Of a DNA stretch of 64,000 bases, positions 1 to 64,000 are shown in pieces. The notes below the pieces were generated by a model. The model saw only the letters and a program-made list of their open reading frames with translations, was not told the origin of the DNA and searched no databases. The stretch's first letter is position 1. Each line of letters opens with the position of its first letter. Source of the stretch: Taibaiella koreensis (GTDB lineage Bacteria; Bacteroidota; Bacteroidia; Chitinophagales; Chitinophagaceae); assembly GCF_003545715.1 (NCBI RefSeq), contig NZ_QVNU01000007.1:62001-126000 (forward strand), given 5' to 3'. The translations under genes and the position numbers were made by a program.

Positions 1-943
1 GCCGGCAGTTCTTAAAATTGCGGTCCGTCAATAACGTTCCGGAACGGCACTGAACCGCTATGGCATGCTCATTACAGGTTACCGAGATCACCGAACGGAG
101 GTCTACATTCCCTATACGCTGAAGAAACTGCTCCCGACCAGTGATCGTATTGTACAGCAGCACACCCTTATCCAGGCCAAGCAATAATTGGTTGCGGGAC
201 CGGTCAAAGTAGGTACATAATATCAATGCGTGGTTCTTTTTTATTATCCCGGGTTCAGCCGCGGACAGCGATCTGTCATTTATATTGTACCGGTACAGTT
301 TATTCGTCCCCGGACACCAGATAGAACCATTGTTGTCCAAAAAAGGCAGACGATAATAGAAACTGGAACCGTCCAGGTCCAACATATCATAGATGTGAGC
401 AGAGTTGATTTCGGGTAAGGGCGCCTGGAAAATATGGTCTATCTTACTATTTACAACATCGTAGGTAGCTATTTCGTATTTCCGGTTAAAGCACCACATT
501 TTCCCATCTCTAAAAGCAAATGGTATCGCCAGGCCATCATTGCGCCGATCATATATTTCCCGTAGGGTAAATTTGTCTGTTGAACTATGGTAAATGTATA
601 GCCCGTTTACACTACCTACATAAATATTGCCTGCGTCGTCTTCGGCAAATCCATACCCTTGCTGAAGGGGAGGACAGCCCTTAAAGTACCGGTCAAGATT
701 ATACACCTTTACCGTTGATCCATCGTACCGGTTAACCGCATCATTGCCCGTGATCCATATAAAACCCCTGCTGTCTTCATACCGGAAATAGTTGGCGCCC
801 TGCGATAGCCCGTCGTCCTGGGAAAGCCTTTTCATAGAGTAGCTGAAATATTGTTGCTGCGTTCTGGCATACAAATGCCGATCGCTGATCAACAACAATA
901 AAATCAGCAACAGCCGCAGGGAAGTTATATCCAGCTTGAACAA
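1..943 (-). CDS. Two-component-regulator propeller sensor protein, N-terminal part (gene cut by the window edge)
   Basis: An open frame on the minus strand runs from position 943 to the left edge without a stop. Near the N-terminus is a hydrophobic run rich in Leu and Ile (signal anchor or signal peptide), then repeated motifs of the type 'DDGLSQG...EDSRGFIWI...NRYDG', which are the Reg_prop blades of Bacteroidota periplasmic propellers. Such propellers usually precede a Y_Y_Y domain and a histidine kinase or a LuxR/AraC output, but that part lies outside the window, so the output type is unknown. An in-frame stop lies a few codons upstream and no ATG precedes the hydrophobic run, so I chose a TTG at 943; the next in-frame ATG is after the hydrophobic run and would remove it. 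Likely senses a glycan or other periplasmic ligand (family knowledge). Confidence 0.75.
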   Translation of the reverse strand, partial: MFKLDITSLRLLLILLLLISDRHLYARTQQQYFSYSMKRLSQDDGLSQGANYFRYEDSRGFIWITGNDAVNRYDGSTVKVYNLDRYFKGCPPLQQGYGFAEDDAGNIYVGSVNGLYIYHSSTDKFTLREIYDRRNDGLAIPFAFRDGKMWCFNRKYEIATYDVVNSKIDHIFQAPLPEINSAHIYDMLDLDGSSFYYRLPFLDNNGSIWCPGTNKLYRYNINDRSLSAAEPGIIKKNHALILCTYFDRSRNQLLLGLDKGVLLYNTITGREQFLQRIGNVDLRSVISVTCNEHAIAVQCRSGTLLTDRNFKNCR

Positions 944-1284
944 GGTGATCCCATTTTGCCGTAAAGATCATAAAATAATCCATAAGCAATGAATGGCTGG
1001 CAGTGGGGAATGCTGGAAGCAAGCACATAAGGGCGACCGGCCTCCCTTTATTTATGGATACTGCTGTTGCCCGGTCAATAGATCGCAGGCCTTTTTCTCC
1101 TTTGGCGTTTTGTAGGAAGTAGATTGGGCGCTATTATCAGTTGTTTACCTTGGTCCTCTTCCTTCAATTCACATGCACTGCTTGCCTCCCTAGAATAAGG
1201 GATTTTTTTTCTTTGCCGGAATTGGATTTTTGCTAAAACAAATCTCCTGTGTTCAGGAGCCTTTCCAAACCTAAAATCATCTTT
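944..1284. other. Intergenic region between divergent genes
   Basis: Holds the promoters of the propeller sensor (leftward) and the LamG/T9SS protein (rightward). Frames open here on the minus strand have no recognisable domain and I read them as shadows. No clear repeat or RNA was seen. Confidence 0.5.
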
Positions 1285-3567
1285 ATGAAAAAAATTTTCG
1301 GCGTAATGCTGTTGCTGGCAGCCTGCTGGTGCAGTCGTGCCCAAAGCGGCCCTTGTAACAATACCTTTGTAAAACAACTGGATCGCGTTGGGAAAATAGC
1401 ACCCCGCATCTTCAGGGATTCTGCGGCGACGAACTATTTCCTGACGACGCGTAGTAATGACACTATTTTCATTTCGCGTATTGATGCTGTGGGTAATATT
1501 CTTTCGACGCGGACTATAAATTTTCCCGGAGATGCCGGCACGATCATTGATTTGGTTGTGGACAAAATTGACGGTACACTGGCATGTATCGTAACGGGCA
1601 CCAACAACAATTTTATATTTAAATACGATTATGCTACGGCCACCTTTAACTGGATCAAGCGATATCCGGCCAATTATCTTTTTGAAAATATCCATCATTT
1701 AGGCGCCAATGCCTATGTGGTCACCGGAGAATTCATGAATGGCCCGATCGTTATTTTCCGTATGAACCGCGTTACGGGCGCCATGACTGCTGTTCAGGGA
1801 ACCGGGTTTACAGGGGAGTTTTTATCCACCTATCAAGGCACAGATATTTATGGCGCCTGCCGGTATTATAGTTCAGGTACCTTGTTTAATCCCTCCTTAT
1901 ACGGGTTCAATAATACAGGCAATGTGTGGACCAATACTTATGTGCAGAATACTCCGGGATCCTCCGCGCTTATTTATCCGGTTGCCCCTATTGTAGATCA
2001 TAATAACCTGGTACAGCTTAGTAGCGGAGACGACGCTGGCATAGGTACCTACCAGACGGGGCCTACAGGCGTATGGCTACTGAAAACAGATTTGCATGGA
2101 ACATTGGCATGGACCAGGCAAATCCTCATTCCTGGCTACACACAATTAAATGCAAAAAAAATAATCAATACGGCCTCGGGCTATTATTTGTTGATAGATG
2201 CCTATAATGGTACGCTTACCAACTACTTTTTCCTGGTAAAAACAGACAAGAACGGGCACGTACAATGGGCTAACCGTTATGGCATCAGTGGTGAGAACAC
2301 CGTTGTATCAGGTGTTGAAAGCAATAGCTATTTGTACCTTACCGCATTGTCGCAAAGTTATAATCCTAACAAGCCACTCCTTTTCCTAAAATTGAATCCC
2401 CTGGGTATGACCGACATTAGCTGTCCCTATATCCAACCGGTGAGCGCTTATGATTCGATTTATACCCATACGCAGGCGGCTAAGCCAACCGTATTCAACC
2501 CGACAAATTATTCCAATACACCCGGTACGATTTTCGCATCCAAGGTTACCGCTGTGGAAAGGGTATACTGCTCCACCCCCTGCATGCTTCCCTGCAGTAC
2601 GCTCAGCGGAACACTTGCCAGCGGTGTACTTGCTTTTTACCCCTTTGGAAATGGTTCCCTCAACGATCTTTCCGGTAATGGCTACCATCTGATTAATCCA
2701 ACTACAGCCTATCCGACAACAGACAGGGGTGGTAGTGCAAACTGCGCCTATCACTTCGATATGGTCAATCATGATTTCCTTACGATCCCTACCGGTGGCT
2801 CCGGTTTTTTGAACAATATCACCACAAGCCCATTCTCTATTTCGCTTTGGTACCAGGCTACCGGTACCAGGCCTGGCGGAAATTATGAATTGTTGATCGG
2901 AAGAGGGAATACACCCTTACATTGTCCGGATACCTGGGGAGAGTGGTCCATCGGTTTGCACGATTGCAGAAAAGCGGTTGCCGGGCTCGATCAGACCAGT
3001 CACTGGGAAACGAGCAGCATCATGGACTGTGACTCTCTGCTGAACTTAATATCGAATCGCTGGCACCATCTCGTTTTTATATACGATGGCGTAAACTACA
3101 GTTTATATAAAGACGGTATACTTTACGCTGCTCCAAGTGGCCTCTGTGGTAATATGTCGGCCAATATAGGAGAGATGATGCTGGGCGTAGACTATACCGG
3201 GGATCTGGACGATATTATTATATACAACCGGGCACTATCCTCTGCCGAAGTCAATGCTTTGATGAACCTTAATGGTTCCTGTTGCGATGGCCTGATGTCG
3301 ACATTCCGTAGCAAGACCACTTTACCGGCATTATCTAATGCGGTAAAGATATACCCCAATCCGACAGAAGGGCAATTGTCTGTATCGGCCGGGAACGGCA
3401 TTGTCCGCAGCATCCTGGTGTACGACAATACCGGCAGGCCATCGGGCAGCTACCAGTTCGACGCTGCTATCGTTAATCTTGATCTAAGTCATCTGTCTGC
3501 GGGTATTTATTTCCTTAAGATCACTACGGATTCGGGTACTAGCGTTGAAAAGGTAATCCTCAAGTAA
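1285..3567 (+). CDS. Secreted LamG-domain protein with type IX (type A) sorting domain
   Basis: A 760-aa exported protein. It starts with a signal peptide (MKKIFGVMLLLAACWCSRAQ). Residues about 25-430 look like a beta-propeller-type region with repeated 'WLLKTD', 'FFLVKTDKNG' strands. About 455-670 is a concanavalin/LamG-like domain ('FYPFGNGSLNDLSGNG', 'LDDIIIYNRALSSAEV'). The last 75 residues are a T9SS type A sorting domain ('YPNPTEG ... LSAGIYFLKI'). The frame is open from 1249, but the signal peptide begins at the ATG at 1285, so that start is preferred. Probably exported by T9SS and attached to or released from the cell surface. The ligand is unknown; LamG domains usually bind glycans. 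A strong terminator follows 31 bp after the stop. Confidence 0.85.
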   Translation: MKKIFGVMLLLAACWCSRAQSGPCNNTFVKQLDRVGKIAPRIFRDSAATNYFLTTRSNDTIFISRIDAVGNILSTRTINFPGDAGTIIDLVVDKIDGTLACIVTGTNNNFIFKYDYATATFNWIKRYPANYLFENIHHLGANAYVVTGEFMNGPIVIFRMNRVTGAMTAVQGTGFTGEFLSTYQGTDIYGACRYYSSGTLFNPSLYGFNNTGNVWTNTYVQNTPGSSALIYPVAPIVDHNNLVQLSSGDDAGIGTYQTGPTGVWLLKTDLHGTLAWTRQILIPGYTQLNAKKIINTASGYYLLIDAYNGTLTNYFFLVKTDKNGHVQWANRYGISGENTVVSGVESNSYLYLTALSQSYNPNKPLLFLKLNPLGMTDISCPYIQPVSAYDSIYTHTQAAKPTVFNPTNYSNTPGTIFASKVTAVERVYCSTPCMLPCSTLSGTLASGVLAFYPFGNGSLNDLSGNGYHLINPTTAYPTTDRGGSANCAYHFDMVNHDFLTIPTGGSGFLNNITTSPFSISLWYQATGTRPGGNYELLIGRGNTPLHCPDTWGEWSIGLHDCRKAVAGLDQTSHWETSSIMDCDSLLNLISNRWHHLVFIYDGVNYSLYKDGILYAAPSGLCGNMSANIGEMMLGVDYTGDLDDIIIYNRALSSAEVNALMNLNGSCCDGLMSTFRSKTTLPALSNAVKIYPNPTEGQLSVSAGNGIVRSILVYDNTGRPSGSYQFDAAIVNLDLSHLSAGIYFLKITTDSGTSVEKVILK

Positions 3568-3598
3568 TTTGCCGCTGCATTGACCATGTAGAAGCATC

Positions 3599-3630
3599 AG
3601 AAGCAGCTATCCACCCTGGTAGCTGCTTCT
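3599..3630 (+). terminator. Intrinsic terminator after the LamG/T9SS gene
   Basis: Perfect 11-bp stem (AGAAGCAGCTA / TAGCTGCTTCT) with a 10-nt loop, followed by GTATTT. Confidence 0.85.
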
Positions 3631-3662
3631 GTATTTACTCATTTCCTGTCGATGGTTTATTG

Positions 3663-3794
3663 ATGTCCGTTCCTTGGGCAGTCTCCGGAACTAACCCTAC
3701 ACAAAAGGTCATTGCCGACCTGGAAGAAAGATCATCGCATGTGGCTGAGGCCATCCAATACCGAAGCCTGGACCGGGAAGGCTGGGCGGGGTAG
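3663..3794 (+). other. Short 43-codon open frame, possible gene remnant
   Basis: ATG-to-TAG frame with an amphipathic, protein-like composition ('KVIADLEERSSHVAEAIQYR'). It lies between a terminator and a convergent regulator gene. No family recognised and no promoter seen. It may be a fragment of a lost gene or chance; nothing else is evident in 3631-3890. Confidence 0.15.
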
Positions 3795-3890
3795 GGTATT
3801 GTGGGTTTTGCAGCTAACAGGCTGATACATTTTGAGCGGCTTTAATCAAAAGCTGTCTGCTTCCGAAGAAAACACTTACTTACAATCATC

Positions 3891-4679
3891 CTACACCCGC
3901 GACATGGTCTTAAATTCGGTAGGTCTCATGTTCGTCAATTGGTGAAAATTATTGCTGAATGCAGCTATATTGGAATAGCCAATCTCGTAGGCAATTTCAG
4001 TCATGTTCATATCGCTGTCTTTAATCAACTCCATAGCCCTGATGATCCGCAACATTTTTACATACTGGATAAAGGTGATGTGCAGTTTTGTTTGAAATAG
4101 TCTTGTCAGGCTTCTTACACTCATACCCCATTCCGAGGCTGTGCGTTCCAAGGTAAGGCTTTCATTCAGGCGGGCCCTAAGCTGACCCACAATAGCCTGG
4201 AGCCGCTGATCGTCGGTGGTAGGCAGTTGGATGGAAAATTTTCTAAGGTTTTCTTTGGACAGTACGTTTCTCAATGTGGTTAAAAACTCAAATTCCCACG
4301 ATCCTTTGCAATAATCACCCTGCCATTTTTCGCTAAAAGACAACATTTCAAATAAGAGCTTACTTACGGGATAAATCCCCAATTCGTTGTAAAAACCATC
4401 TCGACGCTTCTCGGGAAAATAAATGTTGATGATATACAGGTCCTGCGTGTTGAACATCAGGTTGTGTGGATAATTTTTAGGTATCCAGATATAGTGATTG
4501 GACGGAATATAGAAATCCTTTTCGTCTGTCTGCAGGTAAGCAATCCCTCCAAAAACCAGTAGTAACTGCGCTTTATCGTGTTGGTGCGAAGGTAAACGTT
4601 GTTCCGTTTGCTGTCGCACCACCAGGATAGCATCAGGATTCCGGTCAACGCTCTTGATAAGTTGCTTCAATATATCCAT
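3891..4679 (-). CDS. AraC-family transcriptional regulator
   Basis: A 262-aa protein with an N-terminal cupin-like sensor (residues about 10-110, with 'LPSHQHDKAQLLLVFGG' and 'HYIWIPKNYPHNL') and a C-terminal pair of helix-turn-helix motifs (about 165-262; 'TEIAYEIGYSNIAAFSNNFH'). This is the typical layout of AraC regulators that sense a small ligand. The gene is divergent from the efflux operon starting at 4772, with 92 bp between them, so it is probably the activator or repressor of that operon (inference from context). The start ATG at 4679 gives the usual family length. The substrate or inducer cannot be read from sequence. Confidence 0.9.
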   Translation of the reverse strand: MDILKQLIKSVDRNPDAILVVRQQTEQRLPSHQHDKAQLLLVFGGIAYLQTDEKDFYIPSNHYIWIPKNYPHNLMFNTQDLYIINIYFPEKRRDGFYNELGIYPVSKLLFEMLSFSEKWQGDYCKGSWEFEFLTTLRNVLSKENLRKFSIQLPTTDDQRLQAIVGQLRARLNESLTLERTASEWGMSVRSLTRLFQTKLHITFIQYVKMLRIIRAMELIKDSDMNMTEIAYEIGYSNIAAFSNNFHQLTNMRPTEFKTMSRV

Positions 4680-4738
4680 GTGGCCAAATATAACAAATAT
4701 TAGGCTAATTATATAAAATGATGGTCTGCCGGCATAGA

Positions 4739-4746
4739 TAATTTTG
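4739..4746 (+). promoter_or_regulatory. Candidate -7 element of the efflux operon
   Basis: TAATTTTG matches the Bacteroidota TAnnTTTG box and lies 25 bp upstream of the ATG at 4772. No clear -33 TTTG lies at the right distance, as would fit a promoter needing an activator. Confidence 0.4.
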
Positions 4747-4771
4747 CTATTGAAATAATACTAGCGTCGTT

Positions 4772-5014
4772 ATGAAACAGAAAATCATAAGCCCCGATAA
4801 AGGCGTTGCACCTGCAGCGCAGGACAAACCGCGCGATCATGCAGCATCTCAATTAAAAGCAGAAATGGATGCACTTAATGTCTATTGGCTTGCTTATCCT
4901 TTCATGCCCATGATGGATATAATCATTGTCTTCGATGAATTGAGAAAGATGGTAAAAAGCTGGTTCCAAAATAAAAGAAAACGTACAACCATTTGTAAAA
5001 AGAAAACCCCATGA
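4772..5014 (+). CDS. Small basic protein of unknown function, first gene of the efflux operon
   Basis: An 80-aa protein with a hydrophilic N-terminal half, a central hydrophobic and aromatic segment ('VYWLAYPFMPMMDIIIVFDEL') and a very basic C-terminus ('NKRKRTTICKKK'). Its stop overlaps the start of the TolC gene as ATGA, which implies translational coupling and supports a real gene. I recognise no family. It could be a small accessory protein of the pump or a coupling leader. There is no classical signal peptide. Confidence 0.6.
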   Translation: MKQKIISPDKGVAPAAQDKPRDHAASQLKAEMDALNVYWLAYPFMPMMDIIIVFDELRKMVKSWFQNKRKRTTICKKKTP

Positions 5015-6345
5015 AACGATATCAATCAATTCCAATTTTGGGAGCTATGCTGCTACTATTGGCGCCATCGGTCCATGCCCGGGATGCAGCAACTACCCAG
5101 ACATGGAGCCTGGAAGAGATATGGAAGGTTGCCGAAACGAATAACCACCAATTAAAGCTATCGGATTTAAATCTTCAGCAAAGTAATTTGGAAGTACTTG
5201 AAGCCAAAGACCGTTTGCTACCGGAACTTTCCATAGGTGGCGACGCAAAGCTCAATACCAGGTTTCTCCTTTACGATAATGGATTATTCTCCTCTCCACA
5301 GGATATACCCATAAAAGGCTATGGCTACGGAGCCGGATACAACTTAAATGTCAACCTCTTCAACGGCGGTAAAGACAGGCGAACCATCAGGATAAAGCAG
5401 GAAGAAAAGACACACAAGCAGTATGAAGCCGATCTGCAAATGCACAGCGTAAAATTCAATGTGGCTGTGGCTTATTTCGACTTGTATAAATACCTGCACT
5501 TCCGCGATTTCCTTGCTGCTGAAATGGCTACTGAGCAAAAACAGCTATCGCTCATCGAGAGCTTACATAAAAACGGCATTGTGCTGAAGAGTGATGTGCT
5601 GAGAACCTCGGTGAAATTGTCGCAGCTGGCATTAAGCCTTTCGGATATTGACAAGAAAATCGATATTGCCATACAACGGCTCAATATCCTGATGGGGCGT
5701 GATACAAATGAGGAATTAGAGATCGATGATGGAAGCGGCTTGACATTGGATGCCATTACAGATGCTGATTACGCCGGTTACCTGGCTATCGCGCTCCGCC
5801 AATCGCCCGCATATAAGATAGTCAATAGCGACATCCGGTTGAGTGAGATGAGCATCAGGCAAATTAAGGCTACACTTCTGCCTAAAGTTTCCTTCTACGC
5901 CAATTACAATTATACTTATCCGCAGATCTCATTTTATCCTTACTCTAATGATTTGTGGGGATTTGGGCAAACGGGAATCAAGGTGCAGTTTTCTGTTGAC
6001 AATTTATATAAAAGCAAACATGCCATTGCACGTGCCCAGGTGGTCAATAACCAGGCTAAAGAAAAAGGCGACATAAAAAGGGATGAGATTTCCTTGCAGG
6101 TAAAAGAGGCTTATTTGCAGCGGCAACAAGCTTTGGAAAGTGTAGAAACGGCAGAAAAGAATATCGTTAAGACTGCCGAAGCCGTTCGGGTCATCAGAAG
6201 CAGCTATCTCAATCAGGAATCACTTTTGACCGATCTTTTGGACGCAGAAAATGCTTTGCTGGAAGCAAAATTTAACCTGACAACCGCACAAACAAATTTC
6301 AAACTCAGTCATATCCAGTTACTGGCAATCGTAGGAATGCTTTAA
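5011..6345 (+). CDS. TolC-family outer-membrane efflux protein
   Basis: A 444-aa protein with a signal peptide (residues 1-23, ending in VHAR) and two outer-membrane-efflux repeats (about 30-230 and 250-444) rich in long amphipathic helices ('VKEAYLQRQQALESVETAEKN'). These form the trimeric outer-membrane channel of a tripartite pump. The gene overlaps the preceding one by ATGA and is followed after 10 bp by the membrane fusion gene. Length and layout are normal for Bacteroidota TolC proteins. Its partners are the HlyD and MFS proteins downstream. Confidence 0.93.
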   Translation: MKRYQSIPILGAMLLLLAPSVHARDAATTQTWSLEEIWKVAETNNHQLKLSDLNLQQSNLEVLEAKDRLLPELSIGGDAKLNTRFLLYDNGLFSSPQDIPIKGYGYGAGYNLNVNLFNGGKDRRTIRIKQEEKTHKQYEADLQMHSVKFNVAVAYFDLYKYLHFRDFLAAEMATEQKQLSLIESLHKNGIVLKSDVLRTSVKLSQLALSLSDIDKKIDIAIQRLNILMGRDTNEELEIDDGSGLTLDAITDADYAGYLAIALRQSPAYKIVNSDIRLSEMSIRQIKATLLPKVSFYANYNYTYPQISFYPYSNDLWGFGQTGIKVQFSVDNLYKSKHAIARAQVVNNQAKEKGDIKRDEISLQVKEAYLQRQQALESVETAEKNIVKTAEAVRVIRSSYLNQESLLTDLLDAENALLEAKFNLTTAQTNFKLSHIQLLAIVGML

Positions 6346-6355
6346 TACAAAAATT

Positions 6356-7402
6356 ATGAACAAGAATAGAACAGATAAAATAGTGGTAACCCTAACCAAG
6401 TGGTCGGGAATCTCCTTGTTTACTGCAGTCCTCATTTGGGGAACAGTATATTTCTTAAAAGGATACCGCTACGAACAGACCAATGATGCGCAGATAGACG
6501 CCTATTTATCGCCTGTAAATGCCAAAGTAGGCGGCTATATCAGCAAAATTTATTACAAAGAAAATCAGCAGGTCCATAAAGGAGATACGCTTGTGGTGAT
6601 TGAACGCGACGAGTATGGGCTGAAAAGAAATGCCGCATCGGCAGAACTGATGAGTGCACAGGCCAAGCTGCCTATTCTGGCCGCTGGCGAAGAAACGCAA
6701 ACCAAAAGCATCGAAGTTATAAAAGCACAGCTCTCCGGTACAAAAGCGAAACTGAACCAGCAGCAAAGGGAATTCGACCGGTATAAAAACCTGTTGGCGG
6801 ATGAATCGATCACACAGCAAAAATTCGAAAATGTCAGTATGTCTCTGGCGATCAGCCAAGCTGATTATGATCAGACAAAAGCTTCCCTGCAGGTCGCCGT
6901 ATCAAGACTAAACGACCTTAGCGCACAGCGTAATGCGATAGCCGCAGAAATAAAGATTAAGGAAGCGTTACTTGAACGGCAGGAACTGGACATTAAGTAT
7001 ACCATAATCACCGCACCTTTTGACGGACAGATCGGTAAAAAGACCATTCAGGAAGGGCAATTGATACAGCCGGGACAAACCCTGGCATTCCTGGTGAACA
7101 AGGCCGAAGAAAAATGGGTGATGGCCAACTTTAAAGAAACACAGATTGGCCATTTCAAGATAGGGCAACCCGTATCAATAGAAGTAGACGCCTGTCCAAA
7201 CGATCAATTCAGCGGCGTGATCGAATCGCTTTCGCCCACCACCGGTTCCCGTTATTCCTTACTGCCACCGGATAACGCTACGGGCAATTTTGTAAAAATT
7301 ATACAACGTATTCCCGTCCGGATCAAGCTTACCGATACGCCTGAAAAATTGGCCAGGCTCTCTGCAGGAATGAATGCCAATGTTTACGTTTTAAAAGATT
7401 GA
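6356..7402 (+). CDS. HlyD/EmrA-family membrane fusion (periplasmic adaptor) protein
   Basis: A 348-aa protein with one N-terminal membrane helix (about residues 16-33, 'ISLFTAVLIWGTVYFL') and a biotinyl-lipoyl-like half ('DAQIDAYLSPVNAKVGGYI'). A long coiled coil follows (about 85-200), then the second lipoyl half ('ITAPFDGQIGKKTIQEGQLI') and a beta-barrel. The 'TNDAQIDA' motif is typical of EmrA-like adaptors that pair with 14-helix MFS pumps. It links the inner-membrane MFS protein to the TolC channel. Its stop is two bases before the ATG of the MFS gene. Confidence 0.92.
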   Translation: MNKNRTDKIVVTLTKWSGISLFTAVLIWGTVYFLKGYRYEQTNDAQIDAYLSPVNAKVGGYISKIYYKENQQVHKGDTLVVIERDEYGLKRNAASAELMSAQAKLPILAAGEETQTKSIEVIKAQLSGTKAKLNQQQREFDRYKNLLADESITQQKFENVSMSLAISQADYDQTKASLQVAVSRLNDLSAQRNAIAAEIKIKEALLERQELDIKYTIITAPFDGQIGKKTIQEGQLIQPGQTLAFLVNKAEEKWVMANFKETQIGHFKIGQPVSIEVDACPNDQFSGVIESLSPTTGSRYSLLPPDNATGNFVKIIQRIPVRIKLTDTPEKLARLSAGMNANVYVLKD

Positions 7403-7404
7403 TC

Positions 7405-8994
7405 ATGCAAGCACATAAAATTCCGGTTTTCAAACCATGGGTATCCGAATGGCTGGCAAGGTCTGTGATATTTGCGATCCTGATGACCTGCCTGTTTAGT
7501 TTTGCTTTTTTCAGTAGTCCGGTTACGGTAATGGGCTTTTATGGTGTACAGCCTACCGATGTTCAATATGCCATGATCGTTATTTATGGATCATGCGTTG
7601 CTTTCCTGGCTTTAGACTTTCGTATCGTAAAGTATTTTGCGCCGAGGAAATACCTGATGATGGCGCTTGCGGTCAATGCGGTGTGTTCCCTGCTCTGTTT
7701 TCATTCCAGAGACTGGACACTATTTGTCATTTGCCAGTTTGTGCAAGGGGTCACCTGTGCATTAATGTCGGGCATCGTCTTGCAACTCACTTTTCCAAGA
7801 TTGGAATCTACACGTGCCCGGGTGATTGCCTATAGTCTCCTATATGGCAGTATACAAATCTCCGTTCCGTTTTATGCCATCTATTCCAGTGTGGTGCTTC
7901 ATTTTTATGACTTCAATTGGCTATTTTATGGTTTCACGATCATGCTCACCGTCCTGGCATTCGTGGTATTGCTGACGATGAACAGCAAAGCAAGATTTAC
8001 AAAAAAGATACCGCTTTACCAGGTGGATTGGGTGGGGTATCTGTTTTATGTATCTTTTATTTTGATATCAGGATACATCCTGATCTATGGACGGCAACTG
8101 GGCTGGTTTGACAGTCCGTTAATTATTCTGCTCGGTCTTAGCAATGTAACCATCCTTATGTTATTCGTTAGCAGGGCAACGAAGCTTAAACGGCCATTGA
8201 TCGACTTGCACATTTTCAAGGTTAAGAATTTTGTCATTGGTCTGCTATTGCTTTTTTCATTTTACATATTCAAGGGAAGCACCGGACTTGCCTATGGCTA
8301 TCTTGAAGTCATTTTAGGCAACGATCCGCTCAGTACTATTCCCATATGGATCGCAGTAATTGCAGGAACCGTTCTGAGTATGTTTGTTACCTCCCGGTTT
8401 GTCTTGATGGGCTTTAACCTGGTAAGGATGATTATAGCAGGTTTTGGCATTATGGCTTTGTATTATGCCTACATGATCCTTTTTGTTTCCGTACAGGGAG
8501 AGACAAGTGATTTTATCCTGCCTATGTTTATTTATGGTGTGGCAACAGGCGTTTTATTTGTTCCCATTGTTTCCTTTACCAGCTCCGCGGCACCGCCAAA
8601 GATTGCGTTGAACGCGTCACTTATCGGCATATTGGCACGGTTCACCGGTTTCACAACCAGTCTGGTGCTGAATAACGAAATTCAATTATTTTCCAAATCC
8701 GCGGTTAGAGAGAAGCTTCGGGAAACACTAACGGAAACGAACCCGCAATTGCCTGTTACCCTACTGGACATTCAAAACAAATATATCAATGCAGGCAGCG
8801 ATATTTATACGGCAAAAGGCGCTTCAGGAGCGTTTTTTAATAAGCTTGTAGGGCAACAGATATTGGCTCGGGCCACACGGGATTATTACGATCTGATGCT
8901 TGTGGGTTTAATTTTCATTATAGCTGTTCTTCTTTTTTTACCACAGATCCGGAAGGTGGTTTTAAGGTTAAAGAAGGGAATTATTCCTTATTAG
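7405..8994 (+). CDS. MFS transporter, EmrB/QacA-like drug or metabolite exporter
   Basis: A 529-aa inner-membrane protein with about 14 hydrophobic segments, starting 'WLARSVIFAILMTCLFSFAFF'. It is the third component of the tripartite pump after the TolC and HlyD genes. A TTG at 7399 overlaps the upstream stop, but the ATG at 7405 is the better start. The first helices hold MFS-like features, but the canonical motif A is weak, as is common in Bacteroidota members of this group. The substrate is unknown; the divergent AraC gene suggests an inducible exporter. No clear terminator follows. Confidence 0.88.
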   Translation: MQAHKIPVFKPWVSEWLARSVIFAILMTCLFSFAFFSSPVTVMGFYGVQPTDVQYAMIVIYGSCVAFLALDFRIVKYFAPRKYLMMALAVNAVCSLLCFHSRDWTLFVICQFVQGVTCALMSGIVLQLTFPRLESTRARVIAYSLLYGSIQISVPFYAIYSSVVLHFYDFNWLFYGFTIMLTVLAFVVLLTMNSKARFTKKIPLYQVDWVGYLFYVSFILISGYILIYGRQLGWFDSPLIILLGLSNVTILMLFVSRATKLKRPLIDLHIFKVKNFVIGLLLLFSFYIFKGSTGLAYGYLEVILGNDPLSTIPIWIAVIAGTVLSMFVTSRFVLMGFNLVRMIIAGFGIMALYYAYMILFVSVQGETSDFILPMFIYGVATGVLFVPIVSFTSSAAPPKIALNASLIGILARFTGFTTSLVLNNEIQLFSKSAVREKLRETLTETNPQLPVTLLDIQNKYINAGSDIYTAKGASGAFFNKLVGQQILARATRDYYDLMLVGLIFIIAVLLFLPQIRKVVLRLKKGIIPY

Positions 8995-9043
8995 CCATTA
9001 CCATAATGTGGGTCAACCATTATTTTCGGAAGCCTGATCTGTC

Positions 9044-10573
9044 TTATTGGTTGATCCATGCTTTTCTCAATGAAATTTGACCTGGGGAAGGATTGCTCAT
9101 TTCGGTAACGGTTTTTTGTACGTCATCATAATCCAATCCTACCTTTTGCAAGCTCTCTTTCAGGGGAATGGGTTGCCCCTCTTCTACATAATCTTTAAAA
9201 AACCGGCGAATTTCAGGAAAGGTCAATGCTGTCATTACTTGAAACAGATCCGCATCTTTAAAGGCCTTTTCAGGACCATATTTTTTAATCAGCTTTTGCA
9301 TCAATTCCTGCGTCCCCATCTTTCCATTGGATAGCTCCCGCAGGCGAATATCAAGGCATAAACCAATTAAGGCGCCTTTCTGGTAAAAATTCATGTACTG
9401 ATCCTGCATCTTAATGGCATTGGTACTCATTTCAGTCATCGATAGTGTATTGTCGAATCCATCCATGCCTTTAATTTTCGCCTCAACCGTTTTGAGAAAG
9501 GCCTGAATACTGATCATTTTCTGCTTTACGGGCATGTGTATTGTCGCATACTCCGTCATCCCTTCGTAAAGCCAGAGATGTCGTGACAATACAGGATTGA
9601 GAAAATTAAAATGCTGTACCTCCTCAGCATGGATATTAAGTGGCGTGAGGATGTGAAAAAATTCATGCGAAGCAACACCTATCAAGGCTTCCGGGAGTTT
9701 ATCGAGCGTTGCCGAACCATACAGGCATACGGTAGAATTGTTGTGTTCAAGGCCATCGGCTAATAATCCTTTCGGGATCTTTTCGTGATAAATCAGAAAC
9801 GCATATCTATCGACGGGCAGCCTGCCGCCAAGATAGGCCTGTTGGTGAAATAAAATGGTTTTCAGTTTAGCCGCTAAAACTTTCGAATAAGATGAATGTT
9901 CCTTTGAATAAAAAGAAACCAGGACTTTCGTATTGCCTACCTGTGTCCAGGTCGTATCCGGTACGCAATACAGTACAGGAGCATCAACCAGGCGACGGTA
10001 ATCTGCTGCCGAAACAATATCTGTCGTATCGTTCTGCTGCCTGTAGTTCAAAGCAGATGAAGCATAAAACCCCCGGTTCTTTTTTATCGTAACCTGGTAA
10101 GGCCTGGGGGGCATTTCTTCGAAATACCCTGCCACAGAACTATAATTAATGATGGAGACGCTGTCTTTTTTAAACATGCTTTCGGGCGATTTGGCACCCG
10201 GCGTATGTTCCAGCAAGTGGCGCCAGCCACCAGATACCTTATAGGTTATAGCAGCAATATGCTCCAGATCAGGTATTACCCAGGTATTGGTATCTGATCT
10301 GTTAACAGCTATGGGCGTTCCCTTTTTATTAAAGGCTTGAAATTCCGAAATATATTGACCAAGATTCAATGCATCGTAGTAGCCCGGAACCATTCTGGGT
10401 ATAACAAATTTGCCCTCCCGCAAATGGTTTTTGGGCGGCAATAAGGTAACCTGAACTTTATCCTCGCGCACATTCAATAAATCAATGTTGTATTGATACA
10501 TGTCGGTTTGCACCTGCGCCGATAACTTTATCGAGAATACCAGCATTGCAATTATAAACAGGAATCTATTCAT
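9044..10573 (-). CDS. M61-family (glycyl-aminopeptidase-like) metallopeptidase, secreted
   Basis: A 509-aa protein with a signal peptide (MNRFLFIIAMLVFSIKLSAQ). The N-terminal beta domain of M61 covers about residues 25-200. The zinc site is HEFFH (residues 303-307), followed by 'WLYEGMTEY', where E337 probably supplies the third ligand. Most M61 peptidases end in a PDZ domain and reach about 600 residues. Here the C-terminus stops shortly after 'SLQKVGLDYDD', so the PDZ domain is absent or reduced. Acts in the periplasm or outside the cell on peptides (family knowledge). Not in an obvious operon. Confidence 0.88.
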   Translation of the reverse strand: MNRFLFIIAMLVFSIKLSAQVQTDMYQYNIDLLNVREDKVQVTLLPPKNHLREGKFVIPRMVPGYYDALNLGQYISEFQAFNKKGTPIAVNRSDTNTWVIPDLEHIAAITYKVSGGWRHLLEHTPGAKSPESMFKKDSVSIINYSSVAGYFEEMPPRPYQVTIKKNRGFYASSALNYRQQNDTTDIVSAADYRRLVDAPVLYCVPDTTWTQVGNTKVLVSFYSKEHSSYSKVLAAKLKTILFHQQAYLGGRLPVDRYAFLIYHEKIPKGLLADGLEHNNSTVCLYGSATLDKLPEALIGVASHEFFHILTPLNIHAEEVQHFNFLNPVLSRHLWLYEGMTEYATIHMPVKQKMISIQAFLKTVEAKIKGMDGFDNTLSMTEMSTNAIKMQDQYMNFYQKGALIGLCLDIRLRELSNGKMGTQELMQKLIKKYGPEKAFKDADLFQVMTALTFPEIRRFFKDYVEEGQPIPLKESLQKVGLDYDDVQKTVTEMSNPSPGQISLRKAWINQ

Positions 10574-10827
10574 CTCTTAAGTGCCTGAAAAGTAAAGCGA
10601 ATAACACGCAGAAAGACTAATGAGCTTGCGTACTTCAATGGTTTTTGAACTTGCAAAAATAGCAAATAGACGCTGGTTTTACGTATGTCTTTTGCCCTGC
10701 CGGCCCGCAGTAGCTTACAGTATACTGCCAGGCTCCTTGAGCGGTCTTTTTTGGATAGGCTTTAAGACCGGCGATTCTTTTGTTCCCTATAGTGCGATAG
10801 GCACTTAAAATAAAAGTGTTCCTGAAA

Positions 10828-10859
10828 TTTGGTTTGTATTGCAGACTGAATTAGTTTTG
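10828..10859 (+). promoter_or_regulatory. Promoter with an operator between the -33 and -7 boxes
   Basis: TTTG (10828-10831) and TAGTTTTG (10852-10859) are 20 bp apart, a full Bacteroidota promoter. The 15-bp near-palindrome GTTTGTATTGCAGAC (10832-10846) fills the spacer. The same motif recurs at 11775, so it is probably the operator of the winged-helix regulator encoded at 11466. Binding would block RNA polymerase. Confidence 0.7.
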
Positions 10860-10881
10860 TACATCAAAAGCTGAATTTTTT

Positions 10882-11457
10882 ATGGAAATGGAAGAAAAAT
10901 CCCTTTCGCCACAAGAAGGTTTGCAATTGATTGCAGATGCAATTGCAATGACTAAAGGGAACATCAGGCAGAACAGCTTTTCTTTTTTACTTTGGGGCTG
11001 GCTGGTTGCAATAGCCAGTTTCCTTTTCTTCATTCTGCAGCACTATACATTAACGCAATTCTATTTTTTGCCGTTTCCCATTTTTGCATTTTGCGGAATC
11101 GTTATCACCATCATTTACTACAGGCAAAAGGTTTCCGTTGCTACAATTTCTTACTTAACAGATTTTCTGTACAAAATGTGGCTGGTGCTGGGCTTTTCAT
11201 TTTTTGCGGTTGTATTCATTAATGTATCGCAACATCATGTGCCATTCACTTACACGTTAATCATTGCAGCGATCGGAACGGCAGCATCGGGACTTGTAAT
11301 GAGGTTTAGTCCCCTGATCCTAGGTGGCTTTGTGTTGTTCATTGCTGCAATTATTACGGTATACCTGGCCGATGAGTATAAGGTATTGGTTCATGGCATT
11401 GCCTTCATTTTAGGCTATATCATTCCCGGTTATTTATTGAAATTTTCATCCAAATAA
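10882..11457 (+). CDS. Integral membrane protein of unknown function, co-transcribed with a regulator
   Basis: A 191-aa protein with a polar N-terminus ('EEKSLSPQEGLQLIADAIAM') and five or six membrane segments. It has no recognised catalytic motif. Proteins of this layout are often found upstream of a small winged-helix regulator in Bacteroidota, as here: the regulator starts 8 bp after the stop. The start follows the promoter at 10828-10859 by 22 bp. Probably part of a two-gene autoregulated unit; its function is unknown. Confidence 0.75.
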   Translation: MEMEEKSLSPQEGLQLIADAIAMTKGNIRQNSFSFLLWGWLVAIASFLFFILQHYTLTQFYFLPFPIFAFCGIVITIIYYRQKVSVATISYLTDFLYKMWLVLGFSFFAVVFINVSQHHVPFTYTLIIAAIGTAASGLVMRFSPLILGGFVLFIAAIITVYLADEYKVLVHGIAFILGYIIPGYLLKFSSK

Positions 11458-11465
11458 CTTCGAAA

Positions 11466-11750
11466 ATGTATAGCGAACTTGATCCGGTGCTCAATGTACC
11501 TGTACGTTTGGCAATTGTTTCAATTCTTATAAAAGTTAAGCAAGCCGATTTTAAGTATCTGATGGAAAACACCAGTACAACACAGGGTAATTTAAGTCAC
11601 CAGATAAAAAAGTTGAATGAAGCCGGATATATTGAAGTCGAAAAGACCTCCAAAGGCAACTATCCGCAAACGATTTGCAGACTAACAATAAAAGGCAAAG
11701 AAGCCTTCGAAAGTTATATTGAAGCCATAAAAAAATACCTGCACTTATAA
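11466..11750 (+). CDS. Winged-helix transcriptional regulator (HTH_34-like)
   Basis: A 94-aa single-domain protein with a winged helix: 'TTQGNLSHQIKKLNEAGYIEVEK' is the recognition helix plus wing, followed by 'RLTIKGKEAFESYIEAIKKYL'. This is the ArsR/MarR-like small regulator group (HTH_34 type). There are no Cys or His pairs for a metal site, so the signal is unknown. It probably represses its own promoter through the operator at 10832-10846 and the SDR gene downstream through the matching site at 11775-11789 (inference from the shared motif). Confidence 0.88.
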   Translation: MYSELDPVLNVPVRLAIVSILIKVKQADFKYLMENTSTTQGNLSHQIKKLNEAGYIEVEKTSKGNYPQTICRLTIKGKEAFESYIEAIKKYLHL

Positions 11751-11774
11751 CAAGATATTTTTTTTGACAATTTG

Positions 11775-11789
11775 GTTTGCATCGCAAAC
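11775..11789 (+). promoter_or_regulatory. Perfect operator palindrome upstream of the SDR gene
   Basis: GTTTGC-ATC-GCAAAC is a perfect 6-3-6 inverted repeat preceded by TTTG, as in the copy at 10832-10846; 11 of 15 bases plus the flank are shared between the two. It lies between the regulator gene and the SDR gene it probably controls. Confidence 0.7.
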
Positions 11790-11842
11790 TAAATGGGAAC
11801 CAAAACAGTTAAATAAATCATACAACAATAAATAATAGAACA

Positions 11843-12619
11843 ATGGAAAATCTAATAACGGAAAGTCATTTTAAAGATAAAGTAGTATTGGTAACAGGCA
11901 GCTCGAGAGGAATAGGAGCAGCCACTGCAATAGCGTTTGCGAAACACGGCGCCAAAGTGGTTTTGCACGGAAGAGATGGGCTTGCGCTTAAAAAGGTACA
12001 AGATGTTATTGCTGCATTGGGTGGCGATGCCACTATAGCAATAGCCGACTTAAATAAGTTTGATGAAATAGAAGCCATGCGCGAACAGATTCAAAAGGAC
12101 TTAGGCGAAGTAGATATTCTTGTAGCTAATGCAGGTGGAAGTTTTACGCCACCGGCGCCACTTGAAGAAATTCCCGAAGAGGGTTGGCGGGCTTCAGTAG
12201 ATGGTAACTTAACGGTTACTTTTTTAACGCTTAAAAGCTTTTTGTCCGCCATGAAGAAACGCAAAAGCGGGCACATCATTACGATGTCGTCCTCAGCAGG
12301 ACGCAGGCCACACGCTATGGCGCCCATACCTTACGGCGCCGCAAAAGCCGCCATTACAATGCTTACCCAGGATGTTGCGGCGCAGGTAGGGCCGTATGGG
12401 ATTCATGTGAATTGCATTGCTCCCGGAACAATCCTGACAGAACGCAATATCAGTCGCATACCCGAAGGACAGCAAAAAGCAATGGTTGATTACCATCCCA
12501 TCAAGCGCCTGGGCACGCCTGAAGATGTTGCAAACGCTGCTATTTTCCTGGCATCGGAAAACGCCTCGTGGATTACCGGTACGGTACTGGATATTGCTGG
12601 TGGCGCAGTAATGATTTAA
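11843..12619 (+). CDS. SDR-family NAD(P)-dependent oxidoreductase
   Basis: A 258-aa classical short-chain dehydrogenase. It has the nucleotide-binding TGSSRGIG near residue 20, NAGG near residue 95, the catalytic Ser region ('ITMSSSAG'), YGAAK as the Tyr/Lys pair near residue 163, and the C-terminal 'ITGTVLDIAGGAVMI'. It resembles 3-oxoacyl-ACP reductase or glucose dehydrogenase-like SDRs; the substrate cannot be told. It follows a predicted operator of the adjacent regulator. A 126-bp repeat element sits immediately after its stop. Confidence 0.92.
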   Translation: MENLITESHFKDKVVLVTGSSRGIGAATAIAFAKHGAKVVLHGRDGLALKKVQDVIAALGGDATIAIADLNKFDEIEAMREQIQKDLGEVDILVANAGGSFTPPAPLEEIPEEGWRASVDGNLTVTFLTLKSFLSAMKKRKSGHIITMSSSAGRRPHAMAPIPYGAAKAAITMLTQDVAAQVGPYGIHVNCIAPGTILTERNISRIPEGQQKAMVDYHPIKRLGTPEDVANAAIFLASENASWITGTVLDIAGGAVMI

Positions 12620-12622
12620 TCT

Positions 12623-12748
12623 GAGTATCCGGATATAGGAAACAGAGCCGGTCCTTGAGCTTGTCAAAAGGACAAGATGGTGCTTCGACGAGCTCAGCAA
12701 CCGTTATGTAGAAGCAAATTGTATCCTGTTTCCTATATCCGGATAGTC
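12623..12748 (+). repeat. Interspersed element, copy A (19-bp perfect terminal inverted repeats)
   Basis: Starts with TATCCGGATATAGGAAACA (12626-12644) and ends with its exact reverse complement (12727-12745). The core holds two inverted arms of the GCTGAGCTTGTCGAA type. Further copies lie at 15001 and 37376, and a core-only copy at 23053. It carries no gene and could form a long hairpin or act as terminator or MITE-like element. Confidence 0.85.
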
Positions 12749-12785
12749 ACTTGATTTAAATAACGATAACCCATAAATTGAAATT

Positions 12786-13247
12786 ATGAACATGATAGTA
12801 TTATTGATCACGACGGTGGTTTTGTGGATAGTCGTTGCCGCCTCTTGGCTCCAGCGCCTTTATGCAATGCCCCGATGGTTTGAAAACCCGCCGGCTTCAT
12901 TTGAACGCATACGCCGGCAAAGTAAAGCATCCCGGATATTTTGGCTGCCCATTATGGCATTATCGCTCATATCCTCCATTGCAAGCTTAATCATGAATTG
13001 GGGATATCCGGATATCAGAACTTATATGCTTATAGCATTGGCATGTTTTGTTCTTAATGGCGTATCCACCGGGCTGTACTTCGTTAAGGAGATATTGATT
13101 TTTGCCAGGATGCCGGCCGATGCGCCCCAAACACCAGCACTTTTAACGAGAACAAAAACCTGGCTTAAGTGGACTACACTGAGAAACGTTTTACAAGTCT
13201 TTTCTGCTGTTTTTGCAACAATGGCCTACCTGCATTTCATTAAGTAA
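12786..13247 (+). CDS. Membrane protein, possibly DUF1772-like
   Basis: A 153-aa protein with four predicted membrane helices, beginning 'MIVLLITTVVLWIVVAASW' and ending 'VFATMAYLHFIK'. Size and layout resemble the small DUF1772/anthrone-oxygenase-like membrane proteins, one of which appears to follow at 13308. No catalytic residues can be assigned. Probably in one transcript with the next two genes. Confidence 0.65.
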   Translation: MNMIVLLITTVVLWIVVAASWLQRLYAMPRWFENPPASFERIRRQSKASRIFWLPIMALSLISSIASLIMNWGYPDIRTYMLIALACFVLNGVSTGLYFVKEILIFARMPADAPQTPALLTRTKTWLKWTTLRNVLQVFSAVFATMAYLHFIK

Positions 13248-13307
13248 AAAAACAAGAAGACATCGTCATCGCAGCTTTTAAAAAAACTTCCTTTAAAATC
13301 GAATTTT

Positions 13308-13787
13308 ATGATAAGGAAACTCTCTCATTTTATCGCACTCGTGCTGCTAATGCTTATTACGGGTCTGTTTTGGGGAACATGGTTCTCGATGAGCAGAACA
13401 ATGGAAACTTTTTCAGTGGCGGAATTCATTCACATAGGTAAAACAATAATCGGCAATGTGGCAAACCCAATGAAGGTGATCATGCCCGCATGCATTTTAT
13501 CCATGACAATTTCCGCGTGGAAGTATGAGCAAAAAAAATCGCTTGGTTTTTATCTGCTTGTTTTTTCATTGGCGCTGCTTATTGTTGTGCTGATAATAAC
13601 TGTCGGTATTGAAGTTCCTATTGACAACCAAATAAAACAATGGACAGCCGATACAGCGCCGGCCAATTGGGAAGCCATCCGAAATCGTTGGGAAGTCTAT
13701 CACACCACCCGCGCATTTGTATCTATTATGAGTTTTGGACTTTTTTCATCAGCACTTCTAAAGACATTTCAAAAGCCTTTATCATGA
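13308..13787 (+). CDS. DUF1772 (anthrone oxygenase-like) membrane protein
   Basis: A 159-aa protein with four membrane helices. 'GLFWGTWFSMSRTM' near the N-terminus and 'EVPIDNQIKQWTAD ... NRWEVYHTTRA' near the C-terminus match the DUF1772 pattern (polar Asn, Trp, Arg and His at conserved places). Some relatives act on aromatic polyketides, but most are of unknown function. The stop overlaps the next start as ATGA, so the genes are coupled. Confidence 0.75.
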   Translation: MIRKLSHFIALVLLMLITGLFWGTWFSMSRTMETFSVAEFIHIGKTIIGNVANPMKVIMPACILSMTISAWKYEQKKSLGFYLLVFSLALLIVVLIITVGIEVPIDNQIKQWTADTAPANWEAIRNRWEVYHTTRAFVSIMSFGLFSSALLKTFQKPLS

Positions 13788-14101
13788 AGCGTTTCACTTA
13801 CAAACACCTTTTGGCGACAGCACTTTTTCTTTCGACTTTTCTTTTCGTTACCGCGTTTCAAACGGCAACGGTAACCCATCTTAAAATAACGGTTACCGGA
13901 ATTAAAAATTCAAAGGGAGCAATTAATTTCAATCTATACAACAAGGCTGAAGGTTTCCCGAAAGAGCAGGCGAAGGCATTTAAACGATTAAGCGCCAGGA
14001 TCACCAACGGTACAAGTACGGTCACTTTTGAAAATATTCCTTTTGGTGAATATGCCCAGGCTGCTTACCACGATGAAAACGGCAATACCAGGCTTGGATG
14101 A
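13784..14101 (+). CDS. DUF2141 secreted protein, C-terminally truncated
   Basis: A 105-aa product with a signal peptide ('HLLATALFLSTFLFVTAFQ') and a DUF2141 beta-sandwich ('LKITVTGIKNSKGAINFNLYN', 'YAQAAYHDENGNTRLG'). Family members usually run about 140 residues and continue after 'HDeNgNgkLd' with a conserved 'G.P.E.ygfSN' part. Here a TGA comes directly after 'NTRLG', so the last third is missing. Either a naturally short form or a decayed gene. The ATGA overlap with the gene before sets the start. Confidence 0.7.
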   Translation: MKRFTYKHLLATALFLSTFLFVTAFQTATVTHLKITVTGIKNSKGAINFNLYNKAEGFPKEQAKAFKRLSARITNGTSTVTFENIPFGEYAQAAYHDENGNTRLG

Positions 14102-14104
14102 AAA

Positions 14105-14131
14105 ACAGGGCAAAGGCAAGCTCTGCCCTGT
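14105..14131 (+). terminator. Hairpin after the DUF2141 gene
   Basis: ACAGGGCA / TGCCCTGT, 8-bp stem, begins 3 bp after the stop codon. There is no long T run, so termination strength is uncertain. Confidence 0.5.
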
Positions 14132-14282
14132 CTGAATGGTAATGTTATTGCTTCAGTGGTTAATGCCATTCCATAGCGCCCGCCGCTACTCTGGTGCTTA
14201 GCTGGAGGGCTGTTTCAAATCCCAGGGTGGAATATTGGCTTTGATGGCCTTAGCGTTGCAGCAGTTTTATTCTTCCAAGGCA

Positions 14283-14933
14283 TTAATAAGCGACAGTAAA
14301 GCGTTTGCGGCTATATTCCGGACTTTCTATTTCGTCTACAATGGCTACAGCGACGTCTTCCACAGAAATGATGCTTCTTTTTTCTTCATTATAGACGGGT
14401 GTGTCCAGCCCGGTACGGTAAGTCCCTTTTCTTTCGCCGGAAGTGCCCTGGTGCATTTCAAGGGCAGGGCTTAAAAAGGTCCAATCCAATTCCTTTTCCT
14501 CTTTCAGGATATTCAAATAATCCCTTGCTGCCAGGGCGCCGGGCTTCCATTCAGCCGGGAAGTCGGGGGTATCTACTTTTTGCAGGCCTTCCGCAACAAA
14601 AAGGCTTCCGGCGCCGCCAACCACCAGCAGGCGCTGCACGCCAGATCTTTTTACACCTTCCTGAATGGCAGCGGAGCCCCGCAGGAATTCATGATACAGA
14701 TCCGGGTGGGTCCATCCAGGGTTGTAAGCGCTGATCACAATGTCATTGGCCTTTACGGCCTCGGCTACTGCTGCTGCATCCAATACATTTGTTGGTTTGC
14801 GAACGATGAGGCTATGCTGCGGTATTTGCTCTGGATGGCGTGCGATGGCCGTTACCTGGTGACCTCTTTCAATAAGCTCATTTAAAATGGCGGTTCCTAC
14901 GAAGCCTGTGGCTCCAATCAAGGCTACTTTCAT
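14283..14933 (-). CDS. NAD(P)H-binding oxidoreductase of the NmrA/epimerase type
   Basis: A 216-aa Rossmann protein starting 'MKVALIGATGFVGTAILNEL' (GxxGxxG cofactor motif), with 'VGGAGSLFVAEG' and 'WTFLSPALEMHQGTSGERKG' typical of the NAD(P)-binding atypical SDRs that Rrf2-type regulators often control. The catalytic Tyr-x3-Lys is not evident. It is probably controlled by the Rrf2 protein encoded just upstream on the same strand, because both genes carry the same operator. Likely role: response to a redox or electrophile signal (inference). Confidence 0.85.
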   Translation of the reverse strand: MKVALIGATGFVGTAILNELIERGHQVTAIARHPEQIPQHSLIVRKPTNVLDAAAVAEAVKANDIVISAYNPGWTHPDLYHEFLRGSAAIQEGVKRSGVQRLLVVGGAGSLFVAEGLQKVDTPDFPAEWKPGALAARDYLNILKEEKELDWTFLSPALEMHQGTSGERKGTYRTGLDTPVYNEEKRSIISVEDVAVAIVDEIESPEYSRKRFTVAY

Positions 14934-14957
14934 GTTTTGATTTTAAGTGGTTATTAA

Positions 14958-14982
14958 TACTGTTATAGTTTTTGTTACAGTT
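14958..14982 (-). promoter_or_regulatory. Predicted Rrf2 operator upstream of the oxidoreductase
   Basis: ACTGT and ACAGT half-sites span 23 bp outer to outer, the same spacing as in the site at 15545-15569, with an AT-rich centre. The site lies 25 bp upstream of the start codon. Confidence 0.65.
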
Positions 14983-15000
14983 TTAGATAAAAAAAATTTT

Positions 15001-15136
15001 GACTATCCGGATATAGGAAATAAAGCCGGTCTTTGAGCTTGCCGAACTTTTCTCACCGAAGGTAAAGGACAGTGATGCTTCGACAAGCCCGGCAGCTGTT
15101 ATTTTAGAAGCAAATGGTATCCTGTTTGCTATATCA
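15001..15136. repeat. Interspersed element, copy B (right end decayed)
   Basis: The left terminus matches copies A and C (GACTATCCGGATATAGGAAA) and the core arms are recognisable. The right terminus is degenerate (CTGTTTGCTATATC). It abuts the stop codon of the Rrf2 gene and may terminate its transcript. Confidence 0.75.
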
Positions 15137-15137
15137 A

Positions 15138-15545
15138 TTATTGAAACTTCTTTGCAAAATCTTTCACGGTTATCTTTCCGAGTTGTTTCAAAAACAGGTT
15201 ATCTGCGGTGCGGAACAGGTCTTTCAGATGGCCGTTTATCTGTTTGCCTACGGGGCAGTCGGGATTGGGGTCGTTCGACCTGCCTAGTAGGGGTGTGTCG
15301 TTTACGGCTTTGTACACCTCAGACAGGGTAATTTTTGACGAAGCCTTACCCAGCATATAGCCGCCGCCTTTACCTTCCTTACTTTCGATAAAGCCCAATG
15401 CCCGCAGGTTGCCGATCTCTTTACGCACGATAGCAGGGTTCACATTAATGCTGCCGGCAATGAACTCGGAAGAAAGCAGCTCACCTTTATTAAATTCCAA
15501 AAGCGTAAGGATGTGTAAAGCCGTTGCGAATCGTCCGTTATTCAT
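15138..15545 (-). CDS. Rrf2-family transcriptional regulator
   Basis: A 135-aa protein with the Rrf2 winged helix: 'ALHILTLLEFNKGELLSSEFIAGSINVNPAIVRKEIGNLRALGFIESKEGKGGGYML'. The single Cys in 'NPDCPVGKQ' means there is no three-Cys Fe-S site of the IscR type. It resembles the single-Cys thiol-sensing or HypR/YwnA group. An open frame extends upstream to 15572, but those codons are the operator palindrome itself, so the ATG at 15545 is the start. Predicted to repress itself and the oxidoreductase gene at 14283. Confidence 0.9.
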   Translation of the reverse strand: MNNGRFATALHILTLLEFNKGELLSSEFIAGSINVNPAIVRKEIGNLRALGFIESKEGKGGGYMLGKASSKITLSEVYKAVNDTPLLGRSNDPNPDCPVGKQINGHLKDLFRTADNLFLKQLGKITVKDFAKKFQ

Positions 15546-15569
15546 ACTGTAATTATTATTATTACAGTA
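15545..15569 (-). promoter_or_regulatory. Autoregulatory Rrf2 operator
   Basis: Perfect palindrome TACTGTAAT-N7-ATTACAGTA that touches the start codon. It follows directly the -7 box at 15570-15577, so bound repressor would cover the transcription start. Confidence 0.75.
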
Positions 15570-15599
15570 CAAAGATACGCCGGTTATTTGATTTTCAAA
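15570..15599 (-). promoter_or_regulatory. Promoter of the Rrf2 gene
   Basis: On the minus strand TTTG (15596-15599), an 18-bp spacer, then TATCTTTG (15570-15577). The leader is very short, about 20 nt. Confidence 0.65.
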
Positions 15600-16000
15600 A
15601 TTTTTTTGAATCCCGATGTGCTATAAAGTGAATCCCTTGCCGGCGCACATTAGAATCGTCTCTCCCGCTAAAGGCATATGCCGGTAGCTGACAGCGGACC
15701 TTGATCGTCTGCATCTTTCGGATCAGTGTCTTCAATTGTTCAAAGGTATTGAGATGCTTCGGTGGCGCCCGCAGCTGTCAGCATAAATGGTATGTTTAGG
15801 TTTGGGCTAACATAACGGTAAACGCGCCGTTGTCATCCCGAATCGCTTGCGCAGCTTGCGAATGAAGGATTTCGTCCTGTTGAAAAAGGATATTTGTACA
15901 GGTTAAGAGAAAGCTGTTCCCTTAGCTCAAGATATTGCCCTCGCAGGAAGAAATTTTGAAATGCTATGGATACCTTATTTTTTAACGAAACGACATTGGG
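15600..16000. other. Intergenic region without a recognisable gene
   Basis: About 400 bp. A minus-strand frame between about 15605 and 15765 is open for about 50 codons but has no ATG and no known motif; it may be a decayed gene. Around 15832-15886 is a GTCATCCCGAATCGC-type stretch of the kind often repeated in Chitinophagaceae intergenic DNA. No RNA seen. Confidence 0.4.
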
Positions 16001-16684
16001 TTAATAAATCCAATAATACTTGGATTTACCAATAAAATTAGCCTTCAAATTTTCATATTCACTCTTCTTGGTTAAGTACAATTTGGCCGGAAAACTCATA
16101 ACGCCATTTTCTCCTTCATCTTTGCCCAACGTCAAATTGATGATAAAGTCATCAGTAACCCATTCATAATATTCTCCGTGTTGAAGTGTTTCTTCTATTA
16201 TTTGAGGTTTACCATAAACGTTTTCTAATTTGTGTTTTAACGCGTAGAAGTTTTTCTTGTCGTCTTTATAAGTTTCCGAAGTAGCTCTCAAAGATTGAAA
16301 TTCATTTTTATCATTAGCTGCCATATCCAATTTTTGAAATCTTATACCTTCGAATGTTGCCAAAGTGTCTTTTGTGTTCATTCCCTTCATTTCGTAAAGC
16401 AGAAGATATATATTGTTATCAACAAATAAAGTATCTATGTTTTCAAGAAATTTATAGTCTTTCAGTAATTCTTCGGAGAATGCTTCTTTTGTTTTTCTTT
16501 GAGAATATAACGCTAATGATTTTTGGTGCGTTTCGATTTGATTTTTATAAAATTCATATACATTGAATTTTACGGAAAAAGTTTTTAAGTCTATTATTTT
16601 TTTTCCCAATTCGGGGTGTTGACCACAAACCGGTATGGCAAAAATGAATATAAACAAAAGCGATAGGGTAGCTAATTTTTGCAT
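16001..16684 (-). CDS. Exported protein of unknown function, AT-rich
   Basis: A 227-aa protein with a signal peptide (ATLSLLFIFIFAIPVCGQ). The mature part is rich in Lys, Asn, Phe and Tyr and has no domain I recognise. Codons are clearly AT-richer than in the neighbouring genes, and the gene is alone between non-coding stretches. Together these suggest acquisition by transfer. It could be a periplasmic or surface protein. Confidence 0.65.
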   Translation of the reverse strand: MQKLATLSLLFIFIFAIPVCGQHPELGKKIIDLKTFSVKFNVYEFYKNQIETHQKSLALYSQRKTKEAFSEELLKDYKFLENIDTLFVDNNIYLLLYEMKGMNTKDTLATFEGIRFQKLDMAANDKNEFQSLRATSETYKDDKKNFYALKHKLENVYGKPQIIEETLQHGEYYEWVTDDFIINLTLGKDEGENGVMSFPAKLYLTKKSEYENLKANFIGKSKYYWIY

Positions 16685-16729
16685 TTATTTTGACGTTATT
16701 TCATTTTTTAAAGGACGTTTATTCCCCGT

Positions 16730-16756
16730 GCTGGCGCACGCGCCTTCGTATGTGCC
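16730..16756. repeat. REP-like palindromic element, family 2
   Basis: GCTGGCGCACGCGCC followed by TTCGTATGTGCC. Related copies lie at 31045, 56841, 56907 and 57244, all in intergenic DNA. Confidence 0.55.
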
Positions 16757-16771
16757 GCTAAAGAAACAGCT

Positions 16772-16814
16772 ATCCTCAACCAGTCCTAGCGTCTCGCTAC
16801 GACTGGTTGAGGAT
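16772..16814. repeat. Long hairpin between unknown gene and SRPBCC gene
   Basis: 14-bp arms ATCCTCAACCAGTC / GACTGGTTGAGGAT with an inner TAGCG-TCT-CGCTA stem, almost a single 20-bp hairpin. Position between the SRPBCC gene (ends 16861) and the next gene suggests it terminates the SRPBCC transcript; T runs are absent. Confidence 0.6.
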
Positions 16815-16860
16815 TCATGCGTCAGTAAGTGTTTGAACGTTGGTCATGGCAGTCCAGTCG

Positions 16861-17289
16861 CTAGAATTTTCGTTTCTGATAGGGTGTCCCTTCACCATCT
16901 TCGCAATAGCTTTTAAGGCTTAATAGAAACATTGCCCAGTTATAATTACACCATTGGTAAAATTCGGTAAGCTTGCGCCAGTCGAAATGTTTGAGAACCA
17001 CGGCCGTTGTTCCGTCTTTCTCTGTCAGGTCAAAAGAAATGCCTGTTCCAACCCACTCAGGGTCAGATTCGATACATGCCCACACAATTCTTTTATTCGC
17101 AGACAATTCCGTTATTTTCATTTTTGTACCATAGTTATCTCCAAAATCAAATTCATTGACAAATTCCAATTCTGGCTTAACAATGAGTTCCGTTGTCCAG
17201 ACAGCCGCGAGACCTTCTCGCGTAGTTAATGCTTCGTAGACTTTTGCAGCAGGCGATTTGATGTAGTTGATATGCTCTATTTTTTCCAT
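16861..17289 (-). CDS. SRPBCC-domain (AHSA1/START-like) protein
   Basis: A 142-aa single SRPBCC domain: 'IKSPAAKVYEALTTREGLAAVWTTEL' at the N-terminus, 'GISFDLTEKDGTTAVVLKHFDW' in the middle and the long C-terminal helix 'YNWAMFLLSLKSYCEDG'. These small proteins bind hydrophobic ligands. The specific ligand is unknown. Stands alone. Confidence 0.88.
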   Translation of the reverse strand: MEKIEHINYIKSPAAKVYEALTTREGLAAVWTTELIVKPELEFVNEFDFGDNYGTKMKITELSANKRIVWACIESDPEWVGTGISFDLTEKDGTTAVVLKHFDWRKLTEFYQWCNYNWAMFLLSLKSYCEDGEGTPYQKRKF

Positions 17290-17634
17290 CTTCCGTTATT
17301 GGTTTTTATAAAAAACGCTAAGATAACCAGTTCTGTCTTTATAGTTTATGAATATAGGCGACAACGTAAATAAAGGAGCGGATTATTGATGATAGTGCAT
17401 AAAGGGTTTGTGCCCCTGCTGGTGTACAAACAAGCCTAAATACCATGTAGGGTTGGGCACACGATCCTCTCGCGTGTTGTTAAAGAAAAAAATGGGTGAT
17501 AAATATTGTAAATTAAGCAGGGAATAATTATAGCAAATTCAGCCGCCTGCGTAGCGGGATAAAGTTATTTATTATAAACCTGTTATGCTATATTCGCATA
17601 CCCGATCACCGTATTTAACGTAACATCAAAACCC
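17290..17634. other. Intergenic region, nothing recognised
   Basis: 345 bp of AT-rich DNA between a leftward and a rightward gene, so it must hold both promoters. No RNA or clear repeat found. Confidence 0.4.
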
Positions 17635-17856
17635 ATGACAGCAGAATCGCTCGAATTACTGAAAAAATACCACCAGAAAACGGTGGAGGCTCTGGCCGAT
17701 TTCGACAACACCATGATCAACCTGATCAAAGCAGGCGTTAAGAATTTTGCCGACAACCCGGAGTATAAGTCCCGGAAAAAGAAATGGCGCAAAGCCGCCA
17801 AAGAATATATGGGTTTGGCCGAGCTGCTTTCGGAGCTGGATAAGAACTATAATTAA
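17635..17856 (+). CDS. Small helical protein of unknown function
   Basis: A 73-aa, charged, all-helical protein ('ESLELLKKYHQKTVEALADFDNT ... EYKSRKKKWRKAAKEYMGLAELL'). It has no signal peptide and no known motif. Codon use is like that of neighbouring genes. It precedes a membrane-protein gene by 47 bp and may share its transcript. Confidence 0.55.
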   Translation: MTAESLELLKKYHQKTVEALADFDNTMINLIKAGVKNFADNPEYKSRKKKWRKAAKEYMGLAELLSELDKNYN

Positions 17857-17903
17857 TCCGCTCAATGCGGGACCGGTCGATTTTTAATGTAACCTTCCTC
17901 ACC

Positions 17904-18383
17904 ATGGATATACCTTACAACCTTTTCCCATCCGGGCTTGAAGCCCTTCTGGTCGCCCTGGTCATATTGGCCCTCCTGGTCGTCCCTTTCGTCTTCTACC
18001 TGATCACCTTACAAAACACCTTCAAGGCCCTACAGCCCGAAAACCGGCGTATGCCGCCCGGCCAGGTATGGCTGCTGTTCATTCCCTTTTTCAATATCGT
18101 ATGGCAGTTCATCGTCGTCAACCGGCTGGCCGATTCGATCCAGCGGGAGTTGCGGGCACGGGGTATAGAGGCTGCCGAAACTACGCGGGGCCCGGGCAAG
18201 GCTTATTGCATCCTTAACTGCTGTTCTGTTATTCCCTTGGCAGGTACGGTAGCGCGGTTGGTAGCGCTCATCTGCTGGATCATTCATTGGGTAAAGACCA
18301 ACGAATACCGCAAGCAATTCATAGCAGAGCCTTTTATAGTGCAGGCAGACGATAGCGAAATATTCGGCTATGGAAAATATTGA
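17904..18383 (+). CDS. Membrane protein of unknown function (DUF4328-like)
   Basis: A 159-aa protein with three membrane segments. 'PENRRMPPGQVWLLFIPFFNIVW' followed by 'FIVVNRLADSIQRELRARG' is typical of small DUF4328-like membrane proteins. The frame is open from 17865, but the ATG at 17904, just before the first membrane segment, is the likely start. A strong terminator follows at 18425. Confidence 0.7.
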   Translation: MDIPYNLFPSGLEALLVALVILALLVVPFVFYLITLQNTFKALQPENRRMPPGQVWLLFIPFFNIVWQFIVVNRLADSIQRELRARGIEAAETTRGPGKAYCILNCCSVIPLAGTVARLVALICWIIHWVKTNEYRKQFIAEPFIVQADDSEIFGYGKY

Positions 18384-18424
18384 TCGACTGGCTTAAAAGA
18401 GCGATCCGGAATACGGCAAAAATC

Positions 18425-18482
18425 AAGTTTCAAGCCTGCTTATATTGACTACGCGCAATGTTGCAGGCTTGAAACTTTTTTG
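18425..18482. terminator. Bidirectional terminator between membrane protein and RiPP precursor
   Basis: Perfect 15-bp stem (AAGTTTCAAGCCTGC at 18425-18439, its complement at 18463-18477), followed by six T on the plus strand and by GATTTTT on the minus strand. It ends both convergent transcripts. Confidence 0.88.
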
Positions 18483-18504
18483 GACAGCTCCTGCAATCCT
18501 GTTA

Positions 18505-18657
18505 TTACTCAGCAATAGCTTGCTGGTCGCAGCAGCAGCGGGTTGCGTATTCCAGCGAATTAACGCCGCCTACGACCGACTGTGTTTTCTTGTCGTTCAA
18601 TGCGATAATGGTCTTTTTGCCAAGCATCAGTTTTGACTTTACGGGCTTTTTCTTCAT
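18505..18657 (-). CDS. RiPP precursor peptide, class I lanthipeptide-like, Gly-Gly leader
   Basis: A 50-codon ATG-to-TAA frame. The leader part (residues 1-31) reads MKKKPVKSKLMLGKKTI... and ends in 'QSVVGG'. This fits the Bacteroidota precursor pattern 'KLxLxKKTIxxLNxxxxxxVxGG', which is cut by a bifunctional peptidase-transporter after GG. The core would be VNSLEYATRCCCDQQAIAE, with three adjacent Cys plus one Ser and one Thr available for rings. A terminator lies 28 bp after the stop. No LanB/LanC, radical SAM or transporter gene is in the window, so it is an orphan, acting through enzymes elsewhere. Assignment as class I lanthipeptide rather than another GG-leader RiPP is uncertain. Confidence 0.75.
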   Translation of the reverse strand: MKKKPVKSKLMLGKKTIIALNDKKTQSVVGGVNSLEYATRCCCDQQAIAE

Positions 18658-18889
18658 GTCTTATATTTTAACGGCTAAGCTAGGAACCATTTGCGATGGG
18701 AACTATACCTGTTTCATGGGAATTTCAGCGAAGGAAATGCTAAAAGACAGCGCACTTTTTCCGGTCCGTCTTTATGAAAACCATATCAACTTTTCCCCGT
18801 CGTGGTTGTACTTATAGCTGCCGCCGTAGCACAAGAATACGCTATGCCGGAAACAACGCGTTTCGTTCAACATTTAAACAAGAGCGATT

Positions 18890-19066
18890 ATGAAAAATAC
18901 CAAACCACAGGTACCGGAAAAGCAGATGAATCCCGACAACAGGAAGAGCCGGCCCGAGGTGCGCGATAACCTCGACAATAGAACGGGCGAAGAGCAGGAG
19001 GATAAAGGCAGTGATGTTACCCATAACAAGAAAGAGCATCATAGCCCACCGAAGAAAAAAGATTAG
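18890..19066 (+). CDS. Small hydrophilic, probably disordered protein
   Basis: A 58-aa protein with almost no hydrophobic residues ('NPDNRKSRPEVRDNLDNRTG', 'KKEHHSPPKKKD'), Asn, Asp, Lys and Glu-rich. Similar short disordered proteins are seen in Chitinophagaceae and related groups; the function is unknown, perhaps stress protection as in hydrophilins (inference). A terminator follows 23 bp after the stop, which supports a real gene. Confidence 0.6.
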   Translation: MKNTKPQVPEKQMNPDNRKSRPEVRDNLDNRTGEEQEDKGSDVTHNKKEHHSPPKKKD

Positions 19067-19089
19067 GCCCTGTTATTATGCCAGAGAAG

Positions 19090-19118
19090 AAGGCGTCGCA
19101 AACCGTGGCGCCTTTTTA
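19090..19118 (+). terminator. Terminator after the 58-aa gene
   Basis: AAGGCG / CGCCTT stem with extra inner pairing, followed by TTTATT. Confidence 0.7.
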
Positions 19119-19343
19119 TTATATCCCGATATCCCGGGGTTGGCCGGTACGCCGGTGTGTTTTTTCCTAAAAAAGAGTTAACACCTGGGTGCCGTTTTGC
19201 AGGTCGCTGCAACGGGCTTATCCAAAGGGTGCCCCGCATTGATTACAATGGTTTTATAATGCTGTTGCATAGTCAAAACTCCTTACCTTCGTTCATCCGT
19301 TTTTTTAGGGGGAGGGGGATATTTTGAACATAAACAATCTTAC

Positions 19344-20534
19344 ATGCAACTAGCGAAACGACTTGACCGTATTTCCGAACCGCAAACGATACTTATGGCC
19401 AAGCTGGGCCGCGAATTAAAGGCAAAGGGCGTACAAGTCATCGATCTGAGCCTGGGCGAGCCCGATTTTAAAACACCACAGCATATTATAGACGCTGCAG
19501 ACAGGGCCATGGAAGAGGGCTATACCAAATACCCGCCTATAGCCGGTTTCCCCGAGCTGAGGCAGGCCATCGTAACCAAGCTGCAGCGCGACAATCACCT
19601 GGAGTATACACCCGAGCAGATCATCGTAAGTACGGGAGCCAAGCAGGTGCTGGCCAATGCGATATTAAGCATCGTGAACCCCGGCGACGAAGCTATTATT
19701 CCCACGCCGTTCTGGGTTACCTATGCTTCGCTGGTAAGCCTGGCCGAAGGAAAGAATGTATTTGTTCCCTGCGGCATTGAAGATCATTTCAAGATCACGC
19801 CCGCGAAGCTGGAAGCCGCCATCACAAAGCGTACGCGGCTTTTCATCTTCTCCTCGCCCTGCAATCCCAGCGGCGCGGTCTATTCCAAAGAGGAGCTGAA
19901 AGCCCTGGCCGGAGTCTTCGAAAAATATCCCGATATCGTGATCATCAGCGACGAGATCTACGAGTACATCAATTACGTAGGTAAGCACGAAAGCATCGCA
20001 CAATTTGAAGCGATAAAAGACCGTGTAGTCCTGGTCAATGGCTTCTCCAAAGGATTTGCGATGACAGGCTGGCGTCTCGGCTATATGGCCGGCCCCGTTG
20101 AGCTGGTGAAGGCCTGCGACAAGCTGCAGAGCCAGTTTACCTCCGGCGCCAACTCGATCGCGGAAAGAGCGGCGATTACCGCATTGCTGGCCGATCTTAC
20201 GCCCTCCTTCGATATGGTGAAAGCCTTCAAGGAAAGAAAGGAATTTATTATACCGGCATTGCAGGCTATCGATGGCGTGCGCATCAGCGATCCCGAGGGG
20301 GCTTTTTATGCTTTTCCCGATATTTCTTCTTTTTACGGCAAATCCAATGGCGCAGCTGTGGTCAACAATGCCGACGATATGGCCATGTACCTGCTGAATA
20401 CCGCACATGTCATCGGCGTCAGCGGCGCTGCCTTCGGCGACGAGCATTGTATCCGCTTCTCTTTTGCCGCCTCGATGGAAACCCTTCAGGAGGGTGTCCG
20501 TCGCCTCAAAGAGGCATTGGACGCATTACACTAA
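19344..20534 (+). CDS. Pyridoxal-phosphate aminotransferase, aspartate aminotransferase type (class I)
   Basis: A 396-aa fold-type I aminotransferase. It has 'LSLGEPDFKTP' at the N-terminus, 'SSPCNPSGAVYSKEE' in the cofactor region, 'ISDEIYEYINY' and the PLP-lysine motif 'NGFSKGFAMTGWRLGY', and a C-terminal Arg ('HCIRFSFA') for the substrate carboxylate. This is the subgroup I-gamma type of aspartate/prephenate aminotransferase. The start ATG is followed by the usual 'LAKRLDRI'. It is a single gene with its own terminator at 20589. Confidence 0.92.
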   Translation: MQLAKRLDRISEPQTILMAKLGRELKAKGVQVIDLSLGEPDFKTPQHIIDAADRAMEEGYTKYPPIAGFPELRQAIVTKLQRDNHLEYTPEQIIVSTGAKQVLANAILSIVNPGDEAIIPTPFWVTYASLVSLAEGKNVFVPCGIEDHFKITPAKLEAAITKRTRLFIFSSPCNPSGAVYSKEELKALAGVFEKYPDIVIISDEIYEYINYVGKHESIAQFEAIKDRVVLVNGFSKGFAMTGWRLGYMAGPVELVKACDKLQSQFTSGANSIAERAAITALLADLTPSFDMVKAFKERKEFIIPALQAIDGVRISDPEGAFYAFPDISSFYGKSNGAAVVNNADDMAMYLLNTAHVIGVSGAAFGDEHCIRFSFAASMETLQEGVRRLKEALDALH

Positions 20535-20588
20535 GCGCCACCTGGCCTGGCCATTGCTGCATAAAGCACCCCTGCCGGTAAACGATAA

Positions 20589-20622
20589 AAAAAGGTTTAA
20601 GTTTAACCGCTTAAACCTTTTT
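20589..20622 (+). terminator. Terminator after the aminotransferase
   Basis: Perfect 13-bp stem AAAAAGGTTTAAG / CTTAAACCTTTTT with an 8-nt loop; A- and T-rich flanks make it work in either direction. Confidence 0.88.
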
Positions 20623-20637
20623 ACTTGACCCTTGTCA

Positions 20638-20645
20638 TAGCTTTG
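20638..20645 (+). promoter_or_regulatory. -7 element of the lipoprotein gene
   Basis: TAGCTTTG, 21 bp upstream of the ATG at 20666; the -33 box is weak. Confidence 0.5.
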
Positions 20646-20665
20646 CACTAACAATCAGATGAACA

Positions 20666-21313
20666 ATGAGAAAGATAGCTTCTTTATTGGCGATAACAGG
20701 CCTGGTTTTGTTTTTTTCCTCCTGTGAGCGGGGACGCCACGATCCTTATCCTTACCCCACGCAGCGTAGCTTTGTAGATGAGTTTACCGATAACCGCATG
20801 GGCTGGAATTTTGCCGATCCGGCCAATAACGCTTATGGCAGCATCAACAGCGGGATCTATATGTTTGACTACAACGATGATGCGACAGAGGCCTATTATG
20901 TGTCCAAGTTCATCGGGTTTAACCGCTACAACGATTTTACCATTTACACCCGTATACGCTCCAACAACAATATGGGCCTGCTGTTTGGCGACAACAGCAG
21001 CGTGGGCAGCTACGGCTACAGCTTTACCATCGACTACGACGGCTACTATGCCTTGTACGACGAAGGCGGCAATGGCTATGGTTCCGATGTGCAGACCCTG
21101 GTGGAACCGCAAACCAATCCCAATGTAGCCCGCAACGGCAACTGGAACGAGCTGCGTCTCGAGCAGCGGGGCAACCGCTGGATCGGCTTTGTCAACGATG
21201 TTCAGGTGTTCAACATTCCTGCCCAGGACCTGAAAGGTACCAATGCAGGCTTTGTGGACATCAAAAATACCGAGGGTGATGCCGACTACCTGCAGGTCGA
21301 CTGGTTGGAGTAA
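20666..21313 (+). CDS. Lipoprotein with a LamG/glucanase-like beta-sandwich domain
   Basis: A 215-aa protein with a lipoprotein signal ('ITGLVLFFSSC'; lipobox FSSC). The mature part ('FVDEFTDNRMGWNFADP', 'YYVSKFIGFNRYNDFTIYTR', 'NGNWNELRLEQRGNRWIGFVNDVQVF') looks like the DUF1080/family-16-type jelly roll that binds or recognises sugars. No catalytic Glu pair is evident. It is probably in the outer or inner membrane leaflet facing the periplasm. Confidence 0.8.
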   Translation: MRKIASLLAITGLVLFFSSCERGRHDPYPYPTQRSFVDEFTDNRMGWNFADPANNAYGSINSGIYMFDYNDDATEAYYVSKFIGFNRYNDFTIYTRIRSNNNMGLLFGDNSSVGSYGYSFTIDYDGYYALYDEGGNGYGSDVQTLVEPQTNPNVARNGNWNELRLEQRGNRWIGFVNDVQVFNIPAQDLKGTNAGFVDIKNTEGDADYLQVDWLE

Positions 21314-21637
21314 ATAGTTTTTTCTGACTAGACAAAGTTTTGTGTGTCTATAAATACTAGTTAGCACGCTTGCGTACCCGTTTTTTCATTTGGTGTCAAT
21401 ATCTTTTCTTTTTTATTCGCATCTATATTTATTGCTTGTTGTGGTGCTCATGAGAAAAGTTGCTCCGCCAAAAAAGAAAGAAAAAAGGCGGCAAAAAAAC
21501 AATGCTCCACTGTTTTTTTGTGGCCAACGCACCCGGGCTTAAAACAAATATTCGACTTTAATGCAGCATTGCCGGGCATAATGCCATGGATCAACATTTT
21601 AATAATTAACCAGAAGTATCTTTTGATGAGAAATTAG
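21314..21637. other. Intergenic region with a poly-A/T hairpin
   Basis: Contains AAAAAAACA (21493-21501) paired with TGTTTTTTT (21511-21519). A 30-codon Lys/Arg-rich frame at 21450 looks accidental. No gene recognised. Confidence 0.4.
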
Positions 21638-21667
21638 GCGGGCTGCTCCTTTATAGGGACAGCCCGC
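21638..21667 (+). terminator. Hairpin upstream of purD
   Basis: GCGGGCTG / CAGCCCGC with further inner pairing, then TTTGCTT. No gene ends close by, so it may end a read-through transcript or mark a lost gene. Confidence 0.6.
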
Positions 21668-21767
21668 TTTGCTTCATGTCCGATTTTTCGGGGTTTTGGC
21701 CTTTTGTGGCGCTAAGGCCCGCGATATTATTTACCTTTGTGCCTCTTTAAATTTACCTGTTTCAAAA

Positions 21768-23039
<1,272 letters not shown>

Positions 23040-23052
23040 GTGCAAAGAACTT

Positions 23053-23112
23053 CGGTCCTTGAGTTTATCGAAAGGACCATAGGTAAGCAGGTGCTACGAC
23101 ACGCTCAGCAAC
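23053..23112. repeat. Interspersed element, core-only copy D
   Basis: Carries the CGGTCCTTGAG...AAAGGAC arm and a diverged CTCAGCAAC arm of the elements at 12623 and 37376, without the 19-bp termini. It lies between purD and the DUF3109 gene. Confidence 0.65.
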
Positions 23113-23144
23113 AGGGTGTGGGCATAGCCAGATGAAATATTTTT

Positions 23145-23747
23145 TTGTTGATAAAAAAAGAAGACGTGATTGCGATAGATAATATATTGGTTAGCGACGA
23201 AGTGGTGGAAAAGCAATTCGTTTGTAACCTCGATAAATGCAAGGGCGGCTGCTGCGTCGATGGTGATACCGGTGCGCCCATTACGCAGGAAGAAGCCGGT
23301 ATCATTGAAGATATCTACCCGCAGATCCGCCACCTGCTGAGCCCCAAGGCCATTGCGCATATTGAGGAAGAAGGCACCCATACCTTCGACGATGAGTATG
23401 GGTTGGTTACACCCACGCTTAATGGCGGAATTTGTGTGTATGGCTATTACGATGAAAAGGGGATCGTCAAGTGCGCCATCGAGCATGTGTATAAGGAAGG
23501 CAAGATAGGGTTTAAAAAGCCGATCAGCTGTCACCTGTTCCCGATACGCATTACCGAATATGATACCTTTGAAGCCCTCAATTACGAACCCAGGGAAACC
23601 CTCTGCAAGCCGGCCTGCAAGCTGGGCAAGTCGCTGAAGGTGCCGGTGTACCAATTCCTGAAGGAGCCGCTCATCCGTAAATATGGCGAGGAATTCTACG
23701 AGGCGCTGGATGCTACTGCCAAGGCGCATTTCGGCATTGAAGAATAA
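23145..23747 (+). CDS. DUF3109 Cys-rich protein, probable metal- or Fe-S-binding
   Basis: A 200-aa protein of the DUF3109 family. Conserved cysteines occur as 'CNLDKCKGGCCVDGDTGAP', 'NGGICVYGYYDEKGIVKCAIEH', 'KPISCHLFPIRI' and 'ETLCKPACKLG', a pattern like that of YkgJ-type zinc or Fe-S proteins. The function is unknown; it is well conserved in Bacteroidota. The start is not ATG: the frame is closed upstream by TGA, and the N-terminus conserved in the family needs TTG at 23145 or 23148. Leader DNA just upstream is T-rich. Confidence 0.85.
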   Translation: MLIKKEDVIAIDNILVSDEVVEKQFVCNLDKCKGGCCVDGDTGAPITQEEAGIIEDIYPQIRHLLSPKAIAHIEEEGTHTFDDEYGLVTPTLNGGICVYGYYDEKGIVKCAIEHVYKEGKIGFKKPISCHLFPIRITEYDTFEALNYEPRETLCKPACKLGKSLKVPVYQFLKEPLIRKYGEEFYEALDATAKAHFGIEE

Positions 23748-23790
23748 CTGTAGCGCTGCCGGCAAATGTGCCGCCGGAGATAAAAAAGCA

Positions 23791-23824
23791 AACAGGCGCG
23801 GGAACGATCGTTCCCGCGCCTGTT
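23791..23824. terminator. Bidirectional terminator, perfect 34-bp palindrome
   Basis: AACAGGCGCGGGAACGA followed by its exact reverse complement, between the convergent DUF3109 and Mrp genes. T-rich on the plus side (TATTTG). Confidence 0.9.
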
Positions 23825-23847
23825 ATTTGTATGGGTAGCTTGTGTAT

Positions 23848-24948
23848 TTAATTCACGTTGATCACGGATACTTTTGTCGGATCGAGGTTGGCATTACGCA
23901 TGGCTATATTGCGGGCCACATTGGCTGCTATATCCAGGAATGCCTGCCTGCTTACGGGCTCATCGTTCAGCACCGCAGGGAAGCCTTTATCGCCGCCTTC
24001 TCTGATGCTTTGTACAATGGGTATCTCTCCCAGGAAAGGCACTTCAAACTGCTCGGCCAGGTGCCTGCCCCCATTTTTTCCAAAAATATAATACTTGTTC
24101 TCCGGTAGTTCGGCCGGGGTAAAGTAAGACATGTTCTCCACCACGCCCAGGATGGGTACATTGATCTGGCCCTGTTTGAACATCATCATCGCTTTCTTGG
24201 CATCGGCCATGGCCACAGCCTGTGGTGTGGTCACGATTACGGCGCCGGTAACCGGTATGGTCTGCACCATGGTCAGGTGTATATCGCCGGTGCCGGGCGG
24301 CAGGTCCAGGATAAGGTAATCCAGCTCGCCCCAGTACACATCGCTGATGAACTGGCGCAGGGCCGATGTAGCCATAGGGCCCCGCCAGATCACGGCCTGC
24401 TTTTCGTCGACCAGCAGGCCTATCGACATTACTTTGACGCCGAAGCGTTCCACCGGTTCGATCATACCCTTGCCGTCAACATCTCGCATCATAGGCCGTT
24501 CGCCCTGCAGGCCAAACATCATTGGCGTAGAGGGGCCATAAATATCGGCGTCCAGTATGCCCACCTTTGCCCCTTCCCGGGCCAGCGCCAGCGCCAGGTT
24601 GGTCGATACGGTAGATTTGCCTACACCGCCTTTACCCGAGGCTACAGCGATAATATTTTTCACTCCGGGCAATACGGTACCGCCATCCTTACGGTTGGAG
24701 TTTACCCGGGCGGTCATGTTTACGGTTACCTGGGCTTCTTTATCGACAAATATTTTTACGGCGTTCACACAGGCCGAGCGGATCATATCCTTCATAGGAC
24801 AAGCCGGCGTGGTCAGTTCTACAGTAAAGGAAACCTGTTTGTCCTCTATTTTGATGTCCTTTATCATGTTGAGGGTCACGAGGTCCTTTCCCAGATCGGG
24901 GTCGTCTACATTGGTCAGCGCTTTCAGTACAGCTTCTTCAGTGATCAT
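23848..24948 (-). CDS. Mrp/NBP35-family Fe-S cluster carrier ATPase
   Basis: A 366-aa protein with an N-terminal MIP18/DUF59 domain (residues about 1-95, 'NVDDPDLGKDLVTLNMIKDI', with 'TPACPMKDMI') and a Mrp P-loop ATPase ('ASGKGGVGKSTVSTNL', 'DADIYGPSTPMMFG', 'PPGTGDIHLTM'). It carries and inserts Fe-S clusters in the cytoplasm (family knowledge). The C-terminal 'CxxC' of classical ApbC is absent; here 'VENMSYFTPAELPENKYYIF' replaces it, as in other Bacteroidota members. The ATG at 24948 is preferred over an upstream frame extension to 25017. Confidence 0.92.
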   Translation of the reverse strand: MITEEAVLKALTNVDDPDLGKDLVTLNMIKDIKIEDKQVSFTVELTTPACPMKDMIRSACVNAVKIFVDKEAQVTVNMTARVNSNRKDGGTVLPGVKNIIAVASGKGGVGKSTVSTNLALALAREGAKVGILDADIYGPSTPMMFGLQGERPMMRDVDGKGMIEPVERFGVKVMSIGLLVDEKQAVIWRGPMATSALRQFISDVYWGELDYLILDLPPGTGDIHLTMVQTIPVTGAVIVTTPQAVAMADAKKAMMMFKQGQINVPILGVVENMSYFTPAELPENKYYIFGKNGGRHLAEQFEVPFLGEIPIVQSIREGGDKGFPAVLNDEPVSRQAFLDIAANVARNIAMRNANLDPTKVSVINVN

Positions 24949-25125
24949 GTGTATAAATATTAGCCCGGAATAACAGTTGCGCCCGTCACAGGCCGCAACT
25001 CCGGTGCAGCGGGGCAAAGTTACGGTTTAACTTCCTGTTTAAAGAACCGCTACTGCTATAATTATATTGGAATTAGTGATACGGAAACGTTGCATTTGCA
25101 ACCTTTATCTTACTTTTGTTTGCAG

Positions 25126-25779
25126 ATGAGAAGCCATTATCGATTGTTTGCTGCGACCCTGCTGGTCTGCCTTTTTACCCTCCCGGCAAAAGCACAAAAG
25201 CCTTTTTGGGACAATGTGATCCAGATCTCCGGTGTGACTATGACGGCCGACAGCCTTCGTGCCGTGCCTGACGTGACTGTGGAGGTAAAGAACAAGGACA
25301 GGGGTGCTTATTCCAGCAAATATGGTGTTTTCTCCCTGGTTTGCTCCAAAGGCGATACCCTTAAGTTTTCGGCCGTCGGCTTCCGCTCTAAGGAATATGC
25401 GATTCCCCGCGACATTGACGGTCAGTATTTTAACATGGTGCAGCTGATGGTCCAGGATACTTTTTACCTGGCGGAGACCATCATCAGGCCCTTGCCTTAC
25501 GGAGATGAATTCGACTATGCTTTCAAATACTGGGAAATACCAGACGATAAATATGCTGTAGCGCAGAAAAACACCAGCAAGCGAGCCATGGCTTACCTAA
25601 GACAATTCACACCCAAGGATGGCCGCGAAAACCAGGCTTATTACCAGGCCGAGCAGGCCCGGCAGGGATATTACTATGGCCAGCAAAGACCCATCGGTAT
25701 CTTTAATCCCTTCAAATGGGGCGAATTTTTCAATGCCTGGAAACGCGGTGATTTCAAACGGAAAAACGACGACGACTAG
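25126..25779 (+). CDS. Exported protein with a carboxypeptidase-regulatory-like domain
   Basis: A 217-aa protein with a signal peptide ('LFAATLLVCLFTLPAKAQ') followed by a CarboxypepD_reg-like beta-sandwich ('ISGVTMTADSLRAVPDVTVEVKN', 'YSSKYGVFSLVCSKGDTLKFSAVGF'). The C-terminus is helical and charged. Such stand-alone domains occur as periplasmic proteins beside surface systems. A -7 box TACTTTTG (25111-25118) precedes the ATG at 25126. Confidence 0.8.
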   Translation: MRSHYRLFAATLLVCLFTLPAKAQKPFWDNVIQISGVTMTADSLRAVPDVTVEVKNKDRGAYSSKYGVFSLVCSKGDTLKFSAVGFRSKEYAIPRDIDGQYFNMVQLMVQDTFYLAETIIRPLPYGDEFDYAFKYWEIPDDKYAVAQKNTSKRAMAYLRQFTPKDGRENQAYYQAEQARQGYYYGQQRPIGIFNPFKWGEFFNAWKRGDFKRKNDDD

Positions 25780-25861
25780 GCCCAACGTTTGTGCCTGCCG
25801 TTATGTCTTATGGAAAGAAGCATTATGCCGGTGACGGCCCCAACTCAAAATCAAACATTAT

Positions 25862-26344
25862 ATGATGAAAAAAATCATACTCTGCTCTTTGCTTTCGGCG
25901 TCTTTCGGCGTGGTGCCGGCAATGGCGCAAACAGCAACAGCCGTTTCCCAGGCCAAAGTTTACGGTACAGTAGCGCCACCGGTAAAACCTTATTCTACGC
26001 ACCGCCTGGCTACAATCATGCAGGGACAACAAAGCGCGACGCTGCAACTGGTAGGTATGGCTAAGGAAGTGTGCCAAAAGGAAGGTTGCTGGATGACGGT
26101 CGGTATGGACAAGCGTGATGGTTACGACGTGCTGGTGAAAGTGAAGGATCATGCCTTCGTTTTACCCAAAGATATTACGGGCAGACAGGTAGTAGTGAGC
26201 GGAGTGGTAACCCAAAAAACGCTGAGCGTAGCTGAGCAAAAACATTACCTGGAGGATGCAGGCGCTTCCCGCGAAGCCATTGCCAAAATAACAGAACCCA
26301 AGCAAGTCTACGAAATGGAGGCTGTGGGTGTAGCGGTAAACTAA
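25862..26344 (+). CDS. DUF4920 exported protein
   Basis: A 160-aa protein with a signal peptide ('ILCSLLSASFGVVPAMAQ') and the DUF4920 core 'GMAKEVCQKEGCWMTVGMDK ... DVLVKVKDHAFVLPKDITGRQVVVSG'. The paired Cys ('VCQKEGCWM') is the family hallmark and probably binds a metal or forms a disulfide. The function is unknown. A terminator follows and separates it from the beta-lactamase gene. Confidence 0.88.
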   Translation: MMKKIILCSLLSASFGVVPAMAQTATAVSQAKVYGTVAPPVKPYSTHRLATIMQGQQSATLQLVGMAKEVCQKEGCWMTVGMDKRDGYDVLVKVKDHAFVLPKDITGRQVVVSGVVTQKTLSVAEQKHYLEDAGASREAIAKITEPKQVYEMEAVGVAVN

Positions 26345-26366
26345 ATTAATTTAAGCCTTTTTTCAG

Positions 26367-26396
26367 AAAGCGCATCCACCGGATGCGCTTTTTTTG
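26367..26396 (+). terminator. Terminator after the DUF4920 gene
   Basis: AAAGCGCATCC-ACC-GGATGCGCTTT with a run of T; it lies 16 bp before the beta-lactamase start. Confidence 0.88.
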
Positions 26397-26411
26397 CAGT
26401 TATTTTGCCGC

Positions 26412-27158
26412 ATGAGACATTTACGGCACTTAAGCCTGATACTGATACTTTGGCTTATTGCAGGGCAAGCCGGGGCGCAGCAACATCCCCGGCTGCAGAT
26501 CGCGCCACTGGACCACAAGCATTTTTTCATTTACACTACTTACGGCACTCTTGACGACGGCAGCACTTATCCATCCAACAGCTTGTATGCCGTTACGACG
26601 CAGGGTATTGTTATGATCGATGTGCCCTGGGATACCACGCAGACCCTACCGCTGATCGACAGTATTGAAAGGTTGCATAAAACAAAGGTGATCGCCTGTA
26701 TCGCCACCCATTTTCACAAAGACCGCACGGCCGGACTCAACAAGCTGAAGGCGCGGGGGATCCGCACTTATGCCACCCGGCAGACCGACAGCTTGTGTGC
26801 GCTGAAAGGAGAGGAGCGGGCAGCATTCATCATGGGTAAAGATACAACCTTCCGTTTCGGAGACCTGGAACTGAAGACCTTTTATCCCGGTCCCGGACAT
26901 ACTTCCGATAATATTGTAGTCTGGTTCCCACGGGAACGGGTGCTTTATGGCGGCTGCTTTATCAAGAGCATCGAGACGGAGAACCTGGGTAACCTGGAAG
27001 ATGCCGATCCGGCATCTTGGCCGGCCTCCGTAAAGCGCGTGCAACGGGCATTTCCCCATCCTAAGTATATGATCCCCGGACATGGTAGCTTCAGAGACCT
27101 GGGCGCCTTGCAGCATACCGCTACGTTGGCGCAGCAATACGTAAAGCAGCAAAAATGA
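26412..27158 (+). CDS. Subclass B1 metallo-beta-lactamase, exported
   Basis: A 248-aa protein with a signal peptide (residues 1-22, ending QAGA). All B1 zinc ligands are present: H100, H102 and D104 in 'ATHFHKDRTAG', H163 in 'GPGHTSDN', C182 in 'LYGGCFIKS' and H224 in 'MIPGHG'. The Cys at the second zinc site and 'DVPWDTTQT' near the N-terminus separate B1 from B2, B3 and from glyoxalase-type hydrolases. It hydrolyses beta-lactams in the periplasm (family knowledge; the spectrum cannot be read). It looks like a resident chromosomal gene: no mobile element is near and composition matches the neighbours. The ATG at 26412 gives the signal peptide. Confidence 0.92.
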   Translation: MRHLRHLSLILILWLIAGQAGAQQHPRLQIAPLDHKHFFIYTTYGTLDDGSTYPSNSLYAVTTQGIVMIDVPWDTTQTLPLIDSIERLHKTKVIACIATHFHKDRTAGLNKLKARGIRTYATRQTDSLCALKGEERAAFIMGKDTTFRFGDLELKTFYPGPGHTSDNIVVWFPRERVLYGGCFIKSIETENLGNLEDADPASWPASVKRVQRAFPHPKYMIPGHGSFRDLGALQHTATLAQQYVKQQK

Positions 27159-27178
27159 CCGGAGCTACTTGATCTGTT

Positions 27179-27445
27179 TTATCCTCCCGGCTTTTTAAAG
27201 GCAATGATGAAGTAAACAAAAAACAGGAGGGCAGCAAGGATCAGCGTAATGATCGTTATGGCACAATAAATAAGGAACTGGCGTAGTACGGCTCCGGTGC
27301 GTCTTTCAGGGGCAAATATGGCTGCCGCTACAATATCGGCCAACAGAGAGAACCCGACGGCAAGCGTATCGATGTCCTGCCGGATAGCTATAAGGATTAG
27401 GGTCGCTGCTATGCTTATGATACCGCCTAAGACTTCTTTTCGCAT
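27179..27445 (-). CDS. Small membrane protein of unknown function
   Basis: An 88-aa protein with an N-terminal hydrophobic stretch ('GGIISIAATLILIAI'), a central one ('LLADIVAAAIF') and a strong C-terminal helix ('AITIITLILAALLFFVYFIIAF'). No family recognised. The frame is open to 27493, but the ATG at 27445 fits the first hydrophobic segment. Convergent with the beta-lactamase gene, 20 bp away. Confidence 0.5.
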   Translation of the reverse strand: MRKEVLGGIISIAATLILIAIRQDIDTLAVGFSLLADIVAAAIFAPERRTGAVLRQFLIYCAITIITLILAALLFFVYFIIAFKKPGG

Positions 27446-27531
27446 GTCGCAAAGATAGTGTAGGAAGCTGCTCGCGTCATACCGGCTGTACACTGTCTTC
27501 GTCTGCAGGATAGGAAAGGCATTTAAACGAT

Positions 27532-27562
27532 ACAGAGGCTATCCCGGAAGGATAGCCTCTGT
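27532..27562. terminator. Terminator after the 1014-aa T9SS gene
   Basis: Perfect 13-bp stem ACAGAGGCTATCC / GGATAGCCTCTGT with a 5-nt loop; a T run lies on the plus side. Confidence 0.85.
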
Positions 27563-27591
27563 GTTTTTTAAGTGTGTGCTTTTTTCAGCTG

Positions 27592-30500
27592 TTATTTCAG
27601 GACCTCGAAATTGCGCGTGACTTCGCCCTTATCCGTTTTGATCCTTATCATATAGATGCCTGGCGCATAGGCAGCCGTAGATAACCGGGTCCGGTGTGCT
27701 TCCGTAACGGGCGCCTGGTATATTGTTTGCCCGAAGGTGTTGTAAATGATAATATGCTGCATCTGCTCCTCTTTACTTTCAATAACCAATAGCGTTCTGG
27801 CTGGATTGGGATACAGCACCAGGCCTTGCCCGGCGTTGTTTCCGAAGAAACCTATCGGGGCCATGGCATGCTGGGGAGATGATATGCTTTGGTTGGTAAA
27901 GGTCTCGAATGCATGGTCCCGGTCCCCGAGGGTAAGGCTGTCGGTCCGGTTGGCTATATGCGTAACGGCGCTGCCGGCGCCTTCGTGCAGGATGCTTTGC
28001 AGCATGTAATTGCCGGAAGGCGCGTCTTCCGTGATGGTGAACCGGCCGGGAGGCAGTTGGAAATAGTTGACGAAATTACCGGGTCCGCTACTGCTTACCT
28101 GCAACACCTTCCAGGTTCCGTTTACACTGGCCGGTCCCCCGGTCCAGGCGGCGATCCGGCCGTCGGTCATTACGATCCAGGGGCTGCCGCCGGGATCCGT
28201 AGTAATGGCGGATGCCGGGGCAGGGGGTGGGGGAAGGGCAGTCCAGGAAGCTGGGGCATCACCAATGCCGCTATAATACTGTACGCCGCCATCGGGGAAA
28301 GTAGTGATGTAAATAAGGCCCAGGCCAGGATTGGCCGGGCTTACTCCTGGTCCTATGACAATGTCATTGGCATTAGCCGTATTGGAAATAAATGTTTGTG
28401 TGCCGTCGTTGGCATTGCTCAAGCTGGTGTTTTGTGAAATGAAGACATCCCTGAAAAAATGGATGCCCGCCACCGTATGGTTGAAATAGTCAATGCGGGC
28501 GGCGTCGTAAGCCTTCGGGGAATAAGCGGCGCCATCGTAATAATACAGCATCCCCTGGTCTGAAAGGGCAAAGAACCGGGTGTCGTCGATATTCGCCGGG
28601 CTCAGAAAGGTATTCAATCCGCTTACGCCCATATAGCCGGCGCCACCGTTGCCGGTGATCTTGACTGGTCCTCCCGATGCCATCGATCCGATAAACCGGT
28701 CTGCGCCCGGGCCGCCATCAACAAAGACAAGCCGGCCGGGACCCGGGGCCGGCTCTGCCCAGCTATTGGCCCCGTTGGCCAGTGTGTATACAGCTCCGTT
28801 TCCGGTAGTGATCAGCAGCTTGCCATTTTCCGTAAAAGCAATATCCGAGGCGACAATACCGGAGAAGGTATCGATCAGGGACACAGGACCACCCGAAGTG
28901 CTGAAACCAAAAGGTATCCCGGTGTGCGGAGCCGCGTCTTTGATGAGTGTAACGGCGGCATTCTCCGACGGCACTGTGAAGCGGATACTTATGCTCGCCG
29001 GAGCACTTACGAGACCGGCGGCGTCTTTAACCCTGTAGCTGATGGGTGTGGGATTGCCTGTAAAGCTGTTTTGCGGTGTAAACGTAACGGCGCTTGAACT
29101 GCTGTTCAGCGACCAGGCGCCCTGGCCGGGTACGGTAAAGCCGGTAATGTCGCCCTGGGCGTCGGTAGTCACGCCTGTAGCGCCGGTGGGAACGATCAGA
29201 CTGATGTTCTCCGGCGACAGCACGCCGCTATTGGGATCCATATCATTGGCCAGCAAGCCGGATATCGTAGCGGCGTTGCCCGGAGCCTGGTTGCTTAGGC
29301 TATCATGGGCAGCGACAGGTGGCTGGTTAATGGCAAAGTGTATATCGGGCACATTCCCGCTGCCCACAGTTACCGTTATCCGGCCATCGGCAGGCGTGGC
29401 ATCAGACGAACCCACGTGCTGGTAGCCGGCGGGAAGGGTCAGGCCTACGACATAACTACCGGGCAACTGGTTGGAAAAGCTATAACTGCCATTGGCATTG
29501 GTGGTCGTTGTCGTAATTACGGTAATGCCATCCGCAGCATAAAGAACGATCGTAAGCCCGGGCATAAGGGGGCCGGTAAGGCCATCGCTCATGCCTGTAT
29601 TGTCATTGTAGACCCGGCCGCTGATCATCACGCCGGCATTAAAATCTATGGTGATCGTAGCGGCATTGCTGAATGCGCCTGCTGCATCTTTTACCTTATA
29701 ACTGATCGGCGTGGGATCGCCTGTAAAGCCACTTTGCGGCGTAAACGTAACGGCGCCGGAACTGCTGTTCAACGACCAGGCACCCTGGCCCGGTATAGTA
29801 AAGCCGGTAATGTCGCCCTGGGCGTCGGTAGTCAGGCCTGTAGCGCCGGCCGGGGCCATCAGACGGATATTGCCGGGCGATAAAGTGCCATCAGGGTCTG
29901 TATCATTAGTCAGCACATTGGGTACCGTCGCCGGGCTGCCGGGCGTTTGCCCGGTCACGATATCGTTGGCGGCAATGGGGACACCGTTTATGGCTTCCAG
30001 CTTAAAACCATCCCAGCTGATATAGCCGGCGTAGTGGTTGTCGCCGGTAGGCGCATTTACAGGGCTTGCACGCATATTGAAGGTTGCTGTGGTAGCGGTT
30101 GCTGTTAATACCTGGTCCACAGTTTGCCATTGCCAATGCGTGGTATTACTGTTACCGGGATTGCTATATCCCGTCATGCCGGTTACTACGGCATTGGGAC
30201 GGCATGGCGCATTGTAAAGTTGTCCCCCCGTGCGAACACAAGCTGTCCTGGTCCAGTAGTAGCGAAAGCGATATTGCTTACCAATAATGAGCCCCGTTAC
30301 CACCTGCTGAAATCCCTCGGAACCACCGTTCGTGGAACCTATTGCCAGACTGGAAACCGTGCTTTCAAAAGTACCACCATCGGGTGAGGCCGCTTCATTG
30401 CCAACCCATGGATAAGGCGCCGTTGAAGGTGAAATGGGGATATTGGCGCCGGATGCCGTACTGTTGATATCCGGAGAAAAAGCATTGATCGACCAGCCCG

Positions 30501-30636
30501 AAGGCGTTCTGTTGGGGCCGATAGTGCCGCTCATGCTGCCATTCACAAAAAGATTCTGCCCCAGGGTATCGTATCCCTGTAACAGCAACAGGCCAATCAC
30601 AAGCCCCAATGGCTTTTTAGTAGTAGGTATGCGCAT
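27592..30636 (-). CDS. Large secreted T9SS (type A) protein with duplicated Ig/cadherin-like domains
   Basis: A 1014-aa surface or secreted protein. Signal peptide at 1-26. A jelly-roll-like domain follows (about 27-215). Then come an Ig/cadherin-like repeat (about 217-333), an SdrD_B/Cna-B-like domain (about 335-437, 'ISGRVYNDNTGMSDGLTGPL') and a second copy of the Ig-like repeat (about 440-553). A WD/propeller-like region rich in Gly and Pro follows, and the T9SS type A sorting domain closes the protein (about 940-1014, 'YPNPARTLLVIES'). The two Ig-like repeats share about 190 bp of very similar DNA. Possibly an adhesin-like or wall-associated protein; substrate unknown. Stands alone with a terminator. 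Confidence 0.85.
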   Translation of the reverse strand: MRIPTTKKPLGLVIGLLLLQGYDTLGQNLFVNGSMSGTIGPNRTPSGWSINAFSPDINSTASGANIPISPSTAPYPWVGNEAASPDGGTFESTVSSLAIGSTNGGSEGFQQVVTGLIIGKQYRFRYYWTRTACVRTGGQLYNAPCRPNAVVTGMTGYSNPGNSNTTHWQWQTVDQVLTATATTATFNMRASPVNAPTGDNHYAGYISWDGFKLEAINGVPIAANDIVTGQTPGSPATVPNVLTNDTDPDGTLSPGNIRLMAPAGATGLTTDAQGDITGFTIPGQGAWSLNSSSGAVTFTPQSGFTGDPTPISYKVKDAAGAFSNAATITIDFNAGVMISGRVYNDNTGMSDGLTGPLMPGLTIVLYAADGITVITTTTTNANGSYSFSNQLPGSYVVGLTLPAGYQHVGSSDATPADGRITVTVGSGNVPDIHFAINQPPVAAHDSLSNQAPGNAATISGLLANDMDPNSGVLSPENISLIVPTGATGVTTDAQGDITGFTVPGQGAWSLNSSSSAVTFTPQNSFTGNPTPISYRVKDAAGLVSAPASISIRFTVPSENAAVTLIKDAAPHTGIPFGFSTSGGPVSLIDTFSGIVASDIAFTENGKLLITTGNGAVYTLANGANSWAEPAPGPGRLVFVDGGPGADRFIGSMASGGPVKITGNGGAGYMGVSGLNTFLSPANIDDTRFFALSDQGMLYYYDGAAYSPKAYDAARIDYFNHTVAGIHFFRDVFISQNTSLSNANDGTQTFISNTANANDIVIGPGVSPANPGLGLIYITTFPDGGVQYYSGIGDAPASWTALPPPPAPASAITTDPGGSPWIVMTDGRIAAWTGGPASVNGTWKVLQVSSSGPGNFVNYFQLPPGRFTITEDAPSGNYMLQSILHEGAGSAVTHIANRTDSLTLGDRDHAFETFTNQSISSPQHAMAPIGFFGNNAGQGLVLYPNPARTLLVIESKEEQMQHIIIYNTFGQTIYQAPVTEAHRTRLSTAAYAPGIYMIRIKTDKGEVTRNFEVLK
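29031..29879. repeat. Two direct repeats of about 189 bp inside the T9SS gene
   Basis: Segments of about 29031-29219 and 29691-29879 are nearly identical (for example GTAAAGCCGGTAATGTCGCC in both). They encode the two Ig-like repeats and point to recent duplication or gene conversion. Positions are approximate by eye. Confidence 0.8.
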
Positions 30637-30967
30637 GTTATTTGTTATTTATTGTTGTTGATGTTTGTCTTTTAGAAATACTCATAGCTGGCATAGCCAG
30701 GAGAAACGATACCGGAATGCCGGAAGAATGAATGTTTTTCACAATGCGTATGTTTAGTAGCGGAAGTATTTTTGGTATAGTTTATGCGTTTAATCGGCAC
30801 TTTTTGAATGAATGGAATCAGGAATGGCACGCAATATACATTTATTATGCATAAATTATTGCAATTACCGGAAAATCGTACGCGCTTTGCTCTGATAGAA
30901 ACGCGCATAGCATGCGAGGAGAAGCATCTGGGCTTTTTATGATCGCTCAGGGAGGAACAAAGAGATT
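30637..30967. other. Intergenic region upstream of the 1014-aa gene
   Basis: Holds the promoter of the leftward gene at 30636. An open frame at 30672-30908 has no recognised domain and I read it as chance. No RNA or known repeat seen. Confidence 0.4.
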
Positions 30968-31298
30968 ATGTTTAATGGTTCCTTCTTTGCGCTGTTGTCT
31001 TTATGAGAAAAATCAGTGAACTGCCGCTGTGGGACAGCTTAACAGGCACACACGGGGCGCGTGCGCTAGCGTACGAGAGACGCTGTTACGCTGCGCGCTA
31101 ATTGAAGGCAGCCGCATGTTCACCCTGATACAGAGTGTTGTACTCAAAGAGAAGGTTTCCGCGCGTTTTATTATACTTAGAGAGGCTTAGGCATCATGTT
31201 TAATACGCCCTTCTTAGCGCCTTTGTGTCTTTGTGAGAAAATTGCTGTGCTTCCACTGTGGGGACAGTTTAAAGGGCATACGCAGCGCGTAGTATACA
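30968..31298 (+). repeat. Two diverged direct copies of an intergenic repeat of about 105 bp
   Basis: Copy 1 about 30968-31079 and copy 2 about 31196-31298 share ATGTTTAAT..CCTTCTT.GCGC..TTGTCTTT.TGAGAAAA and CTGTGGG(G)ACAG. The TTTGTGTCTTTGTGAGAAAA part is common in intergenic DNA of this group. Copy 1 ends in a family-2 REP palindrome (31045-31070). Neither holds a gene. Confidence 0.6.
31045..31070. repeat. REP-like palindromic element, family 2
   Basis: GGCACACACGGGGCGCGTGC followed by GCTAGC; inverted relative of the copies at 16730, 56841 and 56907, same sense as 57244. Confidence 0.5.
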
Positions 31299-31431
31299 CA
31301 AAAAGTCGCAGCGCCGCCGCGGCGTTGCAAGAAAACGGAGAAAGCCTATACACATGGGGGGCGCATGGACTGGCAATAAAGCAATACGGCGAGCAATTAA
31401 GCTATCTTTTGCCTGATCCTAATATAGAAAT

Positions 31432-31473
31432 TGCCTCCTGTATGGATTTGACGTTACAAATCTACAGGAGGCA
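31432..31473. terminator. Terminator after atpG
   Basis: Outer stem TGCCTCCTGTA / TACAGGAGGCA and inner stem GATTTG / CAAATC around a 6-nt loop. It lies 30 bp beyond the atpG stop on the minus strand. Confidence 0.85.
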
Positions 31474-31502
31474 TTCGTATATGTTTTGCGGTATGCTTAA
31501 GA

Positions 31503-32384
31503 TTAACCTTGCAGGGCTGCTGCACCACTCACGATCTCGGTCAGCTCGGTGGTGATCGCTGCCTGGCGGGCGCGGTTGTAGGAGATCTTCAGACTGCGCA
31601 GGATATCGGCGGCATTTTCGGTTGCCTTATCCATAGCCGTCATACGGGCGCCATGCTCAGAAGCATGCGCATCCAGTATAGCTTTATATACTTGTGTATT
31701 CAGGATCTTGGGCATCAGCTCCTGGATGAGCACTTCTTTGGAAGGTTCAAAGATGAAGTCGGTCTGTTTTTTGCTTTCGGTAGCTTCTACCTTAGGGATC
31801 GGCAGGTAGGGTTCGCTCACGAAGACCTGGGTAGCCGCGTTCTTAAACTGGCTGTATACCAGCTCCACGCGGTCATATTCTTTCCGCAGGAAGGCTTCCT
31901 GGGCGTAGATCGCTGCACGGCGCACATTCTCAAAGCTAAGATCGGCGAAGAGGTTCCAGTAATCGTCTACCAGCTTGTAGCCGTGACGCTGAAAATATTC
32001 ATAGCCCTTTTTGCCGACAGGCAATATGGTCACATTGCCTTTAGCATATTGGGCAGCGTATTTGCTTTCGATCGTCTGGCGGGCAGCCTTGATCACATTG
32101 GAGTTATAAGCCCCGCAGGTACCGCGGTCACTGGTAATGGGAATGATGAGCACACGCTCTGTTACTCTTTCGGCGGCCAGGGGCAGCTCCATATCACCGC
32201 TGAGGCTGCTTACGATATTGGTCAGCATTTCCTGCATCTTCTGGGTATAGGGACGCATTTGCAGAATGGCATCCTGTGCACGGCGCAACTTGGCGGCGCT
32301 CACCATTTTCATAGCCTTGGTGATCTGCTGGGTGGAGGTAACTGATACTATGCGTAAACGAACTTCTTTAAGTTGCCCGGACAT
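31503..32384 (-). CDS. atpG: F1F0 ATP synthase gamma subunit
   Basis: A 293-aa protein with the two long helices of the central stalk: 'KEVRLRIVSVTSTQQITKAMKMVSAAKLRRAQ' at the N-terminus (described in parts: RIVSVTSTQQITKAMKMVSA) and 'NRARQAAITTELTEIVSGAAAL' at the C-terminus. It links the F1 catalytic head to the rotor at the inner membrane. In many Bacteroidota atpG follows atpA; here it is alone, 115 bp downstream of kynU, with its own terminator. The other atp genes must lie elsewhere. Confidence 0.96.
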   Translation of the reverse strand: MSGQLKEVRLRIVSVTSTQQITKAMKMVSAAKLRRAQDAILQMRPYTQKMQEMLTNIVSSLSGDMELPLAAERVTERVLIIPITSDRGTCGAYNSNVIKAARQTIESKYAAQYAKGNVTILPVGKKGYEYFQRHGYKLVDDYWNLFADLSFENVRRAAIYAQEAFLRKEYDRVELVYSQFKNAATQVFVSEPYLPIPKVEATESKKQTDFIFEPSKEVLIQELMPKILNTQVYKAILDAHASEHGARMTAMDKATENAADILRSLKISYNRARQAAITTELTEIVSGAAALQG

Positions 32385-32499
32385 ATAATAAAATTATTTT
32401 TAATTTCTTTATTTGGCTGCAAAGGTACGATTCAAAAGCGTGATGTGCAAATTTTCACGAGCCTGTTTTCAGGAAAATTAGACGCATGGCCCGCTTGGA

Positions 32500-33765
32500 T
32501 TACAGGTTCAGTTCTCTCAGTATCTCGTAAAAGCGGTACACATCTTCGAAGGAATTGTACAGCGGTACCGGTGCTATGCGAATCACATTGGGCTCGCGCC
32601 AGTCGGCGATCACACCCTGGCTAGTAAGTGTTTCAAATACCTTGCGGCCATCCTTGTTAAACAGCAGGGATAGCTGCGCTCCGCGGCGCTCAGGTTCCGG
32701 AGGCGTAATGATCTCGAATGAAAGATGGCTAAGCTGCTTCAGCAGGTATTCCAGGTAAGCGGTCAGCTTAAGGCTTTTTTCGCGCAGCACCTGCATGGTG
32801 ATCTTGTCGAAAATATCGAGAGCGGCTTTATGTGCCACCATATTGAATACAGGGGCATTGCTCATTTGCCAGCTGGCAGCGCCCTTCGACGGCACAAAGC
32901 CCTTTTTCATCTGGAAGCGGGTGCTTTCCTCGTTGCCCCACCAGCCGGCCAGCCGGAAGGTATCGGGATTGTTGCCATGCTTTTCATGAACAAAAACACC
33001 GCCTACGCCGCCCGGACCCGAATTCAGGTATTTGTAAGAGCACCAGCAGGCAAAATCCACGTTCCAGTCGTGCAACTGCAGTGGTACATTGCCCATGGCA
33101 TGAGCCAGGTCGAAGCCGGCATAAGCTCCGGTACGGTGTGTGGCTTCGGTAATGGCTTTAAGATCGTATAGCTGACCGGTATAGTAGTTAACGGCGCCGA
33201 TCATGACACAAGCCAGCTGATCGCCGGTTGCAGCGATCGTTTCCAGGATATCTTCGTCGCGCAGTGTATGTTCTCCCGCTCTTGGCGTCAGCTCGATGAT
33301 CGCCTCGGCAGGATCGTAGCCGTGCATGCGTACCTGCGTCTCGATGGCGTATTGATCCGAAGGAAAGGCGCCGGCTTCCATAATGATCTTGTACCGGCCG
33401 CCTTTGGGGCGGTAGAACGAGAGCAGCAGCAGGTGCAGATTGACGGTAAGGGTATTCATGGCCACCACTTCCTCGGGGCTAGCGCCTACGATGCGGGCCA
33501 GGGAGATGGAAAATGGTTTCTGGTAACTGAACCAGGGGTTTTCGGCCTGAAAATGACCTTCTACGCCCCATTTGGCCCAGTCGTTCAATTCTTTGTCGAA
33601 GAGATAGCGGGTGCTTTTGGGCTGCAAGCCCAGGGAGTTGCCGCAGAAATAGATGGCATCCGCATCATCATGCTGGGGAAAATGGAAGCGCTCTCTGAAA
33701 GAGAACAAAATATCGACATCGTCCAGGGAACGGGCGTATTCCAGAGTAGGTTCGAAGTTGGTCAC
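32500..33765 (-). CDS. kynU: Kynureninase
   Basis: A 421-aa PLP enzyme that splits kynurenine (or 3-hydroxykynurenine) to anthranilate (or 3-hydroxyanthranilate) and alanine. Family marks: 'DAIYFCGNSLGLQPKSTR' at the N-terminus, 'DFACWCSYKYLNSGPGG' with the PLP Lys, and 'PSKGAASWQMSNAP' near the C-terminal part. The start ATG lies close to lspA (36 bp gap). Tryptophan degradation or NAD synthesis; the other pathway genes are not in the window. Confidence 0.95.
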   Translation of the reverse strand: MTNFEPTLEYARSLDDVDILFSFRERFHFPQHDDADAIYFCGNSLGLQPKSTRYLFDKELNDWAKWGVEGHFQAENPWFSYQKPFSISLARIVGASPEEVVAMNTLTVNLHLLLLSFYRPKGGRYKIIMEAGAFPSDQYAIETQVRMHGYDPAEAIIELTPRAGEHTLRDEDILETIAATGDQLACVMIGAVNYYTGQLYDLKAITEATHRTGAYAGFDLAHAMGNVPLQLHDWNVDFACWCSYKYLNSGPGGVGGVFVHEKHGNNPDTFRLAGWWGNEESTRFQMKKGFVPSKGAASWQMSNAPVFNMVAHKAALDIFDKITMQVLREKSLKLTAYLEYLLKQLSHLSFEIITPPEPERRGAQLSLLFNKDGRKVFETLTSQGVIADWREPNVIRIAPVPLYNSFEDVYRFYEILRELNL

Positions 33766-33801
33766 GAAAAAGATTGTGAGGTTGAAACGTACGAATAAGG
33801 A

Positions 33802-34482
33802 TTATTGATCGGTTTTATCCCCGGTGAGGGGCTGCGGCTGCTGTGATGGTCCGGTGGTGACTGTTTTCCGGCTTTGCGCCAGGAATTTCTTCTGGAACAG
33901 CAGCAAGGTAATAACGCCTACGGATATGGCCGCATCGGCAAGGTTAAAGATCGGCTCAAAGAAACGAAGCGGCCTGCCACCGAATACCGGTACCCATTTG
34001 GGCCAGAAGGTGTCGATAAGTGGGAAATAGAACATATCGACCACTTTCCCGTGCAGAAAGGAACCATAGCCTTTGCCTGGCGCTACCAGCCTGCCCATTT
34101 GCATAAAATCGCTTTCCGTGAAAATGAGGCCATAGAACATGCTGTCAATCAGGTTGCCCGCAGCACCCGCCAGTATAAGCGCGGCGCAAATGAGCAGGCC
34201 TTTGCTGTATCCTTTTTTAACCAGGTTTTTCACCCAGAAGAAGCCGAAACCTACGGCAATAAGACGGAATAGTGTGAGGATCACTTTACCCAGCGGCGAA
34301 TCCATGATGGTCATACCGAAAGCCATGCCCTCGTTTTCGATAAAGCAGAGCTGGAACCATTTTCCGGCGACATGCACGGCACCGGGATCGCCGATAAGAA
34401 AGTGGGTCTTGACATATATTTTGATGATCTGGTCGAGCACCAGGATCAGGAATACGATCAACAGGAGGTGTTTATATTTCAC
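33802..34482 (-). CDS. lspA: Signal peptidase II (lipoprotein signal peptidase)
   Basis: A 226-aa inner-membrane aspartic peptidase that removes lipoprotein signal peptides. It has four membrane helices. Catalytic residues lie in 'GAAGNLIDSMFYG' and 'FEPIFNLADAAISVGV', and 'NEGMAFGM' is the typical first motif. It is longer than the E. coli enzyme because of an insert before the last helix and a polar C-terminal tail ('TGPSQQPQPLTGDKTDQ'), as in other Bacteroidota. Same strand as kynU and atpG. Confidence 0.94.
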   Translation of the reverse strand: MKYKHLLLIVFLILVLDQIIKIYVKTHFLIGDPGAVHVAGKWFQLCFIENEGMAFGMTIMDSPLGKVILTLFRLIAVGFGFFWVKNLVKKGYSKGLLICAALILAGAAGNLIDSMFYGLIFTESDFMQMGRLVAPGKGYGSFLHGKVVDMFYFPLIDTFWPKWVPVFGGRPLRFFEPIFNLADAAISVGVITLLLFQKKFLAQSRKTVTTGPSQQPQPLTGDKTDQ

Positions 34483-34735
34483 GCAGAATAGTTTAGCCCG
34501 GAAATTTTGCCTGCAAAAATAGCTTATACCTGCCGAATTTATTCAATTTTTTCATTGCATTTATCCTATCGGTTTAAGGTGGAAGAAGAAATAGCAGGGC
34601 CGGGTGCATGGCGGTATAAAGAATGGGGGGAGATTAAAGCTTATGAAGAAGACTGATGTTAGCGTGCATTCCCGCGAGGTCGAGGTAATCGTATATTAGG
34701 CTGTTGTTTAAAACAATGAAACTTTAATTTTTTAA

Positions 34736-34764
34736 TTTGTAAATAACTATTTATAGTATATTTG
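34736..34764 (+). promoter_or_regulatory. Promoter of the 842-aa T9SS gene
   Basis: TTTG (34736-34739), 17-bp spacer, TATATTTG (34757-34764), in very AT-rich DNA. The ATG at 34818 is 53 bp downstream. Confidence 0.6.
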
Positions 34765-34817
34765 CATTGTTTTTCTATTGGCGCACCTTTTCCGATACCT
34801 TATTAAAATTTCCCGTT

Positions 34818-37346
34818 ATGCAGCAAAAAATATACCCGGCGCTCATCAGCAGCATGGTATTTCTTTGTTTGATGTGCTCTTGCGGTAAAGCAGGAGCACA
34901 GTTTATTGGTGATACGCTCCTGAATATCACCTATGAAAGTGGTACGATGAGTTCAGGCATAACCGGTGTGAATCCTACCAATGCATCGGCCGCCGATGCG
35001 GCTTATATGGTCTCTCCCGGTGCTACGGGTAACTATGCCATCGCCCATAAGATCGTCCACGGCGATACGGCTTACATGTCCAACGGCGCCTACCGGAGTG
35101 AAAGCGATGCGGACTATGTTCCCCAGGGCCGCTTCCTTCCCGGCGACGAGCGTCGCTATGAATTCAGCGTATTGCTGAAGGACTGGACACTCTGGAACCC
35201 GGGAGATAATGCCGGCGAGACCAATATTTTCCAACTCAAGCTGGTAGGCCCTACTGGGGTACCGCTTCAAATACGCACGCAAAGAAATGCCATAGCGCTC
35301 CGGTACGCTATTGCTCCTTACAAAATCATAGTTCCTGATTTTACGTCGTATGTCAATCAATGGATCCATTTCAGGGTTGATGTGTTGTGGGCCAATACCG
35401 CTACCGGTTATATGAAAACCTATATGAAGCTGCCAGGGCAAAGCGATTTCGTGCTGGTAGACGATCAGTCAGACTACCTTACTTTTTCCGACCTGGGTAA
35501 TACCAGCACGCACGGCTATGTCAAATGGGGCTTGTATGTCACTCCGCCCAACCTCACCCGTATTGCTTATCACGACGATATCAGGATCATTAATCTGAAT
35601 GAGCCACCGGTAGCACCGGGACTGATCTGGGGTGATGGCATTCTTGATGCCAATCCCGGCTATCTTGACGGGCCTTATACCAAAGCCACTACTATAACCA
35701 ATCCCGCTATTTTTGACAATGCAGGTTCTGTGTATATACATCCCTATGTCAAATACCGGGCATCACAAAATATTGTGTATTCCAACAGCACCAATCCGCC
35801 TCCCAATCCTGCCGATAATGTGGTGGGTACGCCCTGGGCCGATTTCTCAAGAGCAACGTTGATTCCCGGTGGCAGCGCCAACGGCGTTCCCGGCCCTGGT
35901 GGTCGTTATTATCTGACCGGCTGGATCAATGCGTCTACGCCAACCACGCCATCCGCTTTAGATACTACCGAATATTACGCCTTTCAACTGGAGCCGAAAG
36001 ATGGTTACTACATCAATTTTAAGGACATAAATTTTACGGTGTACCGTGGCGCCAGCTCAGCTACTACATTTGCGCTACGTTCAAGCCTGGACAATTTTGC
36101 CACCGATATTGCCGCCCCGGTCACGATTACCGGTACCGCCAATACGCCTATAACCTTCGATGCTGCCGCGCTTACCTATGTCAATACGCCGGTTACCTTC
36201 CGCTTGTATCCTTATGGCGCTACCACAACCGGCGGCACCAAGCTTGTCGGCTTGACGGATTTCCGGTTTTTTGGCCAGGTACTATACCCCAGCGATTTTG
36301 GCGATGCGCCCGAAAGCTATGGTACCAGCGGCACGGGGCATCATACCGGAAGCGTTGTTTACTTAGGTGCGCTGCCGCCTGATATGGATACCAGCGGCTT
36401 GTATTCTATGAATGCGCTCAGGGATAATAATGTGGGGACCGATGATGAAGACGGTGTGGCAGCGTTCCCTGCACTGGCGGGTGGAACAGCTACCAGTGTT
36501 GCCGGCTATGCGGTGACGGTCGCCGTACATAATGCTTCCGGTCGCCCCGCCGGTCTCAGCGGCTGGATAGACTGGGATGGCAATGGTCAATTCGACACCA
36601 GTGAATTGGCTACCGCCATCGTGCCCGATGGCGCCACTTCGGTAACGCTCTCCTGGCCCAATGCCACCCTTGGTGGCGGCGATGGCCGAACGGGCACCTA
36701 TGCCCGCTTCCGCATCAGCACCGATACTATAAAGAATAAATTGCCCACCGGTATGGTAAACGATGGGGAGATAGAGGACTATTTTATTGCTTTCACTACG
36801 CCGTTGCCGGTAACCCTTTCATCTTTCGAAGCTTTTAAAGAAAACAATGCTGCTTGGTTACACTGGGAAACATCCTTTGAGCGAAACAGTAACCATTTTG
36901 TTGTCGAAAGAAAAGCCGGGTCGGGGCAATGGCTTACGATAGGCACTGTAAAGGCTTCAGGTAACAGTTACGGAAAAGCGGCTTATCGTTTTAAAGACGT
37001 ATCGCCGGTGACGGGCGTCAATTACTATCGCCTGCATATGGTGGACAGGGATGGCAGCACACAATTGAGCCCGGTAAGGATGCTCGAATTCGATGGCGGC
37101 GCCGGAAGTGTGCTCCTTGTTCCCAATCCTGCTACAAATGAAGCTTCGCTGATGTTTAATGATGAACAACACGGCAGGCTCACGGTGAAAATCCTGACCC
37201 TGGATGGAAAAATAGTCCTGTCGCGAGATATCAGCCATGCCGGCCGGGCTTGTAAGCTGGATCTGTCTTCGCTTACAACAGGCATATATGTAATACGGGT
37301 ACAGGGCGAAGATTTGTGTGAGCAGCTGAAGCTGGTTATACGCTAA
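34818..37346 (+). CDS. Secreted polysaccharide-lyase-like protein with GEVED and T9SS (type A) domains
   Basis: An 842-aa protein with a signal peptide ('SSMVFLCLMCSCGKAGAQ'). Residues about 25-260 look like the jelly roll of heparin-lyase-I or alginate/glucuronan-lyase-like enzymes (PL family fold; 'YRSESDADYVPQGRFLPGDERRY' in parts, 'QWIHFRVDVLWANTATGYMK'). A beta-rich middle part follows, then a GEVED domain (about 500-665; 'WIDWDGNGQFDTSE', 'VNDGEIEDYFIAF'), and the T9SS type A sorting domain closes it ('VPNPATNEASLMFN'). Possibly acts on an acidic polysaccharide outside the cell. Catalytic residues are not certain. An upstream frame to 34767 is rejected in favour of the signal peptide. 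Confidence 0.8.
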   Translation: MQQKIYPALISSMVFLCLMCSCGKAGAQFIGDTLLNITYESGTMSSGITGVNPTNASAADAAYMVSPGATGNYAIAHKIVHGDTAYMSNGAYRSESDADYVPQGRFLPGDERRYEFSVLLKDWTLWNPGDNAGETNIFQLKLVGPTGVPLQIRTQRNAIALRYAIAPYKIIVPDFTSYVNQWIHFRVDVLWANTATGYMKTYMKLPGQSDFVLVDDQSDYLTFSDLGNTSTHGYVKWGLYVTPPNLTRIAYHDDIRIINLNEPPVAPGLIWGDGILDANPGYLDGPYTKATTITNPAIFDNAGSVYIHPYVKYRASQNIVYSNSTNPPPNPADNVVGTPWADFSRATLIPGGSANGVPGPGGRYYLTGWINASTPTTPSALDTTEYYAFQLEPKDGYYINFKDINFTVYRGASSATTFALRSSLDNFATDIAAPVTITGTANTPITFDAAALTYVNTPVTFRLYPYGATTTGGTKLVGLTDFRFFGQVLYPSDFGDAPESYGTSGTGHHTGSVVYLGALPPDMDTSGLYSMNALRDNNVGTDDEDGVAAFPALAGGTATSVAGYAVTVAVHNASGRPAGLSGWIDWDGNGQFDTSELATAIVPDGATSVTLSWPNATLGGGDGRTGTYARFRISTDTIKNKLPTGMVNDGEIEDYFIAFTTPLPVTLSSFEAFKENNAAWLHWETSFERNSNHFVVERKAGSGQWLTIGTVKASGNSYGKAAYRFKDVSPVTGVNYYRLHMVDRDGSTQLSPVRMLEFDGGAGSVLLVPNPATNEASLMFNDEQHGRLTVKILTLDGKIVLSRDISHAGRACKLDLSSLTTGIYVIRVQGEDLCEQLKLVIR

Positions 37347-37375
37347 GCTCAGGCGCCGGAAGTAAGTAGTGATAC

Positions 37376-37502
37376 GAGTATCCGGATATAGGAAACAAAG
37401 CCGGTCCTTGAGCTCGTCGAAAGGACAAAGATGATGCTTCGACAAGCTCAGCAACCGTTATTTAAAAGCAAATTGTATCCTGCTTCCTATATCCGGATAG
37501 TC
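37376..37502. repeat. Interspersed element, copy C
   Basis: Same layout as copy A: TATCCGGATATAGGAAACA at 37379-37397 and TGCTTCCTATATCCGGATA at 37481-37499 (one mismatch to a perfect inverted repeat), with the GAGCTCGTCGAAAGGAC and TTCGACAAGCTCAGCAACC core arms. It lies 30 bp after the T9SS gene. Confidence 0.85.
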
Positions 37503-37723
37503 ACTAATCGTTATTCAAAAAGAGCAATGCTACGGCATTTGCTCTTTTCTTTAATAATGCAGCACAGGAAGGCAGCACAGACCCGAAATGGTTGCTAAGG
37601 AAAGTCAGTTGCGTAAAATAGCTTTGAAAATGGCTGCCATTAAATACCTTAAAAGGAAAGGATCGTACCGCAATAACAAATAATAAAAGAGGAAATTTGT
37701 TTTGTACTTTAAAATGAAGGGAT

Positions 37724-38587
37724 ATGAACAGGAAAGATTTTATGCTCCAAACGGGCGCCGCGATGCTGGCATTCGTGCTGCCGCTAAAGAATACCTATGC
37801 TTTTGGCCCCGATGATCAGACGGCGGGCGCCTGCATTCCGACCACTACCGATATCCTGGGGCCGTACTACCGTCCCGGAGCGCCGTTCCGCAGCGATCTT
37901 ACGATTGCCGGCGATCCGGGTACAATACTGAATTATAAAGGGAAAATAACGGATGAAAATTGCCGGCCGCTGGCAGATGCCATCGTCGATGTATGGCAGG
38001 CCAATAGTGATGCGGCCTACGACGGAACTTCTGCCGATTATAAATATAGAGGTAAGTTTCAGACCGGAGCAGATGGGACCTATTCCTTCCGTTCCGTAAA
38101 GCCGGGCTGGTACCTCAACGGCGGGCAGTACCGCCCGGCGCATATCCATTTCAGGGTCACCAAGGAGGGATATACCGAATTGATCACCCAGCTGTATTTT
38201 GTCGGCGATCCTTACATTGCTAATGATCCCTGGGCCTCCGATCCTGCTGCCGAAAAGCGGATCGTGCCGATAGCTGTAGCCGGTGGGGAAGACACGGCCT
38301 TGTTTGACATTACCCTCCAGGGCAGCACAACAGGGATCGGGGAAAAACAGCAGGCATCGCCCGTAACGCTGGCCCCCAACCCGGTACGGGACCTGCTTTC
38401 ATTCACTTCGCCGGTAACCCTGCAGAATATAGAGGTATGCAATGTTGCAGGTCAATTGGTGCTTTCGGCCTACGGGCTAAATGTAAAGGAATACCGGCTT
38501 CCAGTGCAGTCCTTGCGACGCGGGCTTTATTTTTGCCGGATTGAAACAGCGAAAGGGATCTATGTTCATCGTTTTGTCAAAGAGTAG
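37724..38587 (+). CDS. Intradiol-dioxygenase-like protein fused to a T9SS sorting domain
   Basis: A 287-aa protein. An N-terminal export signal ('MNRKDFMLQTGAAMLAFVLP', twin-arginine-like but with RK) precedes an intradiol ring-cleavage dioxygenase fold (about 35-200): 'ADAIVDVWQANSDAAYDG', 'KPGWYLNGGQYRPAHIHF'. The likely non-haem Fe(III) ligands are Y99, Y130, H140 and H142, all present. The C-terminus (about 215-287) is a T9SS type A sorting domain ('LAPNPVRDLLSF ... LRRGLYFCRIE'). Known intradiol enzymes are cytoplasmic and split catechols; a secreted T9SS form suggests attack on aromatic compounds or lignin-like material outside the cell (inference). Confidence 0.82.
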   Translation: MNRKDFMLQTGAAMLAFVLPLKNTYAFGPDDQTAGACIPTTTDILGPYYRPGAPFRSDLTIAGDPGTILNYKGKITDENCRPLADAIVDVWQANSDAAYDGTSADYKYRGKFQTGADGTYSFRSVKPGWYLNGGQYRPAHIHFRVTKEGYTELITQLYFVGDPYIANDPWASDPAAEKRIVPIAVAGGEDTALFDITLQGSTTGIGEKQQASPVTLAPNPVRDLLSFTSPVTLQNIEVCNVAGQLVLSAYGLNVKEYRLPVQSLRRGLYFCRIETAKGIYVHRFVKE

Positions 38588-38671
38588 CGTAGGGTATATG
38601 CTTTGAAAAAAAACGTCGCAACCTGACAGGAGCCATTTCTCTTCAGTTGGTTCAGCATTGACCAAGCAACA

Positions 38672-38710
38672 ATAAAAAAGATACCGGAAGTGCTCCGGTA
38701 TCTTTTTTAT
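38672..38710. terminator. Bidirectional terminator between convergent genes
   Basis: Perfect 17-bp stem ATAAAAAAGATACCGGA / TCCGGTATCTTTTTTAT with a 5-nt loop; T runs on both strands. Confidence 0.92.
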
Positions 38711-38726
38711 TGCGAAGTGCATGTTT

Positions 38727-40997
38727 TTATTTCAGATGCTGACCGAAGAAACCCATCATGGCTTTGTAGAAATCGATGGTGTTTTCTTCGTGGTGATAGC
38801 CGTGGCCTTCGTTATACTTCACCATATATGGTACATCAAAACCCTTGGCGCGCATGGCTTTTACGATCTGGTCCGATTCATTGATGTTTACACGGGGATC
38901 ATTGGCGCCCTGCGCCACAAACAGCGGTTTGTTGATCTTGTCGAGCTGGTAGAAGGGGGAAACCTCTTTGGCGATCTTCGCTTCTGCGGGATTGTCCAGG
39001 TCATACCAGATCTCCTTAACCATTTCTTTGTAAGGCTTCCAGTATTCGGGGAAGGAAGCAAAGAACGTCTCGATATTGGACACGCCTACATAGTCGACGC
39101 CGCATATGTACAGCTCAGGTGTTTTCACCAGGCCCATCAGGGTAGCATAGCCGCCATGGCTACCACCGTAAATAGCAACCTTATCCTTGTCTACCCAGCC
39201 TTGTGCGATCACATATTTTACGCCGTCTTCCACATCATCCATCAGCTTACGGCCTATCTGCTTAAAGCCGGCGCGAAGAAACGCTTTACCATAGCCGCCG
39301 GAGATCCTGAAGTTCACCTGCAGCGTTGCATAGCCGCGGCTGGCAAACAGCTGCGTTTCGGGATTAAAGCCCCAGCTGTCGCGTATACCCTGCGGACCGC
39401 CATGCGGGTTAACGACCAGGGGTACTCTTTTGCCTTCCAGGGCCGCTTTAGGCAGCGTGATATAGCCATGTATGGTAAGTCCGTCGCGGCTTTTGAAGGT
39501 AATGGGCTTCATCACGGCCATATCTTCTTCCTTCAGCTGCGGCATCAGATCGTACAGCAGGGTGGCTTTTCCGGTTTTGGTATCGTACAGGTAATATTTC
39601 CCATAAAGCTTATCGCTCTGAATAATCACCAGGTACTTATCTTCGTTATCGGTTTGGCTGACGATATTGAACTCATAACCTTTGAATTGCTTTTCCAGGT
39701 TGCTGTAGATCGCTTTAAACGTTTTGCTTACCGGAACGATCTCCACTTTTTCTCCTTCGTAGCCCAGGTAATCGAGCTCCCAGTTCCGTTTTCTGGAAAG
39801 GCCTATGATAGAGGCGTCATAGTCTTTATTGGAAAACACTTCTTTCAATATCTTTTTGGCTTTGAAATCGTATAGCACGATGCGGGTCTTATCACCATCT
39901 ATATTCGTAGTGACATATGCATCGTCAGGATTGGGAGAAGCATAGTTGAAAGCGACGATATTGAAGCCTTCGTCCCATTTGCTTTCCTGCGCCAGATGGA
40001 AATCCTTGTCACCGCTGTTCTTAAAATAAAGCTGTGTCATGGTACCATTTTTCATTTTGGAATAGGCCCTTAAGTTGCCATCCTTATCAAAGTCGTAACC
40101 GGCGATGGGATTGGCCGGGTCGTCGTTGCTGAACAGTTTCTCCATGGCGCCGGTAACCACGTTTACCTTATAAGGCTCGTGCACCTGCTTATTCTCCTTA
40201 TTCATCGAAACGATGATGAAATCTTTCTGCTCTTTAAGGGTCTTGAGGATGCTGGCCTGAACGCCATCGAAGGGTGTGAGGTCCTTGGTGTTGCTGCCGT
40301 CCAGGTTGGTCGCGTATACATGGTAGTTCTCATCACCGCCTTTGTCCATCACATAAGCAAGCCGTCCGTCGTTGATCCATCCATAACCTCTTATCAGCTC
40401 TTCTTTCTCTTCGATGGCGCGGGTAACCTTGCCGGTAGCGGTTTCTTTTACATAAACATGGTTTTTTCCCTGGGCATCCTTTTCCTGGTACGAGAGGTAT
40501 TTGCCGTTGGGCGATAGCTGGAAGCCGGAAGAGGCGGGCTTTTTGAAATAGTCTTCAACAGCATATTTATAATTGCCGTTGCCCAGGTCCATCAGCTTCT
40601 TCAGCTCGGCCTCCGAAGAGGGCAGGGCAGGATCGCCGGGCTTCTTGATCTCTGTTTTTACCAGGTTCAGCGGGAGTTGCTGGCCTCCTTGCTTCAAGGT
40701 TCCTTTGATCTCGTCGCCACTCAATACCCCTTCATAGGTCATGCCGGCCTGTGATACGCCCAGCGTAAGGTTGGGGGAGGTGAACTGAGCTTTGTCCACA
40801 GGAATACCCATGGCGCCCTGGTCGGGAATGTCGAGCGTTGCCGTAAGGCTGCCGTTTTCTTCCTTAAGGTGAAACACCAGGCCGATCTTTGCAGCGCCGG
40901 CGTCCAGCGTGCCTTTCCAGGCGCCACCGATTTGTGCGAATGACTGTACCATACCCAAAAGTACAAGCGGAGCCACTAATAATGATTTTTTCTGCAT
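38727..40997 (-). CDS. S9-family prolyl-oligopeptidase-type serine peptidase, secreted
   Basis: A 756-aa protein with a signal peptide ('LLVAPLVLLGMVQSFAQ'), an extra N-terminal lipocalin-like domain (about 20-115, 'GAWKGTLDAGAAKIGLVFH'), a beta-propeller (about 140-480) and the alpha/beta-hydrolase domain (about 490-756). Catalytic triad: Ser in 'GGSHGGYATLMG', Asp in 'AQGANDPRVN', His in 'NEGHGYHHEEN'. Cleaves short peptides, probably in the periplasm. Length is above the usual S9 because of the N-terminal domain. Confidence 0.92.
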   Translation of the reverse strand: MQKKSLLVAPLVLLGMVQSFAQIGGAWKGTLDAGAAKIGLVFHLKEENGSLTATLDIPDQGAMGIPVDKAQFTSPNLTLGVSQAGMTYEGVLSGDEIKGTLKQGGQQLPLNLVKTEIKKPGDPALPSSEAELKKLMDLGNGNYKYAVEDYFKKPASSGFQLSPNGKYLSYQEKDAQGKNHVYVKETATGKVTRAIEEKEELIRGYGWINDGRLAYVMDKGGDENYHVYATNLDGSNTKDLTPFDGVQASILKTLKEQKDFIIVSMNKENKQVHEPYKVNVVTGAMEKLFSNDDPANPIAGYDFDKDGNLRAYSKMKNGTMTQLYFKNSGDKDFHLAQESKWDEGFNIVAFNYASPNPDDAYVTTNIDGDKTRIVLYDFKAKKILKEVFSNKDYDASIIGLSRKRNWELDYLGYEGEKVEIVPVSKTFKAIYSNLEKQFKGYEFNIVSQTDNEDKYLVIIQSDKLYGKYYLYDTKTGKATLLYDLMPQLKEEDMAVMKPITFKSRDGLTIHGYITLPKAALEGKRVPLVVNPHGGPQGIRDSWGFNPETQLFASRGYATLQVNFRISGGYGKAFLRAGFKQIGRKLMDDVEDGVKYVIAQGWVDKDKVAIYGGSHGGYATLMGLVKTPELYICGVDYVGVSNIETFFASFPEYWKPYKEMVKEIWYDLDNPAEAKIAKEVSPFYQLDKINKPLFVAQGANDPRVNINESDQIVKAMRAKGFDVPYMVKYNEGHGYHHEENTIDFYKAMMGFFGQHLK

Positions 40998-41280
40998 GCT
41001 ATTTGTTTTTGATTGATTGCTGTGTCAGGCAAAAGTAGAACGACCTGTAGTGGCTATAGCCGGAATTAGACAAACATGCCCAATTCTTCGACGAAACCGG
41101 AATGTAGCCTTCCGGTTGTCATGTGCAATAGCACTTATCCGATGGGTGATCCCCCGTAAGGGGTTAGGGTATTACCATGCTGCTCCGGAAAATCATCGTG
41201 CAAAGACAGCAAAGCCGGCGGGACCTTGTGTTATCATTGGGTACATAGACCTAAGGACAGTACAACAGTAAAGAAAAAAA

Positions 41281-41313
41281 TTTGGTGATTTGAAAAAGCC
41301 GTCGTTATCTTTG
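41281..41313 (+). promoter_or_regulatory. Promoter of the SAM-I riboswitch transcript
   Basis: TTTG (41281-41284), 21-bp spacer, TATCTTTG (41306-41313). Transcription should start near 41320, about 20 nt before the riboswitch. Confidence 0.75.
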
Positions 41314-41340
41314 CACCCGAAGTTCTTTTTTACTATTGCT

Positions 41341-41441
41341 ACTTATCCAGAAAGGTGGAGGGAAATGGCCCGACGATACCTTAGCAACCTATACCAGATA
41401 TAAGGTGCTAATTCCAACTTGCGCAAGCAGGGCAGATAAGT
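41341..41441 (+). ncRNA. SAM-I (S-box) riboswitch
   Basis: All core parts are there: P1 strands ACTTATC and GATAAGT close the element, and inside are AGGTGGAGGGA, GGCCC, TTAGCAACC and AAGGTGCTAATTCC. This is the S-adenosylmethionine aptamer. It is followed by a terminator hairpin at 41483, so SAM binding should stop transcription before the PLP-enzyme gene at 41597. Confidence 0.95.
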
Positions 41442-41482
41442 CAGGTCATAGCTTTTGCAAGATCAATTCAACCTCTTGATAC

Positions 41483-41514
41483 AAGCTCATCTGATTTATC
41501 AGGTGAGCTTTTTT
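41483..41514 (+). terminator. Riboswitch-controlled terminator
   Basis: AAGCTCATCTGAT / ATCAGGTGAGCTT (one G-T pair), followed by TTTT. It lies 42 nt after the aptamer and is the expected expression platform; a competing antiterminator with the 3' side of P1 was not worked out. Confidence 0.85.
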
Positions 41515-41596
41515 ATGCTCATCTGGTAAAGTCCTTTCCGGAAGGTATGCAAAACTGTTTAATCATTTTTGTCCACCTGTTTAATCAAAGAAAGCG

Positions 41597-42790
41597 ATGA
41601 GCACAACCACGCAAATCCTGAGCAGCATCCCTGTAGATGCGCTCACCGGCGCGATCAGCGTCCCCATTTACCAAACCGCAACTTTTGTACAAGAGGCGCC
41701 CGGCGTCAACAAGGGCTACGACTATTCCCGCAGCGGCAATCCTACCCGTGCAGCCCTGGAGGAGGTGTTGGCCGGTCTGGAAGGCGGCGCCACCGGCCTT
41801 GCATTTGCCAGCGGCCTGGCGGCTATCGATACCGTATTGAAGCTGCTGAAAAGCGGTGATGAGATACTGGCCGTCGACGATATCTACGGTGGCGCCTATC
41901 GCCTGTTTACCCATGTTTATGAAAAATTCGGTATCCATATCCGCTATATCGACACCAGCGATGTGGTGCTGGTGCAGCGTTCCATAACACCGGCTACCCG
42001 TCTCATATGGCTGGAATCGCCTACCAACCCTACATTGAAGGTATCCGACATCAAGGCTATAGCCAGCCTTGCCAAAGCGCATGGCGCCTGGCTTTGCGTC
42101 GACAATACCTTTACCTCCCCGGTGCTGCAAAAGCCCCTGGCGCTGGGTGCCGACATCGTGGTGCATAGCGCTACCAAATACCTGGGCGGCCACAGCGATC
42201 TGATCGCCGGCGCCATAGTAGCCAAAGACCCCGAGCTGGGCGCCCGCCTGAAGTTCCTGCAGAATGCTGCAGGCAATGTGCTCGGACCTTTCGACAGCTG
42301 GTTGGTATTGCGCGGCCTGGAAACCCTGCCGCTGCGGGTACGCCAGCAATCGCAATCGGCATGGGCTATAGCGCAGTACTTGGAGACGCATGAAGCCGTA
42401 GCTGCTGTATATTATCCGGGGTTGACTTCACATCCTAATCATGAGCTGGCAAGCCGGCAACAGAAAGGCTTCGGCGGTGTAATCAGTTTCCGACTGAAAC
42501 AGGACGACCAGCAATCGGCCACCGCTTTCCTGAAAACACTGCACTTGTTCCACCTGGCCGAAAGCCTGGGCGGCGTCAAAAGCCTGTGCTGTCTGCCCTG
42601 TGAAATGACCCATAAGTCTGTGCCTCGCGAAAAACGTTTGCTGACGGGCGTTACCGATGGTTTCATTCGTTTATCGGTAGGCATAGAGGAAACAGAAGAC
42701 CTGATCGCCGACCTGGAACAGGCCTTTGAAAGGTTGGCCGGTAACGGCATTGAAGCAGGTATACCGGAACATTTGCTGGCAACCGCCTGA
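41597..42790 (+). CDS. Cystathionine gamma-synthase-type PLP enzyme (trans-sulfuration)
   Basis: A 397-aa Cys/Met-metabolism PLP enzyme. It shows 'YDYSRSGNPTRAALEEVLAG', 'SPTNPTLKVSDI', the PLP-lysine motif 'HSATKYLGGHSDLIAGA', and 'CEMTHKSVP' with 'IRLSVGIEETEDLIADLEQA' at the C-terminus. It makes or breaks cystathionine, or uses an activated homoserine. The SAM-I riboswitch upstream points to methionine synthesis, so gamma-synthase or O-acyl-homoserine lyase is more likely than the lyase. Alternative start codons were not needed. Confidence 0.88.
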   Translation: MSTTTQILSSIPVDALTGAISVPIYQTATFVQEAPGVNKGYDYSRSGNPTRAALEEVLAGLEGGATGLAFASGLAAIDTVLKLLKSGDEILAVDDIYGGAYRLFTHVYEKFGIHIRYIDTSDVVLVQRSITPATRLIWLESPTNPTLKVSDIKAIASLAKAHGAWLCVDNTFTSPVLQKPLALGADIVVHSATKYLGGHSDLIAGAIVAKDPELGARLKFLQNAAGNVLGPFDSWLVLRGLETLPLRVRQQSQSAWAIAQYLETHEAVAAVYYPGLTSHPNHELASRQQKGFGGVISFRLKQDDQQSATAFLKTLHLFHLAESLGGVKSLCCLPCEMTHKSVPREKRLLTGVTDGFIRLSVGIEETEDLIADLEQAFERLAGNGIEAGIPEHLLATA

Positions 42791-42867
42791 TCAATACCCC
42801 GTCCCGGGCGCTGAAAATGGCCACCGGTAAGGGTTATAGAGATCGTCAATGGTAGCTTTAAATTTAA

Positions 42868-42900
42868 TTTGGAAAATAAGAACGGAAAACTTTAGCTTTG
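42868..42900 (+). promoter_or_regulatory. Promoter of the Cys-leader/homoserine dehydrogenase operon
   Basis: TTTG (42868-42871), 21-bp spacer, TAGCTTTG (42893-42900). Same spacing as the SAM-I promoter. The predicted start is near 42907, about 60 nt before the leader ORF. Confidence 0.75.
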
Positions 42901-42968
42901 TAAGAACACTTGCAAGCCTTTGCAAATACACAATGGATCGCACAATAAATTATACTACACGAATTCGA

Positions 42969-42988
42969 ATGACGCAGCCCTGCGTCAT
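42969..42988 (+). promoter_or_regulatory. Perfect inverted repeat covering the leader start codon
   Basis: ATGACGCAG-CC-CTGCGTCAT. In RNA this gives an 8-bp stem with a 4-nt loop that hides the start codon of the leader peptide; in DNA it could be an operator. Confidence 0.7.
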
Positions 42989-43013
42989 GTGTAGCTGTTG
43001 TTATTGCTGCTGA
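42969..43013 (+). CDS. Cysteine-rich leader peptide (14 aa), candidate cysteine attenuator
   Basis: The frame ATG...TGA encodes MTQPCVMCSCCYCC, with six Cys codons in 14, five of them within the last seven codons. It lies about 60 nt into the transcript from the promoter at 42868 and 105 bp before the OsmC-like gene. Leader ORFs loaded with the codon of a nutrient amino acid are the classical sign of ribosome-mediated control, and Cys-rich ones are known upstream of sulfur genes in mycobacteria. Its start codon lies in the palindrome 42969-42988. Ribosome stalling at Cys codons when charged Cys-tRNA is low would then affect downstream expression (inference). No obvious terminator follows, so translational control is as likely as attenuation. 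Confidence 0.8.
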   Translation: MTQPCVMCSCCYCC

Positions 43014-43118
43014 TATCCTGTATCCTTTTTTCTTTTCCCTTTTCTTTTGAATGTTCTGTTGCTTGCCTGTAAAGGGTTGTAGCTGCTAACCATTTATCAT
43101 CTTTTTATTTTTCCGATC

Positions 43119-43571
43119 ATGGCTACATTAAATTTTTCGTTTGCCGGAGAAAGCATTCATGCGGCAAAGCTGCAATCAAAGACCCGTAAATTCGAATTGG
43201 AATTCAGCAATCCCGTTTATACCGAAGTAAACGGCGCGCAGTTTACTGTAGAGTATCTTTTTACGATCAATCAATATGCAGAGAACCTGAGCGAAGCTTT
43301 CCACCTGGCTGCGGGCGAGGCGGGCGTAGCGGTTGAGCACCTCGCGCTCAACATTACAGGTTGTCTGGATAGCGACAGTAAGCCCACATACGACAACGGC
43401 GACCGCCGTTTCAACAGGATCGACGTATCCCTCGCCATTGCAGCCGATGCGCCGGAAGCCCTGCTGGAAGATATTTTCCGGTTGGCCATGGCCCTCAGCC
43501 CGGCAGAAGATGCCCTTTCTGATAAAGTGCAGTACCGCTTTTCCCTTAATACCATTATTCATCTGAATTAA
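43119..43571 (+). CDS. Small protein, possibly OsmC-like
   Basis: A 150-aa cytoplasmic protein. The second half ('ALNITGCLDSDSKPTY', 'RFNRIDVSLAIAADAPEALLEDIFRLAMALSP') has the strand-helix layout of OsmC/Ohr proteins: a long central helix, then a beta strand and a helix that in OsmC carries the second Cys ('SCPV'). Here that place reads 'LSPAEDAL', so the peroxidatic Cys is missing; only one Cys is present. It is the first full gene after the Cys-rich leader and is 13 bp from homoserine dehydrogenase. It may bind a thiol or sulfur compound rather than act as peroxidase. Family assignment is tentative. Confidence 0.6.
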   Translation: MATLNFSFAGESIHAAKLQSKTRKFELEFSNPVYTEVNGAQFTVEYLFTINQYAENLSEAFHLAAGEAGVAVEHLALNITGCLDSDSKPTYDNGDRRFNRIDVSLAIAADAPEALLEDIFRLAMALSPAEDALSDKVQYRFSLNTIIHLN

Positions 43572-43584
43572 CTCAATAAAAGAC

Positions 43585-44850
43585 ATGTCTGATAAAAAGA
43601 AATTAGTGATCGGCCTCTTCGGCTTTGGCGTTGTCGGTGAAGGGCTGTATAGAGTCCTGCAGCAAACGACCTCGCTGAACGGTACCATTAAAAAAGTGTG
43701 CATCAAGCACCCGGAAAAAAAGCGCAATGCCCCCGACGCGCTTTTTACTACAGAAAAAGAAGCTTTGCTGAACGATGAGGACATCAATGTGATCGTGGAA
43801 GTGATCGACGATGCCGGCGCGGCATTCGATATTGTGCAGGCCGCTTTACGCAAGGGTAAGGCCGTGGTGAGCGCCAGCAAGAAAATGATCGCCGAGCACC
43901 TGCCGGAGATACTCGCCCTGCAACAGGAGACCGGTCTGCCTTTTCTCTATGAAAGCGCTGCCTGCGCTTCAATCCCCGTGATCCGCAACCTGGAAGAATA
44001 TTACGACAACGACCTGCTGCATTCGATCAGGGCGATCGTGAACGGCTCTACCAACTTTATCCTTACCAAGATACTGGAAGATAAGCTGAGCTTTGCCGAA
44101 GCGCTGAAGCTGGCGCAGGAGCTGGGTTTTGCCGAAAGTGACCCCAGGCTCGATGTGGAAGGCTACGATGCCGCCAACAAATGGACCTTCCTGCTTACGC
44201 ATGCTTACGGTATCGTAGCGCCTACGGCGAGTATCCTTTTCAACGGGATACAGAACATCCAGCTGAACGATGCCCGGGTGGCCCGCGAAAGAGAGTGCGA
44301 GATCAAGCTGGTGGCGCAGGCCAAAAAGCTGCAGGACGGTAAAGTAGCCGCGCTGGTGCTGCCCCAGTTTGTGCCGCAGCACGATGCCCTTGCTTTTGTG
44401 CGGCAGGAATACAATGGTGTCGTGATCGAAAGCGGCTTTGCCGACGAGCAGTTCTTCTATGGAAAAGGCGCGGGAAGCTTTCCCACAGCCTCAGCGGTGC
44501 TGAGCGATATTTCGGCATTACGATACGACTATAAATATGAATACAAGAAGCTGTATCATCACCAACCTTCAGAGCTTTCGACTGATTTTTACCTGAGGGT
44601 ATATATCAGCGCTGCCGACTGGGCACAGCTGCCCAAGGAAGAGCTGGAATGGATCGACGAATGGCATAGCGGTCCGCAGCGCAGCTATCTCGGTGGCGTG
44701 ATCCATTACCGCCGTCTTAAGGATAGCGACTGGTGGAAGCAGGATGGCGTGTCGCTGATCCTGGCGCCGGAGGCTATTATCGAACCTGCCGCACTGGAAG
44801 CGCTGCGTCCGGCCAGGAACCAGGAAACGCTCGAAACGCTCCTGGCATAA
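43585..44850 (+). CDS. Homoserine dehydrogenase, first copy
   Basis: A 421-aa enzyme that reduces aspartate semialdehyde to homoserine, the branch point to threonine and methionine. It has the NAD(P) motif 'GLFGFGVVGEGLYRVL', 'IVNGSTNFILTKILED' and 'ELGFAESDPRLDVEGYDAANK' with the catalytic Lys/Asp region. The C-terminal part (about 310-421) is not a canonical ACT domain. It follows the OsmC-like gene by 13 bp and precedes a peroxiredoxin gene by 35 bp. A paralogue lies at 45571. Confidence 0.93.
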   Translation: MSDKKKLVIGLFGFGVVGEGLYRVLQQTTSLNGTIKKVCIKHPEKKRNAPDALFTTEKEALLNDEDINVIVEVIDDAGAAFDIVQAALRKGKAVVSASKKMIAEHLPEILALQQETGLPFLYESAACASIPVIRNLEEYYDNDLLHSIRAIVNGSTNFILTKILEDKLSFAEALKLAQELGFAESDPRLDVEGYDAANKWTFLLTHAYGIVAPTASILFNGIQNIQLNDARVARERECEIKLVAQAKKLQDGKVAALVLPQFVPQHDALAFVRQEYNGVVIESGFADEQFFYGKGAGSFPTASAVLSDISALRYDYKYEYKKLYHHQPSELSTDFYLRVYISAADWAQLPKEELEWIDEWHSGPQRSYLGGVIHYRRLKDSDWWKQDGVSLILAPEAIIEPAALEALRPARNQETLETLLA

Positions 44851-44885
44851 AAAGCAAATTTCTTATCAATCAAAATAAGCATTGT

Positions 44886-45518
44886 ATGTCATTAAGACTA
44901 GGCGACGAAGCCCCCGATTTCAAGGCTAAATCAACGATAGGCGATATTCGCTTCCACGAATTCCTGGGCAATAGCTGGGGCGTGCTGTTCAGCCATCCGG
45001 CCGATTATACACCGGTATGTACTACCGAGCTGGGGCGTACGGCGCAGCTGAAGGACGAATTTGCCCGTCGCAACGTAAAGGTGCTGGCGCTAAGCGTAGA
45101 CTCGCTGGAGCAGCACCAGGGCTGGATAGGAGATATCGACGAAACGCAGCATACCAAAGTGGAATTCCCGGTGATCGCCGACGAAGACCGTAAGGTATCG
45201 GAGCTGTACGATATGATTCATCCCAATGCCTCAGCTACCGCTACCGTGCGCTCACTTTTCGTGATAGGGCCGGATAAAAAGGTCAAGCTTACACTGACTT
45301 ACCCGGCATCTACCGGCCGCAACTTCAACGAAGTGCTGCGCGTGATCGACTCGCTGCAACTGACAGCCGCGCACAGCGTGGCCACGCCGGCCGACTGGCA
45401 GCAGGGAGAAGATGTGATCGTGGTGCCGGCTGTAAGTACCGAGGAAGCCGAAAAGCGCTTCCCTGCCGGTTTGCGGATCGTTAAGCCCTACCTGCGTTAT
45501 ACGCCGCAGCCAGAGTAG
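44886..45518 (+). CDS. 1-Cys peroxiredoxin (Prx6 class)
   Basis: A 210-aa thiol peroxidase. 'LGDEAPDFKAKSTIGDIRFHEF' opens the thioredoxin fold, 'HPADYTPVCTTELGRTAQL' has the peroxidatic Cys, and the long C-terminal domain ('WQQGEDVIVVPAVSTEEAEKRFP') is typical of the Prx6/1-Cys group. It reduces peroxides in the cytoplasm with an external thiol. The frame is open from 44733, but the ATG at 44886 is the family start. It lies between two homoserine dehydrogenase genes in the same operon. Confidence 0.94.
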   Translation: MSLRLGDEAPDFKAKSTIGDIRFHEFLGNSWGVLFSHPADYTPVCTTELGRTAQLKDEFARRNVKVLALSVDSLEQHQGWIGDIDETQHTKVEFPVIADEDRKVSELYDMIHPNASATATVRSLFVIGPDKKVKLTLTYPASTGRNFNEVLRVIDSLQLTAAHSVATPADWQQGEDVIVVPAVSTEEAEKRFPAGLRIVKPYLRYTPQPE

Positions 45519-45570
45519 GCAAGTGCCTGGATAAGATCAAGAATTGTTTCTACCCTTTATATATAAGAAG

Positions 45571-46818
45571 ATGATAAAACCGATCCGTATCGGACTGTTT
45601 GGCTATGGCGTCGTGGGTGCCGGTTTTGCCCGCCTGGTGGCGCAAATTCCGGGAGCGGAGATCAGCAGGATCGTAGTCAAGCATCCCTTTCTGCACCAGG
45701 AGCTGGGACCCGAGCTGCTGGCCGGCCATCTGCACGAAGTGTTGTACGATAAAGATATCGACGTGATTGTAGAAGCGATCGACGATGCCGACGCCGCTTT
45801 TACGATCTTAAGGCTGGCACTGGAGCAGGGTAAGCCGGTGATCACCGCCAATAAGCGGATGGTCGCAAATCATTTGCCCGAGATCATCAGGCTGCAGCGG
45901 CGTTTCCGTACGCCGGTATTGTATGAGGCGGCCTGCTGTGCCGGTATTCCGGTCATACGCACCCTGGAGGATTATTTCAGGCCTGAGCTGGTGGGTGGCC
46001 TCACCGGGATCATCAACGGCTCTACTAATTATATATTGACCGCAATGGAGCGCTTTCGTTTCCGATTCGATCATGCGCTGCAGCTGGCTCAGGAAGCCGG
46101 TTTCGCAGAAAGCGATGCTGCGCTTGATGTTGAGGGAACAGATGCTGCCTGTAAGCTGAGCATTATTGTGCGTCATCTATGGGGACTATATGTGCCTCCG
46201 GAGCGGATACTGCATACGGGCATACAGCATGTACTGCCGCAGGATCTGCGCCTGGCTGAGCAGCTGGGTGGGGTGGTTAAGCTGGTGGCACAAACGCAAA
46301 AGCTGGATACAGGTAAGGTTACGGCTTTCATATTGCCCCGGCTGGTGCTCAAGGGAACGCCGCTGTACCAAGTGTTGCAAGAATATAACGGCATTGTGCT
46401 CGAAGATATCTATGGCGACGAGCAATTGCTGTACGGCAAAGGCTCGGGAGCCGCACCTACGGCTCAGGGACTATGGGCCGATCTGCAGGCCTGGCGCAGA
46501 GGCTACCGGTACCAGTACCCGGAAAAAGAGCTCCTGACCTTAAGCTATGACAAGGAGCTGACCCTGCATTTTTCTTTGCCCAATGGCGCTTATGTGCCGC
46601 CGCAGCTACAGCAGCAATTGGAATATTATGCCGCCGATAGCCGGTACCAGTACTTTACCGGCAGGCTATCGCTGCAGGCACTTGCATCAGGTTCCTGGTG
46701 GAGGGAGAAGGGCATTTCCATATTGGATATTTCGGCCATTGCGGGCGACGAAGAAGCGCTGAAAGAGCAGCTAAATACCTTAATGCTGTTACGAACCGAT
46801 ATTTTTCAACCGGTTTAA
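45571..46818 (+). CDS. Homoserine dehydrogenase, second copy
   Basis: A 415-aa paralogue of the protein at 43585 with the same motifs: 'GLFGYGVVGAGFARLV', 'IINGSTNYILTAMERF', 'EAGFAESDAALDVEGTDAACKLS'. The C-terminal third differs more. The frame opens at 45544, but the ATG at 45571 fits the family start. It ends the operon, followed within 4 bp by a bidirectional terminator. The two enzymes may differ in feedback control or cofactor (inference). Confidence 0.92.
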   Translation: MIKPIRIGLFGYGVVGAGFARLVAQIPGAEISRIVVKHPFLHQELGPELLAGHLHEVLYDKDIDVIVEAIDDADAAFTILRLALEQGKPVITANKRMVANHLPEIIRLQRRFRTPVLYEAACCAGIPVIRTLEDYFRPELVGGLTGIINGSTNYILTAMERFRFRFDHALQLAQEAGFAESDAALDVEGTDAACKLSIIVRHLWGLYVPPERILHTGIQHVLPQDLRLAEQLGGVVKLVAQTQKLDTGKVTAFILPRLVLKGTPLYQVLQEYNGIVLEDIYGDEQLLYGKGSGAAPTAQGLWADLQAWRRGYRYQYPEKELLTLSYDKELTLHFSLPNGAYVPPQLQQQLEYYAADSRYQYFTGRLSLQALASGSWWREKGISILDISAIAGDEEALKEQLNTLMLLRTDIFQPV

Positions 46819-46821
46819 AGC

Positions 46822-46852
46822 AAATATGCGGGCCTAAGCAGCCCGCATATTT
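46822..46852. terminator. Bidirectional terminator after the sulfur operon
   Basis: Perfect 12-bp stem AAATATGCGGGC / GCCCGCATATTT with a 7-nt loop, between convergent genes. Confidence 0.9.
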
Positions 46853-46872
46853 GTGTGGGATTTTGCCCCATA

Positions 46873-47703
46873 TCATTCCCGTTCGCTGCTCTTGCTCTGC
46901 TTGAAAAAGCGCGGGGCATAGTGGCCCACTACACCGAAGGAAATAAACATCGGAGCAGTACCGCTGACCCGGTTGTCCTGGGTCATTTGCGTGCCGAAAC
47001 CGGCCTGAATATTGAATTTGACATAAGGTGATCCAAACTCAAAATTCACGAAGGGCTCGACAAAGGGAAACAGGTTATTTTCTACGTTGGCGCCATCACC
47101 GGCGATGTAGTTAACGAGCTCAGGGTCGTTAAGGGGCTTAAAATCGTAGTATTTGTGCACGGAGAAGCGGAGGCCGGCCGTGAAGGATATTTTATCGCTG
47201 CCAAAGCCTATTGCCGGCTGGATAAAGTAGCGGTGGTAGCGGGTATTGTAGTCGTAGTTGAGCCGTCGGATACCCCTCCTTTCCAGTGTGCCATTGCCAT
47301 AGCCAACATAAACCTCCGCCTTGCCGCGGCTGCCGAAGGTGTTGAAGTAGCCCACACCGAATTCGAAGCGGTGTCCGTTGAATTTACCACCTACATTCTT
47401 TTCTGTAAGGAACGTGCCGGATTCTTCCTTGATATACCGGTTCAGCGTGGAACGGTACGATGCAATAATGCCGAAATGATTGGCCGGCGCAAAGGCTATA
47501 TCGAAGGCCGGGCTGATGATGCCGCCTTTGGAGTTGCCGCTGTCGATATCGTTGGTCTGCGGCTTGAACGATAGGGTAGCCTTGCCTTCCAGGGCTTCGG
47601 TAAGGCCCGGCGTATTGGCCCTTTCGGGGAAATACATCTTTTGCTGGCAGGAAATGAGGAGGAAAGGCAATGCTGCCAGGAGTAACAAGTAGTTTTTCGT
47701 CAT
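46873..47703 (-). CDS. Outer-membrane beta-barrel lipoprotein of unknown function
   Basis: A 276-aa protein with a lipoprotein signal ('LLLLAALPFLLISC', lipobox LISC) and a body of alternating strands rich in Tyr, Phe and Gly ('RFEFGVGYFNTFGSRGKAEVYVGYG', 'YVKFNIQAGFG'), as in outer-membrane barrels. The frame extends upstream to 47808, but the ATG at 47703 starts the signal peptide. No specific family recognised. Confidence 0.75.
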   Translation of the reverse strand: MTKNYLLLLAALPFLLISCQQKMYFPERANTPGLTEALEGKATLSFKPQTNDIDSGNSKGGIISPAFDIAFAPANHFGIIASYRSTLNRYIKEESGTFLTEKNVGGKFNGHRFEFGVGYFNTFGSRGKAEVYVGYGNGTLERRGIRRLNYDYNTRYHRYFIQPAIGFGSDKISFTAGLRFSVHKYYDFKPLNDPELVNYIAGDGANVENNLFPFVEPFVNFEFGSPYVKFNIQAGFGTQMTQDNRVSGTAPMFISFGVVGHYAPRFFKQSKSSERE

Positions 47704-47823
47704 GTAAATGTGTATTCGTGAGCAATGACAGATCATGGATCGGGACTGCAAAAATCTGTATTCAAATAGTAAAATACAAAATCTATGCCAAAATAACAAT
47801 AATGGCAATTTCAGCTAAACTGC

Positions 47824-47831
47824 TACCTTTG
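47824..47831 (+). promoter_or_regulatory. -7 element of the potassium-transporter gene
   Basis: TACCTTTG, 25 bp upstream of the GTG start; the -33 box is not clear. Confidence 0.5.
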
Positions 47832-47856
47832 CCCCCTAATTAAATTTCACCTCGTT

Positions 47857-49800
47857 GTGGGAACACATGTTAAGAAGGCGACTTTTGCCGGAATTATTAT
47901 TGCACTGGGCATTGTTTTTGGTGATATTGGTACTTCCCCGCTTTATACAATGGGTGCGATCGTCAGGGGAAAAGTGATTTCTGAATTACTGGTCATCGGT
48001 GGGGTTTCCTGCATCATATGGACCCTCACGCTGCAAACAACCGTAAAATATGTAATGCTTACCCTCCGGGCCGATAATAAGGGAGAAGGGGGGATATTTT
48101 CGCTCTTTGCGCTGGTCAGGCGACATGCCAAGTGGATCGTTTTCTTTGCCATGATCGGCGGCGCCGCCTTACTGGCCGATGGCCTCATTACACCTCCCAT
48201 CACCGTTACTTCTGCTATCGAGGGCCTCGAGCTTAGCCCCAAGCTTACTATTACCACCGTCCTGATCATTATTGGCGGCATTTTCTTTATGCAGCAGTTC
48301 GGCACCAATTCTATCGGTAAGCTGTTTGGGCCGATCATGGTTTTATGGTTCCTGCTCATGGCCTGTCTGGGTGTGTTGCACCTGGGAGATAACATGCGCA
48401 TCTTTATGGCCTTCAATCCCTATTATGCCATCAAGCTTTTAATCGAGTATCCTCACGGTTTCTGGTTATTGGGCGCCGTATTCCTGTGTACCACCGGGGC
48501 CGAAGCCCTGTATTCCGACTTGGGACACGTGGGCCGCGCCAATATACGGGCATCCTGGACCTTTGTAAAGATTTGTCTGCTGCTGAACTATATCGGGCAG
48601 GGCTCTTACCTGCTGCAAAATTACCTGGGCCGTCAATATACCGGCGATACCAGCGTTTTCTTTGCCCTGGCGCCCGAAGGACCGGCCCGGGTAGCGGCCA
48701 TTGTAGTCGCTACTCTGGCGGCGATTATTGCCTCACAGGCCCTTATTTCCGGTTCCTTCACGCTGGTGAACGAAGCCATTAAGCTCAACCTCTGGCCCAA
48801 GATGAAGGTCAATTTCCCTACAACGGAAAGAGGGCAATTATTTATCCCAGGTATTAATTTCGTGCTCTGGCTGGGCTGCTCTGTGGTCGTGCTGTTCTTC
48901 CAGACCTCGGCCAACATGGAAGGCGCTTATGGTTTATCGATCACCATCACCATGATCATGACCTCGCTGCTGCTGAGCTTTTACCTGTTTACGCGCAGGG
49001 TGCCGCGCGCCTGGATCGCGGTGTACCTGGCCGTCTATCTTACCATCGAGTTTTCTTTCCTGATCGCCAACCTGGAAAAATTCCCTTACCCGCATAACGG
49101 TTTCGTGACGGTATTCATTGCCGGTGGCATTTTCGGCGTCATGTTCATGTGGTACAAAGCCCGGCGTATTAAGAACCGTTATGTTGAGTTTGTGCGTCTG
49201 GAAGATTATGTGCCTATTATCCAGGAACTGAGCAACGACCGCAGCATTCCCAAATATGCGACGCACCTGGTATACATGACCAGCGCCAACTTTTCGAAAG
49301 AGATCGAGCATAAGATCATTTTCTCCATTCTTTATAAAAAGCCGAAGCGGGCCGACATCTATTGGTTTGTGCACGTTGATGTGATGGATGAGCCTTATAC
49401 CATGGACTACGTAGTACAGACCGTGATCCCCAACGAGATCATCAGGATCGAGTTCCGGCTGGGCTTCCGGGTGGAGCACCGCATACAGATGATGTTTAAG
49501 AAAGTGGTAGAGGAAATGGTCGCCAATAAGGAAGTGAATGTGACCAGCCGCTACGAGTCGCTCAGTAAAAATAATGTGCGGGGCGATTTCCGCTTTATTG
49601 TTATGGAAAAATTCCTGTCGCGCGATAACGATCTGCCGTTCCTGGACAAGCTGATCATGCGCGGCTATTTCTTTCTCAAGAAGGTAAGTCTTTCGGAAGA
49701 ACGAAGCTTCGGCCTGGACCAGAGCGATGTAACGGTGGAAAAATTCCCCCTGCTGGTTTCCAAGGCTTCCGACATTAAGCTGCGCCGGGTGGGCGATTGA
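47857..49800 (+). CDS. kup: KUP-family potassium uptake protein
   Basis: A 647-aa inner-membrane transporter that takes up K+ with protons. The signature 'GIVFGDIGTSPLYTMGAI' and about 12 membrane helices in residues 10-450 are followed by a cytoplasmic domain of about 200 residues. There is no in-frame ATG at the family start, so GTG at 47857 is used (GTG GGA ACA CAT). A -7 box lies 25 bp upstream. The cytoplasmic domain is complete. Followed by ribF after 34 bp. Confidence 0.95.
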   Translation: MGTHVKKATFAGIIIALGIVFGDIGTSPLYTMGAIVRGKVISELLVIGGVSCIIWTLTLQTTVKYVMLTLRADNKGEGGIFSLFALVRRHAKWIVFFAMIGGAALLADGLITPPITVTSAIEGLELSPKLTITTVLIIIGGIFFMQQFGTNSIGKLFGPIMVLWFLLMACLGVLHLGDNMRIFMAFNPYYAIKLLIEYPHGFWLLGAVFLCTTGAEALYSDLGHVGRANIRASWTFVKICLLLNYIGQGSYLLQNYLGRQYTGDTSVFFALAPEGPARVAAIVVATLAAIIASQALISGSFTLVNEAIKLNLWPKMKVNFPTTERGQLFIPGINFVLWLGCSVVVLFFQTSANMEGAYGLSITITMIMTSLLLSFYLFTRRVPRAWIAVYLAVYLTIEFSFLIANLEKFPYPHNGFVTVFIAGGIFGVMFMWYKARRIKNRYVEFVRLEDYVPIIQELSNDRSIPKYATHLVYMTSANFSKEIEHKIIFSILYKKPKRADIYWFVHVDVMDEPYTMDYVVQTVIPNEIIRIEFRLGFRVEHRIQMMFKKVVEEMVANKEVNVTSRYESLSKNNVRGDFRFIVMEKFLSRDNDLPFLDKLIMRGYFFLKKVSLSEERSFGLDQSDVTVEKFPLLVSKASDIKLRRVGD

Positions 49801-49834
49801 TCCCGCTGCGACGTATTGCGCCAATTATGATATC

Positions 49835-50758
49835 ATGGCTGTATTTCATCAATTAGAACAGTTTCCCTCTTTTCGTAATCCCGTAGTCACCATCGGCTCT
49901 TTCGATGGTGTGCACCACGGGCATAAAGTGATCCTCTCCGAAGTGGTAAAGGCAGCTAAGGCCGTGAACGGCGAAAGCATCCTCATCACTTTCGAGCCGC
50001 ATCCCCGCAAGATCATTCATCCCGAACAGCCGCTGGGTCTGCTTACGGCTCCCGAGCAAAAGATAGCGCTCATCAGGCAAGAAGGTATCGATCATGTGGT
50101 GGTGGTGCCTTTTACCCGTGATTTTTCGATGATGTCGGCCTCAGAATATGTGGCCGATTTCCTGCTAAAGAATTTTCAGCCGCATAGCATCATCATTGGT
50201 TACGATCACCGATTCGGACACAGCCGCGAAGGCAATATAGATCTCCTGAAACAGATGCTGCCTGGTACGGTGCGGGTGATCGAGATTCCGGCGCAGCTGA
50301 TCGAGGACGCCGCTGTAAGCTCGACCAAGATCCGCAATGCCTTGCTGAAAGGCAATGTGACCGAAGCCGGGGAAATGCTGGAACGGCAACATTCCTTCGG
50401 CGCCATGGTTGTTCATGGCGACAAAATAGGCCGTACTATCGGCTATCCCACCGCCAACCTGCAACCGGTCTACCCCGATATACTGGTACCGGGCATAGGC
50501 ATTTATGCCGTTACGGTGACATGGAAAGGAAACCGGTATAAGGGCATGATGAGCATTGGCTACCGGCCTACGGTAACCGAAGAAAAAAAGATTACCTGTG
50601 AGGTCAATATCCTGGACTTTAACGAAGATCTTTATGGCCAGGTGCTCACCATTTATTTCGAACATTACATTCGCGGAGAGGAGAAATTTGCCTCGCTGGA
50701 CGAGCTCAAGCAGCAGATCGCTAAAGATGAGCTGCGCACCCGGGAGCTCCTGTCCTGA
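49835..50758 (+). CDS. ribF: Bifunctional riboflavin kinase / FAD synthetase
   Basis: A 307-aa enzyme that converts riboflavin to FMN and then FAD. The N-terminal nucleotidyltransferase domain has 'TIGSFDGVHHGHKVILSEV' and 'IIGYDHRFGHSREGNIDLL'. The C-terminal flavokinase domain has 'GRTIGYPTANLQP' and 'GMMSIGYRPTV'. The layout and length are normal. It lies 34 bp after kup and ends with a terminator. Confidence 0.96.
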   Translation: MAVFHQLEQFPSFRNPVVTIGSFDGVHHGHKVILSEVVKAAKAVNGESILITFEPHPRKIIHPEQPLGLLTAPEQKIALIRQEGIDHVVVVPFTRDFSMMSASEYVADFLLKNFQPHSIIIGYDHRFGHSREGNIDLLKQMLPGTVRVIEIPAQLIEDAAVSSTKIRNALLKGNVTEAGEMLERQHSFGAMVVHGDKIGRTIGYPTANLQPVYPDILVPGIGIYAVTVTWKGNRYKGMMSIGYRPTVTEEKKITCEVNILDFNEDLYGQVLTIYFEHYIRGEEKFASLDELKQQIAKDELRTRELLS

Positions 50759-50784
50759 TCAACGGGCTCCCATCTCCCATATAT

Positions 50785-50817
50785 AAAGCGGCCGGATCCA
50801 TTGGACCCGGCCGCTTT
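50785..50817. terminator. Bidirectional terminator between ribF and a T9SS gene
   Basis: AAAGCGGCCGG / CCGGCCGCTTT with further TCC/GGA pairing inside. Confidence 0.88.
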
Positions 50818-50839
50818 GTATGAATCGGTATATGTTTAC

Positions 50840-53203
50840 TTACCGGATAAGGGTCAGATCGCCCTGGTAAGTGAATTCCCTGTTACCCATTTCGCAGGTA
50901 TAGCGTATGCGGTAAAAATAGGTGCCGGCATCCAGCATATTGCCACCGTTATAATGGCTGCCGTCCCAGCCTTCGTCAAATTTGGTCGTATAGAATACCC
51001 TTTGGCCCCAGCGGTTAAAGATAGCCATCTCATACTTGGGAATAGGCCTGTTGCTTACCGCAACGAACTTATCATTGGTGCCATCGGCATTCGGACTGAA
51101 AGCATTCGGAATACCGATCTTGCAGCAAGACTCTTCGTCAATGCTTACGCTGGTCTCACCGGTACAGCCGTAGTAGTCGGTTACAATCACTTTATAGGTG
51201 CCTTTAGGAAGGTTGCTCATTACCGGGCCTTTACCATTGGGCAAATTATCCCAGAAGTAGCTGTAGGGAGAAGCACCGCCACCGGCTTCAATGCTTACCT
51301 TACCGCCAAGGCCGCCGGCATCGCACCAGGCATTTTCGCCTTCGCCTTCGGCTGTCAGTTTATAGCTAGTATTGGTCAGCGTAATGGTAGTATCGCTTTC
51401 GCAATTGTTTTGGTCTTTTATCGTAATAGTATGGGGGCCGGGTGCAAGGTTATTGAACCGCGGCGAACCACCAAAAGTGCCGCCGTCGATGCTGTACTGG
51501 TAGGTAGGCGTGCCGCCTACACCGTTTACCTCGATAAGACCATTGCTGCTGGTGCAAAGCGTATTCGCAGTATCCTTTACCTTTAAGAACACAGGGGAAG
51601 CATTGCCGGTAATGGTATAGTTTTCGGAGAAGGTACAGCCATTGCCCTGGGTAACGGTTACGGTATAGGTACCGGGCGCTACACCGTTCAGGTCCTGGCT
51701 TGTTTGCGGCGGCGTAGAGCTCCAGCTATAGCTTATGGGTGTGGTGCCGCCTGTAGGGCTTAGGGTTACACTGCCGTTGTTGCCCTGGCATACTACAGGG
51801 CCTACCACGCCGTTAAGCGCCATGGGCGTAGTACCGAAGGTAAAATAGTAAGGCTGGTTGTTGGTAAAGTTGGCCGAAGCATACAATTCTGTGCCGTTGT
51901 CCTGGATGGGCACAAACGTCAGCCCTGTCGTAAAGCCGGGATCGTTGGCAATGATCAGTTGGGTGATTTGCGGGGGAACATTGGCTTTCTTCAACGTAAG
52001 GGTTACCGGACCGGGTGTGTTGGTTGTTTGTACTTTCCAAACCCTGCGCATACGGGCATATTTGCCATCGGTGCTACAGAGCGTAACCAGGGTATCGGCA
52101 TGGTTGTCGCCGAAGAGCAGAAAACTGCGGTTACCCGCAAAGGCATTGGTATTGGCAGTATTGATTGCCGGGAAAGTACCGGGTATATTGCCGTTGTACA
52201 TAGTTACCATGGCGCCGGGATGTATCGACAGCGACTGGCGTTGATCGAGGGCCGAAGAATCGTCCCGGCCCACGCCGGTAATATTGTTCAGGTAAGGTGC
52301 ATTGGCCACATGATCCCATATGACCGTAGCGTCTGTAGCGATATAGTCGTTGGCATCGGTGCCGGTTTGCGCCAGGGTGAAGCCATATTTTACCGCCAGG
52401 TAAGATTCTATCTTGTTTCTTTCAATAGCGGTAAGCGACCTTTTATAGAGAATGAATTCAGCGATGTCGATCGAAGTAGGGTAGGCGTCGAATCCGGCTT
52501 CATTCTCATTGCCCAGCGACAAGCGGGCTGTTCCACTTGGTGAAAAAGTACCGGATATGGTCATTGAATTATCGCCGCTGCCGTCCAGGCGCATGCTCAG
52601 GTTGGTGGCTGTCGCCGTACTCGTATATAACTTTTGAAGGTCGGTAACTACGGCATTGCTCACCAGCGGGTTGCCGCTGTTGCGGAAATCGAGCCTGATC
52701 TTGCCCAGACCGGTGCCGGTGTTGGTCTCGTCGCCCAGGCGGGCAGGGCTGGTATTGATGGTTTGCCATTTGCACCATACTGCTGCGGGCTTACCCGGCG
52801 GGATAGCGTGCAGGTTGATCACCTGGAACATCGTCATTTCCTGTGCACCGATGATCTGGGTACCGCTGATCAGGTTATTGCTGGAAATGCAATTAGGTGC
52901 GGTATACACAAACTTCAGGTTAGGATTAAAGTTGATGGCACCCTGGACCAGCAGCGGAGGGTTCTGTGTCGTTCCGCTGGCGCCGGGATTGTGCGTGGAG
53001 AAATCGCCGGTAATGGCTGCCCCGGATTGTTCGGCCCAGGTAGTCACATTATTGGTAGCATTCAGAGTAGTCCCGGCATTGGCTTTCAGCCAAACCGTGT
53101 TATCCGTGCGTACACCACCCGGCGCCTGGGCCTGGATATTCTCCGAAGTGGCAAAAAGAGAAAGTCCCAGTAAGACCAGAGAAGAGTAGCGGTTCTTGTT
53201 CAT
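50840..53203 (-). CDS. Secreted T9SS (type B) protein with SprB-like repeats
   Basis: A 787-aa protein with a signal peptide (ends 'ENIQAQ'). The N-terminal half (about 27-300) looks like a LamG/DUF8202-type region ('FILYKRSLTAIERNKIESYLAV'). Residues about 455-690 hold three SprB-like repeats ('SYSWSSTPPQTSQDLNGVAPGTYTVTVT', in parts: 'APGTYTVTVTQGNGC', 'APGPHTITIKDQNNC', 'PKGTYKVIVTDYYGC'). The end is the gliding-motility-associated type B sorting domain ('PNAFSPNADGTNDKF', 'IFNRWGQRVFYTT'). Surface adhesin-like cargo; the cell may glide, but that cannot be told from this gene. Confidence 0.9.
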   Translation of the reverse strand: MNKNRYSSLVLLGLSLFATSENIQAQAPGGVRTDNTVWLKANAGTTLNATNNVTTWAEQSGAAITGDFSTHNPGASGTTQNPPLLVQGAINFNPNLKFVYTAPNCISSNNLISGTQIIGAQEMTMFQVINLHAIPPGKPAAVWCKWQTINTSPARLGDETNTGTGLGKIRLDFRNSGNPLVSNAVVTDLQKLYTSTATATNLSMRLDGSGDNSMTISGTFSPSGTARLSLGNENEAGFDAYPTSIDIAEFILYKRSLTAIERNKIESYLAVKYGFTLAQTGTDANDYIATDATVIWDHVANAPYLNNITGVGRDDSSALDQRQSLSIHPGAMVTMYNGNIPGTFPAINTANTNAFAGNRSFLLFGDNHADTLVTLCSTDGKYARMRRVWKVQTTNTPGPVTLTLKKANVPPQITQLIIANDPGFTTGLTFVPIQDNGTELYASANFTNNQPYYFTFGTTPMALNGVVGPVVCQGNNGSVTLSPTGGTTPISYSWSSTPPQTSQDLNGVAPGTYTVTVTQGNGCTFSENYTITGNASPVFLKVKDTANTLCTSSNGLIEVNGVGGTPTYQYSIDGGTFGGSPRFNNLAPGPHTITIKDQNNCESDTTITLTNTSYKLTAEGEGENAWCDAGGLGGKVSIEAGGGASPYSYFWDNLPNGKGPVMSNLPKGTYKVIVTDYYGCTGETSVSIDEESCCKIGIPNAFSPNADGTNDKFVAVSNRPIPKYEMAIFNRWGQRVFYTTKFDEGWDGSHYNGGNMLDAGTYFYRIRYTCEMGNREFTYQGDLTLIR

Positions 53204-53505
53204 ATCGATTCAATGGTTTGCAACAAAAATAATAGAATAGGTAAGATTCTCTAGCAGGGTGGTAGCAGGGTTCATTCTTCCGGGGTCTACTACAAAGCCC
53301 TCAAGGGATCTACTACAAAAAATGCCTGGCTAAATATCTGATTTACTTACTATTAAGAGGGGAAGCCCTTCGGTAAAGGTTGGGTAAAAAACGACTATAA
53401 ATAAGGTTCCTACATCTATATGTGGTGAAAAGAGGCCTGAAAAAGGTCTTTTTCCAGTGGTATTCCGGTTACGAAAAAGAGCAAGGGATAGTCGCCGGAC
53501 CTTGC
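53204..53505. other. Intergenic region upstream of plsC
   Basis: AT-rich DNA between divergent genes. An open frame from 53422 lies mostly before the -7 box of plsC and I take it as chance. No RNA seen. Confidence 0.4.
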
Positions 53506-53513
53506 TACCTTTG
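53506..53513 (+). promoter_or_regulatory. -7 element of the plsC-like gene
   Basis: TACCTTTG, 19 bp upstream of the ATG at 53533; it rules out the upstream frame start at 53422. Confidence 0.6.
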
Positions 53514-53532
53514 CCGCGCTATTCAAAAGAGA

Positions 53533-54276
53533 ATGAACATTTTCAAAAGAATTGCCGGACACCTTTATTTCTTTGCCGGCATGATCCTGTTTGTAGCGAC
53601 GATGTTGATCGCGATACTGCCGGCAGGTATCGCCCTGCTTTTTCCAGAACCCCGTAGAGCCCGTATTATTCATCCTACCTATAAAATATGGATGAGCCTG
53701 TTTCTACCGCTGGTCGGCTGTCCGGTACGGCGTAAAGGAAAGCACCATTTCAAAAAAGGAGAGAATTACGTGGTGGTGGTCAATCACAGTTCTCTGGTCG
53801 ATATACCGGTATCCACCCCCTGGATCCCCGGGCCCAATAAAACGCTGGCCAAAGTGGAAATGGCCCGCATTCCTTTATTCGGCGTCATTTACCGCGCAGG
53901 CTCTATCCTGGTCGATCGTAAGGCCGAAGCCAGCCGTAAGCAAAGCTTTACCCGCATGCAGGAGACCTTGAAGCAGGGCATTCACCTTTGCCTGTATCCC
54001 GAAGGTACCCGCAACAAAACGGAGGCACCACTGCAGCCTTTTTACGACGGCGCCTTTATTGCCGCCATCCGGGCACAGAAGCCCATCGTGCCTGCTGTGA
54101 TCTTCGGTACAAGGGAGATATTGCCCAACAAGCCGAAGCTATGGGCAAGGCCCAAAGCGATCCGCTATCACTTCCTGGAGCCGGTACCTACCCAGGGTCT
54201 CTCCATGAGCGACAGGCACGAGCTTAAAGAAAAGGTGTACCACATCATGGAAAGCTATATCATACAACATTCTTAA
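53533..54276 (+). CDS. 1-acyl-sn-glycerol-3-phosphate acyltransferase (PlsC-like)
   Basis: A 247-aa membrane-bound acyltransferase for phosphatidic acid synthesis. An N-terminal hydrophobic segment ('MILFVATMLIAILPAGIALL') precedes the acyltransferase motifs HX4D ('NHSSLVDIPV'), 'RAGSILVDRK' and 'YPEGTRNKTEAPLQPFYDGAF'. The promoter at 53506 sets the start at 53533. Next genes follow at 15 and 21 bp and are probably in the same operon. Confidence 0.92.
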   Translation: MNIFKRIAGHLYFFAGMILFVATMLIAILPAGIALLFPEPRRARIIHPTYKIWMSLFLPLVGCPVRRKGKHHFKKGENYVVVVNHSSLVDIPVSTPWIPGPNKTLAKVEMARIPLFGVIYRAGSILVDRKAEASRKQSFTRMQETLKQGIHLCLYPEGTRNKTEAPLQPFYDGAFIAAIRAQKPIVPAVIFGTREILPNKPKLWARPKAIRYHFLEPVPTQGLSMSDRHELKEKVYHIMESYIIQHS

Positions 54277-54291
54277 GCTTATTATTTCCCC

Positions 54292-55068
54292 ATGCGTATC
54301 GTCTTTATCGGTTCCGGCAATGTTGCCCATTTCTTTGCCACCCGCTTGCAAAAAAAAGGGCACGACATTGTCCAGGTCTACAGCCGCAATGCAGATCATG
54401 CTGCGGCCCTGGCCCGGCTTTGCGCCATACCCTCTGTAACTACCGAGCTTTCCGGCATTGTTCCCGATGCCGACGTCTATATCCTGGCGATTAAAGACGA
54501 TGCCTTGCCCGAAGTAGCACAGCAGCTTCGCTTCGACGGAAAAGTGGTGATCCACTGTGCAGGTGCGGTACCGCTCGATACCATCGCCGGCACCGCCGGT
54601 GATCTGGCTGTGATCTGGTCGTTGTATTCCATTAAAAAAAGCAACCTGCCGCAAAGCGACGACGTGCCTTTGATCGTTGAGGCCAATACCGGCAGGGCCC
54701 TGGAACTGGCCCTCAGCCTGGCCCGCGATATATCCGGCACGGTGCTGGAAACCGACTACGCCCAACGGCAAATGCTGCACCTGAGCGCCGTGTTCGTCAA
54801 CAATTTTACCAACCACCTGATGGCCATTGCGCAGAAGATTGGCGAAGCGCATCAATTGCCCTTTGCCATCTTGCAGCCGATCATACGGCAAACCCTGGAG
54901 CAAACCGCTCATGTGCTCCCGGCCGAAAGCCAGACAGGGCCAGCCGTACGGCACGATAGCGCCACTATAGCCAAGCACCTTTCCCTGCTGGCTGAGCAGC
55001 CTGGGTGGCAGCAGGTATATGCCGGTATTACGGCCTCGATACAACAAATGAATCCCCTTCACACCTAA
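54292..55068 (+). CDS. DUF2520 Rossmann-fold protein
   Basis: A 258-aa protein with an N-terminal Rossmann domain ('MRIVFIGSGNVAHFFATRLQ', 'VYILAIKDDALPEVA', 'VIHCAGAVPLDT') and the C-terminal all-helical DUF2520 domain ('MLHLSAVFVNNFTNHLMAIA'). It resembles 6-phosphogluconate-dehydrogenase-like or F420-dependent NADP oxidoreductases. The substrate is unknown. In the group this gene often sits next to a KdsC-like gene, as here. Confidence 0.9.
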   Translation: MRIVFIGSGNVAHFFATRLQKKGHDIVQVYSRNADHAAALARLCAIPSVTTELSGIVPDADVYILAIKDDALPEVAQQLRFDGKVVIHCAGAVPLDTIAGTAGDLAVIWSLYSIKKSNLPQSDDVPLIVEANTGRALELALSLARDISGTVLETDYAQRQMLHLSAVFVNNFTNHLMAIAQKIGEAHQLPFAILQPIIRQTLEQTAHVLPAESQTGPAVRHDSATIAKHLSLLAEQPGWQQVYAGITASIQQMNPLHT

Positions 55069-55089
55069 CCAGAAGCTCTTTTTTATCCT

Positions 55090-55587
55090 ATGAATGTGCT
55101 GGAATTATTTGAACCGATAAAAGTGTTTGTATTTGATATCGATGGCGTGCTTACCGATGGTATGCTGCATGTGCAGGAAGACGGGGAGCTGCTGCGTCGC
55201 ATGAACATTAAGGATGGCTACGCGCTGCAGCTGGCCATTAAGAAGGGATATAAAGTATGGGTGATCTCGGGGGGAAAGACCCAGGCCGTACGGAACCGGC
55301 TCGACAAGTTGGGTGTGACCGAGGTGCATGTGGCCATAGACGATAAGACAAGCCTGCTGCGCCGGCTGATCGAAGCCGGCGGATACCAGGCGGCCGAGCT
55401 CCTGTATATGGGCGATGATATGCCCGACAAAGCTTCGATGCTGCTGTGCGGGCTGCGCACCTGCCCGGCCGACGCCGTGAGCGATATCAAGCAGATCGCA
55501 CATTATATCTCACCCCTGAAAGGTGGCGCCGGCTGTGCGCGCGACGTCATCGAAAAAGTATTAAAGATCAACGGGCATTGGGAATAG
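55090..55587 (+). CDS. KdsC-like HAD phosphatase (3-deoxy-D-manno-octulosonate 8-phosphate phosphatase type)
   Basis: A 165-aa HAD hydrolase of the type C0 (no cap). The nucleophile motif 'VFDIDGVLTDGML' (DxDGVLTDG is the KdsC mark), 'WVISGGKTQAVRNRL' and 'LYMGDDMPDKASM' are all present. It releases phosphate from KDO-8-phosphate in lipopolysaccharide synthesis (family knowledge). Length is normal for the family. Last gene of the operon; the palindromic repeats at 55614 follow. Confidence 0.93.
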   Translation: MNVLELFEPIKVFVFDIDGVLTDGMLHVQEDGELLRRMNIKDGYALQLAIKKGYKVWVISGGKTQAVRNRLDKLGVTEVHVAIDDKTSLLRRLIEAGGYQAAELLYMGDDMPDKASMLLCGLRTCPADAVSDIKQIAHYISPLKGGAGCARDVIEKVLKINGHWE

Positions 55588-55613
55588 AACGGTTGTTTGT
55601 GGGCCTCTGCCTG

Positions 55614-55783
55614 TAGAGACGTCGCATGCAACGGCTCTACAGACAACGGCTACGTAACGTTACAACCACAATTGTACACCGTTGCATGCAACGGAACGTT
55701 GTAACCCATACTTGTTAAGACGTTGCATGCAACTAAACGTTGTAATCCATAGTTATTAAGACGTTGCATGCAACGTCTCTACG
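55614..55783. repeat. Array of CGTTGCATGCAACG palindromes with a 41-bp period
   Basis: The 14-bp palindrome occurs at 55620 (one change), 55680, 55721 (last base changed) and 55762. The last three are exactly 41 bp apart with similar spacers (AACGTTGTAA..CCATA). The ends GTAGAGAC and GTCTCTAC pair with each other. Not a CRISPR array: the unit is too short and the spacers repeat. Confidence 0.8.
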
Positions 55784-55798
55784 GAGCAGGATTATTTT

Positions 55799-56395
55799 TT
55801 AACTCCTGTTACGGCTGAGGACACCCCTGATGTAGGAGGTAAAACGGTTGGTAGTAGGATAGCGGCGGTGTGGCGTCATATTGTTAAACACCAATGCCGT
55901 AAGCAGCAGAATGCAGGCCCCGCTGAGCACCGGCGATAGTACAAAGAGATAGCCCATAGCCTTTATTTTCGCACCGCTGGATACCGCGATCAGTGCCGTA
56001 GCGCCGCCGGGCGGATGTAGCGTCTTGGTCACCTGCATCAATACGATCGAAATAGCCACAGCAAGCGGCGCCGTCAGCCAGATGATATCCGGTAGCAACT
56101 GGGCCACGGTAACGCCGGCCAGTGCCGATACCAGATGGCCGCCAATGAGGTTGCGCGGCTGGGCCAGCGGGCTTTGTATGGCGCCGTAGACCAGTACGCT
56201 GGAGGCGCCGAAAGAGCCGATAAGAAAAATATTCTCGAGGCGGCTCAATTGCAGGCTTTGCAGGAAGGCGATAATGCCTATACCGGCAAAGGCCCCGACG
56301 AACGACCAGAAATGCTCGCGGTAGTCTACCAGCGTTTCCTTATAGATAACATAGCGGGATACCCGCAATCCTCTTTTGATTTTCTTGCCGACCAT
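55799..56395 (-). CDS. HPP-family membrane protein
   Basis: A 198-aa protein with four membrane helices and the motif that names the family, 'TLHPPGGATALIAV'. 'RNLIGGHLVSALAGVTVAQLL' and 'ENIFLIGSFGASSVLVYGA' are further conserved parts. Related plant and cyanobacterial proteins carry nitrite into plastids, but the bacterial function is mostly unknown. The frame extends upstream to 56485, but that part overlaps the RNase P RNA, so the ATG at 56395 is correct. Confidence 0.9.
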   Translation of the reverse strand: MVGKKIKRGLRVSRYVIYKETLVDYREHFWSFVGAFAGIGIIAFLQSLQLSRLENIFLIGSFGASSVLVYGAIQSPLAQPRNLIGGHLVSALAGVTVAQLLPDIIWLTAPLAVAISIVLMQVTKTLHPPGGATALIAVSSGAKIKAMGYLFVLSPVLSGACILLLTALVFNNMTPHRRYPTTNRFTSYIRGVLSRNRS

Positions 56396-56433
56396 ATGCC
56401 GCCTGGCATGGATTGATTTTGATAGAAAAAAAA

Positions 56434-56798
56434 CTACAAACCCTGTAAGCCGGATTTTGTCCGCCGCAAGCGGCGGTGCTGCCATTTATCTGGGTGTTAC
56501 CTTGCGGCAACACTCTATCTGCCTACCCGCAGGCATCGGACGAGCAGCCCTCAATCGCCTGCCTATTGGGCATTTCATCACGCAAGGCTTGCCCATAATT
56601 GCAGTTACCTGCAGCTATCGTGCGCTCTTACCGCACATTTTCACCCTTACCCTTCGTCTTGCGGCGCCGGGCGGTTATTTTCTGTGGCGCTGTCTGTATT
56701 TCCCTTGCCGGAAACCCCATCCGTTAGGTGGTGCGTCGCTCTGTGCTGTCCGGACTTTCCTCTACTCCTTGCGGAGCAGCGGCAGCACGGGTTTGTAG
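56434..56798 (-). ncRNA. rnpB: RNase P RNA, class A
   Basis: The minus strand starts CTACAAACCCGTGCTGCCGC and ends GGGTTTGTAG, which pair as P1. Inside are the conserved GAGGAAAGTCCGGAC (CR I), CAGAAAATAACCGCC, the GGTAAGAGCGCAC core and the 3' ACAAAATCCGGCTTACAG (CR V). It is the catalytic RNA that trims tRNA 5' ends. About 365 nt. The transcript ends in a T run (minus strand TTTTTTTTCTATC). Confidence 0.97.
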
Positions 56799-56803
56799 CG
56801 GCG

Positions 56804-56811
56804 CAAAGATA
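56804..56811 (-). promoter_or_regulatory. -7 element of rnpB
   Basis: TATCTTTG on the minus strand, 5 bp before the first base of the RNA, exactly where a TAnnTTTG box should be. Confidence 0.75.
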
Positions 56812-56840
56812 GCTTAATTTTTTCGCTGTATTGTTTAATT

Positions 56841-56860
56841 GCTGGCGCACGTGCCTCGCT
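56841..56860. repeat. REP-like palindromic element, family 2 (short copy)
   Basis: GCTGGCGCACGTGCCTCGCT. Confidence 0.5.
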
Positions 56861-56906
56861 ATTAAGTTTTCTCGCAGCGGTGCGGCGGGGGAGCGTTTCT
56901 TTATAA

Positions 56907-56933
56907 GCTGGCGCACGCGCCTCGCGTGTGCCC
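56907..56933. repeat. REP-like palindromic element, family 2
   Basis: GCTGGCGCACGCGCCTCGCG followed by TGTGCCC, the clearest copy; near-exact inverse of the one at 57244. Confidence 0.65.
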
Positions 56934-57243
56934 GTTAAGCTCTGTCACAGTGGTGTACAGTGATTTTTTTCACTGAGGCGCAACGGCGCAAAGCAGCAAC
57001 GAATATATTTGTGCCTCCGTGACCTACGATAAAACACCCAAGATCCTTCTCTTCGCAAGCTTCGATCGGGATGACGGTGTAATGTATTCATTTCTCGCGA
57101 TGGTATAGCATTTGAGCGGCTCAGCGACAAATGCCTTATAACGCATTGTCACCTTGAGCGTTTCGAAGGCTAAAAGGCAAGCTGTGACTAAAATTTTTGT
57201 CCTGCTTCGACTCCACTCAGCAAGACAAGATTTTTAAACCACA

Positions 57244-57270
57244 GGCACACGCGAGGGCGCGTGCGCCAGC
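57244..57270. repeat. REP-like palindromic element, family 2, inverted
   Basis: GGCACACGCGAGGGCGCGTG followed by CGCCAGC, reverse complement of the copy at 56907 with one extra G. The two face each other across 310 bp. Confidence 0.65.
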
Positions 57271-57300
57271 GTGGCTGTTTTTCTTTCTCGCTATTACGCC

Positions 57301-57335
57301 AACGCTGTAAGGGTGTTCAAAACCCTTACAGCGTT
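57301..57335. terminator. Terminator after lepB
   Basis: Perfect 14-bp stem AACGCTGTAAGGGT / ACCCTTACAGCGTT, 7-nt loop, 17 bp after the lepB stop. Confidence 0.8.
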
Positions 57336-57352
57336 GTCACAAGGAAATTTGG

Positions 57353-58912
57353 TTATTGCTGCAGCGCGCCCACACCGCGGAACAGGCGCTCCCAGCGGAT
57401 GCCCTTCTTCGTGGTGTAAGGGCTGGGACCATCTTCGCCATCGCCGCCGTAGCTGAGCCATACGAAGGAGGCTTTGCCCACGATATGATCTTCGGGTACA
57501 AAACCCCAGAATCGGGAGTCTTCCGAGTTGTGCCGGTTGTCGCCCATCATCCAGTAGTAATTCATCTTGAAGGTGTATTGCGTCGCCGGCTTCCCATTGA
57601 GGTAATAGCGACCGTCGCGCACTTCGAAGCGGTTCTTTTCGTAAGTGCGTATGGCGCGCTCATACAGGGCCAGGGTAGCGGCATTGAGGTCGATGGTCAT
57701 GCCTTTAGCGGGAATGGTAAGCGGTCCGTAGTTGTCCTGGTTCCAGGGGTAACGATCGCTGTGCTGCGGGAAGGTGGCCCGTCCGCTCCCATCGATATAG
57801 CCGCGCGGCTCGGTGAAGACGCTAATGGCGGTCACCTTCGGCAGCTCGGCAATAGCCGCAGCCGTTTCCTGTTCCATTTCCAGCACCATATTGCCGGCGG
57901 CATCGGTGCCTTTATACAGGATATGGTTGTCTTCGGTATAGTCGGGCGACAGGTAAAAGCCGCTTTGCACTTGTATTTTATAGTCGATGCGCTGATGCGG
58001 AAAAGTATTTCCCTTGGTCCCGTTTACATACAGCGCGCCATCCCTGATCTCTACCCGGTCGCCGGGGAGGCCTACGCAGCGCTTGATAAAGTTTTCCTTC
58101 TTATCCACAGGCCGGGTGAGGATCTTTGTACGGGCCCAAACGGCTTCCCTGCCTTCGTTGCGGACGGCAGCATAGTAGTCGCGGCCAGGCGCATCGGCCA
58201 TAGCAGTATCGTTGTGCGGTACGTTGAACACTACGATATCGTAACGTTTTACCTTACCCAGACCGGGCAGGCGATGATAGTCCCACTGCACCAGGTCGGT
58301 ATACGACCGGCCACCGGTAATGGGCAGGGTATTGTGTACCAAGGGCACGGCTACCGGGGTCATGGGCAGACGGGCGCCGTAGGCCGACTTGCTCACAAAG
58401 AGGTAATCGTTGGTAAGTAAGGTGCCTTCCATAGAACCGGAAGGAATGGTATAGCCCTCGATGAAGAAGGTGCGGATAATGGTAGCCGCTACTACGGCAA
58501 AGGCAGCAGCATCGACCCATTCGCGGATGAGCTTACGTGGGCCCTGTACAGGGATCATGCGCGAGGGCGCCTTGTATTGGTCCTTGCGGTTAAAGCCGAT
58601 ATAGATGAAGTACACGAAGGGGGCTACTGCAGTAATGGCTTGCTGGTAGAATTTGGTCTTGCCGAAGCTACGGACAAACTCCAGGTAGATGCCTATAGTA
58701 AATATATAGCCCAGGAAAGGGATGAGCTGGGCGGCCATCCACCACTTGGGTCTACGGGTAAGCCGCAGGATATGCCAGGTGTTGAGCACCGGGATAAGGG
58801 CCAGCCAGGCCGGTATGCCGGCCTTTTGAAACATCTTGTACAGACCGATCACCGGCAGCACGAAGGCGATAAGGATAAAAACGATACCCAGGGAAAATTG
58901 ACTCCATTCCAT
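57353..58912 (-). CDS. lepB: Signal peptidase I, large Bacteroidota form
   Basis: A 519-aa S26 peptidase that cuts Sec signal peptides at the outer face of the inner membrane. Unlike the 200-330-aa enzymes of most bacteria, it starts with a domain of about 110 residues with three membrane helices ('VLPVIGLYKMFQKAGIPAWLA', DUF5684-like). Then come a further helix, the catalytic Ser ('IPSGSMEGTLL', near residue 158) and the catalytic Lys ('NFIKRCVGLPGDRVEI'). The 'MMGDNRHNSEDSRFWG' box is near the C-terminus, and a long insert separates it from the Lys box. Single gene with its own terminator. Confidence 0.94.
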   Translation of the reverse strand: MEWSQFSLGIVFILIAFVLPVIGLYKMFQKAGIPAWLALIPVLNTWHILRLTRRPKWWMAAQLIPFLGYIFTIGIYLEFVRSFGKTKFYQQAITAVAPFVYFIYIGFNRKDQYKAPSRMIPVQGPRKLIREWVDAAAFAVVAATIIRTFFIEGYTIPSGSMEGTLLTNDYLFVSKSAYGARLPMTPVAVPLVHNTLPITGGRSYTDLVQWDYHRLPGLGKVKRYDIVVFNVPHNDTAMADAPGRDYYAAVRNEGREAVWARTKILTRPVDKKENFIKRCVGLPGDRVEIRDGALYVNGTKGNTFPHQRIDYKIQVQSGFYLSPDYTEDNHILYKGTDAAGNMVLEMEQETAAAIAELPKVTAISVFTEPRGYIDGSGRATFPQHSDRYPWNQDNYGPLTIPAKGMTIDLNAATLALYERAIRTYEKNRFEVRDGRYYLNGKPATQYTFKMNYYWMMGDNRHNSEDSRFWGFVPEDHIVGKASFVWLSYGGDGEDGPSPYTTKKGIRWERLFRGVGALQQ

Positions 58913-59080
58913 AGCAGGGAAAATTTTAGGTTGATAATGTATCGGGCCTAAAATTAACGTCCGCTGCCAGGGATTGGCCTGTGTTAACGGTGTTCTTCGG
59001 TAAAAAATAGGTGAATGGACGAGTGCAGAAGGTAAAGAGGTCGCCGGTACCCGGGATCAATGTCTTTGCCACACCGGCGA

Positions 59081-59860
59081 TCAATCGGGTAATCGCAGCT
59101 GATCCAGGTGCGCTTGCACAAATGCATACAGCTTATCCATCAGCATTTCCCTGCTGGCCTGGAAAAAGCGGCGGGCAGCCTGGTAGTCCTTGTCTTTATT
59201 CAGCGCTTTGTAGAAAGCAGGCCCGTGATGGATCGCTTCATGTTCCCTGTAGATATCGCGGGCCATGCGCAGCGCGGCGGCCAGGTCGGGCATTTTGAGC
59301 AATTGTATCTGCGCCGCGGCCATATCCAGGTTATACAGCAGCGCCTGTTCCAATCCTTCGGAGTCTTCAAAGGTCAGCCATTCGGTGAGTGCCAGCACGC
59401 ACTGTGATGGCCCATCCAACGACTGCAGAGCTTCCGTGGTGAGCCAGGGATGCTCATAAAGGCCTACGGATTTCCAGTCACGCTCCAGGTGTGCTGTTGT
59501 TTCGACAAGGCGGCCGATCTGCTCCAGGGCTTCTTTCTTATTGTTGCGGTACTTATGAAGAATATAGACGGGCTTTGGTTGCCGCACGCCGTCGACCAGC
59601 TGAAAATCGTCCAGCATCTGGTCTATGGCCCTGCCAGCATCGTATTTATATTCTTCCAGGTAGGGCAAAACCTTTTCAGACGGTAGCTTTACAAAATTAG
59701 TTGTGATGTGCAGCATGCGTTCCTTGAATACTGCGGCTGCCCGTTCCATATCGCCTTCTGTCTGGCTCAGCAGGTCCAGTCCTTCCTGGGTGCTCATGCA
59801 CAGCTGTTCCCGCAGCCGTTTTACTTTCTGTAAATATTCCTTCTTCTTTCCTCGTTCCAT
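59081..59860 (-). CDS. Protein with EF-Ts-like (TS-N/UBA) N-terminus, second of a paralogue pair
   Basis: A 259-aa cytoplasmic protein. The N-terminus 'VKRLREQLCMSTQEGLDLLS' followed by 'TEGDMERAAAVFKE' resembles the TS-N/UBA-like domain of elongation factor Ts. A second similar helix set follows ('EKVLPYLEEYKYDAGRAIDQ'). The C-terminal half ('EDSEGLEQALLYNLDMAAAQ', 'PDLAAALRMARDIYREHEA', 'LMDKLYAFVQAHLDQL') is helical and resembles DMP19/DUF4375-like proteins. It is not EF-Ts, as the catalytic core is missing. It is a paralogue of the protein at 59877, 16 bp upstream. Function unknown; the UBA-like part suggests a protein-protein or ribosome contact (inference). Confidence 0.7.
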   Translation of the reverse strand: MERGKKKEYLQKVKRLREQLCMSTQEGLDLLSQTEGDMERAAAVFKERMLHITTNFVKLPSEKVLPYLEEYKYDAGRAIDQMLDDFQLVDGVRQPKPVYILHKYRNNKKEALEQIGRLVETTAHLERDWKSVGLYEHPWLTTEALQSLDGPSQCVLALTEWLTFEDSEGLEQALLYNLDMAAAQIQLLKMPDLAAALRMARDIYREHEAIHHGPAFYKALNKDKDYQAARRFFQASREMLMDKLYAFVQAHLDQLRLPD

Positions 59861-59876
59861 AAACTCCTCTGTTTTT

Positions 59877-60632
59877 CTAGGGGAATTGGTCTATGTGCTG
59901 CTCAATATAGTGATATAAAGTGGTAATGATAACCGAACGGTGCTCTTCGAAATGTGATTCGGCATGCCGGAACCATTCGTCTGCCTCTTGTGCGCGGCTG
60001 CGTGCCATGTGAGCATCAATATTGTCGTCCGGATACTGCCTTGCCATTTCTTCTGCTATAGCTGTAGCCAGGAGCAGCGCTGCAGCGCTGGACGCCATCC
60101 CCAGCACACGCAGTGCCGCTGCAAACAATGTCGTGACGTGATGGATGGCGGATGCAAATGCTTCCGAATCGTAATACTCCAGCCAATCTGCCACGACCAC
60201 CACAGAGCGCTGCACCGGCGGCAGGCTACCCACCTCGCTACCGGTAAGCCAATAATGTTGCGGCCTTATGATGCCTGCCTCCTTTTCCACCATACCGGCT
60301 ATCCATTGTATCGCCTGCTCTTTGTGGTGTTGCAGGCGTTTCAGCTGGTATGCCGACCGGGAATGCCGTACTTTTCCGATCAGCAGGAAATCTTCTTCAA
60401 GAAATGGAATGGCTTTGCTGACATCGAACCGGAAACGCTGCAGATAGGGTAGCACTTCGGCTTCGGAAAGACCTGTTAGAGCAACGGCTTGTTCCACGTA
60501 TTCTTCTTTCAGCAAAGCGGCTACCTGTTGCAGATCACCGCCGGTTTGCGCCAGCAGTTGCAGGCCCCGGGTAAGACCCACCGGCACTTCTGCTCTCAGT
60601 ATACCCAGCTGTTCCAGATAATCTTTGTTCAT
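59877..60632 (-). CDS. Protein with EF-Ts-like (TS-N/UBA) N-terminus, first of a paralogue pair
   Basis: A 251-aa paralogue of the protein at 59081 with the same order: first UBA-like set ('GLTRGLQLLAQTGGDLQQVA'), second set ('EAEVLPYLQRFRFDVSKAIP'), a middle helix with 'YQLKRLQHHKEQAIQWIAGM', and a DMP19-like end ('YDSEAFASAIHHVTTLFAAA', 'LYHYIEQHIDQFP'). Both end in the same Tyr-x3-Glu/Gln-x2-His pattern. It follows the ASCH gene after 26 bp on the same strand, so the three are probably one operon. Function unknown. Confidence 0.7.
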   Translation of the reverse strand: MNKDYLEQLGILRAEVPVGLTRGLQLLAQTGGDLQQVAALLKEEYVEQAVALTGLSEAEVLPYLQRFRFDVSKAIPFLEEDFLLIGKVRHSRSAYQLKRLQHHKEQAIQWIAGMVEKEAGIIRPQHYWLTGSEVGSLPPVQRSVVVVADWLEYYDSEAFASAIHHVTTLFAAALRVLGMASSAAALLLATAIAEEMARQYPDDNIDAHMARSRAQEADEWFRHAESHFEEHRSVIITTLYHYIEQHIDQFP

Positions 60633-60658
60633 GGTTTGCGTGGTGCTGCCGCGATTAA

Positions 60659-61240
60659 TTATTTGCCCATCCGCTCCAGGAGCTCTTTTCCCAGGGGAGA
60701 GAGCTCATACCCGGTTTCGTGGCTGATGGTGAGGCCCAGGTTTTTCAGCTTGCGTATGTTCAACTTCAGCCATTCTTTAGTCTTACCGGTTTTTAATGCC
60801 AGGTCGCCGGCCCTAAGGCGGGGATTATCCCTGATGACTTCCAGTACTGTTTGGGTCCAGTCGCCTTCTTTACTATAGCGATCCAGACGCTCCAGGCGCT
60901 CCGCTATGTCGTCGTAGGCTGTAGTATCCAGGCCTGTCTGTTCCCGTAAGGCAATGCGGGGATCTTCACCCTGGTACCGGACGCCAATCCGGTACAGCTT
61001 GCCTTTGCCATATTGATCCAGCGTTGCTCTCAAGGCCTCGAGGTCATCAAAGCCTGCCTGGCGGGCATCTGCTTCGCTAAGCTGCTGTGACGCCATGGTT
61101 TCCACGCTGGTGATGGCTACCTGGCCTACCGCCGTGTGGACCAGGCTGCCGGCGTTGACTGCTGGCTTTACCCAATTGCGAAAAGCCAGCGTAATGGTTC
61201 CTGCTTTAATGCCTTCGAGGTGCTTTTGCTTGAATAACAT
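60659..61240 (-). CDS. ASCH-domain protein with a C-terminal winged helix
   Basis: A 193-aa protein. The N-terminal part ('LFKQKHLEGIKAGTITLAFR', then 'AGSLVHTAVGQVAI') is an ASCH/PUA-like fold that binds RNA or nucleotides. The C-terminal part ('TQTVLEVIRDNPRLRAGDLA', 'TKEWLKLNIRKLKNLGLTIS') is a winged helix. It is the first gene of a probable operon with the two UBA-like proteins. A -7 box TAACTTTG on the minus strand lies at 61263-61270. Perhaps a regulator tied to translation or RNA (inference). Confidence 0.8.
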   Translation of the reverse strand: MLFKQKHLEGIKAGTITLAFRNWVKPAVNAGSLVHTAVGQVAITSVETMASQQLSEADARQAGFDDLEALRATLDQYGKGKLYRIGVRYQGEDPRIALREQTGLDTTAYDDIAERLERLDRYSKEGDWTQTVLEVIRDNPRLRAGDLALKTGKTKEWLKLNIRKLKNLGLTISHETGYELSPLGKELLERMGK

Positions 61241-61304
61241 AGGTTCGTTTTTCGCTGCACCTCAAAGTTATTCGTTTTATGCATAGACTGGAACGGGTAT
61301 AGAA

Positions 61305-61331
61305 ACGGGCCGTTGTTTGTCAACGGCCCGT
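61305..61331. terminator. Terminator after sucA
   Basis: ACGGGCCGTTG / CAACGGCCCGT, 11-bp stem, 5-nt loop, 26 bp after the sucA stop on the minus strand. Confidence 0.8.
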
Positions 61332-61356
61332 CTTATACATCAAATGATATTCCTGC

Positions 61357-64000
61357 TTAAATAGAAAACGCCTCGTTCACCAGCATAGCCTGCTCCTGTA
61401 CATGCTTGCGGGCAAAGCCGGTAGCGGTGGCGGCGCTGGCCTGACGGGTAAGGTAGCCGATATTGATATTTTCCAGGTTCATCTTCAGGAAAGAAGCGGC
61501 GCCCATATTGCGGGGCTCTTCCTGCACCCACAGCCATTGTGCTGTCTTGTATTTTTCATAGAGCGCATTCAATTGCTGCTGGGGCAGGGGGAACAGCTGT
61601 TCCAGCCTGATGATGGCAATATCTTCGCGGTTATCGTTCAACTGCTTTTCACTCAGATCAAAATAGATCTTACCACTACACAATAACACACGTTTCACTT
61701 TGGAAACATCTTTTACATTGGGATCGTCGATCACCTCGCGGAAGCCGCCTTGCGTAAACTCAGACACTTCGGAGTAGGAGCGTACATGGCGCAGGTTGGC
61801 TTTGGGCGCAAAGTTGATCATCGGTATACGGAACGGCAGCGTGAGCTGGCGGCGCAAGGCGTGGAAGAAATTGGCCGCAGTGGTGATGTTTGTAATGAAC
61901 ACATTGTTCTCCGCCGCCTGCTGCAGGAAGCGTTCCAGGCGGGCGCTGGAGTGATCGGGGCCGCCACCTTCGTAACCATGGGGCAGCAGCATTACCAGGC
62001 CGTTCTGTGTGGTCCATTTCTGCTCGGCGCTGGTCACGTATTGGTCGATCACGATCTGTGCGCCGTTCATGAAGTCGCCGTACTGGGCTTCCCACAGCAC
62101 GAGGTTGTTGGGATTGGCCATGCCGTAGCCGTATTCGAAGCCAAGCACCGCATATTCGCTCAGCAGGGAATTGTAGATGTAGAACCGGCCCTGGTCTTCG
62201 GTAAAATGGTTCAGCCTGCTGTATTCCTTATTGGTATTTTCGTCCATGATGCAGGCGTGACGGTGGGAGAAGGTACCCCGTTTCACGTCTTCGCCGCTCA
62301 GGCGCACGTCATGTCCTTTCACCAGCAAGCTGGCGTAAGCAAGCAATTCGCCGGTAGCCCAGTCGATCTTGTTTTCCGTTTCCAGCAGCTTACCCTTATC
62401 GGTCAGTAGCTTTTCTACCTTACGCAACGGCTTGAAGTTCTCTGGGAAGGCCATCAGCTTGGCAAACAGCTCCCGTACTTCTGCTTCGGAAATACCGGTA
62501 TCAGGCGATTTTACAAAATCCTCGTTTTTGGATTTGCGCAGCTCCTGCCATTTCTTTTCCGGCTCCTGGTAAGTATAAGGGATCGGTTTTTGCTTGATCT
62601 CGTCGAGGCGTGCCTGCAGCTCATTCCAAAACTTCTGCTCCATTTCCTTGGCCATTTCCTTGGCTTCGGGCTCGCCGTTGTCCAGCAGGTACTGGGTATA
62701 TACTTCGCGCGGATTGGGATGCTTTTCGATTAATGCATACAAGCCTGGTTGGGTAAACTTAGGCTCATCGCCTTCGTTGTGGCCATACTTGCGGTAGCAC
62801 ACCATATCGATAAAAATATCTTCGTTGAATTCCTGGCGGTAGTTGATCGCAAAAATAGCCGCCTTAACCACGGCTTCAGGATCGTCGCCATTGACATGCA
62901 ATACTGGCGCATGCACCATAGCAGCCAGGCTGGTACAGTAGTCGGCCGAGCGGGCATCGTCGAAGTCGGTAGTAAAGCCGATCTGGTTATTGATCACGAA
63001 GTGAACAGTGCCGCCTACTTCGTAGCCTTTCAGCTTGCTCATCTGCAGCAGCTCATAAATAACGCCCTGTCCGGCAACGGCTGCATCGCCATGGATCAGG
63101 ATAGGCAATATCTTATCGTAGTCGCTGCCATACAAGGCATCGGCTTTGGCACGGGAGAAGCCGGCCACTATGGGATCGACTACTTCCAGATGTGAAGGAT
63201 TGGGCAACAGTTGCACGTTCACCGTCTTGGCCGAAGGCGTTTGTATATTGCTGCGGAAACCCAGGTGATACTTCACATCACCACTGCCCATGGTCATATC
63301 CGTGGGCATATTGCCTTCAAATTCGGAGAAGATCTGGTCGTAGGTCTTCCGCATGATATTGGTGAGCACATTGAGGCGGCCACGATGCGCCATGCCGATC
63401 ACCACTTCCTGTACGCCGCCATCGGCAGCAGTATTGATCATAGCGTCAAGCGCCGGTATCATGCTTTCGCCGCCTTCGAGGCCAAATCGCTTCTGGCCGA
63501 TGAATTTGGTGTTGAGGAATTTTTCAAAAATGACGCCGTAGTTCAGCTTTTCCAGTATCCGTTTTTGCTCAGGCAGCGTGAATTTCTGCTGCATCAGCTC
63601 TTCGAAGCGGTTCTGCACCCATATATGTGCCTCCATACGGTTCATATAGGTGTACTGGATGCCGATATTGCCGGCATATATCTTCCTCAGCTTGGCATAA
63701 ATATCTTTCAGCTTAGCCTTACCCAGTCCAATGAAATCACCGGCATAGAATTCGGTTTCCATATCAGCATCGCCAAGGCCAAACTCGTCAAGCTCGAGAT
63801 GCGGCTGGCGGTCAACACGGGGACGAATAGGATTGGTAGTGGCAATCAGGTGGGCTCTTTTGCGATAAGCGCGGATCAGTTCAAACACCCCAAATTCCTT
63901 GCGCAGATCGGCTGGCGCGGCTATGGTCGATCCGAAGGCAACATTGGCAGCGGTAGCCTCGCTCCCGGCGCTGCTTACCGTGGCCTTGGCATGGCCGTTC
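61357..64000 (-). CDS. sucA: 2-oxoglutarate dehydrogenase E1 component (5' end cut by the window)
   Basis: About 880 residues of the thiamine-diphosphate enzyme that decarboxylates 2-oxoglutarate in the TCA cycle; the full protein is about 920. Visible marks: 'EFYAGDFIGLGKAKLKDIY', 'GMAHRGRLNVL', the ThDP/Mg region 'HGDAAVAGQGVIYELLQMS' and 'HFVINNQIGFTTDFDDARS', and 'LLPHGYEGGGPDHSSARLER' with 'WVQEEPRNMGA' in the C-terminal half. The frame stays open to the right edge without a stop, so a GTG at 63888 is not the true start. The E2 gene is not on the left side. Confidence 0.96.
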   Translation of the reverse strand, partial: NGHAKATVSSAGSEATAANVAFGSTIAAPADLRKEFGVFELIRAYRKRAHLIATTNPIRPRVDRQPHLELDEFGLGDADMETEFYAGDFIGLGKAKLKDIYAKLRKIYAGNIGIQYTYMNRMEAHIWVQNRFEELMQQKFTLPEQKRILEKLNYGVIFEKFLNTKFIGQKRFGLEGGESMIPALDAMINTAADGGVQEVVIGMAHRGRLNVLTNIMRKTYDQIFSEFEGNMPTDMTMGSGDVKYHLGFRSNIQTPSAKTVNVQLLPNPSHLEVVDPIVAGFSRAKADALYGSDYDKILPILIHGDAAVAGQGVIYELLQMSKLKGYEVGGTVHFVINNQIGFTTDFDDARSADYCTSLAAMVHAPVLHVNGDDPEAVVKAAIFAINYRQEFNEDIFIDMVCYRKYGHNEGDEPKFTQPGLYALIEKHPNPREVYTQYLLDNGEPEAKEMAKEMEQKFWNELQARLDEIKQKPIPYTYQEPEKKWQELRKSKNEDFVKSPDTGISEAEVRELFAKLMAFPENFKPLRKVEKLLTDKGKLLETENKIDWATGELLAYASLLVKGHDVRLSGEDVKRGTFSHRHACIMDENTNKEYSRLNHFTEDQGRFYIYNSLLSEYAVLGFEYGYGMANPNNLVLWEAQYGDFMNGAQIVIDQYVTSAEQKWTTQNGLVMLLPHGYEGGGPDHSSARLERFLQQAAENNVFITNITTAANFFHALRRQLTLPFRIPMINFAPKANLRHVRSYSEVSEFTQGGFREVIDDPNVKDVSKVKRVLLCSGKIYFDLSEKQLNDNREDIAIIRLEQLFPLPQQQLNALYEKYKTAQWLWVQEEPRNMGAASFLKMNLENINIGYLTRQASAATATGFARKHVQEQAMLVNEAFSI

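Follow-up and report, generated by a model that had tools for sequence, protein, structure and literature searches.

Background

Ribosome-mediated attenuators of the trp, his and ilv type place regulatory codons within a short ORF, overlapped by an RNA structure. The leader described here, located upstream of an operon of Taibaiella koreensis headed by an OsmC-family gene, likewise features putative regulatory codons in a short ORF and an overlapping structure; unlike the trp, his and ilv attenuators, this osmC leader has no demonstrated terminator/antiterminator pair.

Leaders with Cys codons are described, in the passages of PMC1262725 dealing with them, before the cys operons of Mycobacterium and Propionibacterium acnes and before cbs of Bifidobacterium longum; there they are reported without conserved terminators and with pyrimidine-rich stretches. 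Mycobacterial polycysteine short ORFs are credited to Canestrari et al. 2020 in the citing passage of PMC13236596. As far as these descriptions go, the Taibaiella leader resembles the actinobacterial ones in many respects: a short frame, Cys codons near the stop, a position just before sulfur genes, no obvious terminator and pyrimidine-rich DNA behind. It differs from them in belonging to another phylum, in having a conserved hairpin of its own, in its OsmC-family/homoserine dehydrogenase target and in a frame which, judging from a promoter-like site, would start about 26 bases into the transcript.

Within Bacteroidota, the relevant passages of PMC9723704 propose that leader peptides attenuate amino-acid operons in Flavobacterium psychrophilum, and those of PMC7366714 indicate sORFs resembling leader peptides in Bacteroides thetaiotaomicron. 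These candidates share the phylum and the suggested principle with the Taibaiella leader; no cysteine leader is named in those passages, and the candidates are set apart from it by their descriptions, not by sequence. Among the matches listed from the open-licence PMC literature, none reports a cysteine leader in Bacteroidota by its title or the opening of its abstract. The principle is known; what is new, within the literature these searches cover, is the phylum, together with the osmC/homoserine target and the self-folding of the ORF.

A cysteine-rich frame upstream of an OsmC-family operon

In the window (the whole 64-kb stretch of T. koreensis DNA analyzed here), a first-pass annotation had indicated an ATG-TGA frame with six Cys in 14 codons, five of them in the last seven. 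The DNA at 42969-43013 (plus strand) does read so: ATG ACG CAG CCC TGC GTC ATG TGT AGC TGT TGT TAT TGC TGC TGA, translated as MTQPCVMCSCCYCC before the stop. An in-frame ATG at 42933, 36 bases upstream, extends it to a 26-codon frame, MDRTINYTTRIRMTQPCVMCSCCYCC (42933-43013, plus strand). The true leader start is probably this one, because no other start holds its position across the four Taibaiella genomes compared; the ATG at 42969, favored by the first-pass annotation, is absent in T. chishuiensis and lies one codon off in T. lutea. The Cys-rich frame is real, beyond chance: among the 996 ATG ORFs in the window that are 8-40 codons long, with nested starts taken as separate ORFs, five Cys in eight codons are found only in the three nested starts of this frame, and 20 simulated windows, generated by a first-order Markov model, gave one such ORF in total.

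A promoter-like site lies upstream (42868-42900, plus strand), composed of TTTG (42868-42871), 21 bases and TAGCTTTG (42893-42900), as previously annotated; TAGCTTTG is retained in all four Taibaiella sequences, and we take the site to be a promoter of the Bacteroidota type. Near the transcript start, a repeated TTGCAA may form a small hairpin (UUGCA/UGCAA; 42910-42925, plus strand): its five pairs are invariant in the four genomes and are therefore uninformative for or against pairing.

The first gene of the operon starts 105 bases after the leader stop. All genes are on the plus strand and agree with the earlier annotation: a probable OsmC-family protein of 150 aa (43119-43571; PF02566), a homoserine dehydrogenase of 421 aa (43585-44850; PF00742, PF03447), a peroxiredoxin of the AhpC/TSA family, 210 aa (44886-45518; PF00578, PF10417), and a second homoserine dehydrogenase-like gene, 415 aa (45571-46818; PF00742, PF03447). 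For the first gene, PF02566 is found in three of the four orthologues when E values up to 10 are admitted (best E 7.3e-7); the window copy scores E 0.0035 and 18.2 bits, with a cut-off of 27.5, and has no Pfam match at 0.001. Typical OsmC proteins carry two catalytic Cys. The protein encoded here is Cys-poor, with one Cys in the window copy and none in that of T. lutea. An AlphaFold2 model of it was set aside (pLDDT 37.5).

A SAM riboswitch (41340-41442, plus strand; RF00162, 82.5 bits) precedes a gene for a Cys/Met-metabolism PLP enzyme (41597-42790), upstream of the Cys-leader operon. It is a separate element, the Cys leader having a promoter-like site of its own. RF00162 is also found in T. 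lutea (L097) and T. chishuiensis (L101), and is not reported for T. helva (L098). As the operon follows the riboswitch on the same strand, one region carries sensors for SAM and, probably, for Cys.

Conservation within Taibaiella

Among 147 genomes searched in the window's family, the OsmC-family protein turned up in three, which belong to a single genus; it is present in four out of four genomes of Taibaiella, a genus placed by the NCBI taxonomy within Chitinophagaceae, Bacteroidota. The comparison set is composed of the window, T. helva (G001/L098), T. lutea (G101/L097) and T. chishuiensis (G147/L101); OsmC-family identities with the window copy are 83, 52 and 54% for the three relatives. 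In each of the four, a leader frame precedes the same OsmC-family/homoserine dehydrogenase genes, its stop being 105-112 bases from the OsmC start. The peptides are MDRTINYTTRIRMTQPCVMCSCCYCC in the window, MIHATNFTTRIRMTQPCVMCSYCCCW in T. helva, MKPTTIHTTHIHLMHRRVMCSYCCNWQ in T. lutea and MTATAIHIYTTQTVIARQRMMCSCCCYMW in T. chishuiensis, with 26, 26, 27 and 29 codons and 6, 5, 3 and 4 Cys codons, respectively, clustered near the frame end. With only three Cys, the T. lutea leader fails both Cys rules applied to other loci (see below).

The start at the 42933 position is retained in all four leaders, indels involve whole codons, and both other forward frames hold stops in every case. An MCS[CY]CC core is common to the four; the positions following it differ, being occupied by Cys, Tyr, Trp, Asn, Met or Gln. 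The alignment of upstream regions, which had been recommended as a check, gave a Cys-rich frame kept in all four Taibaiella genomes, while its other codons drift. The retained start, the whole-codon indels, the closed alternative frames and the enclosing hairpin described below support selection, and the frame is very probably selected as a coding leader.

A hairpin enclosing the leader frame

The frame is enclosed in an RNA hairpin (42940-43010, plus strand), absent from the first-pass annotation, whose mean pair probability is 0.90-0.95 in the four genomes. Stem P1 pairs the early codons (42940-42948) with the Cys-codon end of the frame (43001-43006 and 43008-43010); P2 pairs 42955-42960 with 42989-42994, and the apical P3 pairs 42969-42976 with 42981-42988. 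P2 is an invariant CUACAC/GUGUAG stem, with arms 28 bases apart in all four sequences; P3, in contrast, varies in sequence among them. Several Cys codons fall within the 3' arms; others, such as codon 22 in the window and codon 25 in T. helva, are outside the predicted stems.

Compared with dinucleotide shuffles, the transcript leader folds better in each of the four genomes (z -3.2, -2.8, -3.0 and -3.0), and so does the ORF alone (z -2.5, -2.4, -2.5 and -3.4, the last for a stretch shifted by one base). When the structure is aligned, 95.8% of the 96 pair cells are formed, against 16-51% for slid versions of it, and double changes occur in three pairs. The observed covariation is reached by 27 to 133 of 500 shuffles, according to the measure used: with four sequences the signal is weak, and it can be taken as suggestive only. 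Since some core Cys codons also form stems, selection on the stem and selection on the codons are not fully separable. A search of the leader against Rfam gave no fitting family, the two matches obtained (E 1.8 and 4.5) being far below gathering scores. Elsewhere in the window, Rfam reports an RNase P RNA (56430-56798, minus strand; RF00010, 261.9 bits).

The region between leader and first gene

A polypyrimidine tract, a possible Rho-loading site or a spacer, was located by eye at 43024-43048 (plus strand); it follows the leader stop in three of the four genomes, and is not clear in T. chishuiensis. Behind it, at 43048-43096 (plus strand), a weak hairpin followed by T-rich DNA is a candidate terminator: its mean pair probability is 0.59-0.66 in the three relatives and 0.02 in the window, since the 5' end there engages this region in another pairing. 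The earlier statement that no terminator is seen holds for a scan with a consensus terminator, which found none between leader and first gene, and does not extend to weak hairpins before T-rich DNA, which exist.

A stalling-dependent exchange between terminator and antiterminator was sought by modeling a ribosome on each Cys codon, and none was observed in the four genomes. In T. helva, placing the ribosome on the later Cys codons lowers the terminator from 0.60 to 0.30, and placing it on the stop codon does so to the same extent, so that the effect lacks specificity for stalling; the other three genomes show hardly any change. The complementarity of the window Cys-codon end to its flanks is not higher than in shuffles (z 0.4 upstream and -1.7 downstream), and the longest perfect complement has p 0.627. 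Intrinsic termination may be the output of the leader, at slightly less than even odds.

Search for the osmC leader in other genomes

Outside Taibaiella, the searches have not convincingly found the osmC leader element. A covariance model built from the leader matches the four Taibaiella among 244 family genomes, at E 1.2e-20 or better; another 36 of the 244 match at E 0.0052-0.9. Scanning 26 of these weaker loci yielded no ORF with four Cys in eight codons at the match, a scan blind to weak leaders, because the true leader of T. lutea (L103) was missed by it.

The expectation that such a leader would precede homoserine dehydrogenase in other genera was not borne out: no upstream ATG ORF with at least four Cys in eight codons was found at 28 non-Taibaiella homoserine dehydrogenase loci, searched up to 1500 bases upstream, some of them cut by contig ends, by a scan which would miss a leader like that of T. 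lutea. The sole match, at L053, lies downstream of homoserine dehydrogenase and is antisense to a different gene. At some of these loci, homoserine dehydrogenase follows a metX-like gene (L048, L053) or a QueF-like one (L050), as named by eye.

Pattern searches were tried as well. A loose DNA pattern (17 bases, three mismatches) hit 145 of 147 genomes, with about as many control matches, and was useless; a 22-base pattern hit 6 of 147, the three outside the genus with three mismatches each. A gapped stem pattern matched 22 of 198 genomes of the order, and all but G000 were judged by eye to be chance. An exact gapped pattern, run on 84,980 species in a scan that may omit records very near the window, found three Taibaiella and three further loci, taken as chance: L099 (antisense within coding DNA), L100 (archaeal) and L102 (clostridial). 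The NCBIfam leader peptide models returned no family for the four leaders, which are short as queries.

Cys-run leaders upstream of cysH

The osmC leader is one of several Cys-codon leaders in the family: others occur before cysH. Around PF01507 genes in genomes of the family, Cys-run ORFs were found ahead of cysH, with sequences unlike the osmC leader. Of these loci, cysD and weak matches were left out and 40 cysH loci were used; the whole cysH set comprises 106 loci, 42 from the window's family (GTDB family f1, taken as Chitinophagaceae through the NCBI placing of Taibaiella) the other 64 being spread over 17 further families of the phylum. A cysH match was present in 111 genomes of the phylum, of which 70 were examined; the remaining 41 include 22 of family f37. 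A leader was defined as a same-strand ATG ORF of 6-45 codons, with its stop at most 300 bases upstream and at least three Cys in the last seven codons, a rule fixed after the first 30 loci had been seen.

By this rule, leaders are present in 17 of the 42 family loci, in the single loci of f18 (same order) and f29, and in none of the 62 others; 25 of the 42 family loci and 62 of the 64 outside the family lack one. The f29 case (L197, MMMCCRCW), counted among the resulting 19, is doubtful. No locus out of 106 follows the rule on the reverse strand, and shuffles do so at 0.35 loci on average, and at most at two. Within the family, leaders are found at 17 of the 31 loci whose last 80 bases before cysH are free of the end of any same-strand gene (an ORF of at least 90 codons), and at none of the 11 loci with such an end; the stop is 36-74 bases from cysH in 16 of the 17, and 134 in one. 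As a control on other residues, Leu-rich endings were found at 24 of the 106 loci, Leu having six codons, against 19 for Cys, six for Phe and at most six for any other residue; the shuffle control was run for the Cys rule.

In the window genome, MSFYNVSAFSAYVHPVAPVTCCRIVCSHLAICCCC, ending in CRIVCSHLAICCCC and a stop, lies 68 bases before cysH (L163, 8099-8206), which heads a cysH-cysD-cysN-cysE-cysK-like row, named by eye except for the PF01507 genes. An Rrf2-like regulator gene, also named by eye, is located nearby (L163, 7310-7741). T. chishuiensis carries MNKQTTAALQSLHAPTHAALMMACCCSCFCCCC before cysH; at E 1e-20, cysH is not matched in T. helva or T. lutea, both of which nonetheless keep the osmC leader. 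The anticipated retention in relatives of a Cys-codon leader for sulfur genes is supported for all four Taibaiella and, with separate leaders, for 17 of 42 cysH loci, and not, within the scans described, for a leader of the osmC type in other genera.

SAM riboswitches are found at four of the 19 cysH loci with a Cys leader: in three (L144, L211, L324) upstream on the leader strand, in L173 on the opposite one. At L324, from T. chishuiensis, a riboswitch and then a Cys leader precede cysH (2336-2437 and 2583-2689, minus strand). The leader of L156, from another genus, begins like that of L324 (MNKQTTAA...), and Rfam reports no SAM riboswitch there.

Folding of the Cys runs before cysH is nothing special in six of the seven tested (z -0.87 to 0.52); L144 reaches z -3.0. 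In the long leaders of L144, L156 and L324, complements of the Cys run, 9-10 bases long, lie near the start (p 0.027, 0.040 and 0.097, uncorrected, with 24 leaders tested). Flank pairing and terminator/antiterminator modeling gave no rule common to all leaders. The cysH leaders have Cys runs in common and no single motif. At L143, L154 and L159, palindromic bits resembling TAGTCTAC/GTAGAC surround the cysH-leader promoter, operator-like by eye.

Proposed mechanism and alternatives

The reading proposed here, with a probability of about 0.7, is a ribosome-mediated, cysteine-responsive control by the leader, in which sensing would take place through Cys-tRNA: Cys-rich frames precede sulfur genes in many relatives, and cysteine supply is therefore probably gauged by the speed at which ribosomes read codons. 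The short transcript leader would encode the 26-codon peptide, with five Cys codons among its last seven, and the ORF would fold on itself, its early codons pairing with the Cys-codon end (P1, P2) around the apical P3. When Cys-tRNA is scarce, ribosomes would stall on the Cys codons and hold the hairpin open, and the OsmC-family/homoserine dehydrogenase/peroxiredoxin operon would be expressed; when it is plentiful, they would finish fast, the hairpin would re-form and expression would be limited. As a first guess, the limiting step would be an early termination of transcription before 43119. The analysis shows a frame, a hairpin and a location conserved within one genus, and Cys leaders before cysH in the family; that the leader is translated, that cysteine is the signal, which way expression responds and that termination limits it are what we infer.

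A different output is conceivable for a leader that does sense cysteine, namely Rho loading on the tract at 43024-43048 or translation coupling; this rival touches the last step only, and falls a little short of an even chance. The tract itself suggests it, together with the lack of a consensus terminator and of stalling-dependent exchange in the model; the mycobacterial Cys leaders, too, are without conserved terminators and have polyY stretches, in what the corresponding passage of PMC1262725 presents as a weak prediction. However, the OsmC start lies 105-112 bases past the leader stop, a long way for reinitiation; a hairpin precedes T-rich DNA in three relatives, and the T. chishuiensis tract is not clear. 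More radically, the hairpin could be the functional element, a structured cis-regulatory RNA, riboswitch-like or protein-binding, with an incidental frame and UGUUG repeats dictated by the stem. The invariant P2 with its 28-base spacing, the core Cys codons lying in stems and the folding of the leader, which surpasses shuffles in each genome (z -2.8 to -3.2), fit such an element; the kept start, the whole-codon indels, the closed frames and the Cys codons placed beyond the stems speak against it. With two insignificant Rfam matches, and Cys runs before cysH devoid of special folds in six of seven cases, this reading is unlikely.

The peptide itself may be sensor or product, acting as a thiol- or metal-sensing nascent chain, or as a small redox-active peptide working with the OsmC-family protein and the peroxiredoxin, whose genes adjoin. 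The MCS[CY]CC core kept in all four would suit this role; the variation of the residues after it, and the cysH leaders, sharing Cys runs rather than one motif, make it quite improbable. As for a chance Cys-rich frame in unconstrained intergenic DNA, short ORFs are indeed common; one such ORF in 20 simulated windows, and conservation in four out of four genomes at OsmC identities down to 52%, contradict it, and this explanation can practically be dismissed.

On a wider scale, the chances are evenly balanced that a Cys-codon leader regulon extends throughout Chitinophagales, made of unlike polycysteine ORFs ahead of sulfur operons, that of cysH among them. Some lineages would have the leader directly behind a SAM riboswitch, so that a single transcript would read SAM as well as Cys-tRNA, and one of the Taibaiella leaders would have become a self-folding ORF, its early codons pairing with its own Cys codons. 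The proposed cysteine-responsive leader offers Bacteroidota a concrete case, open to experiment, in which cysteine would be sensed through the reading of codons; if true, it would place sulfate assimilation, the supply of homoserine and thiol defence under a common signal. It adds the self-folding leader ORF, and suggests that some relatives may combine SAM and cysteine sensing on one transcript.

Other short Cys-rich frames in the window genome

The window genome contains 80 CCC-stop sites, three of which end short ORFs outside long frames; the cysH leader is among them. Near position 1500 of L269, also from the window genome, the short ORF MPPVVPGKYCYLYTTDEYRQCCC is found 66 bases before a VOC/glyoxalase-like gene, as named by eye; it is either a chance frame or a further Cys leader.
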